Source of the DNA: Dehalococcoidales bacterium
GTDB taxonomy: Bacteria; Chloroflexota; Dehalococcoidia; Dehalococcoidales; RBG-16-60-22
Assembly: GCA_030603605.1 (NCBI GenBank)
Contig: JAUVXN010000004.1
Location: forward strand, 1-30,723
DNA: 30,723 bases
Direction of reading: 5' to 3'
Part shown: positions 1-30,723 of the stretch, piece by piece
Layout: every line of letters starts with the position of its first letter
How positions within the stretch are numbered: position 1 is the stretch's first letter
The notes under the pieces: generated by a model
What the model saw: the letters and a program-made list of their open reading frames with translations, nothing else
Databases searched by the model: none
What the model was told of the DNA's origin: nothing
Program-made: the position numbers and the translations under genes

Positions 1-90
1 ATCAAATCGTTGGAAGCAAGGGTAACTTTATTAGAGGCTGAAAATATTATCTTAAAACAGGAGAGAAAGGAGAGAACCAGTGAAAAATGA
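1..90 (+). CDS. C-terminal end of a coiled-coil protein (partial)
   Basis: The first frame is open from base 1 to the TGA at 88-90 and encodes 29 residues rich in Glu, Lys, Leu and Ile with helix-forming spacing. It looks like the C-terminal end of a coiled-coil or helical protein whose start lies outside the window. It overlaps the GTG start of the next gene by 11 bases, as expected for coupled phage genes, and the purine-rich codons at 61-74 also serve as ribosome binding site for that gene. No family can be assigned from so short a tail. Confidence 0.5.
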   Translation: MKSLEARVTLLEAENIILKQERKERTSEK

Positions 91-1246
91 GGAAATGGGA
101 ACTTGCAAACATGGGAAATTTCCCTTGATGGCTGGTTGCCCCCAGTGCATCGAGGAGAGGCGGGCTGCGGGCATAACACCGGCACAGGATGAAATGGAAG
201 CCGGACTGAATAAGGAAGGGCTAACACTGGCAACCCAGCATATTGTCAAAGTTCAATTCTATTCCGAGACCACCGGGGAAGTAAGCTCAAAGCCATATAC
301 CTACTTCTCAGAAGACCGGCTCGAGGTAGGTGATATTGTCAGCGTACCGGTGCGGGGTACCACAACCAAAGCAAGAGTTTGCGCCGTAGATGTACCCGAG
401 GCGGAAATCGCCGCCTTCAAAGACAGCGTGAAGATAATACCAGCCGGAGCAATAGTGGCGGATAAACCTATTGATCGGGTAGGTCCAGGAGGCCCAGGCG
501 CTAATACCTACGGAGCAAAACCCGAGCCAGAGCCAAGTAAGGATGCCATTATAATAAGCTCGGATGAAGATGAACCCGACCCACTACCTGATATTGTAAT
601 TGAACCTGAGACAGCATTAGCCCTAAGACCAGGGGCAGATGTCGAAGTCATGAGTTATTACACAGAAGCCCTGAAGCTCCAGGAGTATGCCGAAAAGAGG
701 GTTATCACTACACCTGAACACGCTGCGACGGCCACTGACGACCTCAGCCAGATTGCCAAGCTCAGGAAGGTAATGGAGAATAAGCGCAAGTCACTTTTGG
801 ATCCGCTCAAGCTCCAGTCGGATGCAATCAGAGATACTTATAACTACCTGATGGCACCGGTCCTGGAGGCAGATAAAATTACCCGGGCTAAGATGGTGGC
901 TTATGATACCGAGCAGAAGCGCATCCGGGCAGAGCAGGAAGAAATCAACCGGAAGCGGCAAGAGGCAGCCGAGCAGGAAATGAAGCTCAAGGGTGAGCTA
1001 ACCGAAAGTGTAAATCTGGTTGAGGTAGCGCCAGAGCCGGCAAAGAGAGTGGCAACTGACCTGGGTACTGCGGGTATGGTTGACTGCTGGAAATATGAGG
1101 TTGTTGACCTGCTGGCAATCCCGCGGGAATACCTGGTAGTAGATGGCGCCATGCTAAACGCAATCGCCAAAAGACATCACGACCAGAAGCAAATCCCCGG
1201 GGTGCGATTCTATAACGAACCCACAATCGCTGTGAGGACGAGGTAG
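80..1246 (+). CDS. Phage coiled-coil protein with N-terminal zinc motif
   Basis: 388 residues, GTG start preceded by GAGAAAGGAGAG. Residues 9-23 carry a small putative zinc site (CKHG then CPQC). Residues about 50-120 form a beta-rich segment reminiscent of the PriA N-terminal DNA-binding barrel (VGDIVSVPVRG). An acidic Pro-rich linker (about 145-190) follows, then a long charged coiled coil (about 200-320). The end (IPREYLVVDG ... IPGVRFYNEPT) matches a C-terminal module I recall from phage coiled-coil proteins beside single-strand annealing or replication genes. The layout is seen directly; the PriA likeness is pattern-based and weak. A DNA metabolism role is inferred from the module and from the nearby replication genes. 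Confidence 0.6.
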   Translation: MKNEEMGTCKHGKFPLMAGCPQCIEERRAAGITPAQDEMEAGLNKEGLTLATQHIVKVQFYSETTGEVSSKPYTYFSEDRLEVGDIVSVPVRGTTTKARVCAVDVPEAEIAAFKDSVKIIPAGAIVADKPIDRVGPGGPGANTYGAKPEPEPSKDAIIISSDEDEPDPLPDIVIEPETALALRPGADVEVMSYYTEALKLQEYAEKRVITTPEHAATATDDLSQIAKLRKVMENKRKSLLDPLKLQSDAIRDTYNYLMAPVLEADKITRAKMVAYDTEQKRIRAEQEEINRKRQEAAEQEMKLKGELTESVNLVEVAPEPAKRVATDLGTAGMVDCWKYEVVDLLAIPREYLVVDGAMLNAIAKRHHDQKQIPGVRFYNEPTIAVRTR

Positions 1247-1249
1247 AGA

Positions 1250-1477
1250 ATGAAAGTTTTAGAAACACTTTGGTTCACTGGTTCTACTGGCTGCATCGGC
1301 ATTGTTGTTATTGAAGAAGATGTAACTGGTGAGAGGAAAGCCTATATCGGCGTAGGTTCTGGCATCAGTGAAAAAGCCGACCAGGAACATATCATAGCTT
1401 GGGGTATTACGTTTTCCCATGATACCGTTCTGAGGCTTGCTCATTACCTGAAGCCGATGAAAAAGAGAACGAGGTAA
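1250..1477 (+). CDS. Hypothetical 75-residue protein
   Basis: Starts three bases after the previous stop, so it is in the same operon. The protein has a beta-strand-rich N-terminal half (IGIVVIEE, KAYIGVGSG) followed by a helical segment ending in a basic tail (KPMKKRTR). I do not recognise the family. No Cys pair, membrane segment or catalytic motif is visible. Its position among early genes suggests an accessory role, but nothing specific can be said. Confidence 0.55.
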   Translation: MKVLETLWFTGSTGCIGIVVIEEDVTGERKAYIGVGSGISEKADQEHIIAWGITFSHDTVLRLAHYLKPMKKRTR

Positions 1478-1480
1478 AAA

Positions 1481-1675
1481 ATGAAAATAGATGAAGCCAT
1501 AAAGAGACTAGAAAATATTCAAATGGAGTTTCTCCCCCTACCACGTCATACAGATTGGAAAGCAGCTCAGCTAGGCATTGAAGCCCTGAAACGTGTTAAG
1601 GAAGAGCGAACAGGTTATGAGCGCTACGCACCTGACTTACTACCAGGGGAGACGCCAGAGGAGGAGGAAGAATAA
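1481..1675 (+). CDS. Small helical protein, paralogue of the next gene
   Basis: 64 residues, mostly helical, with an acidic tail of five Glu. The core (AAQLGIEALKRV) and the ending (LLPGETPE) resemble AEQIAIEAIECV and LPSETPE in the gene at 1676, so the two look like tandem duplicates that have diverged. The GAGGAGGAAGAA encoding the acidic tail lies just upstream of the next ATG and can act as its ribosome binding site. Function unknown. Confidence 0.55.
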   Translation: MKIDEAIKRLENIQMEFLPLPRHTDWKAAQLGIEALKRVKEERTGYERYAPDLLPGETPEEEEE

Positions 1676-1858
1676 ATGAAACTTTTGAGAGCTAAAGAAA
1701 TCTTACAAGCTGACCTACTCAGACCTGGCTCAGTGGATAAGGTGGACTTTCAAGATGCTGAGCAAATAGCTATCGAAGCCATAGAATGTGTGAGGAAGAT
1801 TAGACATCACCCATTCCCGGATGAACTCTTACAACTGCCCAGCGAGACGCCGGAATAG
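1676..1858 (+). CDS. Small helical protein, paralogue of the previous gene
   Basis: 60 residues. The ATG follows the preceding TAA without a gap, so translation is probably coupled. It shares the arrangement MK..A...L, then (A/Q)xxAIEA(L/I), then LPxETPE with the gene at 1481. The Glu tail of its partner is missing. No known domain; possibly a small DNA- or protein-binding early protein, but that is a guess. Confidence 0.5.
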   Translation: MKLLRAKEILQADLLRPGSVDKVDFQDAEQIAIEAIECVRKIRHHPFPDELLQLPSETPE

Positions 1859-1890
1859 GAAGCAAAATCGATTATGGAGGGATGAATAAC

Positions 1891-3093
1891 ATGAGTCCTA
1901 TAAAAAATTTGACAGAAAAACGCCGGATGCCCAGGATCGGAAAGCTCCATCTTGGCATCAAGGTCACCAAAAACAAGGCGGGGAAGGAATGCGCCCCTTA
2001 TCCGCGAGCCGTTGACTACTTTGTGTACCCCGAGGCTGACGCCCCGGGTGGTGAGGTACTGCCCCAACTGGTCAAAGAATATGGGGAGAAACCAAAGAAA
2101 TTGCCAATCATATTCCCCCTCGAAGATGAAGAGGCCATCTGCAGCCAGTATTATCGTTGCTACACCAGGAGCCGCGGTCTGGTATGCCGTGGTGATGGCG
2201 AAATCTGTATGCGCATACTAGACACCAAAACCGGGTGGCTGCCGACTAAAGATACTACCGAAACGAGCATGAAAGAGTTGCCGTGCCAGGGCAGGGAATG
2301 CCCCGATTATGCCGGCGGCCAGTGCCGCGAAGTAATGAACCTACAGTTCATGTTGCCCAAGATAAGCGGCTTTGGCATCTGGCAGATAGACACCAGCTCT
2401 ATTAACAGCATCCGGAATATCAACTCCTGTCTCCAGATGATACGGGCAGTCTACGGCCGGGTGGCTATGGTTCCTCTGGTGTTGGCACTGGAGAAAATGA
2501 CGGTAACTCCACCGGGTGGTACCAAAAAGAATGTATTTGTTCTGAATATCCGCTCTACCGATAGCCTGATTCAGGCTGCTATCAAAGCGCAAATGTCGCC
2601 ATTGGAGTTAGTCATCGGGAAAGCTGGCACCGAGCAGGCCGAAGCTGACGTTGAAACATTATGGCCTCAGGATGAACAGGACCGAAAACTAAGCGAAGAG
2701 GAAGCAGCTGAGCGCATGACCCCTGACGAGATAGAGACCGCCCAAGCTGAAGAGGAACTATTTGGGGATGCGGAACATCCCGGCACTGGGGAAGCCCCAC
2801 TGACTCCGCCGGCTAAACCAGCAAAGACCACAGCCCTAACCGTGCCAAAACCAGCGCCGGCGCCGAAGCCAGTTGAAAAAGCCGGTTTCATATCCCTGGA
2901 GTGGCTGAAGGAATCCCTGAAAACTCTGCAAAAAGCCGGGATTAAAGCCTATTCCAGAGCGAACATACTCTCGCATCTCAATGCGGTAACCAGAGGGAAG
3001 GATGAGACTATAGTAGAGGCAGTGGCTAAACTTGATAAAGCGCAGGCTGAGGAGTTTGTCAAAAGGGTCCAGGATGCACTGGCAATGTTGTAG
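1891..3093 (+). CDS. Gp3-like recombination directionality factor family protein
   Basis: 400 residues from the ATG at 1891; an ATG at 1882 is in frame, but GGAGGG ends at 1881, so only 1891 has normal spacing. Residues 16-110 show the pattern I associate with phage Gp3-like directionality factors: KLHLGIKV, then AVDYFVYP, EYGEKPKKLPIIFP, and QYYRCYTRSRGLVCRGDGE. Cys at 84, 90, 99, 106, 132, 137 and 145 may bind metal. In phiC31-like phages such proteins bind a serine integrase and turn it towards excision; relatives in other phages may instead serve replication. An acidic then Pro/Ala/Lys linker (about 250-330) leads to a separate helical domain of about 65 residues. No integrase gene is in the window, so partner and role are inferred. 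Confidence 0.65.
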   Translation: MSPIKNLTEKRRMPRIGKLHLGIKVTKNKAGKECAPYPRAVDYFVYPEADAPGGEVLPQLVKEYGEKPKKLPIIFPLEDEEAICSQYYRCYTRSRGLVCRGDGEICMRILDTKTGWLPTKDTTETSMKELPCQGRECPDYAGGQCREVMNLQFMLPKISGFGIWQIDTSSINSIRNINSCLQMIRAVYGRVAMVPLVLALEKMTVTPPGGTKKNVFVLNIRSTDSLIQAAIKAQMSPLELVIGKAGTEQAEADVETLWPQDEQDRKLSEEEAAERMTPDEIETAQAEEELFGDAEHPGTGEAPLTPPAKPAKTTALTVPKPAPAPKPVEKAGFISLEWLKESLKTLQKAGIKAYSRANILSHLNAVTRGKDETIVEAVAKLDKAQAEEFVKRVQDALAML

Positions 3094-3111
3094 CTAAATC
3101 TAAATTAGGAA

Positions 3112-3140
3112 AGGCAAGTCATAAGAGGCAACTTGCCTCT
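3112..3140 (+). promoter_or_regulatory. Overlapping alternative hairpins before the gene at 3160
   Basis: AGGCAAGT (3112-3119) is complementary to ACTTGCCT (3131-3138). The latter also lies within a nearly perfect palindrome, AGAGGCAA-C-TTGCCTCT (3124-3140). The two stems share the 3131-3140 segment and cannot form together. They sit between a stop codon (3093) and the strong ribosome binding site at about 3142-3148. The region could be an operator palindrome or an RNA switch affecting translation of 3160. Confidence 0.4.
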
Positions 3141-3159
3141 CCGAGGAGGTAAAAAGTAA

Positions 3160-3393
3160 ATGCTAAATTGTTGGGCTTGCCCGCTTTACCTTGACTGCAA
3201 GGTAGAACAGAACTATAAAGAGGTTTCTACTCACATTAGTTTCCCCAGGGACAAATCCCATGACGCGCTCGAGCCAAATCCCAGGCCAAGAATCCTAACT
3301 CCCGTAGCTGAAGCCGACTGCCCTCTCAAGCGGGCGGTCGAGATGGTAAATAAACAAATCGATAGGATTAATAGTTTGGGAATAAATAAATAG
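3160..3393 (+). CDS. Small Cys-motif protein (possible metal or Fe-S binding)
   Basis: 77 residues with a strong GAGGAGG ribosome binding site. Cys4, Cys7 and Cys13 form C-x2-C-x5-C, and Cys54-Pro is a likely fourth ligand. The same spacing followed by a distant Cys-Pro occurs in the 143-residue protein at 8367. The C-terminus is helical and basic/polar. Four Cys in this pattern suggest a zinc site or an iron-sulfur cluster, but the family is not recognised. Confidence 0.6.
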   Translation: MLNCWACPLYLDCKVEQNYKEVSTHISFPRDKSHDALEPNPRPRILTPVAEADCPLKRAVEMVNKQIDRINSLGINK

Positions 3394-3409
3394 AAAGGAG
3401 GGTGGTTTA

Positions 3410-3736
3410 ATGGCAGTAGCCTATCGGAATAAGACGCTAAGGCAGATGTCCCCGGTCACCCGCAAAGTCGCCAGACTTACCGGCGAGGCTCTAAGTGTCG
3501 GCAGACGCTTTAAGAATCTCGTCCCCGAGATACAGCGGCTTGAGACGGACAGCCGGGCATTGGCTAGCGCAAAGCAGCAAGACCGCTTTGGCTTCACGCC
3601 AGAGGAATGGCAGGATATTCGTATTGCAGTTGATATAGTCCTGCGCACTGAAAGCGTGGCTGGTCATCCTTTACACCTCGACTTATCGCCTTACCTATAC
3701 ATGAGGCTAAAGCAGCTACTTGACAAACTGAGGTAG
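3410..3736 (+). CDS. Hypothetical 108-residue basic protein
   Basis: Preceded by GAAAGGAGGGTGG, a very strong ribosome binding site. The N-terminal half is strongly basic (RNKTLRQM, TRKVARLTGEAL, GRRFKN) and helical, which could bind nucleic acid. The C-terminal half (FTPEEWQDIRIAVDIVLR) is amphipathic helix. I do not recognise the family. It is the last gene before a short stretch with repeats and the regulator genes at 3822 and 4031. Confidence 0.55.
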   Translation: MAVAYRNKTLRQMSPVTRKVARLTGEALSVGRRFKNLVPEIQRLETDSRALASAKQQDRFGFTPEEWQDIRIAVDIVLRTESVAGHPLHLDLSPYLYMRLKQLLDKLR

Positions 3737-3764
3737 TAACTCAGCCTGGGGATAACTGAGCCTG
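3726..3764 (+). repeat. AACT(G/C)AG repeats between 3410 and 3822 genes
   Basis: AACTGAG begins at 3726, AACTCAGCCTG at 3738 and AACTGAGCCTG at 3754. The last two are 11-mers with one mismatch and a 16-base period. CTCAG and CTGAG are also reverse complements of each other. This could be a small operator cluster near the regulator genes, or chance; evidence is limited to the pattern. Confidence 0.25.
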
Positions 3765-3821
3765 ACATCAGGGCTTGGATAGCAATGCAGGGTAAGCAAG
3801 AGGCATAGGGAGGCCAGAAGG

Positions 3822-3974
3822 ATGCGGTTTTGTAAAATCTGCCGGCATGAAGTTCACGATATGAAAAAGCATAAGCAGACCCCGGAGCATAGGCAAAATT
3901 TACACCAGGTGGACCGGCGCTCCCCCAAGTTACTTATGATTAGACGTAGATTTGCTACCAGCGCCAGATACTAA
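3822..3974 (+). CDS. 50-residue C2H2-type zinc-finger protein
   Basis: The ATG at 3822 follows GGGAGG at 3808-3813. The protein starts MRFCKICRHEV and has Cys4-x2-Cys7-x9-His17-x5-His23, a classical C2H2 finger spacing common in very small phage proteins. A basic tail follows (RRSPK, MIRRRF), fitting DNA or RNA binding. It stands between the repeat cluster at 3726 and the promoter at 3993, so a regulatory role is plausible. The ligand spacing is seen directly; target and function are unknown. Confidence 0.6.
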   Translation: MRFCKICRHEVHDMKKHKQTPEHRQNLHQVDRRSPKLLMIRRRFATSARY

Positions 3975-3992
3975 AAATAAACTGCAAAAGGC

Positions 3993-4021
3993 TTGACATA
4001 GTTGGCAATAGGGTTTAGCAT
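3993..4021 (+). promoter_or_regulatory. Sigma70-like promoter of the replication operon
   Basis: A perfect -35 box TTGACA (3993-3998), a 17-base spacer and a -10 box TAGCAT (4016-4021). The predicted start of transcription is about 4028, three bases before the ATG of the helix-turn-helix gene at 4031. The architecture TTGACA-N17-TAGC(A/C)T recurs at 8829-8857. It would drive the 4031-5793 replication genes. Confidence 0.6.
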
Positions 4022-4030
4022 AGTATTGTT

Positions 4031-4189
4031 ATGAAATATGACAGCATGAGGAAGCTAAAACGGGACGCAATGCTCTTGAAATATATCAAGGCGCACCCGG
4101 GTCTTTCCCAGGAAGAGGTTGGGCGAGATTTCAATATCTCAGGCAGTAGGGTATCGAAAATTCTAAAAAAGAAGCGTCTAAATGGCTAG
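4031..4189 (+). CDS. 52-residue helix-turn-helix regulator
   Basis: Open from ATG 4031 to TAG 4187-4189. After a basic helix (RKLKRDAMLLKYIK), residues 25-46 read LSQEEVGRDFNISGSRVSKI, a clear helix-turn-helix with helix 2, a turn at Asn-Ile-Ser and a recognition helix, then a Lys-rich end. It overlaps the replication initiator by 8 bases. No ribosome binding site precedes the ATG, and the promoter at 3993 predicts a leader of only about three bases, so it may be translated from a nearly leaderless mRNA. It could be a repressor or activator of this operon; that is inference from position. Confidence 0.65.
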   Translation: MKYDSMRKLKRDAMLLKYIKAHPGLSQEEVGRDFNISGSRVSKILKKKRLNG

Positions 4190-5030
4190 GCCACACAAAC
4201 AGACAGTAGATTACTTCCCGCATGATACTGATGCCAGCGATGGCAAGACGCTGACTATTATCCAAGCCAAGTATGGCAATGATGGCTATGCCTTCTGGTT
4301 TAAGTTGCTCCAGCTACTCGGCAAAACACCGGGACATTATTATGACTTCAATAAACCCGCTGATTGGGAGTTTCTGTTAGCAAAAACCCACCAAAATGAT
4401 GCAGAAAAGGCCAAAGGTATTCTGGAGATGCTTGTTGTGCTTGGCGCTATTGATGCCGAGCTCTACGCTCATGGTGTTATCTGGTGCCAGAAGTTCGTGG
4501 ATAGGTTAGAAGATGTTTATAACAGGACAGCAAAAGGCCCCCCAAAAAGGCCTGATTTTTTAGTTAATGTAGGAAATGGGGGAGTTTCTGTTAACAAAAA
4601 CCCTAAAAATGCTACAAAAACACCACAAACTAAACTAAATAAAACTAAACTAAATAATATATATATAGTCCTTTTTAATCTCTGGAATGAACTAGGGATT
4701 ATCACCCATAAGAAATTGACCAGTGATATGAAGCGGGCCATTGATAGCGCCAGACAGGATTATAGCCAGGAAGAGATGGCGCAGGCCATGCGGAATTATG
4801 CTGTGATTGTTAAAGGTACTGAGTATTATTTTGACCATAGGTGGACACTGGCAGAGTTCTTGAGTCGAAGGAAGGGCAATAATATTGAGAGATTTCTGGA
4901 TTTGGACATAGCGAAATCAAACTTCAAGAAGGAGGCTGGACATGAAACACATCGGCAGGATTCTCGAAAATTCCCAAAGGCAGGAGAGTACGAAACCCCG
5001 GAAGAGCACTTCGGAAGAGATAATGCCTGA
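4182..5030 (+). CDS. Replication initiation protein (Lin1244/Lin1753 N-terminal domain)
   Basis: 282 residues. Residues about 10-47 (VDYFPHDTDASDGKTL, then AKYGNDGYAFWFKLLQLLG) match the Lin1244/Lin1753 (DUF4373-type) winged-helix domain at the start of many phage replication initiators. A low-complexity Asn/Lys/Thr linker (about 140-165) separates it from a DnaD-like C-terminal region (about 170-250), which I would expect to recruit the loader encoded next. The linker DNA carries 14-bp tandem repeats and an AT-rich tract, as in initiator genes with an internal origin. Translation is probably coupled to the 4031 gene, since only a weak AAGAAG precedes the ATG. Confidence 0.75.
   Translation: MARPHKQTVDYFPHDTDASDGKTLTIIQAKYGNDGYAFWFKLLQLLGKTPGHYYDFNKPADWEFLLAKTHQNDAEKAKGILEMLVVLGAIDAELYAHGVIWCQKFVDRLEDVYNRTAKGPPKRPDFLVNVGNGGVSVNKNPKNATKTPQTKLNKTKLNNIYIVLFNLWNELGIITHKKLTSDMKRAIDSARQDYSQEEMAQAMRNYAVIVKGTEYYFDHRWTLAEFLSRRKGNNIERFLDLDIAKSNFKKEAGHETHRQDSRKFPKAGEYETPEEHFGRDNA
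4627..4667 (+). repeat. Tandem 14-bp iterons and AT tract: candidate replication origin
   Basis: AAACTAAACTAAAT occurs exactly at 4627-4640 and again at 4642-4655 (period 15), followed directly by the alternating AT tract AATATATATATAG (4655-4667). It lies in the linker of the initiator gene, where protein sequence is least constrained. Iterons plus an AT-rich unwinding element inside an initiator gene is the arrangement of the lambda O-gene origin. Two copies are few, so origin function is inferred. Confidence 0.45.
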
Positions 5031-5793
5031 TAAAGGTATCGTTGAGGAGTGTGAAGAGTTGAAGGCGCGGCATGGCTACGCGCCTAATCCACACTGCCCA
5101 GTATGCCATGGCAGAGGCCGTGTCCATCCTCGTTTAGACAATGGGGAGCCGGACTATTCCAAGATTGTTATGTGCCAGGCGAAAGGTTGCGAAGCGGACC
5201 AGAAAAAGTTGTATGAGGCAACTGAGCCTTACTTCCAAGAAAAAGGCGTGAGCAAGGGCAGGAGCTTTGAGAATTGGAAATCGGTCCTCGGCGCTGAGAC
5301 CACCCTGGCGGCTTTTCAAGACATTGCTTTTAATCCTGACGCTCCGCCCCTTCTCCTTGTTTACGGCACCACTGGCAGCGGGAAAACACACTTATGCGAG
5401 GCTACAGTCAGAGAGTTATTGAAGCGCGGCGTCGACTGCCGGCTGTGGATTGTGGCGGAGCTGGTGAGCCGGTTAAAAGAATCTATTTCAGAGAACACGA
5501 CCGAATTGCTAATGGGCAAGCTAAAAGCACTGCCTGCACTGATACTGGACGAATGGGGGGGAAACTACGGCAGCCCTTGGGAGGAGCAAAAGCTGGAAGA
5601 GATTGTGGGTGCTCGGGATCGGGCAGGGCTGATTACCATAATTACGTCAAACTTGGCCCTGGCTGATTTGCCAGAGCGAGTTACATCCAGGGCCAGTGAT
5701 TCTACCCAGGCGAGGCTCATCTTGAATGCTGCGCTGGATTTCCGGCCCAAGAAAAAGCGAAGCACTAAAAAGGAGAAACTGAATGAAAACTGA
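4942..5793 (+). CDS. DnaC/DnaI-like helicase loader, AAA+ ATPase
   Basis: 283 residues. AAGGAGG at 4929-4935 supports ATG 4942, giving an 89-base overlap with the initiator gene; ATG 5023 is an alternative with a weaker site. A zinc module (Cys52, Cys55, Cys78, Cys83) precedes the AAA+ core: Walker A GTTGSGKT (142-149), Walker B LILDEW (200-205), sensor 1 ITSN, and a possible arginine finger in RVTSRASD. This is the layout of DnaI/DnaC loaders, which place the replicative helicase at an origin using ATP. The adjacent initiator supports this. The C-terminus is Lys-rich. Confidence 0.85.
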   Translation: MKHIGRILENSQRQESTKPRKSTSEEIMPDKGIVEECEELKARHGYAPNPHCPVCHGRGRVHPRLDNGEPDYSKIVMCQAKGCEADQKKLYEATEPYFQEKGVSKGRSFENWKSVLGAETTLAAFQDIAFNPDAPPLLLVYGTTGSGKTHLCEATVRELLKRGVDCRLWIVAELVSRLKESISENTTELLMGKLKALPALILDEWGGNYGSPWEEQKLEEIVGARDRAGLITIITSNLALADLPERVTSRASDSTQARLILNAALDFRPKKKRSTKKEKLNEN

Positions 5794-6475
5794 AGTAAAA
5801 GAGACCGGCATAATCATGTCAGGTAACCACCCGCGGCTTATCCTGGATGGCCTGAAGTCGATGACCAGGCGCACCTATGGGCTGGAGGAAATCAATGAGC
5901 ATCCTGATCACTGGAAATATGTTTCGACCAACAATGGGCTCTATGTCTTTATGCACGATGACGGCACATGGGTTTCCATCAAGTGCCCCTACGGTCAGGT
6001 CGGGGACCTGCTCCGGGTGAAGGAGACCTGGGCTATTTGTAGCTTCTCAGCTAATTTTGCTGAGACAAGCCAATTACAGATTGCTTATCGTGCCGGCAGA
6101 ACAGTAGCAAACCCTCACCCCGATGGCATGACTCATTCACTAGAGTGGCGAACTGTAGATTATGAGACTTGGCAAAAGTATGCTTGCCAGAAATACTACT
6201 CATGGCAACCATCACTCTTTATGCCTAAAGCGTTTGCTCGTATCTGGCGCCCGATTACCGCGGTAAGAGCTGAGAGGCTGCAGGAGATAACAAATGAGGA
6301 TGCCAAGGCAGAGGGTGTAACTCCTATGAGTTGTTGTCTGCCCGGAGCCTATCACTACATCACGCCATTTAAGGAATTATGGGACTCCCTCAATGCCAAG
6401 CGCGGCTACGGCTGGGACTTCAATCCCTGGGTGTGGCCAATCACATTTGGCGATATAGGAGTGAGCCGTGTATAG
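5783..6475 (+). CDS. ASCH-like phage protein
   Basis: 230 residues, overlapping the loader gene by 11 bases, with GGAG seven bases before the ATG. The pattern (LDGLKSMTRR near the start; GQVGDLLRVKETWA; FMPKAFARIWRPITAVRAERLQEI; DAKAEGV; LWDSLNAKRGYGWDFNPWVWPI) is that of a common phage protein related to ASCH/PUA-like RNA-binding folds, sometimes annotated as morphogenetic protein. The ARIWRPITAVR strand and NPWVWPITF end are characteristic. Its exact role is unknown; RNA or modified-base binding is inferred from the fold. Confidence 0.7.
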   Translation: MKTEVKETGIIMSGNHPRLILDGLKSMTRRTYGLEEINEHPDHWKYVSTNNGLYVFMHDDGTWVSIKCPYGQVGDLLRVKETWAICSFSANFAETSQLQIAYRAGRTVANPHPDGMTHSLEWRTVDYETWQKYACQKYYSWQPSLFMPKAFARIWRPITAVRAERLQEITNEDAKAEGVTPMSCCLPGAYHYITPFKELWDSLNAKRGYGWDFNPWVWPITFGDIGVSRV

Positions 6476-6614
6476 AGTTTGGTACTGGCTGGGTGATGAG
6501 CTTCAGGTTTATACCTGTGTCAATGCTGAGGGAGCTTGGAATTTGATGAAGGCTTACCACCAAGCTAGTTATAGACCGTGGCTTGAGTTCATAAAGAAAG
6601 GAGGTCAAGAGTGA
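6468..6614 (+). CDS. 48-residue hypothetical protein
   Basis: GTG start at 6468 with AGGAG six bases upstream, overlapping the previous stop by 8 bases; TGA at 6612-6614 overlaps the next GTG (6611). The product is aromatic-rich (YRVWYWLGDE, ASYRPWLEFIKKGG). The tight overlaps on both sides and good ribosome binding site argue that it is translated. No family recognised. Confidence 0.5.
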   Translation: MYRVWYWLGDELQVYTCVNAEGAWNLMKAYHQASYRPWLEFIKKGGQE

Positions 6615-6829
6615 ATAAAGAGCTGATTAAGAGAGCAGAAGGTGAAGTAGTCCAGGGCTTATTGAAGTGGGGGCACGCTGACAAGTCGCCGGTTGATCTG
6701 ATGATAGCGATAACGGAAGAGGTCGGTGAAGTCGCTCATGCGATTAACCATAACGAGGGGCAGGAGGCGACAAGGCAGGAGATAGCCGAGGCCGTGGGGT
6801 TGCTCAGTAGGCTCTATGATATGGTTTAA
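6611..6829 (+). CDS. Short MazG-like nucleotide pyrophosphohydrolase
   Basis: 72 residues, GTG start after AAAGGAGG. EEVGE (36-40) is the metal-binding EExxE half of the MazG motif. The second half, normally ExxD, reads E57-x2-E60 (EIAE). The length is close to the minimal four-helix core. MazG enzymes hydrolyse NTPs to NMPs; phage versions may adjust nucleotide pools or alarmone levels. The Asp-to-Glu change leaves catalysis uncertain. Confidence 0.65.
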   Translation: MNKELIKRAEGEVVQGLLKWGHADKSPVDLMIAITEEVGEVAHAINHNEGQEATRQEIAEAVGLLSRLYDMV

Positions 6830-6832
6830 CTT

Positions 6833-7030
6833 ATGAAATTTGAAGGACTACTTACCGGTCAACAAAAGTGCGATGGGTACTTTACTACGATGGATGAGGA
6901 TTTTATCTTCCTCTGGCACGGCAAGAATACTGATAAGCCGGACTGCATCGGCACCTTCCTTTTGGACTCTGCCAAGGTCAAAGAGATAAGGGATAAAGTG
7001 GAAGCTGATATGAAAGAGAGGCGCAGCTGA
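6833..7030 (+). CDS. Hypothetical 65-residue protein
   Basis: Starts three bases after the MazG stop and ends in TGATG, where the stop shares a base with the next start. The N-terminal half is predicted beta-rich (DGYFTTMDEDFIFLWHG) and the C-terminal half a charged helix (KVKEIRDKVEADMKER). No known domain. It belongs to the same coupled early operon. Confidence 0.5.
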   Translation: MKFEGLLTGQQKCDGYFTTMDEDFIFLWHGKNTDKPDCIGTFLLDSAKVKEIRDKVEADMKERRS

Positions 7031-7425
7031 TGGCAAAGGGCATTAGCGAGACAGCTTTCGCCTCTCAGGTAGAGGACTTGCTGGACTTATACCGGTGGCA
7101 CTGGATGCACCCGAGGCCGGCCAGGACATTGCATGGCTGGCGGACTGCTATAGCCGGAAAGGTAGGCTACTTTGATTATACCGCAGTTCGACCGCCACGG
7201 CTGCTATTCATTGAACTCAAGGATGAGGTAACGAAGCCCACACCTGAGCAGGAGGAGTGGGCTGAGCTGGTACGAGCGTGCCAGACTACGCTGTTGACAA
7301 AGCCTTTGAAGGTGAAGGGGGGCAACGCTTATATGAGATTGAGTGAGGTATCAACCACTCAGACACCAGAGGTTTTTTTGTGGAGGCCTAATCAGATTGA
7401 GGAAATCGTGGAGATACTGAGATGA
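7030..7425 (+). CDS. VRR-NUC family nuclease
   Basis: 131 residues. The pattern GYFDY (46-50), then LLFIELKDE (58-66), then KPTPEQEEW (69-77), ending VFLWRPNQIEEI, is that of phage VRR-NUC (PD-(D/E)xK) nucleases. Asp49, Glu62 and Lys64 are the expected metal-binding and catalytic residues. The usual G-x-P-D is G-Y-F-D here. The N-terminal helix (SETAFASQVEDLLDLYRWHWMH) fits the family. Such enzymes cut branched or structured DNA in replication and recombination; the replication neighbours agree. Confidence 0.8.
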   Translation: MAKGISETAFASQVEDLLDLYRWHWMHPRPARTLHGWRTAIAGKVGYFDYTAVRPPRLLFIELKDEVTKPTPEQEEWAELVRACQTTLLTKPLKVKGGNAYMRLSEVSTTQTPEVFLWRPNQIEEIVEILR

Positions 7426-7517
7426 CAGATTTAAGTGAATGTCCCTGCGTCTTATGGCTCAGAGCCTATAGCCGTTTAGGGCAGGAGTTATTCGATTGGT
7501 GGGTGAGTAGGGAATGA
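7422..7517 (+). CDS. 31-residue peptide gene
   Basis: ATG 7422 overlaps the preceding TGA in an ATGA junction, and the next ATG (7519) follows its TGA (7515-7517) by one base, giving an unbroken coupled chain. The peptide contains CPCVLWLRAYSRLGQELFDWW. It ends just before the HNH insertion. Function unknown; the call rests on the overlap pattern and sensible composition. Confidence 0.4.
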   Translation: MTDLSECPCVLWLRAYSRLGQELFDWWVSRE

Positions 7518-7518
7518 T

Positions 7519-7557
7519 ATGACAGAGCTATTTTGGAGAATATCCCAAGCGGCATCA
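7519..7557 (+). pseudogene. Possible 5' remnant of the gene at 8153
   Basis: From ATG 7519 the first residues read MTELFWRISQAA, resembling the start of the intact gene at 8153 (MEVFWLVSQEA). After about 13 codons the frame runs antisense through the HNH endonuclease gene and is not credible as a protein. The simplest reading is a 5' fragment separated from its body by the endonuclease insertion. The match is short, so this is tentative. Confidence 0.3.
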
Positions 7558-8118
7558 GATGAATTGCCCTTGACCTTTAAGGGCTGCTTCCAGTTCCTGT
7601 ATTCGTTTCATAAGCTCAGAAACGAGAGTATTGTGTTTTCTATTTGGCATAGCTACCAAATTACTTGGTCTATTATCAGGTTTGATTCCGTTAAGGTGAT
7701 GAATAACCCAGCCTTCAGGCAGTGCCTTGCCATGAGCCTGTTCCCAGATAAGAATGTGTTCCGGAACATAACCTCTCTTGTCCGCTCTCTCGTGTTCGGG
7801 GGCATATATATACACATAATCGTTCTGTATACTGATACCACCTTTCCACATGGGGTGGTCAGCTCCTCTAAGAACTTTGCGTTTATCCATAGTGCCTATT
7901 ACCCATCTATATTTACTGGCACAAGCATGGCATCTTTTAGCTTGCCTAGAAATGAGAACTCCACAATCAAGGCAGGGATGTCTTCGTCCTTCTTCATAAA
8001 GCCTAGTGTAGTCCCGATGAGTGCTTCGATAATCTCTTTGATAGGCATCCAGACTTTCCTTGTTATCCAATCGGTATTGCCTTTCGTATACTTTCGTTGC
8101 TTCTTTATCCTTTCTCAT
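7555..8118 (-). CDS. HNH homing endonuclease
   Basis: 187 residues, the only clear - strand gene. The N-terminus has Tyr/Arg-rich repeats (KVYERQYR, DAYQRDYR, RDYTRLY). A Cys4 zinc knuckle follows (C49, C52, C63, C66). The HNH core is at about 117-165: VPEHILIWEQAHG, then GWVIHHLNG (His140-His141, Asn143), DNRPSNL and Asn/His at 159-163, as in HNH_3-type phage endonucleases. These nick or cut intron-less or cognate alleles to spread themselves. It has its own consensus promoter (8125-8153) placing the transcription start on the ATG, and it lies between short similar sequences, indicating insertion into a + strand operon. Confidence 0.88.
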   Translation of the reverse strand: MRKDKEATKVYERQYRLDNKESLDAYQRDYRSTHRDYTRLYEEGRRHPCLDCGVLISRQAKRCHACASKYRWVIGTMDKRKVLRGADHPMWKGGISIQNDYVYIYAPEHERADKRGYVPEHILIWEQAHGKALPEGWVIHHLNGIKPDNRPSNLVAMPNRKHNTLVSELMKRIQELEAALKGQGQFI

Positions 8119-8124
8119 ATATTG

Positions 8125-8153
8125 ATTATAGCATTATTTTGGAGTTTTATCAA
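8125..8153 (-). promoter_or_regulatory. Consensus promoter for the HNH gene, leaderless
   Basis: On the - strand: -35 TTGATA (8153-8148), a 17-base spacer, and an extended -10 TGC-TATAAT (hexamer 8130-8125). Counting seven bases from the -10 puts +1 at 8118, exactly the A of the HNH start codon. No ribosome binding site exists between them. The -35 box overlaps the first base of the opposing ATG at 8153. Confidence 0.75.
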
Positions 8154-8374
8154 TGGAAGTCTTCTGGCTCGTGTCACAAGAGGCTAGAGTCCGGCTAATT
8201 TTGCTTCAGGCTGCCCGCCATAAAGATAAACCAGTCTTAGATATGGCTCACCGGAAGGCGCCCTGGGAGATGGAATCGCCCAAGCCCAAAATACCGGTAC
8301 ATACCGATATGACCAAGGACGAGCTGGACCGCTTCATGCGTAGTAAGCCGAAGGGAGTGAGGCGGCGTGGATAA
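8153..8374 (+). CDS. Hypothetical 73-residue protein downstream of the HNH insertion
   Basis: TTGGAG at 8139-8144 precedes ATG 8153. The product starts MEVFWLVSQEARVRL, resembling the stub at 7519, continues with a basic helix (LLQAARHKDK) and ends in a charged region (MTKDELDRFMRSKPKGVRRRG). It overlaps the next GTG by 8 bases. It appears to be the body of the interrupted gene with a usable start. Family not recognised. Confidence 0.5.
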   Translation: MEVFWLVSQEARVRLILLQAARHKDKPVLDMAHRKAPWEMESPKPKIPVHTDMTKDELDRFMRSKPKGVRRRG

Positions 8375-8798
8375 AGGGGGTGGGAAGGACTGCCGGAGGT
8401 GTAAAGATTTCAGGGATTGTCCTGGTAAGCCCTGGTTTCATTATGGTGAGATTCGCTTCTGCCCATTCCAAATTCTATGGATAATCGAAAATTCTGAGAC
8501 GCTGCGGGCTAAATGGCCGGATAACCCTGATGGCTCTATATATGTTGACCTTCCTCAGGTCAAAACAGGCTATAAGAGTGAGGCGTATTATACCAAGCCG
8601 GCGGGGATACTGGGGGAAGTTAATGCGCGACTGGCTCGGGCAGGAACGCATGGCAAACTGCTTAGAGCGGAGGTACTGGCTGGTTTAGATTTAAGCCAGG
8701 AGTCAAAGGATGCCTTGATGTATTGCAAGGGGTGGAGAAGGAAGAGGATGAGCTATCAAAACTGGCGGAAGCAAAGGGATTATAGGGATGGGAAATGA
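8367..8798 (+). CDS. Cys-motif protein next to the late control region
   Basis: 143 residues, GTG start, coupled to 8153. Cys9-x2-Cys12-x5-Cys18 and Cys32-Pro form a likely metal or Fe-S site, the same spacing as in the 3160 protein. The middle is mixed; the C-terminus is strongly basic (WRRKRMSYQNWRKQRDYR) and may bind nucleic acid. It is the last gene before the promoter/terminator region at 8829-8922. That position is where lambdoid phages keep the Q antiterminator and others a late activator, so a late-regulator role is a reasonable but unproven inference. Confidence 0.55.
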   Translation: MDKGGGKDCRRCKDFRDCPGKPWFHYGEIRFCPFQILWIIENSETLRAKWPDNPDGSIYVDLPQVKTGYKSEAYYTKPAGILGEVNARLARAGTHGKLLRAEVLAGLDLSQESKDALMYCKGWRRKRMSYQNWRKQRDYRDGK

Positions 8799-8828
8799 CT
8801 ACCAAAAAGTAGTCAAAACACCCTGGCC

Positions 8829-8857
8829 TTGACAAAATTTATATTCAGTGGTAGCCT
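8829..8857 (+). promoter_or_regulatory. Candidate late promoter
   Basis: Perfect -35 TTGACA (8829-8834), 17-base spacer and -10 TAGCCT (8852-8857), giving +1 near 8864. The -35, spacing and first four -10 bases match the promoter at 3993. It is the only promoter-like sequence I find in the 390-base gap before the packaging genes. The -10 is weak, which would fit a promoter needing an activator. Confidence 0.5.
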
Positions 8858-8871
8858 AAATTTTGGGGTGC

Positions 8872-8895
8872 ATGGCGCCCTCAATGAGTTTTTGA
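8872..8895 (+). other. Seven-codon leader ORF between promoter and terminator
   Basis: GGGGTGC precedes an ATG at 8872 and the frame MAPSMSF ends at TGA 8893-8895, at the base of the terminator stem. If translated, a ribosome at the stop would touch the hairpin, as in attenuation leaders. It may equally be chance in a short untranslated RNA. Confidence 0.2.
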
Positions 8896-8922
8896 GGCTC
8901 GGTAGAAATGCCGGGCTTTTTC
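8895..8922 (+). terminator. Intrinsic terminator about 30 bases after the late promoter
   Basis: GCTCGG (8897-8902) pairs with CCGGGC (8911-8916) with one G-U pair, extended by A-U and G-U pairs at the base; the loop is eight bases and a run of five T follows (8917-8921). The run-out sequence GGGCTTTTTCTAT is identical to that of the terminator at 23055. Transcripts from 8829 would end here after about 58 bases unless antitermination occurs. Confidence 0.6.
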
Positions 8923-8981
8923 TATTTGGGGTGACTGCCACGCCTGAAGACAGTTAATGGCGGGATAAGTGTAAGCCCACC

Positions 8982-9017
8982 AGCCCCTCAAGTCGAAATC
9001 TAAGCCCCTCAACTCGA
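8982..9017 (+). repeat. Direct 15-bp repeats in the non-coding region before terS
   Basis: AGCCCCTCAAGTCGA (8982-8996) and AGCCCCTCAACTCGA (9003-9017) differ at one base and have a 21-base period, two helical turns. The second copy is partly palindromic (CCCTC-AACTC-GAGGG). Paired sites two turns apart next to the terminase genes could be terminase (cos/pac) or regulator binding sites. The rest of 8923-9101 shows no convincing gene. Confidence 0.4.
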
Positions 9018-9101
9018 GGGCGACTACAATCCTACCTCGGGTTCTACGATGGAGCTGGCCTGGCGTAAGCTAGGATTTCTTTTTCATTACTCCTTTCTAT
9101 T

Positions 9102-9160
9102 TGCCCCGGTGACCTTGAGCAAGTCCCCGGGGCATCGTTATTAAAGAGGCGAAGCCTCTT
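9102..9160 (+). promoter_or_regulatory. Two perfect hairpins directly before terS
   Basis: TGCCCCGG (9102-9109) pairs with CCGGGGCA (9127-9134) across a 17-base loop. AAGAGGC (9144-9150) pairs with GCCTCTT (9154-9160) across GAA. The second is followed by CTTTA, a weak T tract, so it could be a terminator or processing signal. Both lie only 30-90 bases before ATG 9189. They would be part of the leader of a late transcript, or of a packaging site. Confidence 0.45.
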
Positions 9161-9188
9161 CTTTATGTTAATCAGGCGGTGAGTATAT

Positions 9189-9770
9189 ATGCCAGTATTG
9201 AAAAATAGCAGACATGAAAAATTCGCCCTTGCTCTCTTCAAGGGCATGAGTCAGAAAGACGCGGCACTCGAGGCAGGATATAAGCCGTCAAGGGCTGAAG
9301 TAACAGCTTCAGAGCTAGTAAGGAATAGTAAGGTTTGGGGTCGAGTTAAGGAGCTACATGGCGAGGCTGTATCCGAGGGCATTATGACGGTCCGGGAGCG
9401 GAAGGAAAAGCTCTCTGAGATAGGCAGGGGGAGCCTACCCGACTTCATGACCGAAGAGGGTATCAAGGTAAACAAAGACTCCCCTAATGTTGGTGCTGTT
9501 TCTGAGGTGACTACTGTGACGAAGGTGTTTCACAAGGGGGGTCACCCTGTAGTCATCACCAAGCTGAAAACTCATCCACCTGTGCCGGCCATTGATTTGC
9601 TAAACAAGATGGAAGGTGAATACCCTGCCAGCAAGCTGGAACTTATGGGTAAGGGTGGTGGACCCATAGAGGTAGAGCATGACGCTAAAAACTTATCCGA
9701 CGACGAGCTCGTTGAAATTATCAAGCGCAGACGCAGCCGAGGAGCTATTAAAGAGGCGCCAAGCTCGTAG
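9189..9770 (+). CDS. terS: Terminase small subunit
   Basis: 193 residues. The N-terminus (NSRHEKFALALFKGMSQKDA, then AALEAGY, then VTASELVRNSKVWGRVKEL) is the Terminase_2 helix-turn-helix domain that binds the packaging site and recruits the large subunit. A middle beta region (about 85-135) and a conserved acidic end (LSDDELVEIIKRRRSRG) follow; the end probably contacts the large subunit. Its 3' end overlaps the large-subunit gene by 92 bases. Ribosome binding site GGCGGTGAG. The regulatory hairpins lie immediately upstream. Confidence 0.88.
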   Translation: MPVLKNSRHEKFALALFKGMSQKDAALEAGYKPSRAEVTASELVRNSKVWGRVKELHGEAVSEGIMTVRERKEKLSEIGRGSLPDFMTEEGIKVNKDSPNVGAVSEVTTVTKVFHKGGHPVVITKLKTHPPVPAIDLLNKMEGEYPASKLELMGKGGGPIEVEHDAKNLSDDELVEIIKRRRSRGAIKEAPSS

Positions 9771-11142
9771 AAACCTAGTGCCCTTTTGCCAATACACGAT
9801 GCCTAATTATCAGGGCGCGACCCATCTTGCATCACTGGCCGAGGCGTTGGAAGCCATAGAGCGTGGGGAGCTGAAGCGGCTCATTGTGATTATTCCCCCC
9901 AGGCACGGCAAGAGTGAGAAGGTATCCCTCCGCTTCCCATGCTGGTATCTGGGGAAACACTCAAAGGATTATATAGTCCAAGCCGGCTATGCTGAATCCA
10001 TAGCCCTGGCACACTCCCGCCAGGCGAGAGACATCTTCATATCCCAGGAGGTGACGAAGTTATTCCCCTCGGTACACCACCGCCCAGAGAGACCCGGGCA
10101 GGAGATAGTGCTTCCCGAGCGCCAGGCAGCCCATGAGTGGGGTACCAAGCAGGGCGGCTCTTATTATGCAGTCGGCATCGGTGGCGGTCTAACTGGCCGG
10201 GGCTTCAATATCGGGATTATCGATGACCCGGTGAAGGACGAGGAAGAAGCAGCCAGTGCGATAATCAGAGAGAAGGTCTGGGAGTGGTATCAGAAAGTCT
10301 TCAGGACCCGAGCAGAGCCAGATGCTGCCATTATAGTGGTCATGACCAGGTGGCACCAGGATGACCTTGTTGGCCGGCTCTTGAAACTAGCGCGAGAAGA
10401 CCCTACCGCCGACCAGTGGAAAGTCCTGCACTTCAGGGCTATAGAGGACGGGAAAGCACTCTGGCCGGCGAGGTATCCCATGCCGGCGCTAGAGAAAATC
10501 AGGAGCAGTATCGGCGGGCGGGCTTTCACTGCATTATACCAGGGGGAGCCCACAGTTGCTGAAGGCCAGATAATCAAGCGGGAATGGTGGAAGTATTATA
10601 GAGAACGTCCAAGCTTCCTGAGGGTAATACATAGCTGGGATACCGCCTTCAAGGAAAAGGCTCAGAATGATTACTCAGTCTGCACAGTTTGGGGGGAAGC
10701 CCAGACTGGCTATTATCTCCTGGGCGTGTGGCGGGCGAAGGTTGAGTTCCCCGAGCTGAAGCGGGTGGCTATCGCTCTATATGAAAGAGACCTGCCTAAT
10801 GTGGTGATTGTCGAGGATAAGGCGTCAGGGCAGTCGCTAGTCCAGGAGCTGCAGCGCAATACCCGGATACCGGTGCTGCCGGTTAAAGTAGATAGAGACA
10901 AGGTTGCCAGAGCTTATGCAGCCACGCCGATGATAGAGGCCGGCAAAGTCTTCTTACCAGAGAATGCGCCTTGGCTATTTGACTATATCGAGGAGCTGTC
11001 AGCCTTCCCCAATGGCGAATACGACGACCAAGTGGACAGCACCACGCAGGCACTATCCTTTATGCGAGGACCCGGGGAGCCGGAAGAGGAAATTGTGGTT
11101 TATGATTCGATGGAAGCAGTCAGGGAATTGGAGCTGATATGA
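9679..11142 (+). CDS. terL: Terminase large subunit
   Basis: 487 residues from ATG 9679, preceded by GAGGT six bases upstream. ATPase: Walker A-like PPRHGKS (73-79), Walker B IGIIDDP (178-184), coupling motif MTRWH (222-226). Nuclease of RNase H fold: HSWDTA (Asp321), VEDKASG (Glu379/Asp380), EYDDQVDS (Asp449/450/453). This is the motor and nuclease that translocates and cuts DNA at the portal. All key residues are present and the length is normal. It ends ELELI in an ATGA overlap with the inserted gene at 11139; that junction sequence is repeated before the portal gene. Confidence 0.95.
   Translation: MTLKTYPTTSSLKLSSADAAEELLKRRQARRNLVPFCQYTMPNYQGATHLASLAEALEAIERGELKRLIVIIPPRHGKSEKVSLRFPCWYLGKHSKDYIVQAGYAESIALAHSRQARDIFISQEVTKLFPSVHHRPERPGQEIVLPERQAAHEWGTKQGGSYYAVGIGGGLTGRGFNIGIIDDPVKDEEEAASAIIREKVWEWYQKVFRTRAEPDAAIIVVMTRWHQDDLVGRLLKLAREDPTADQWKVLHFRAIEDGKALWPARYPMPALEKIRSSIGGRAFTALYQGEPTVAEGQIIKREWWKYYRERPSFLRVIHSWDTAFKEKAQNDYSVCTVWGEAQTGYYLLGVWRAKVEFPELKRVAIALYERDLPNVVIVEDKASGQSLVQELQRNTRIPVLPVKVDRDKVARAYAATPMIEAGKVFLPENAPWLFDYIEELSAFPNGEYDDQVDSTTQALSFMRGPGEPEEEIVVYDSMEAVRELELI
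11128..11142 (+). repeat. 15-bp direct repeat, left copy (terL end)
   Basis: TTGGAGCTGATATGA is exactly repeated at 11566-11580, 438 bases later. This copy contains the last codons and stop of terL and the ATG of the inserted gene at 11139. The matching bases end sharply on both sides. Confidence 0.8.
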
Positions 11143-11552
11143 TAAAAGTTACTCAAACATGGCTTGGGGGAATAGAAGCACCAGTTGATGGGCACGGTAA
11201 TTGTTTTCAGGCTTGTGTTGCCAGCGTGCTGGAAATACCGCTTGAGGTTGCGTTTAATCATGGTGTTTTCGGAGACAATGAGTGGTTTGAGGAATTTAAC
11301 AAATGGTTAAAGCAATATGGTTTAGCCTGCATATTTGTTGAATGCAGCGAGAAAAAACCACTCCCTAGCACACCTTTACGTGGTATCCATATTGCTGAGA
11401 TGGAAACAAAGTCTGGCGTAAAGCATGCTGTTGTGGTTAGAGGTGATATGGTAGTTCATGACCCCTTTCCAAACTCCTGGGGCACAGGCGATTGTTGTGG
11501 TTTATATTTCTTTGTGCCACTCAACCCGATGTTCTGTCGGAGAATGATTTAA
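11139..11552 (+). CDS. Papain-like (C39/transglutaminase-like fold) protein, inserted cargo gene
   Basis: 137 residues, ATGA overlap with terL. GNCFQACVASVLEIPL places a candidate nucleophile Cys22 at the start of a helix; KHAVVV gives His96 and VVHDPFPN gives Asp108, the Cys-His-Asp order of papain-like peptidases. The conserved feel of GNCFQAC and HDPxPN fits small phage-encoded members of this fold. It is not a standard packaging gene and is more AT-rich than its neighbours. It is bracketed by a 15-bp duplication of the terL/portal junction, so it is a late-acquired cargo gene. Substrate unknown; a peptidase, deamidase or anti-host role is speculative. Confidence 0.55.
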   Translation: MIKVTQTWLGGIEAPVDGHGNCFQACVASVLEIPLEVAFNHGVFGDNEWFEEFNKWLKQYGLACIFVECSEKKPLPSTPLRGIHIAEMETKSGVKHAVVVRGDMVVHDPFPNSWGTGDCCGLYFFVPLNPMFCRRMI

Positions 11553-11565
11553 GTTTGCTGATATC

Positions 11566-11580
11566 TTGGAGCTGATATGA
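11566..11580 (+). repeat. 15-bp direct repeat, right copy (portal start)
   Basis: Exact copy of 11128-11142. Here it supplies the ribosome binding site (TTGGAG) and the start codon of the portal gene. Joining the two copies would restore a direct ATGA-type overlap of terL and portal, so the 438 bases between look inserted. Confidence 0.8.
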
Positions 11581-12980
11581 AGGACAATGATGCAATTCGT
11601 TTACGAGAGCTTGCACCACAGGATGAGCTGGCCCTAATCATGCGAGAAGCTCTTGTCAGTGTTGAGGCTGATTTAGCTCTTGAAGACGAGGGCTGGATTA
11701 ACCTCAGCCAGGGCACCGGCGATGTCATCACCGCTCAAGCACGGATTATAAACCTGAAGCTATCCCGGCTCTTTTCTGTTAAAGACCCCTTAGGGAAACA
11801 GGCTATTAGGCTTTGGACTGACTATACCTTCGGGACCGGCATAACATGGAGCATGGAAGATGAGCCAGCGAAGAAGGTGCTTGAGGGCTTCTGGGATTCA
11901 AAGGCAAACCAAGCCGTGCTGTCAGCTCGAGGGCAGCGCAAGTCGAGTGATAAGTTGCTGGTTGATGGCGAGGTGTTCTTTGCCATCTTCCTGGGAGCGA
12001 AGGGCGAATCCAAGATTAGGCGGATTGACCCGCTGGAGATAGACGAGATAATCACCGATCCTGACGACATCGAGGATGTGCGCTTTTACCGCCGGAAGTG
12101 GACGGATAGACAGGGCAAGCCCCATGAGACCATATACCGCAGCACGACCAACATCAAAGGCGTGGCTACGCTGGATATGCATGGGAAGCCCGTTGAGAAG
12201 ACAGATGATGCCCTGATTTATCACTTGACCTATAACACTACCAGCCAGCGCGGGAATCCCTTGCTACTGCCGGCACTAATCTGGATGAAATACCATACTA
12301 AATTTTTGGCTAGTCGCATAGCAGTTATGCTGGCAATAGCCAAGTTTGTTATTAAGAAGAAGGTCAAAGGCGGGCCGGCGGCTGTAGAAGCTATTAAGGC
12401 GGTGACCCACGGAAAAGAACCGGCAGCCGGCTCTGAGATTATAGAGAATTTGGGCGTGGATACCACGGTAATGAAGCAGGAAACCGGCGCCAAGAATGCC
12501 TATGACGATGGCAGGATGATTAAGCTGATGATTTGTGCTGCTGTTGGGATTCCCGAGCAGTATTTCGGGGACATCTCAATAGGCAATCTGGCCACGGCTA
12601 AGACCGTGGAACTCCCCATGATGAAGATGTTTCAGTCCTATCAAGCTATTTGGAATGACGTTTATCAAGATATAGACGAGGTTATCCTGGAGCATAACAA
12701 TATATCACCTGACAAGTGGTATGTCGATAGGGACTTCCCGGCAATAGCGCCGGCGGATGTAGCCCAGATAGCTCTATCGTTAATGAATATCATCGGAGTT
12801 ATGCCGGCATTTGCTGATTCACCAGATGTCCAGCAAATAGCTATGCTGGCACTGGGTGTGAACGACCCAGCAGAGGCGCTGGAGCAAATGGAGAAGGCAG
12901 CCGAGGCAAATCCCTCAGTCGCCTTGACCAGGGCACTCAAGCAGTTCAGGGAGGCAATAAGGAAAGGAGCAGAGAAATGA
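11577..12980 (+). CDS. Portal protein
   Basis: 467 residues directly after terminase (apart from the insertion). The N-terminal part has the portal pattern of RLWTDYTFGTGITW, DGEVFFAIF, RIDPLEID and DVRFYRRKW; residues about 225-245 (GNPLLLPALIWMKYHTKFLASR) form the conserved crown/stem helix. A later region (VGIPEQYFGD, LATAKTVELPMMK) and C-terminal helices are typical of this portal type. The portal forms the dodecameric ring through which DNA passes. Length and order are normal. Its stop overlaps the next ATG. Confidence 0.9.
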   Translation: MKDNDAIRLRELAPQDELALIMREALVSVEADLALEDEGWINLSQGTGDVITAQARIINLKLSRLFSVKDPLGKQAIRLWTDYTFGTGITWSMEDEPAKKVLEGFWDSKANQAVLSARGQRKSSDKLLVDGEVFFAIFLGAKGESKIRRIDPLEIDEIITDPDDIEDVRFYRRKWTDRQGKPHETIYRSTTNIKGVATLDMHGKPVEKTDDALIYHLTYNTTSQRGNPLLLPALIWMKYHTKFLASRIAVMLAIAKFVIKKKVKGGPAAVEAIKAVTHGKEPAAGSEIIENLGVDTTVMKQETGAKNAYDDGRMIKLMICAAVGIPEQYFGDISIGNLATAKTVELPMMKMFQSYQAIWNDVYQDIDEVILEHNNISPDKWYVDRDFPAIAPADVAQIALSLMNIIGVMPAFADSPDVQQIAMLALGVNDPAEALEQMEKAAEANPSVALTRALKQFREAIRKGAEK

Positions 12981-13099
12981 AAGACAAATTACTGGACTTC
13001 ATTCTCAAAGGGAAACACCATCTTTTCAGGGTAAAAGACCTTAGAGAGATACGGGAAAATGCAGAGCGGGTAGGTCAAAAGAAAGGAGCAGTAACATGA
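12977..13099 (+). CDS. 40-residue helical microprotein
   Basis: ATGA overlap with the portal stop and AAGGAG upstream; its TGA (13097-13099) overlaps the next ATG (13096). The peptide MKDKLLDFILKGKHHLFRV followed by a charged helix is amphipathic and basic. The chain of overlaps argues for real translation. No family recognised. Confidence 0.5.
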   Translation: MKDKLLDFILKGKHHLFRVKDLREIRENAERVGQKKGAVT

Positions 13100-13203
13100 G
13101 CAAAGGGAGCAAGAAGCAGACGGGGTGCGCAGTCGCCGTTATCGTCGCCATTCTGGTGTTCGTAGCGGCATGTGTGGGGACATGTAACTGGATAATATCT
13201 TAA
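13096..13203 (+). CDS. 35-residue single-span membrane peptide
   Basis: AAAGGAGC precedes the ATG, which overlaps the previous stop. A basic start (SKGSKKQ) is followed by a hydrophobic stretch of about 20 residues (CAVAVIVAILVFVAACVG), giving one membrane segment with the N-terminus probably inside. VAAC resembles a lipobox, so a lipopeptide is possible. Its position between portal and MuF genes is unusual for a membrane protein. Function unknown. Confidence 0.5.
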   Translation: MSKGSKKQTGCAVAVIVAILVFVAACVGTCNWIIS

Positions 13204-13215
13204 AAGGAGCGTGAA

Positions 13216-13644
13216 ATGCTGTACCAAAAAGACTGTCCAAAGTGTAAAGGGGTTGGCTTCCAGGAATATGAAGCTGGCTTAATCCAAGTGGCATGCTCAG
13301 AGTGCAACGCCACCGGGAAGGTTCAGCAACCTATCCCCCTGACGAAACCGGGGCAATACTTCTGTGTCCTGTGCGAGAGTGCCCACAAGGAAGATAGCAA
13401 GCTGGGGGAGAGCCACCTGCAATATAAGGCTGAAGTGCCGACCATCGGCGAGATAATGCGGCAGCCTGGTGATTATATCCCACCCGAGGAAGTGGAGACA
13501 CTAGAGCTACCAAAAGACTTAGAAGAGGCACTGAATGAAGACACAAGTATTGGAGGAGCTGGACCAGATAATCAACCTGCTGGAAGCGGAGATACCGGCC
13601 AATCCGGCCAGTCCAGCGAATCAGAGACTGCAGAAAAGGCGTGA
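13216..13644 (+). CDS. Zinc-ribbon protein with DnaJ-like CxxCxGxG motifs
   Basis: 142 residues, ribosome binding site AAAAGGAG. CPKCKGVG (Cys7, Cys10) and CSECNATG (Cys27, Cys30) form a DnaJ-type zinc ribbon; a third pair FCVLC lies near residue 50. The C-terminal third is a disordered Gly/Ser/Gln/Glu tail whose DNA overlaps the next gene by 110 bases in another frame. The ribbon may help protein folding or contact the portal; there is no direct evidence. Confidence 0.6.
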   Translation: MLYQKDCPKCKGVGFQEYEAGLIQVACSECNATGKVQQPIPLTKPGQYFCVLCESAHKEDSKLGESHLQYKAEVPTIGEIMRQPGDYIPPEEVETLELPKDLEEALNEDTSIGGAGPDNQPAGSGDTGQSGQSSESETAEKA

Positions 13645-14971
13645 GAGGGAGCTGGTCAAATACTTCAAGTCCCTGGCAGATGCCTTCCCTTATGGGAAGC
13701 TGGAGAGGATATATAACCGCTATGTAAAGGAGAGCCTCGGGTCCGAGACCCGGGACATCCTTGACCCGCTGCTGAGTGCCTTTGAGAAGAAGCTAGAAAC
13801 TCAGGTCAACGGTCATCTGGCGGGGGTCTATATCGCCGGCCAGGCTGAGATGATTACCTGGGGGAAGACCAAAGCGGGCATACCGATTGCCTACGAGGGA
13901 CCGCCTATTTCGGCTGCTATAGACTGGGCGGAGAAGCAGGGCGCCATGCTGGTCACCCAGATGGACACAGAAACCAAGCGCCGGCTGGCTCAAACTATCA
14001 GCGATGGGATAGCGAATAAGCGGGGAGTACCCGGGTTGGCCAGGGACATCCGTGGCGACTTTGCCAATATGAGTAAGTACCGCAGCCAGCTGATAGCCAA
14101 GACCGAGACAAGGCAGGCATTATTCCAGGCTTCACGCGATAACATGGAGGCTATGGGCATAGAGGGCAAGGAATGGGTCCTCGGGGCAGGTGGTGCTGAG
14201 GGCAATTGTGATGAGTGTATTGCCAATGCCGCTGTGGGGATTATACCAGTAAATCAGGAGTTCCCAATCCCAGAAGGGGATATTCACCCCGGCTGCACAT
14301 GTGCCATATCTCCGGCGAGATTGCCAGCAGCAAAGGCTACTGAGTCTATTGAAGAGGTTATGACCCCCAAGGATTGGAAGGCTGAATATAAGAAGGGGAC
14401 GCCTCACTGGGCAAAGGATATGGAGCCGTCAGTATTCGCTAAGGAGTTCGTCAAGGTAATGCAGGGCCACGAGACTGATACTGATAGTGTCCTGGAGGTG
14501 GGGTGTGGTAATGGAAGAGACTCGATACTGTTTGCCCAGGCGGGGATTAAGGTAACGGCTATCGACATAGTGCCTGAAGCCGTGGAGTTGGCTAAGGAAA
14601 ACGCCGAGAAAGCCGAAGTGCATATCGAGTTTAAGGTGGCCAATGTTGAAAAGCTGCCCTTTGAGGATGCCACCTTTGGCGCCATCTTCACTTTATCGGT
14701 GCTACATTCAACTGACCTCAAGAAGTCACTGCCGGAAGTAACCCGGGTCCTGAAGCCTGAAGGAGTAGCATTTATCTACATCTACGGTGATACCCAGTTC
14801 AAGAGCGGTAAGCCTAAAGAGGATACGATTAAGTTTAACGATTACATTAAGACATTAAAGGATTTGGGGTTCGAGATACTCAAGTCCTATACCGAGCAGC
14901 AAGACGAGTATGACCAGGTGAACGAAAAGCATCGCATCTTCGTGGTGCTGCTACAGAAAGGAGCTAGTTAA
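13535..14971 (+). CDS. MuF-like minor head protein fused to a SAM methyltransferase
   Basis: 478 residues. Residues 1-260 are a phage Mu gpF-like head protein: long helices, LIAKTETRQALFQASR (186-201), then CDEC (225-228) and HPGCTC (251-256), the diagnostic Cys/His end of the domain. After a short linker, residues about 280-478 form a class I methyltransferase: motif I VLEVGCGNG (319-327), Asp344 at the end of strand 2 (AIDI), ANVEKLPFEDATFGAIF (369-385) and RVLKPEG (404-410), as in Methyltransf_11/25. Both parts look complete and are in one unbroken frame. MuF proteins sit at the portal and may enter the cell; C-terminal enzyme or toxin fusions of MuF are known. The target of methylation is unknown. 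Confidence 0.82.
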   Translation: MKTQVLEELDQIINLLEAEIPANPASPANQRLQKRRERELVKYFKSLADAFPYGKLERIYNRYVKESLGSETRDILDPLLSAFEKKLETQVNGHLAGVYIAGQAEMITWGKTKAGIPIAYEGPPISAAIDWAEKQGAMLVTQMDTETKRRLAQTISDGIANKRGVPGLARDIRGDFANMSKYRSQLIAKTETRQALFQASRDNMEAMGIEGKEWVLGAGGAEGNCDECIANAAVGIIPVNQEFPIPEGDIHPGCTCAISPARLPAAKATESIEEVMTPKDWKAEYKKGTPHWAKDMEPSVFAKEFVKVMQGHETDTDSVLEVGCGNGRDSILFAQAGIKVTAIDIVPEAVELAKENAEKAEVHIEFKVANVEKLPFEDATFGAIFTLSVLHSTDLKKSLPEVTRVLKPEGVAFIYIYGDTQFKSGKPKEDTIKFNDYIKTLKDLGFEILKSYTEQQDEYDQVNEKHRIFVVLLQKGAS

Positions 14972-15210
14972 TGGCTAAGCATGAGGCAGTCAAAATAGAT
15001 GGGCGCTGGGTGTGCCAGGCGAAGTGCTGCCCGCATCGCATAACCGGTGAAGGGTGCTACGGGTGCAAGCTCGGGAAGGTGAGCTTATCCTGTGAGAATA
15101 CCGGCTGCCGATGGAATATCGAGGTAGCACTTGGTGACCGCAGATGTATGTGCATGGATGTCCAGCTCGATGCAGATGGCCATTGCATCGGGGAGCGCCG
15201 GCGGAGTTAG
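14971..15210 (+). CDS. Cys-rich 79-residue protein
   Basis: The ATG shares a base with the preceding TAA. Ten Cys occur in pairs: VCQAKCC, GCYGC, SCENTGC, RCMC and HC, so one or two zinc or iron-sulfur sites are likely. No membrane segment or signal is seen. It sits between MuF and the capsid protease but does not resemble a known structural protein. Function unknown. Confidence 0.55.
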   Translation: MAKHEAVKIDGRWVCQAKCCPHRITGEGCYGCKLGKVSLSCENTGCRWNIEVALGDRRCMCMDVQLDADGHCIGERRRS

Positions 15211-15234
15211 ATACATAGCTTAAAAAGGAGCGGA

Positions 15235-15402
15235 GTGAGAGGAGCATTAGCCAAAAAGCTTCGCCAGATTCAGCGGCGAAACTGGCGAGAGTATCTGAGT
15301 GAAATAAAGGAGTTGCCATTTAGCGTCCGATGGCGGTTAGCTTGGTGGCTTGTATTCGGCAAGAAGATTGAGCACCAAAAGGGTGGGAAACTTAGGAGGT
15401 AA
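15235..15402 (+). CDS. 55-residue basic phage protein
   Basis: GTG start with AAAAAGGAG four bases upstream. It is very basic (KKLRQIQRRNWREYLSEIKE) with LPFSVRWRLAWWLVFGKK, a pattern I recall from small conserved phage proteins of unknown role located in head operons. Its last codons (CTTAGGAGGTAA) provide the ribosome binding site for the protease gene. It might associate with membrane or nucleic acid. Confidence 0.5.
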   Translation: MRGALAKKLRQIQRRNWREYLSEIKELPFSVRWRLAWWLVFGKKIEHQKGGKLRR

Positions 15403-15406
15403 TATC

Positions 15407-17410
15407 ATGCCATATCCGAATGAACATGCTTGTAGAATTAGAGACCCCGGGGAATTCAAAGCTGGGAGTTTCAGACGGATTGAGAGGGGTGAGGGTAGCG
15501 AGAAAATATCAATTATTATCGGCAGACCTAAAGGCAAGACCACTACGGCCACACAGGCTTATCGCTATGATAAGGAAGTTTGGACGGAGAAACGGGCTCA
15601 TACTCATTGTACGGAAAATGACGGTGCTTTTGAAGCTGCTACCAAAGAAAGCAAGGAGGTGACTATGGCTGAGAAGTTGAGTTATGAAAACAAGAAGACG
15701 ACACTAGATGCCGCGCTACATGCCCACCTTGGCTTGGCAAAGGATGACTATGCGTATATAGAGGATTTTACCGAGACAGAGATATTTTACAACTGGGACC
15801 GCCAGTCCTATAAAGCCAAGTATTCCATTGCTGAAGATGAGGCCGTTACAATAGGTGATCCTGTGAAGGTTGCTCGGCAGATTACCTATAAGGCGATGGA
15901 AGCGCTGCAGTCCAGATACTCTGAGATAATCCAGGAAGCAGGCAAGCGCAATGCTAAGCTGGATGCTACCCGGCTGAAGAAGATTGTGGAACTGTGCCAG
16001 GAACTTCTATCATCTGAAGAGCCGGATGAGGAGAAGGCAAAGGAAGCCGTGAAAGAGGCTGACAAGGCTCTGGCTTGGCTGATGGAGCAAGCAGTGATGA
16101 AGACTGAGGATGGCGTGAAATTCCCTGCCGCAGCTTATGCTTATGTGGGGGATCCGGAGAAGTCCACAACCTGGAAGCTCCGGCTCTGGGAAGACCCGAC
16201 CAAGAAGGTTACCCGGGCGCAGTTGGGCAGAGCAGCGGCCGCCCTGAGCCCCGGCGGATTCAGGGGACAGAAAGTAGCCATACCCTCCGCTGATTTACCT
16301 GCGGTAAAACGGAAGATACGGGCCGAGTACCGCAAGCTGGATGTGGAAGATGAGGATATCCCCAGGTGGGTGAAGGAAGTCGAGACGCGGGAACTGCTCT
16401 TGAGCTATGTATCGCTCACCGAAGCCAAGATTGACAAGGGCAGGGCTGCACTGCGCATCATTGAGCCTGGCTTCAATGAAACTGAAGACCGATACTATCC
16501 TGCAGAAATGCTGAAGCGTGATTATAAAATATTCGAGGGTCAGAAAATGTATGCTGACCACCCGACAGAGACCGAAGACCAAGAGCGTCCTGAGAGGTCG
16601 ATAAAGGACTGGGTTGCCACACTGTCAGAAGTAACGTGTGATGAGAACGGCGTTGTTTCCGGTATTGCCGAGATTATCGAGCCGTGGATGATGCAGAAGT
16701 TAGCCGCACTGCGGGAGAAGGGGATGCTATCAGAGATGGGCGTTTCCATCAATGCAGTAGGCAAGGCTTCAAAGGACACCATTGACGGCAAGGAAACTCA
16801 GGTGATAGAGAAACTCATAGCATGTAACTCAGTTGATTTTGTGACTGAGCCTGGTGCCGGCGGAGTAGTCACACTCTACGAATCAGACAGTAACCGTAAT
16901 ATAGACCTGGTGGAACTGGCGACCTTAAGGGAGCGGCGCCCTGACTTAATCAAGGCTATTGAGGCTGGGGTCAGGGCAAAAATAACCACGGAGGTTAAGA
17001 AAGCTATGGAGAACGAGGAACGAATCACGGAATTAGAGGGTCAGATTGCGACTCTGACCACGGAACGCGATGCCCTCAAGGAAGCTGCTGAGAAGGCGGT
17101 GAAAGATGCGGCAAAGGCTGAAGCACAAGCCACCATCAAGGAGGCTGTAGACAAGGCTGAGCTGCCCGATGCTGCTAAACAGCGACTTATTGAGAGGTTC
17201 AAGGATGCCGAGACTGCCGATGGGATTGCGGAAGCGATAACAGCTGAGGCTGATTATATCGCCAGGCTCGCTGAGGCAGGCAAGGTGAAGGGCTTAGGCC
17301 CCAGTGGGCCGGCCTCGGACGAGGACAAAAAAGCCCTGAGAGAATCCTTCAAGAAGCTGCATCCGGATTGGCCGGATGAGCAAATCGAGACTGCTGTGGC
17401 AGGCAGGTAA
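15407..17410 (+). CDS. Capsid maturation protease with C-terminal scaffold
   Basis: 667 residues from ATG 15407, which has AGGAGG at the right distance; an upstream in-frame ATG at 15350 lacks one. Residues 1-86 are a small module (PNEHACRIRDPGEF ... HCTENDGAFEAA) I associate with phage head operons. Residues about 110-325 are an accessory region. Residues about 330-490 form the prohead protease: YADHPTE (His385), LSEMGVSINAVG (Ser447) and SVDFVTEPGAGG are the likely His, Ser and acidic elements. From about 535 a coiled coil (ITELEGQIATLTTE) and helical end resemble an internal scaffold. The protease processes scaffold and capsid before DNA packaging. A second start is likely at 15665. Confidence 0.8.
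   Translation: MPYPNEHACRIRDPGEFKAGSFRRIERGEGSEKISIIIGRPKGKTTTATQAYRYDKEVWTEKRAHTHCTENDGAFEAATKESKEVTMAEKLSYENKKTTLDAALHAHLGLAKDDYAYIEDFTETEIFYNWDRQSYKAKYSIAEDEAVTIGDPVKVARQITYKAMEALQSRYSEIIQEAGKRNAKLDATRLKKIVELCQELLSSEEPDEEKAKEAVKEADKALAWLMEQAVMKTEDGVKFPAAAYAYVGDPEKSTTWKLRLWEDPTKKVTRAQLGRAAAALSPGGFRGQKVAIPSADLPAVKRKIRAEYRKLDVEDEDIPRWVKEVETRELLLSYVSLTEAKIDKGRAALRIIEPGFNETEDRYYPAEMLKRDYKIFEGQKMYADHPTETEDQERPERSIKDWVATLSEVTCDENGVVSGIAEIIEPWMMQKLAALREKGMLSEMGVSINAVGKASKDTIDGKETQVIEKLIACNSVDFVTEPGAGGVVTLYESDSNRNIDLVELATLRERRPDLIKAIEAGVRAKITTEVKKAMENEERITELEGQIATLTTERDALKEAAEKAVKDAAKAEAQATIKEAVDKAELPDAAKQRLIERFKDAETADGIAEAITAEADYIARLAEAGKVKGLGPSGPASDEDKKALRESFKKLHPDWPDEQIETAVAGR
15653..15667 (+). 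promoter_or_regulatory. Internal ribosome binding site and second start in the protease gene
   Basis: AAGGAGGTGACTATG: a full Shine-Dalgarno match (15653-15661) before an in-frame ATG at 15665, which is Met87 of the long protein. It begins immediately after the small N-terminal module. Initiation here would give a 581-residue protein without that module. Confidence 0.6.
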
Positions 17411-17440
17411 CTTAGACACTGCTGTTAGCGGGAGGTAAGC

Positions 17441-17914
17441 ATGGTTGGTGGCCAACCTGATGAAGTCGAACTAAACCATTACTACGACCCTACCGGAAAG
17501 GCGGGTGACGAGATTTCTTCTACCTATGAGGGTAGGCATGTCTATGTTCAAGAGATCGTGCTTATCCACGCCGACCCTGGCGATGGCTTGGTTGACAAAG
17601 GTCAGCCAGTGGCATTCTGGGAAGGGGTAGGCATAGCCATGAAATCCGCATCCTCAACAGGCGAGAATGTGCCTATTGATACGGAAGGTATATGGCGGGT
17701 TTCGGTAGTGGCTACTGCTGCAATAGCGATAGGGCAATCTCTTTTCATAGATGTCTCAGGTGTGGTTACTGATGACCCCACAAATGCCCAGGCTGTATTC
17801 GGTTATTCTATGCAAGCTATGGGCATAGGAACTGAAGTCATAGCAGTCAAAGTCCACTGGATGAGCCTTAATTGGTTGTGGCTCCTCTTTTGGTGGTTCG
17901 GACAACAACCATAA
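17441..17914 (+). CDS. DUF2190-like capsid decoration protein with Trp-rich tail
   Basis: 157 residues. EISSTYEGRHV, VDKGQPVAF, IDTEGIWRVSV and IAIGQSLFIDVSG are the pattern of DUF2190-type viral structural proteins, small beta-barrels that decorate capsids. Residues 1-140 are similar to the start of the next protein. The last 16 residues (SLNWLWLLFWWFGQQP) are strikingly hydrophobic and aromatic and absent from its paralogue; they could insert into the capsid surface, a membrane or an assembly partner. Ribosome binding site GGGAGG. Confidence 0.7.
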   Translation: MVGGQPDEVELNHYYDPTGKAGDEISSTYEGRHVYVQEIVLIHADPGDGLVDKGQPVAFWEGVGIAMKSASSTGENVPIDTEGIWRVSVVATAAIAIGQSLFIDVSGVVTDDPTNAQAVFGYSMQAMGIGTEVIAVKVHWMSLNWLWLLFWWFGQQP

Positions 17915-17935
17915 AATAACTAGGAGGTAATTAAA

Positions 17936-18895
17936 ATGCCAGCTTTTGGAGTTTATCCGATAGCAGATGCCCTTAATCCTGGAGAAGAAATCTCATCTAC
18001 TTATGAGGGCAGACATGTCACTGTTTTAGAGAGTGACCTAATTCATCCTGTGCATGTTCCGGCAGATGTTCTTGTGCATAAGGGTGACCCGGTAGTCTTT
18101 GGAACTACGGGATTGCAGGCTGTTGGTGTGGCATTCAAGAGTGCCGTTCTCAATACTGACCTAATTGCCATTGATACTGAAGGTATCTGGAACCTTGATG
18201 TTGACCCAACTGACGACCTTGGTAATAGCGATGTAGCAGGTGGCGATTTACTTTATATCAATGTCACCAATGCTGTTATCAGTAAAATCAGAAACACAGC
18301 CACTCAGATACCCTTTGGCTATGCTCTTGGCATCATTACAGCACCAGGAGTAGAAGCTATAGCAGTCAAAGTTCACTTTGACCCTAGTCTTGACACTAAT
18401 GATGTGATGTTCAAGACAGTTGCGAGTGGTGCTTATTCCTATGGCAAACAGTGGAGAGGACTGCTAGAAGGCGGCGAGTCGACAGGTGTTGCTGGTGTAT
18501 TCTATGCTGAACTCGATGGTGACCAGAGCGGTCATATTTATGGCTGGAAAGCATGGAATGAAATCCAAGCTGCTTTCGTGCCTGATGGGTCTCTAGTTGT
18601 AGCGGGTGAATTTGGTATGTGGGATGGTCTCGGAGCTAATATGGCTGCTGCTAGAGTGGTTCTACTTCAGCTTCAGTCAATCCTTGCTGCTGCCCCAAAT
18701 AGCTTACATATCTTTAGGGTCAATGTAGCACAGGCAGTCCCAACCGTAATTAACGCCATCTTTGCCGCAGCTAATCCAAATTCAATCGGAGTGGATGCTG
18801 GTAAAGCAGGGAATAACAAATATGGTGTTATTCCTTTAGCTGATGTTGTAGGCCCTGGTGTACTCTATGTTGAAGTTTTTGACACAATCACCTAA
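17936..18895 (+). CDS. Two-domain capsid decoration protein (DUF2190-like plus extra domain)
   Basis: 319 residues. Residues about 14-155 repeat the previous protein (EISSTYEGRHVTV, VHKGDPVVF, IDTEGIWNLDV, AIAVKVHF). Residues about 160-319 are a second domain not found there, with YGKQWRGLLEGG, GVFYAELDGDQSGHIYGW and a long Ala/Leu helix, ending GVLYVEVFDTIT. It may be a surface domain binding sugars or another capsid protein. The gene is somewhat richer in A/T and in NNT codons than the terminase genes. Ribosome binding site AGGAGG. Confidence 0.65.
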   Translation: MPAFGVYPIADALNPGEEISSTYEGRHVTVLESDLIHPVHVPADVLVHKGDPVVFGTTGLQAVGVAFKSAVLNTDLIAIDTEGIWNLDVDPTDDLGNSDVAGGDLLYINVTNAVISKIRNTATQIPFGYALGIITAPGVEAIAVKVHFDPSLDTNDVMFKTVASGAYSYGKQWRGLLEGGESTGVAGVFYAELDGDQSGHIYGWKAWNEIQAAFVPDGSLVVAGEFGMWDGLGANMAAARVVLLQLQSILAAAPNSLHIFRVNVAQAVPTVINAIFAAANPNSIGVDAGKAGNNKYGVIPLADVVGPGVLYVEVFDTIT

Positions 18896-18924
18896 CGCAC
18901 AAACTAAAAAAGGAGTAACGGAAA

Positions 18925-19254
18925 ATGCGGAAACTAGATTTACGGGACTATCAAGTAACACAAAAGGTTAGAGGGGGCGATGGAAACCTCGTTGAAGTAA
19001 CTGCTCCTTATAAGGTCAAGGACTCTATTCTCAATATTATGTTTCTTCCTGCATTAGAACTGCGAGGTGCTGCATTAGTCAAGCAGAATGTGCTGGCTAT
19101 GAAGATTGAGCAGTGCGAAGAGGAAGTCATCTTAGAGGAAGAGGAATATGAAAGGGTGAGGTCGGCAGCTATGGTTTATCCAGGACAAAGCCGAGCCGAT
19201 GTGGGCTTGATAGACCGTATCCTTAACCAAACACCACAACTAGAAGAAAAATAA
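18925..19254 (+). CDS. Hypothetical 109-residue head-region protein
   Basis: Ribosome binding site AAAAAAGGAG. The N-terminal half is beta-rich (LDLRDYQVTQKV, LVEVTAPYKVKDSI) and the C-terminal half acidic and helical (EQCEEEVILEEEEYERVRSA). It sits between decoration and major capsid genes, so it may be a minor capsid or assembly factor. Family not recognised. Confidence 0.5.
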   Translation: MRKLDLRDYQVTQKVRGGDGNLVEVTAPYKVKDSILNIMFLPALELRGAALVKQNVLAMKIEQCEEEVILEEEEYERVRSAAMVYPGQSRADVGLIDRILNQTPQLEEK

Positions 19255-19272
19255 ACACAGGAGGAAACTCTA

Positions 19273-20442
19273 ATGGAACTTATGAAACTCATGGAAGACT
19301 GGAAAGGCTATGTCAGCGTCCGGGACGTTCGCCGGGGCGAGGGATATGAGCAGAAGCTACGGGAGACCATCGACCTGCTCAGTAATGCCCGGGGGATGCC
19401 TGCTTTCAGACAGGAATACCTGATAAGGGAAGCCTTGACTACATCTGATTTCTCTCTCCTATTCGGGGATGTCCTGGATAGGCAAGTGCTGGCAGGCTTT
19501 AAGGCGGTGGACCCGGTGTGGAAGCTCTTTACCCGGGCAGGCACGGTTAACAGGCTCTTCCCCCATGTCGGTGGCAAGAGATTTGCCATCCACGGCGGGA
19601 ATGCAGTGCTACCACTGATAGGAGAGAAAGGCGAGTACCTGGCTCGAAACAAGAGTGAAGTCAAGTATGATGTCTATGCCTACAAGCGCGGTGCTCAGTT
19701 CGATATCTCCTGGGAGTCCCTACTGGCTGACGACCTGGGTGCCCTGAAGGATACCCCTGAAGTCTTTGCCTGGGCGGCTATCAACACCGAGCACTGGTTG
19801 GTGTCCAATACCTATGCCGACGACACCGGCACTCATCCAGGAAACCTATACGATTTGGGAACGGCCAATGAGGTCAACTTGGGCGATTTGCCCCTGACCA
19901 TCCGAAACGTTGAGCGGACAGTAGCAGCCATGCACATGTTCAGGGATAGGAGCCTGACAATTCCTATCAAGAACCGGGCTAAATATCTGGTTGTGCCCCC
20001 GGCCCTGGAGTTCACGGGCAGGCAAATCCTGACTTCGGCCAACAAGATGTGGGTAGAGCATATCACTCGTGCCGGATACGACCCCAGAGAGACTCAAATG
20101 CCATACCCGACAACCAATGTCATTGCCCAGTATGGCTTGCAGCTGGTAGTTGACCCCTGGCTGCCGATTGTGGACACGACTAATGGCGACCATTCCTGGT
20201 ATCTATTCGCAGCGCCAAGTGATGTAGCTGCAATGGAAGTTGACCATCTCACAGGCCATGAGCGACCGGAAATCTGCATGAAGGCAAGCGATAAGGTAAC
20301 TCTCGGCGGCGGGCCGATTGGCCCCATGAGCGGCGACTTCGCCACGGACAACATTCTGTACCGCGTGAGGATTTGCGTCGGTTGCAACAAGCTAGATTGG
20401 CGAGCGACCTATATGCAGAAGCCAGGCGTGGCATCACCGTAA
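19273..20442 (+). CDS. Major capsid protein (HK97 fold)
   Basis: 389 residues. The sequence has the HK97-fold capsid pattern seen in Mu gpT-like and related proteins: an N-terminal helical arm, DFSLLFGDVLDRQVLAGFKA, then a mid region IGEKGEYLARNKSEVKYDVYAYKRGAQFDISWESLLADDLG, and an ending with ITSNV-type strands (NVIAQYGLQLVVDPWL; DNILYRVRICVG). It forms the icosahedral shell. Location after protease/scaffold and before connectors is diagnostic. A strong RNA hairpin lies just after the gene. Confidence 0.85.
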   Translation: MELMKLMEDWKGYVSVRDVRRGEGYEQKLRETIDLLSNARGMPAFRQEYLIREALTTSDFSLLFGDVLDRQVLAGFKAVDPVWKLFTRAGTVNRLFPHVGGKRFAIHGGNAVLPLIGEKGEYLARNKSEVKYDVYAYKRGAQFDISWESLLADDLGALKDTPEVFAWAAINTEHWLVSNTYADDTGTHPGNLYDLGTANEVNLGDLPLTIRNVERTVAAMHMFRDRSLTIPIKNRAKYLVVPPALEFTGRQILTSANKMWVEHITRAGYDPRETQMPYPTTNVIAQYGLQLVVDPWLPIVDTTNGDHSWYLFAAPSDVAAMEVDHLTGHERPEICMKASDKVTLGGGPIGPMSGDFATDNILYRVRICVGCNKLDWRATYMQKPGVASP

Positions 20443-20450
20443 AAAAGGAG
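20441..20450 (+). promoter_or_regulatory. Orphan ribosome binding site after the capsid gene
   Basis: AAAAAAGGAG is the ribosome-binding sequence used by many genes here (15220s, 18905s, 25158s), but no ATG, GTG or TTG occurs at a usable distance. It marks where the next structural gene probably began before the endonuclease cassette was inserted. Confidence 0.45.
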
Positions 20451-20477
20451 CATAGTAATACCCTAATAAGTAACCTG

Positions 20478-20523
20478 CTAGTCAGGGTGAGGGGATTGCT
20501 CCTTTTCCTCTTGCCCTGGCTAG
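20478..20523 (+). terminator. Long hairpin after the major capsid gene
   Basis: Bases 20478-20495 (CTAGTCAGGGTGAGGGGA) pair with 20506-20523 (TCCTCTTGCCCTGGCTAG) in an 18-bp stem with several G-U pairs and a ten-base loop, followed by TTTGTCT. This can be a partial terminator, or a stabilising hairpin for the abundant capsid mRNA. Confidence 0.55.
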
Positions 20524-20540
20524 TTTGTCTCCTTACTTTA

Positions 20541-20549
20541 TGCTATAAT
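20541..20549 (+). promoter_or_regulatory. Extended -10 promoter for the HNH cassette
   Basis: TGC-TATAAT (hexamer 20544-20549) is a consensus extended -10; no good -35 lies 17 bases upstream (TAGTTT). The start of transcription would be near 20556, followed by GGAGG and AAGGAG before ATG 20571. It would let the endonuclease be made independently of the late operon. Confidence 0.55.
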
Positions 20550-20570
20550 AAGAGTGGAGGTAAGGAGATA

Positions 20571-21023
20571 ATGAATAAGACAGAAAGGAAAGTCTATGAC
20601 CAGCGGTGGAGGCAAAAGCATAGGGAGATAATCAGGGAACGTAATCGTAAATGGCGGGAAGCCCATAAGGAACATATCCGTGCATACAATATCGCCTATA
20701 ATAAATCCCACCAAGAACTAATCAGGAGTTATAAATATCCCTATAATCCGGAGCAAGCACGAAAGTTACGAGCAAGGCATAATACCAAGCTCAGGAAAGA
20801 GGTTTTAACCCATTACGGAGATGGCAAATTGGCTTGCATTATCTGTGGTGAAAGTAGACTACCCTGCCTTTCTATTGACCATATAAATGGTGGGGGTAGG
20901 AAACATCGCAGAGCATTGGGACTGAGAGCGGGGATTCCTTTCTATCAATGGCTCAGGAAGCAGGGATACCCTCTAGGTTTTAGAACTCTATGTATGAATT
21001 GCCAAGCTGTTACTAAAATATAA
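20571..21023 (+). CDS. HNH-type endonuclease (Cys4 / IDHINGGG family)
   Basis: 150 residues from ATG 20571; the frame is open further upstream but that part overlaps the capsid gene and hairpin. The N-terminal half has basic Tyr/Trp repeats (KVYDQRWRQKHRE, RKWREAHKEHIRAYN, SHQELIRSYK). The nuclease core has Cys89-x2-Cys92, SIDHINGGG (Asp103-His104), FYQWLRKQGYP and Cys141-x2-Cys144, a phage HNH family with zinc. It has its own promoter and lies between an orphan ribosome binding site and the 21036 gene, as a free-standing homing cassette. Confidence 0.85.
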   Translation: MNKTERKVYDQRWRQKHREIIRERNRKWREAHKEHIRAYNIAYNKSHQELIRSYKYPYNPEQARKLRARHNTKLRKEVLTHYGDGKLACIICGESRLPCLSIDHINGGGRKHRRALGLRAGIPFYQWLRKQGYPLGFRTLCMNCQAVTKI

Positions 21024-21035
21024 GGGAGGTGAGAT

Positions 21036-21335
21036 ATGCCAGAACCTTTATCATGGCCAATAGAGACAGTGCAGGATAGCGCCACACTAATTCAACCGGC
21101 AAGCACTGAAGTATTGGCAGCGAATCCGAGGCGGGCTAATGCGGTGTTTGTCAATGACAGTAACCAGCCGATATATCTAGCCGGGGGCAATGCTGCGGTC
21201 TTGAATGCGGGAATCAGGCTCAATGCGAATGGCGGAAGCTATGAAATCAACAGGAACAACCTTTTTCTCGGCGTGATAAATGCCATCGCCGTGGGTGGAG
21301 ACAAGAATCTAGTCTGGAGCGAGGGCTATCAGTAA
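21036..21335 (+). CDS. Small head-associated protein
   Basis: 99 residues, ribosome binding site AAGGGAGGTGAG. The pattern (RRANAVFVNDSNQPIYLAGGNAAVLNAGIRLNANGG ... NNLFLGVINAIA) is one I recall from small beta-rich proteins following the capsid gene in phages, possibly a decoration or fibre-base protein. It overlaps the next ATG by one base. Structural role inferred from position. Confidence 0.6.
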   Translation: MPEPLSWPIETVQDSATLIQPASTEVLAANPRRANAVFVNDSNQPIYLAGGNAAVLNAGIRLNANGGSYEINRNNLFLGVINAIAVGGDKNLVWSEGYQ

Positions 21336-21568
21336 TGCCTATCAATAACCCATCTGGTAACAATCCACAAAGCGGGAGAAGCACTGGGCAGCCTGATGTT
21401 GAGACGAAGGTCGTCTTTGTCCGGTCATTTGGTAGAAAGCCCCATGTGGTTATCAGCGCTTGGAGCAAGAAGGAGGTTTGGCTCACACAGATAACCGCCA
21501 AGTGGTTCAAGTGGCTGAATGCGGCCAGCGAAGCAATCACTATTGATTGGGTAGCGGATGCGGAGTAA
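21335..21568 (+). CDS. Hypothetical 77-residue protein
   Basis: The TAATG junction couples it to the previous gene. A polar, disordered start (NNPSGNNPQSGRSTGQ) is followed by a short beta/helix region with several Trp (AWSKKEVWLTQITAKWFKWLN). No known domain. Probably part of the head decoration set. Confidence 0.5.
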   Translation: MPINNPSGNNPQSGRSTGQPDVETKVVFVRSFGRKPHVVISAWSKKEVWLTQITAKWFKWLNAASEAITIDWVADAE

Positions 21569-21577
21569 GGAGGAATT

Positions 21578-22090
21578 ATGGTAAATAATCCTGCAGATTT
21601 AACTGATTTGCTTGCTAATATAGCAGCTCTTGAGCACTATAATCACTCTCGGAGCCGCGTCTACCCTCAAGATATAAGGCTTGTAGCAGATTTGGTTGCG
21701 GCTGCGGCTAATGTTTTTGGCGACTGGGCAGAGGTAATCCCAATAGATACTGTTGACTTCGATTATGAGGCGACAGGTTTTGTGGTAGAAGAGGCTGGTG
21801 CTGCAGGGTCTTACTTCGTTCAGTTCGGGTTTAGTCTTGTTGCTTTGACTGAACCTACAACCGCTCAGATTGCAGGCGAGAGGCGGGCAAAACTACCCAC
21901 TCCTGTAACCCAGTCAACGGAGATACTTGAAGTCAAGAGCCAGAATATCCCAGCCAACGCTAAGTTATGGGGAAGAGTAAAGAGCAAGGCTGGAGGCTCT
22001 GAGACAATAGGAGTCAGTGTTGTTGTAGCAAGGCACATAGAAATTACTAACCCAATAGCCAAGTTAGCTACATGGCCATGGTCAATATAA
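21578..22090 (+). CDS. Hypothetical virion protein, 170 residues
   Basis: Ribosome binding site AAGGAGG. A helical start (DLLANIAALEHYNHSRSRVYPQ) is followed by a beta-rich body (VDFDYEATGFVVEEAGAAGSYFVQFGFSLVAL ... LWGRVKSKAG) and a short Trp end (LATWPWSI). The form suggests a decoration or head-fibre protein with an N-terminal anchor helix. Not assigned to a family. Confidence 0.5.
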   Translation: MVNNPADLTDLLANIAALEHYNHSRSRVYPQDIRLVADLVAAAANVFGDWAEVIPIDTVDFDYEATGFVVEEAGAAGSYFVQFGFSLVALTEPTTAQIAGERRAKLPTPVTQSTEILEVKSQNIPANAKLWGRVKSKAGGSETIGVSVVVARHIEITNPIAKLATWPWSI

Positions 22091-22100
22091 GGAGTGAATT

Positions 22101-22391
22101 ATGACTGATATCCTAAAGGTGAGACTCTTAATCGCAGATACCGATTCAGTTCAATATACTGATCCCCAGATTCAGGCATTCCTGGATATGGCTAGTGGCT
22201 CAATTCTCCTGGCTGCCTCTTATGCACTCGAAGCGTGGGCGGCCTCGCTTACCGAAAATGTTTTATCGGAGAAGATAGGCGACTATGCCTACACCAAAAA
22301 GGGTGCTGAGAATAAGATGGCTCTAGCCAAGAAGTACCGGGAAGAGGATGCGGCAAGTCCCTATATGACCTGGGCCGAAATGAACCTATAG
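22101..22391 (+). CDS. Head-tail adaptor (HK97 gp6-like)
   Basis: 96 residues, all helical. VRLLIADTDSVQYTDPQIQAFLDMASGSILLAASYALEAWA and EKIGDYAYTKKG are the pattern of connector proteins that bind below the portal. The position between capsid and stopper genes fits. Ribosome binding site AAGGAG. Confidence 0.75.
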   Translation: MTDILKVRLLIADTDSVQYTDPQIQAFLDMASGSILLAASYALEAWAASLTENVLSEKIGDYAYTKKGAENKMALAKKYREEDAASPYMTWAEMNL

Positions 22392-22406
22392 CGAGGATAT
22401 AGAATA

Positions 22407-22769
22407 ATGAGCTTTGCCAGCCTGTTGATTCATACCTGCGATATTGGCATCCTGAGCCAGGGCGACAAAGATGCCTATGGCACACCAGCAAAGACCTGGC
22501 CAGTAGTTGACTACGAGAGCCAGCCATGTCGTCTAGTCAGCACCAGAGGCCGTGAGATTAAAGTTGGTGCCGAGGTAGTAATATCTGACTGGAAGCTCTT
22601 TGTGGACAACTCCGTGGCCGTGGATGAGCAGGATAGGGTCTCCAATATCAAGCTGGCGGCCACCGATGCGGTGGTGGACAGTTCAACCTTTGAAATCTTG
22701 CTTGTGCAAATGAGAAGTGACGGCGTTGATGCTCACCATTATGAGCTTGCCCTTCAAAAAGTGGCTTAA
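22407..22769 (+). CDS. Head-tail stopper/closure protein
   Basis: 120 residues, beta-rich: SLLIHTCDIGILSQG, DAYGTPAKTW, CRLVSTRGREIKVGAEVVISDWKLFVD and a C-terminal strand HHYELALQKV. This is the pattern of head-closure proteins (SPP1 gp16/HK97 gp7-like). Gene order (adaptor, stopper, gp10-like, tail terminator) supports it. It is directly followed by the cargo cassette at 22774. Confidence 0.72.
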   Translation: MSFASLLIHTCDIGILSQGDKDAYGTPAKTWPVVDYESQPCRLVSTRGREIKVGAEVVISDWKLFVDNSVAVDEQDRVSNIKLAATDAVVDSSTFEILLVQMRSDGVDAHHYELALQKVA

Positions 22770-22773
22770 AAAC

Positions 22774-22802
22774 TTGATATTTCTACTCTGATAGTATATC
22801 AT
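22774..22802 (+). promoter_or_regulatory. Promoter of the 22832 cargo gene
   Basis: TTGATA (22774-22779), a 17-base spacer and TATCAT (22797-22802), each one base off consensus. +1 would be near 22809, with GGAG at 22821 before ATG 22832. It begins just after the stopper stop codon, inside the late operon. Confidence 0.7.
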
Positions 22803-22831
22803 TTAGAAAAGGAATAAAAAGGAGTAGTTTT

Positions 22832-23026
22832 ATGGAAAACCAATTATGGTCTCCCATTTGGGGCTGGTATCATGAAGGTGAATGGGATAAGAAGAGACTA
22901 GAATCAATTGAGAAAGCTAAACAAGGGCTAAAAGAACTCAAGAAACTGGATGGTGAATTGGAGAATCTAGCCCCAAAGATTGACGAAGCAAGATTGCGTG
23001 AGAACATATTGCTCAACCGAAATTAA
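22832..23026 (+). CDS. 64-residue cargo (moron) protein
   Basis: Has its own promoter (22774-22802), ribosome binding site (AAAAAGGAG) and terminator (23055-23083), splitting the connector gene cluster. This is the definition of a moron. The product starts with a Trp-rich segment (LWSPIWGWYHEGEW) and continues as a charged helix (KAKQGLKELKKLDGELENLA), soluble and probably oligomeric. The gene is AT-richer than flanking genes. No family is recognised; morons often alter the host or exclude other phages. Confidence 0.7.
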   Translation: MENQLWSPIWGWYHEGEWDKKRLESIEKAKQGLKELKKLDGELENLAPKIDEARLRENILLNRN

Positions 23027-23054
23027 CAATACATAAGCATTACTAGCACTACCT

Positions 23055-23083
23055 AAAGCCTCCAAGAAATTGGGGGCTTTTTC
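23055..23083 (+). terminator. Intrinsic terminator of the cargo cassette
   Basis: AAAGCCTCC (23055-23063) pairs with GGGGGCTTT (23072-23080) including one G-U pair, eight-base loop, followed by five T (23078-23082). The run-out GGGCTTTTTCTAT equals that at 8913-8925. It closes the cassette just before ATG 23096. Confidence 0.75.
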
Positions 23084-23095
23084 TATGGGAGAATT

Positions 23096-23446
23096 ATGAA
23101 AATAACGACAGATTTTAAGCTCAACCTCAAGACCAAAGAGGTGCGGGATAAGGTCAAGAAGGCCGCTGAGAAAGGGCTAAAGAATGTGGTCACTGACATT
23201 GCCGGCGATGCAATCAAGGGAAGCCCATATCTGACCGGCCATAACGCTCGGTCAATCAAGTTTGAGGTCGGCCCGGGCGGTGAAGTCACCAAGAAGGAAT
23301 TGGAAGGCGCGGTCTATAGCACCAGCGGCTACGGCGGAATACTGGAAACAGGAAGCGTAAAAATGGCCGCCCGTCCATATTTTAAGCCGGCCCTGGACCG
23401 GCATATTAAGAAGCTCCCAGGGGAGATAAAGGCAAACCTGAAATGA
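23096..23446 (+). CDS. HK97 gp10-like neck/tail completion protein
   Basis: 116 residues. KKAAEKGLKNVVTDIAGDAIKGSPYLTGHNARSI, then YGGILETGSVKMAARPYFKPAL, is the standard HK97 gp10 family signature (helix, S/P-x-TGxxxxS, E-x-G, RPFxxPAL). It acts at the head-tail interface. Overlaps the next ATG by four bases. The terminator of the preceding cassette lies immediately upstream. Confidence 0.88.
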   Translation: MKITTDFKLNLKTKEVRDKVKKAAEKGLKNVVTDIAGDAIKGSPYLTGHNARSIKFEVGPGGEVTKKELEGAVYSTSGYGGILETGSVKMAARPYFKPALDRHIKKLPGEIKANLK

Positions 23447-23853
23447 ATGAGGATACCAATAAAATCATACAAGTATATCTGTTAACTCAAGCCACTTTGA
23501 CCGATATCATTGGGGACCGTGTATGTTCCCCGAGGCTTTATGAGAATTGCCCGCTGCCGGCACTGGGCTTCTTTACCCGGGGCGGCAGCTCAACCCCATA
23601 TATACCAGGCATAGTTACCCCCAGCATCCAATTTGATTGCTGGGGAGACAGCCCTATCGTTGCCCGACAGGTGTACCGAGCGCTCTATGATGCTCTCCAG
23701 GGCGTTCAGAACCAGCTTGTCACGGTCGATGGCAGCGACTATATGATTCTGAGTGCCATAGAAGAGGTGCAGGGTCAAGACTTACAGGACGTGGATGTAC
23801 CAGCCTATTTTCGAGTGCTGACTTCGTTCAGCATGATGATAAGAGCAGAATAA
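23443..23853 (+). CDS. Tail terminator protein (DUF3168/gp11-like)
   Basis: 136 residues. IIQVYLLTQATLTDIIGDRV, CPLPALGFFTRGG, IQFDCWGDSPIVARQVYRALYDAL and YFRVLTSFSMMIR correspond to the tail-completion fold (helix-strand-helix with IQFDCW). Such proteins cap the tail tube and join it to the head. Coupled to gp10-like gene by ATGA. Confidence 0.8.
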   Translation: MNEDTNKIIQVYLLTQATLTDIIGDRVCSPRLYENCPLPALGFFTRGGSSTPYIPGIVTPSIQFDCWGDSPIVARQVYRALYDALQGVQNQLVTVDGSDYMILSAIEEVQGQDLQDVDVPAYFRVLTSFSMMIRAE

Positions 23854-23867
23854 TAGAAGGAGGGGAT

Positions 23868-24008
23868 ATGGTTAAAAAGCAGAGGGAAGAGCCCGAGACG
23901 GAGCCAGAAGTTGCTCCAGAGCCAGAGCCGGAAGTAGAACCGGTGCCGGCAGTCGAGCCGCCGGCAAAGGCTAAATACTACGAAAATCTATTTCGAGGAG
24001 GTAAGTAG
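23868..24008 (+). CDS. 46-residue Pro/Glu-repeat protein
   Basis: Strong AAGGAGGGG precedes ATG 23868. The body is a low-complexity Pro-Glu-Val repeat (EPETEPEVAPEPEPEVEPV) followed by a compact end (KAKYYENLFRGGK) that I have seen at the end of small tail-region proteins. The last codons (CGAGGAGGTAAG) make the ribosome binding site of the tail tube gene. A tail assembly or linker role is guessed from position. Confidence 0.5.
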   Translation: MVKKQREEPETEPEVAPEPEPEVEPVPAVEPPAKAKYYENLFRGGK

Positions 24009-24010
24009 GC

Positions 24011-25081
24011 ATGGGTAAAACAATAGCAAATGTACTAACGGGGGTGGCAGCGCTGTTTATCAGGCAGCCAAATGATGCCATAGCGGAGTGGTCAGAGCCA
24101 GGATATGGCGCCTCGCCCCAGTCAGCTAAACTCTTGAAGACCGGTTCAGGTGCTGCAGGAAGCACCTGTGTGCAGTTCATTCCGCCGACAGGGATAACGC
24201 TGGCAGCATGGCAGGCTGCAGTTACCGATTACGCCTTCCGGCACAATAACCAGAACATTGGTGCCATTGCCAACTGGGCGCAGTTCGAGTTCAAGTTTGA
24301 AGACCCGAATAGCGGTGGCTGGGCCGAAGTTACTGCTTTCGCATTACAGGGCATAGCAGGCACCGGGCTTTGGGTTTTGACGACAATGGCAGCCAATACT
24401 CCATCTGGTTATGGTGGTGTTGGTGAGACAGGAACCTCATTCTTTGACATGGTCTTGGCTGACCTCAGTACTGTAGAAGCTCAGATTAACCTTGAGGCTG
24501 CGGTCGACAGTTGCAGCGATTGGATTCTTACCAGGGTACGAGTTGAGCTGTGGGAGCCCGCGCCGGCGAGATACTGCTACATCGGCGAGGTTACCATTGC
24601 CGGAGTCGTCTATACCGTAACACCTGGTGGGACTGCCCCCGGCATGACTCTGGAAAGCCCATTCGCTGAGGTAGGCTACACCGAGGACGGCGTGACCATA
24701 GAGTACACCGCTGACGAGGCCGATATTGAGGTTGAAGAGGAGACATTCCCAATCAACAGGGTGATAACCAAGGAAACCGCGGCCATCACCTGCAACATGG
24801 CGGAAAGCTCCATGTTCAATCTCGATAAGGCAATGGCCGGAAGCGTACTAGTGGGGAATCTCCTCACCCTGGGTGAGGGCGTCAATAAGACGATGAACCT
24901 CAAAATAACGGGCACCAACCCGGCAGGGTTCTTCCGCGAAATCCTCATCCCGCTGGCCACCGCTACTGGAGCGGTAGGCATGGCATATAAGAAAGGTGAA
25001 AAGACCGTGGTACCGGTCACCTTCCAAGCACTAAAACCTACAGGCAGCCCAGCCGTCACGATAGTTGAAGGTACTGCCTAG
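24011..25081 (+). CDS. Major tail tube protein with an inserted N-terminal domain
   Basis: 356 residues. Residues about 215-356 (SPFAEVGYTEDGVTIEY, INRVITKETAAITCNMAES, SMFNLDKAMAG, FREILIPLATA) have the beta pattern of siphovirus tail tube proteins. The first residues (ANVLTGVAALFI) match the usual tube N-terminus. Between them, about 25-210 form an extra beta-rich domain with many Trp/Tyr (WSEPGYG, FEFKFEDPNSGGW, RVRVELWEPAPARYCYIGEV) of jelly-roll/lectin appearance. It could project outward from the tail. The tube identity rests on order and C-terminal pattern. Confidence 0.7.
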   Translation: MGKTIANVLTGVAALFIRQPNDAIAEWSEPGYGASPQSAKLLKTGSGAAGSTCVQFIPPTGITLAAWQAAVTDYAFRHNNQNIGAIANWAQFEFKFEDPNSGGWAEVTAFALQGIAGTGLWVLTTMAANTPSGYGGVGETGTSFFDMVLADLSTVEAQINLEAAVDSCSDWILTRVRVELWEPAPARYCYIGEVTIAGVVYTVTPGGTAPGMTLESPFAEVGYTEDGVTIEYTADEADIEVEEETFPINRVITKETAAITCNMAESSMFNLDKAMAGSVLVGNLLTLGEGVNKTMNLKITGTNPAGFFREILIPLATATGAVGMAYKKGEKTVVPVTFQALKPTGSPAVTIVEGTA

Positions 25082-25090
25082 TAATCCTAT

Positions 25091-25139
25091 CCCCCTATGT
25101 CCCCCTTTATCCCCCTTCCCCTTATCAAGGGGAAGGGGG
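25091..25139 (+). repeat. C-tract repeats and perfect 13-bp palindrome between tail genes
   Basis: CCCCCTTCCCCTT (25111-25123) and AAGGGGAAGGGGG (25127-25139) are perfect inverted repeats with a three-base loop. Upstream are T(A/G)TCCCCCT units with a ten-base period starting at about 25088, 25098 and 25108. No T tract follows, so it is not a standard terminator. It resembles dispersed palindromic repeats of bacterial chromosomes. Confidence 0.6.
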
Positions 25140-25169
25140 ACTAGTATCCAATAAACTAAAAAGGAGCGT

Positions 25170-25574
25170 GTGAATATTATGGTAGAGAAGCAACGGACAG
25201 AAGAACAAGTAGTGGCTCAGGCACCCATTATAGTCATCCTGGGGAAAAAGGAATATGAAATCAAGCCTCTGGTTATCCGGGATTCAAGGCCATGGCGTAA
25301 GAAGCTCATTGGTTTAGTAGCAGCACTCCCCGGGCTAATCAATACCGCTATGGACGACCCGACTGCTTTTGAGGGTGCCCTCGACCAGATGATGGTAGTC
25401 ATGCCGGACCAGGTACTTGACCTATTCTTTGAGTATGCCAAGGATTTGAATAGAGAAGAGATTGAGGGCATAGCTACCGATGCCGAGATAGCCCAGGCTT
25501 TTCAGGAGGTAATAAAAGTAGCCATCCCTTTAGCGGCAAGCCTCCCGAAGGTGATGGAGAGGCTCTCTCAGTAG
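25170..25574 (+). CDS. Tail assembly chaperone (G-type)
   Basis: 134 residues in the zero frame. AAAAAGGAG ends three bases before GTG 25170; ATG 25179 is an alternative start. The N-terminal strands (PIIVILGKKEYEIKPLVIRDSRPWRKKL) and following helices match tail assembly chaperones that coat the tape measure before tube polymerisation. It lies between tail tube and tape measure, where siphophages encode G and G-T. A -1 slip at 25526-25532 yields the longer form of about 211 residues. Confidence 0.75.
   Translation: MNIMVEKQRTEEQVVAQAPIIVILGKKEYEIKPLVIRDSRPWRKKLIGLVAALPGLINTAMDDPTAFEGALDQMMVVMPDQVLDLFFEYAKDLNREEIEGIATDAEIAQAFQEVIKVAIPLAASLPKVMERLSQ
25526..25564 (+). other. Programmed -1 frameshift signal (CCCTTTA plus stem-loop)
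   Basis: C-CCT-TTA at 25526-25532 is in the X-XXY-YYZ register of the G frame. Six bases downstream AGCCTC (25539-25544) pairs with GAGGCT (25559-25564), a spacer ideal for -1 slippage. The -1 frame is open from 25466 to 25804. All parts are visible in sequence. Confidence 0.8.
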
Positions 25575-25804
25575 GCGGCTCGTTTGAATTTCTGATGACC
25601 GAGTGGCACCTGCCACCGGACTATATTGTGAATAATTGGACTGACGAGCTGCTGGATTTGATGCTGGGGAAGCTGGTTGAAAGGAAGGCGCGTGAGGTGC
25701 AGGCAAGGCAACCGGCATCACTGGGAGACCCAGGGGGGCATAAAGTTCCTGACAGCGTATTATTTGCCCGGGCGGGCAATTTAATAAAGGTGGTTAAGCA
25801 GTAG
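25532..25804 (+). CDS. T domain of the G-T tail chaperone, reached by -1 frameshift
   Basis: After the slip the -1 frame continues SGKPPEGDGEALSVGG, then SFEFLMTEWHLPPDYIVNNW to KVVKQ, 90 residues. TEWHLPPDYI followed by a helix LDLMLGKLVERK is the pattern of phage T-domain tails that recruit tube protein. The ATG at 25595 lies inside this domain and has no proper ribosome binding site, so independent translation is unlikely. The fusion with residues 1-121 of the G product gives about 211 residues. Confidence 0.72.
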   Translation, partial: SGKPPEGDGEALSVGGSFEFLMTEWHLPPDYIVNNWTDELLDLMLGKLVERKAREVQARQPASLGDPGGHKVPDSVLFARAGNLIKVVKQ

Positions 25805-25807
25805 ATT

Positions 25808-28606
25808 ATGATAAGCGTAGGAGATACTTTACTCAAGCTCGGTGTGGACACGAGAGACTTGGATAAAGGAATGAAGGGTCTCGGTGCCAAAATTAAGCAG
25901 CACCAGAAGGCTATCGGGATAGGCATGGTTGCTATGGGCGGTGCCATATTAGCCGGCGGTGCTTTGGCTGTCAAAACCTTTGCCCAGATGGGTGATGAAG
26001 TCCATAAGATGTCGCTGCGGACCGGCTTTGCAACTGAGACACTCTCCAGGCTAAAGTATGCCGCTGAAATTGGGGGGGCAACCCTTGGTGATGTGGAAAA
26101 GGCCGTCAAGAAGATGTCGAAAACCATTGCGGATGCTGGCTATGGGCTTGAAACTTACGTGCGAGTCTTCAGAGAAATCGGCATCGAAGTCGAAGAACTA
26201 GATGGACTGAATCCTGAAGAACAGTTTATGAAGATAGCTGAGGCTGTCGCCAAAGTTGAGGACCCCTCAAAGCGAGCAGCTATAGCTCAGGATGTATTTG
26301 GCAGGGCGGGAACTAAGCTACTCCCAATGCTCTCCGAAGGAACTGAGGGGCTTAAATTAATGATGGCAGAGGCGGAAAAGTTTGCCCCTATCTTTGATAC
26401 TGAAGCTGCTGCTGCCGCCGCTAAATTGACCGATACAATGGGTCAGCTCACGGGCTCTATGACTAAAGTCAAGCTGGCAATCGCTGAGAGGCTGATCCCG
26501 GTCTTAACCCCCCTTCTGGAGAAATTAAGGGACACGATTAGCCAGATAAGCGCATGGATAAAGGAGCACCCTACGCTCACGAAGGTTATTGTATTAGGAA
26601 CTACTGCGCTTGGTGGCTTACTCGTGGCTTTAGGCGGGCTCATACTAATTATGCCTGGGCTCACTGCTGCCCTGGGTGCCTTCGGTATCACGCTCCACCT
26701 GGCACTGGGGCCGATTGCCTTAGTTACTCTCGGTATCGCTGCCCTGGTGGCTGCTGGTATAGCCCTCTGGAGAAACTGGGACTGGGTAGGACTCCAGCTT
26801 AAAAAGCTCTGGGCAAATATGCAGATAGCCTTTGGCCATACTGTGAAGTTCATAGTGAATACAGTGCTCCAGCCCTTCCTGCTTTACATAGGCGAATTTC
26901 TCGGTAACATAGTCCGCGGCGTAGGTAAGGTGGTGAGTATCTTCAACAAGGAGTGGGGAGCTGCGATAGAGAATGTTGCCGATGAGATGCGGAATCTGGG
27001 GGGGACGATTACGGATTGGGCCAATAACCTGGTTGAATCAGGCGAGCGAAGCAAGAGAGTGCTCGCAGCGATAGAAGAGGGCTCTGAGGCGATGATAGCG
27101 ACATTCCTTGACCCATATGAGCAAGCTGGTTTTGCAGTCGAGGACTTGGAAGAGAAAGTAAGAGAACTTGGTGACGAGTATGAGGCTTACATTGCGAGTA
27201 TAGAGGCACTCGTCGAGGCTGAAGAGTTTGCCCAGACCGAGGCGGGTAAACTGGGTCTAACGATGGATGACCTCAAGCAGTATATGATTGCCGCCGGCTA
27301 TGAGGCTGAAATGCTTGCTCTCAGCTATGAGGAATGGCTGGAACTGGGAGAGGATGTCAACAGGTTTGCTGAGCGGTTCCAGATAAATCTTGAAGACATA
27401 GCCAGAACTTCGGAGATGACTACTGACGACATGCTCCGGGATATTAAGGAGCTGACCAGCAAGGCAAAGGATGCCGCCAGGGAAACCACCCGGGTACAGA
27501 TTGAAGCTATCAACGACCGGATGAAGGCAGAGCGTAATGCCCACCGGGACCGGATGGACCAGCTCCGGGATGAATATGACCAGACTATTAAGACTATTGA
27601 CGCGGGGCTAGATGCTGCCCTGCAGGGCTACCAGAGCCAGTTGGATGCAATCGACCGGCAGATAGAAGGGATTGACGATGCTGAGCGGGGCCGGCGGGAT
27701 GCCGAGAGAAAGGCAGAACTGGAAGCCAGCCTTGCCGAGGAAGATGATGCTGACCGGCGAATTGACCTTGAGGATCGCCTTAACGAGCTGCTAATTAAAT
27801 CTGATAATGTGGAGTGGCAAAAGGAACGGGAACTAGCCTACAAAGCTCGTATCGCCCAAGAAAAGGATGCCGATGAGCGTAGACGATTAGAGAGAAATCT
27901 GGCTGACTTCCTGCTAGAGGTACAGGCCAAGCGGACCAGAAAGCAGCTAGAGACTGATAGAGATACCCTTCGCCAGGAGATGGATATGGCGAGGGAAGCG
28001 GCCAGAAATGAGAAAGATAGGGCTCAAGAGGCATACGATTATAAGAGAGACCTGCAGGAGCAGGAGCATGAGAACCTTATAAGCCGGCTGGAGAATGAAA
28101 AGGAAGCTCTCGACCAAGCTCTCGAGGAGACACTGCAGCGATATGACGATGACCTGGAAGCCTTTATGGCATTGCTGGAAGATGAAACGAAAGAGATGGC
28201 GGACTTTGTAGCCGCCTATAATGAACTGATAGACCAGCTGAAAGATAAGACGGTCACCATCACCACAGCTCATAAAACAGTCGGGGCACCCGCAGGTGCT
28301 CCTGGTGCTGCTCCGCCTCCTCCAGGTGCTCCTGGGCGGATAATACCAGTAGGTGAAGCACATCCTGGAATGCCAGGCTGGCAGGGCGGCGGTATTGCCA
28401 TGCGTCCCATCGTGCGCAGGATAGCTGAAGGAGGACCCGAGGCGGTATTGCCATTGGACAGAGCCACGCTTGAAAGGCTGGGACTTGGTGGGGGTGGTTA
28501 CAGGACGGCAAATCTCTACTTCATGGTCGATGGGAGAGTTCTAGCCGAGGCACTGGAGGAGCCGCTGGTCGATGATATTTATCTAAGAACTGGAGTAAGA
28601 AGATAA
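25808..28606 (+). CDS. Tape measure protein
   Basis: 932 residues, the longest gene here. It starts as a typical tape measure (DTLLKLGVDTRDLDKGMKGL), has a conserved N-terminal region (HKMSLRTGFATETLSRLKYAA), hydrophobic segments at about 255-320 (GGLLVALGGLILIMPGL; ALVTLGIAALVAAGIALW), long coiled coils (about 560-820, many RD/KE repeats), then an Ala/Pro/Gly stretch (GAPAGAPGAAPPPPGAP) and the family ending GGPEAVLPLDRATLERLG. It sets tail length and may reach the membrane at injection. At the usual ratio of about 0.15 nm per residue the tail would be about 140 nm. Confidence 0.9.
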   Translation: MISVGDTLLKLGVDTRDLDKGMKGLGAKIKQHQKAIGIGMVAMGGAILAGGALAVKTFAQMGDEVHKMSLRTGFATETLSRLKYAAEIGGATLGDVEKAVKKMSKTIADAGYGLETYVRVFREIGIEVEELDGLNPEEQFMKIAEAVAKVEDPSKRAAIAQDVFGRAGTKLLPMLSEGTEGLKLMMAEAEKFAPIFDTEAAAAAAKLTDTMGQLTGSMTKVKLAIAERLIPVLTPLLEKLRDTISQISAWIKEHPTLTKVIVLGTTALGGLLVALGGLILIMPGLTAALGAFGITLHLALGPIALVTLGIAALVAAGIALWRNWDWVGLQLKKLWANMQIAFGHTVKFIVNTVLQPFLLYIGEFLGNIVRGVGKVVSIFNKEWGAAIENVADEMRNLGGTITDWANNLVESGERSKRVLAAIEEGSEAMIATFLDPYEQAGFAVEDLEEKVRELGDEYEAYIASIEALVEAEEFAQTEAGKLGLTMDDLKQYMIAAGYEAEMLALSYEEWLELGEDVNRFAERFQINLEDIARTSEMTTDDMLRDIKELTSKAKDAARETTRVQIEAINDRMKAERNAHRDRMDQLRDEYDQTIKTIDAGLDAALQGYQSQLDAIDRQIEGIDDAERGRRDAERKAELEASLAEEDDADRRIDLEDRLNELLIKSDNVEWQKERELAYKARIAQEKDADERRRLERNLADFLLEVQAKRTRKQLETDRDTLRQEMDMAREAARNEKDRAQEAYDYKRDLQEQEHENLISRLENEKEALDQALEETLQRYDDDLEAFMALLEDETKEMADFVAAYNELIDQLKDKTVTITTAHKTVGAPAGAPGAAPPPPGAPGRIIPVGEAHPGMPGWQGGGIAMRPIVRRIAEGGPEAVLPLDRATLERLGLGGGGYRTANLYFMVDGRVLAEALEEPLVDDIYLRTGVRR

Positions 28607-28649
28607 GATTTAGAAATAGAGTTCATATCTAATTAAAGGAGGTAAGCCG

Positions 28650-29264
28650 ATGGTTCAAACAGGTGGAGTATTGGATATCAAGACAAAGACTGAGGCGCAG
28701 GGTTACGCGCCAGACTGGTCAGCTTTAGAAGAGTATTTCCCAGAGATAAAGGAGATAGCCAGTTATGCTGACAAGTGGGCATATATACAGGAGCGGTGCC
28801 GGGAGTCGGAAGAGAACGCTGAGTTCGTCAGGCAGCACAGACCTAAGATTGCCAACTCTCACAGGGTAATCGAGAATAAAGTTGTTACCGATGACTTCGT
28901 TGAGGACATCGTGGATGCCCTTGTAGCTGAGACTTGGACTCCTCTTTATAAATATCACCATTCGGGGACAGGTGTAGGTGCTGAGGATGCTACAGATGCT
29001 GCCCTCGGGACACCTGTAGAAAATGCCAGAGATGTGGGAACACATGTTGAGCATGACTCTAAGACCTATAAGAGTATTGCGACAACCACCTATACCGGTG
29101 CCCACGCTATTACTGAACATGGAGTATTCAAGACTGCTGGTGCTGGTGGACCACCTGTAGTCGGCGGCATCCTGATGGACAGGACAGTGTTCGCTGCCAT
29201 TAATGTAGTGAACGGAAATCAAGTGGAATGGACTTTTACCATTGCCTTCACATCGGGTGGGTGA
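28650..29264 (+). CDS. Tail/appendage protein, 204 residues
   Basis: Ribosome binding site AAAGGAGG. After a helical start, residues about 90-204 follow the pattern DDFVEDIVDALVAE, TPLYKYHHSGTGVGAEDATDAALGTP, AITEHGVF, GGILMDRTVFAAINVVNGNQVEWTFTIAF, which I recall from a widespread phage structural protein after the tape measure. It is beta-rich, without catalytic motif. Likely a distal tail or fibre-associated protein. Confidence 0.6.
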   Translation: MVQTGGVLDIKTKTEAQGYAPDWSALEEYFPEIKEIASYADKWAYIQERCRESEENAEFVRQHRPKIANSHRVIENKVVTDDFVEDIVDALVAETWTPLYKYHHSGTGVGAEDATDAALGTPVENARDVGTHVEHDSKTYKSIATTTYTGAHAITEHGVFKTAGAGGPPVVGGILMDRTVFAAINVVNGNQVEWTFTIAFTSGG

Positions 29265-29282
29265 AAACCATAAGGAGCTTCA

Positions 29283-29816
29283 ATGTCTGAAATCCAGAAG
29301 GTAACTGACCCATCTAAGATAGTTACTGATGAGCAGGTTCTTAAAGAGCTAGACCATCAAGGCATAGACAAGGACTATGTTGGCGACTTAGCTTATGCTG
29401 CTGGCATTATAGACGGTGAGGGAACAATCAGTGTTAGACATCAAATGCTTTCCCGCTGTAAGAGTCCTTGTTATTGGATATTTGTTTCTGTGGCTATGTG
29501 TGAACCCACAGTGCCTCAGTGGCTACAGCAAACATTCAGCGGTGGTTATTCAGTAGAGAAATCCCGTAATCCCCGCTGGAAGGATGTTCATAAATGGAAG
29601 GTAACAACAAAGAAGGCAGAGGAATTCCTGATTGCCGTTTTGCCATTTCTTAAAGAAAAGAAGGCACGTGCCGAGGTAGCACTTGAACTTCGCAAATTAG
29701 CAAAGCCTGCTGGTTATTACCGCCGTTTTCAGTCAAAACCCAAAGAAGTTTTAGAAGCTGAGGTGCTTTTAGTTAACAAGCTTCATCAGTTGAATCAGAG
29801 AGGGCGAAATGATTAA
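29283..29816 (+). CDS. LAGLIDADG homing endonuclease with borrowed N-terminus
   Basis: 177 residues. AYAAGIIDGEG (37-47) is a LAGLIDADG helix with acidic Asp44/Glu46; the rest (SVRHQML, YWIFVSVAMCEPTVPQWLQQTFSGG, KWKVTTKKAEEFLIAVLPFLKEKK) is the usual single-motif fold, which dimerises. The first 33 residues (VTDPSKIVTDEQVLKELDHQGID) are not endonuclease but match the N-terminus of the following structural protein (VTDPSKIVTDELVLKELAKQGID). It is thus expressed in fusion with a duplicated target 5' end. It overlaps the next gene by 8 bases. Ribosome binding site AAGGAG. Confidence 0.85.
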   Translation: MSEIQKVTDPSKIVTDEQVLKELDHQGIDKDYVGDLAYAAGIIDGEGTISVRHQMLSRCKSPCYWIFVSVAMCEPTVPQWLQQTFSGGYSVEKSRNPRWKDVHKWKVTTKKAEEFLIAVLPFLKEKKARAEVALELRKLAKPAGYYRRFQSKPKEVLEAEVLLVNKLHQLNQRGRND

Positions 29817-30723
29817 CAGGGTTACAGACCCCTCAAAAATTGTGACGGACGAACTGGTTTTGAAGGAACTAGCAAAGCAAGGAATAGATGCTCAAGAAGT
29901 GGAGTTCTTTCAAGATTATGCACCTCGGTCTTGGGGAAAAGAACATAGTTCCTACGCTAAATTTTATAGGCATCTAAACAGTAACAAGCGGTTTATGGTT
30001 GTTTCTGGTTTGCCCAAAGTCAAACCAGATGGAACTAAGATTGAGGTAGGCTGGGTAGAAAAACAGGGCAATAAATATCGGTCAAAACCTAACCTCTTCT
30101 CGGCAGTAGTTGATGGCAAACAGATAACAGTAACTTGCCTATCTAACCAGCCCAGTGGCTCTAAGGAGGGAGAGCAGGTAACTTGGCAACCCCAGCTATT
30201 CCTTGATGGGGTAGAGCAAACCTGTGGGAAAGCTGTCTTGCTTGACACTGACCCCATAAATCAATTTCTTCACCAGAATGTCCTAGAGTGGGACTATGGT
30301 GTCTGTCAGCGTAGGATAAGGATTATTGAAGGTAGGATAAGGGAACGCTGGATATTTGAAGCTAACCCACATAGCACCATCAGAATTAAGCATAACATTA
30401 CTGGGAGTCTGAATCTCAAGCTAGGGAAGGCTAGAGATGCCAAAGGCAATCCACTATTAGTCAGCGTTATTGGCGATGAGGAGATTGTAGAAGCCAGTGA
30501 GTTTGATAAGGCAGTTTATCCCGTTGAGATAGGTGCAAGTCAGACCTTTTACCCTGATGCCCACCCAGAAACCTCTAGTGTTGATGGGATTGTGAGACAC
30601 GCAGATGCGGGTGGAACTACTTGGGCAGATATTTGTGGGGGAGATGGAACAACTGGTCGTGACGATGGTCCTCACGAGTCAGCATTTACTTTCAGCGCAC
30701 ACTCCACAACGAACAAATGGTCG
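29809..30723 (+). CDS. Virion/tail protein, 3' end beyond window
   Basis: Open from ATG 29809 without stop to the last base, at least 305 residues. The N-terminal 30 residues are shared with the LAGLIDADG gene upstream. The body is beta-rich with many charged turns (YRSKPNLFSAVVDGKQITVTC; RERWIFEANPHSTIRIKHN; LGKARDAKGNPLLVSV). The available end (QTFYPDAHPETSSVDG, GGTTWADICGG) resembles repeat domains of bacterial or phage surface proteins, so a receptor-binding or fibre role is plausible. Partial; identity not certain. Confidence 0.6.
   Translation, partial: MINRVTDPSKIVTDELVLKELAKQGIDAQEVEFFQDYAPRSWGKEHSSYAKFYRHLNSNKRFMVVSGLPKVKPDGTKIEVGWVEKQGNKYRSKPNLFSAVVDGKQITVTCLSNQPSGSKEGEQVTWQPQLFLDGVEQTCGKAVLLDTDPINQFLHQNVLEWDYGVCQRRIRIIEGRIRERWIFEANPHSTIRIKHNITGSLNLKLGKARDAKGNPLLVSVIGDEEIVEASEFDKAVYPVEIGASQTFYPDAHPETSSVDGIVRHADAGGTTWADICGGDGTTGRDDGPHESAFTFSAHSTTNKWS

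Follow-up and report, generated by a model that had tools for sequence, protein, structure and literature searches.

The window, by which we mean the entire analysed stretch of 30,723 nucleotides from a Dehalococcoidales contig, contains phage genes for terminase, portal, decoration-like, capsid, tape-measure, DnaC-like and replication-initiation proteins and for an HNH endonuclease. This phage may be temperate because positions 1882-3093 encode a Gp3-like recombination directionality factor (E 6e-52). No integrase was matched among the window proteins scanned by family, which represent about half of the likely genes, and the integrase may lie outside the window. The genes at 17441-17914 (decoration or cement protein) and 17936-18895 adjoin each other, and each hits the counterpart of the other in relatives (L001). 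The head region contains the following features.

9679..11142, + strand: terminase large subunit
11577..12980, + strand: portal protein (phrog_10963)
13535..14971, + strand: MuF-methyltransferase (MT) fusion gene, 478 aa
13535..14323, + strand: MuF head-morphogenesis part, residues 1-263 (relatives without the arm stop at 262-265 aa)
13535..13723, + strand: MuF residues 1-63, the MT-bearing segment in the 'short forms', in which MuF is split at this point
14324..14359, + strand: short linker, residues 264-275
14360..14968, + strand: predicted class I methyltransferase arm, residues 276-478
14971..15210, + strand: small Cys-rich partner gene, 79 aa
15350..17410, + strand: head-maturation-protease match at residues 365-645 (phrog_15531, E 2e-19; best match phrog_19463, function unknown)
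19273..20442, + strand: capsid protein (Pfam Phage_capsid_4)

In the fusion gene, a MuF protein that extends to about residue 263 and matches phrog_2468 at its N-terminus (E 5e-20) is followed in frame by a complete MT at residues 276-478. The same fusion recurs in eight further database proteins, which rules out the possibility that it reflects an assembly error or a frameshift. The MuF-MT fusion in the window is therefore real, and the in-frame arrangement that the original prediction had proposed is confirmed. The accompanying proposal that an MT arm on MuF is undescribed agrees with our literature search, in which neither this arm nor its Cys-rich partner was found described, most subscription journals and all supplements being outside its scope. 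A tblastn search for isolated phages in 50,697 phage records returned nine partial hits, all below 60% identity and none covering 80% of the query; the other carriers are phages that environmental DNA alone has revealed. The structure model of the fusion protein had a mean pLDDT of 58 over its whole length, the MuF half being poor (nine sequences in the alignment).

Several observations concern the MuF part and its relatives. P0008 (290 aa) has a MuF that is 91% identical to that of the window and an MT reduced to its last ~20 residues, an in-frame loss of the MT core. An ADP-ribosyltransferase arm is found on the same MuF in P0012, and MuF arms with an HExxH motif were recognised by eye in P0020, P0024, P0088, P0106 and P0119; matches of the first four to metallopeptidases were weak and fell short of the Pfam cut-offs. 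In P0038, P0078 and P0108 the same MuF bears a further arm, which has an HNHP...SxxD motif and no Pfam match; judging by eye, we take it to be JAMM-like. P0017 contains an intein-like insert in MuF exactly between the HP(G/N)C and CTC/CRC parts of a motif (Pfam Intein_splicing, E 3e-6, below cut-off), and an intein-like insert was seen by eye at the same motif in L006 (7458-8870). Positions 13216-13644 of the window encode a 142-aa ORF with Cys pairs that shares 110 nt with the start of MuF but is read in a different frame; a homologue of this ORF overlaps MuF in L002 too.

The Rossmann-type fold, glycine-rich motif I and acidic motif II assign the arm to the class I SAM-dependent methyltransferases, for which SAM binding and methyl transfer are predicted. 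Among 68 MTs of the family, W281, H291, W292, G323, G327, D329, D344, H391, Y417, D460 and H466 are 97-100% conserved. The arm is matched best by domains of general or small-molecule MTs and only weakly by profiles that bear the name DNA methyltransferase (phrog_954, E 6e-6; phrog_11787, E 8e-6). Family profile scans of the window fusion protein found no helicase domain, so that it lacks the combination of methylase and SWI2/SNF2 helicase that characterises DarB-type DNA adenine methylase-helicases. On the strength of the weak profile matches and the lack of a helicase we provisionally rejected a DNA methyltransferase identity. DNA, one of the substrates originally envisaged, is thus a less likely one, and the arm is probably of a non-DNA type. 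Bud23-Trm112 entries were present among the fold matches.

The small gene downstream of the MT belongs to a Cys-rich family whose members are 68-105 aa long (among 30 members); an alignment of 101 members has ten invariant columns, seven of which are Cys. Among 36 testable MT loci, 35 have this gene after the MT; the exception, L061, is an unfused MT from a Falkowbacteria bin. Loci were testable if the MT scored at least 95 bits, near-copies counted, and sequence was present beyond it; L011, L017 and L037, which end inside the MT, were not counted. Conversely, a scan with the Cys-rich family alone returned 47 contigs, near-copies counted, all 47 of which have an MT before the Cys-rich gene, and 16 of these are absent from the loci of the MT scan. 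Cys-rich similarity begins -3 to 36 nt after the MT stop in most cases and 50-243 nt after it in L035, L036 and L038-L040. DUF1540 gave weak Pfam matches to 65 of the 101 members (E up to 0.1, best 1.2e-4) and none to the member in the window, and Trm112 was absent from the Pfam matches of the family. A model of the Cys-rich protein (pLDDT 75) gave no significant PDB match. Of 393 genomes in the class of the L059 genome, only that genome itself has the gene, and a search for it over five handles found it in the three known carriers. The bin names Dehalococcoidia (L059), Bathyarchaeota (L060) and Patescibacteria (P0169) are labels only.

To describe the proteins that bear this MT, we used 45 MT loci including the window, which were located by a profile built from the short forms. 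Most near-copy contigs had been removed beforehand, L024-L026 (close to L023) being retained, and the family counts leave out loci with weak MTs of at most 75 bits (e.g. L043-L058, L062-L138) as well as L042 (45 bits, its MT truncated where the contig stops). Fusion could be decided in 43 of the 45 loci, contig ends cutting L032 and L169. In 40 of these 43 the MT lies in frame behind at least 44 residues; only in L021, L061 and L181 is it not fused. The anchor is a head protein in 34 of the 40 fused loci: MuF in two (the window and L059), MuF residues 1-63 in four (L006, L007, L008, L011), a portal in 27 and a protease-like protein in one (L035), whose best match is named major head protein with a maturation protease profile second. 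The portals fall into five groups, namely phrog_10963 (L010), phrog_2662/12 (15 loci, and L031 by DNA similarity to L029), phrog_113 (L023, L038, L041, and L024-L026 by similarity to L023), phrog_146 (L034, L166, L175) and phrog_30703 (L036). L036 is, among the portal copies scanned, the only one with MuF-type matches on the same chain. In L010 and L017 the MT sits at the end of a portal of the kind found in the window, not on MuF. The N-terminal part had no PHROG match in five fused loci (L018, L040, L060, L150, L153), and L039, whose anchor was outside the PHROG scan, was counted apart. Precomputed Pfam annotation identified P0138 and P0161 as ChaB-domain carriers of the MT. Free copies that keep the Cys-rich partner occur in another kind of phage (L181, L182); judging by eye, we take their neighbours to be neck- and tail-like genes of T4-like or contractile-tail type. 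At L182 2361-3195, the genes adjoining the free MT and the Cys-rich gene appear by eye to be neck- and tail-sheath-like, as in a contractile-tail phage. The free MT of L021 presumably follows a terminase-like gene.

We looked for start codons between codons -20 and +15 relative to the join. Of the 40 fused loci, 12 contain no ATG in this interval and nine contain no ATG, GTG or TTG, so that in these nine the MT can hardly be made other than as a portion of the head protein. In 17 of the 40, the position equivalent to window residue 276 has no ATG. A Shine-Dalgarno-like word precedes only eight of the starts listed in this interval, in seven loci (L020, L024, L026, L034, L165 twice, L173, L178), and L165 is the sole locus where such a start is the MT's own ATG. 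A separate internal start, although possible in some loci, was therefore rejected as an explanation for the family as a whole.

The MT and its partner are shared between loci with different anchors. Altogether 144 locus pairs with different anchor labels align at the module, and none of these alignments extends more than 30 nt past either end of the module, as given by the MT start and the Cys-rich stop. Among the longest are window-L010 (853 bp, 68%), L008-L010 (840 bp), L007-L153 (826 bp), L029-L034 (812 bp, 69%) and L034-L178 (809 bp). In 18 of the 144 pairs other DNA is shared too, such as the terminase (L007-L013, L015-window), and some of these pairs are therefore related phages with the module in different positions. 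The 13 anchor labels require 24 changes on a tree built from 68 MTs, against a minimum of 12 and a shuffled mean of 44.8; with four coarse labels, 14 changes are required. This means that anchors are partly inherited and often exchanged, the long branches of L181, L061, P0199 and L035 being unsure. Taken together, alignments and tree indicate that the MT and the Cys-rich gene move as a unit among phages, changing their anchor.

The short forms comprise 19 MT proteins of ~267 aa in which only the first ~60 residues are MuF. In L006-L009, MuF(1-63) is followed by the MT, the Cys-rich gene and, as a separate ORF, the remaining MuF; in L002 and L005, which lack the MT, MuF is likewise divided near codon ~63, by other DNA. 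Portal and MuF form one chain in phrog_2662, and in several of the present phages the MT-Cys pair lies between them. A MuF ORF is next or next but one after the pair in seven of ten loci tested, L018, L021 and L023 giving no match. In L007 (7170-8640), the pair is flanked by 18-bp direct repeats with one mismatch, as seen by eye. A second ~21-bp repeat, corresponding to the start of the MuF rest, surrounds a further small ORF, and the repeats of this locus point to apparent serial insertions at MuF codon ~63. We rejected an intron as the identity of the cassette: it is nearly all coding, and the window, L006-L008, L010, L013 and L020 yielded no Rfam match at gathering score.

Conservation of the two genes was compared in 780 pairs of 40 loci. 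The Cys-rich identity exceeds the MT identity in 676 pairs (means 58% and 47%), and the two are correlated with a Spearman coefficient of 0.37, the pairs not being independent. These identities indicate that, when distant phages are compared, the partner is more strongly conserved than the MT. Selection was evaluated in 20 pairs, 13 of which had been chosen because their Cys-rich proteins were much more alike (76-91% identical) than their MTs (38-57%), with synonymous differences (pS) of at least 0.63. Of the 20 pairs, 12 had saturated synonymous change in the Cys-rich gene and 15 in the MT. Where computable, dN/dS was low (0.04-0.17 for the Cys-rich gene and 0.04-0.37 for the MT), which shows that purifying selection acts on both genes. 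In close pairs dN/dS was alike for both genes (e.g. 0.05 and 0.04; 0.07 and 0.08; 0.17 and 0.18).

The reading that we prefer, with a probability of roughly one half, is that what lies in the window is one copy of a mobile head-cargo module of two genes, encoding a non-DNA-type MT arm and a Cys-rich partner, which would be packaged, delivered and used on a target in the next host. Portal, MuF and maturation protease have a common site, the inside of the capsid or procapsid. Since the anchors share this interior and the MT is made fused to them, packaged cargo is favoured. The original prediction that the enzyme is packed in the head thus gains indirect support from the presence of the same MT on portals, on MuF and on a protein resembling a head protease, and from its standing alone in only three of 43 decidable loci; its delivery into the host is something that we infer. 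The original prediction overlooked the constant Cys-rich gene and the fact that the MT has many anchors besides MuF. The anchor would place the MT inside the capsid near the portal, and the Cys-rich protein may bind metal and stabilise, activate or target the MT, by analogy with Trm112. Portals remain in the capsid, so that a portal-anchored MT could be delivered only after cleavage, for which the protease is a candidate. A head maturation protease, e.g. the product of 15350..17410, might free the arm, which would then enter the host with the DNA and, at an early stage of infection, methylate a small molecule, a protein or an RNA of the host. Each of the ten downstream ORFs examined, which had been picked for their protease-like look, matched a profile named head maturation protease; in L034 and L173 this match is weak, with E about 1e-6, and another profile matches better.

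Other explanations would account for parts of these data. The MT arm could be a virion-delivered toxin of the MuF type, with the Cys-rich gene as the antidote in the producing cell or lysogen. The gene directly after the MT would fit this, as would the directionality factor-like gene of a possibly temperate phage, and precedents are at hand: a small ORF follows 89.4% of the 191 MuF toxin genes in the part of Jamet 2017 (PMC5576092) covered here, and Bxa and Apk2 are described as MuF toxins with adjoining immunity genes. However, a fast-diverging antidote would not be expected to be better conserved than its toxin, as the Cys-rich protein is in most pairs, even though dN/dS in close pairs is alike, and the free copies in another kind of phage keep the partner. 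We therefore regard this explanation as unlikely.

We judge it equally doubtful that the MT acts in place during assembly or in the virion, where its substrate would be a portal, neck or tail protein or an item bound to packaged DNA, and is never delivered. The 27 portal anchors among 40 suit such a role, and so would the free copies beside what we take by eye to be neck- and tail-like genes (L181, L182) or after a terminase-like gene (L021), as would the MuF protein gp7 of SPP1, which is complexed with the portal according to the part of Jamet 2017 (PMC5576092) covered here. Yet the anchors come from unrelated portal families with no obvious common substrate, and in 82 of the 120 MuF relatives listed MuF bears no arm, the MuF protein only being considered. 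Least probable, in our view, is a selfish cassette that lands at gene ends or domain boundaries of head operons, the fusion being a by-product of insertion. It would explain why the two genes travel together, why they interrupt MuF at codon ~63 (L006-L009) and separate portal from MuF where phrog_2662 relatives have one chain, and why in L007 an 18-bp direct repeat lies to either side of them (by eye). But no recombinase, nuclease or known ribozyme was found in the cassette, flanking repeats were seen in L007 only among L006-L008, the MT is nearly always in frame, and its catalytic-site residues are kept.

The head-cargo reading can be extended to a broader proposal, which we put forward more tentatively and consider possible rather than probable. 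The MT and a Cys-rich metal-binding partner would jump between unrelated phages as one ~0.8-kb unit, join an interior-facing head protein each time, and deliver partner-dependent non-DNA methylation into the next host, an early takeover undescribed for phages. One MT family found repeatedly on unrelated portals, on MuF and on a protease-like head protein offers a natural test of enzyme loading via fusion to interior head proteins, and with its constant partner it forms a defined pair of proteins amenable to production and assay. Should the enzyme be delivered, the activities that phages inject would come to include methylation of a host target, probably one other than DNA.

Among known systems, Trm112 is a small metal-binding activator of some cellular MTs. 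The present module would resemble the Trm112-activated enzymes in combining a class I MT with a small, putatively metal-binding partner; it differs in that those enzymes are cellular rather than virion-associated and that the Cys-rich family has no Trm112 Pfam match. The Alt protein of phage T4 is not known to be fused to a portal or MuF. Alt and the present MT would have in common that an enzyme is packaged in the head and injected, and they differ in chemistry and, as far as known, in the fusion. In the parts of Iyer 2017 (PMC5512222) covered here, Alt is described as an ADP-ribosyltransferase that is packaged in the head and injected, and MuF or portal proteins are fused to effectors, e.g. 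PBECR, 2H, RelA/SpoT, InPase and PRTase, that are thought to be packaged and injected. The window fits this polyvalent-protein theme in having an effector domain on MuF, as it is elsewhere on portals; unlike it, the methylase in those parts is a DNA adenine methylase tied to SWI2/SNF2, with no MT of the window type and no Cys-rich partner. The covered text of Zhang 2012 (PMC3482391) has 'methylase' once and 'methyltransferase' zero times. MuF toxins make up 191 of 1515 MuF proteins in Jamet 2017 (PMC5576092), from whose main text the words methyltransferase and methylase are absent; MTs are likewise not among the MuF toxin domains named in the part covered here. Bxa, as described in the part of its report (PMC11699363) covered here, is a MuF-ADP-ribosyltransferase with two immunity proteins. 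Like the MuF polymorphic toxins (Jamet 2017; Bxa, Apk2), which combine a MuF N-terminus, an enzymatic C-terminal arm and a small downstream gene in head operons, the window has an N-terminal MuF domain and a small ORF directly downstream (14971-15210). Unlike them, its enzyme is a predicted class I MT, the same arm also occurs on portals and on a protease-like protein, and the small gene belongs to one conserved family.
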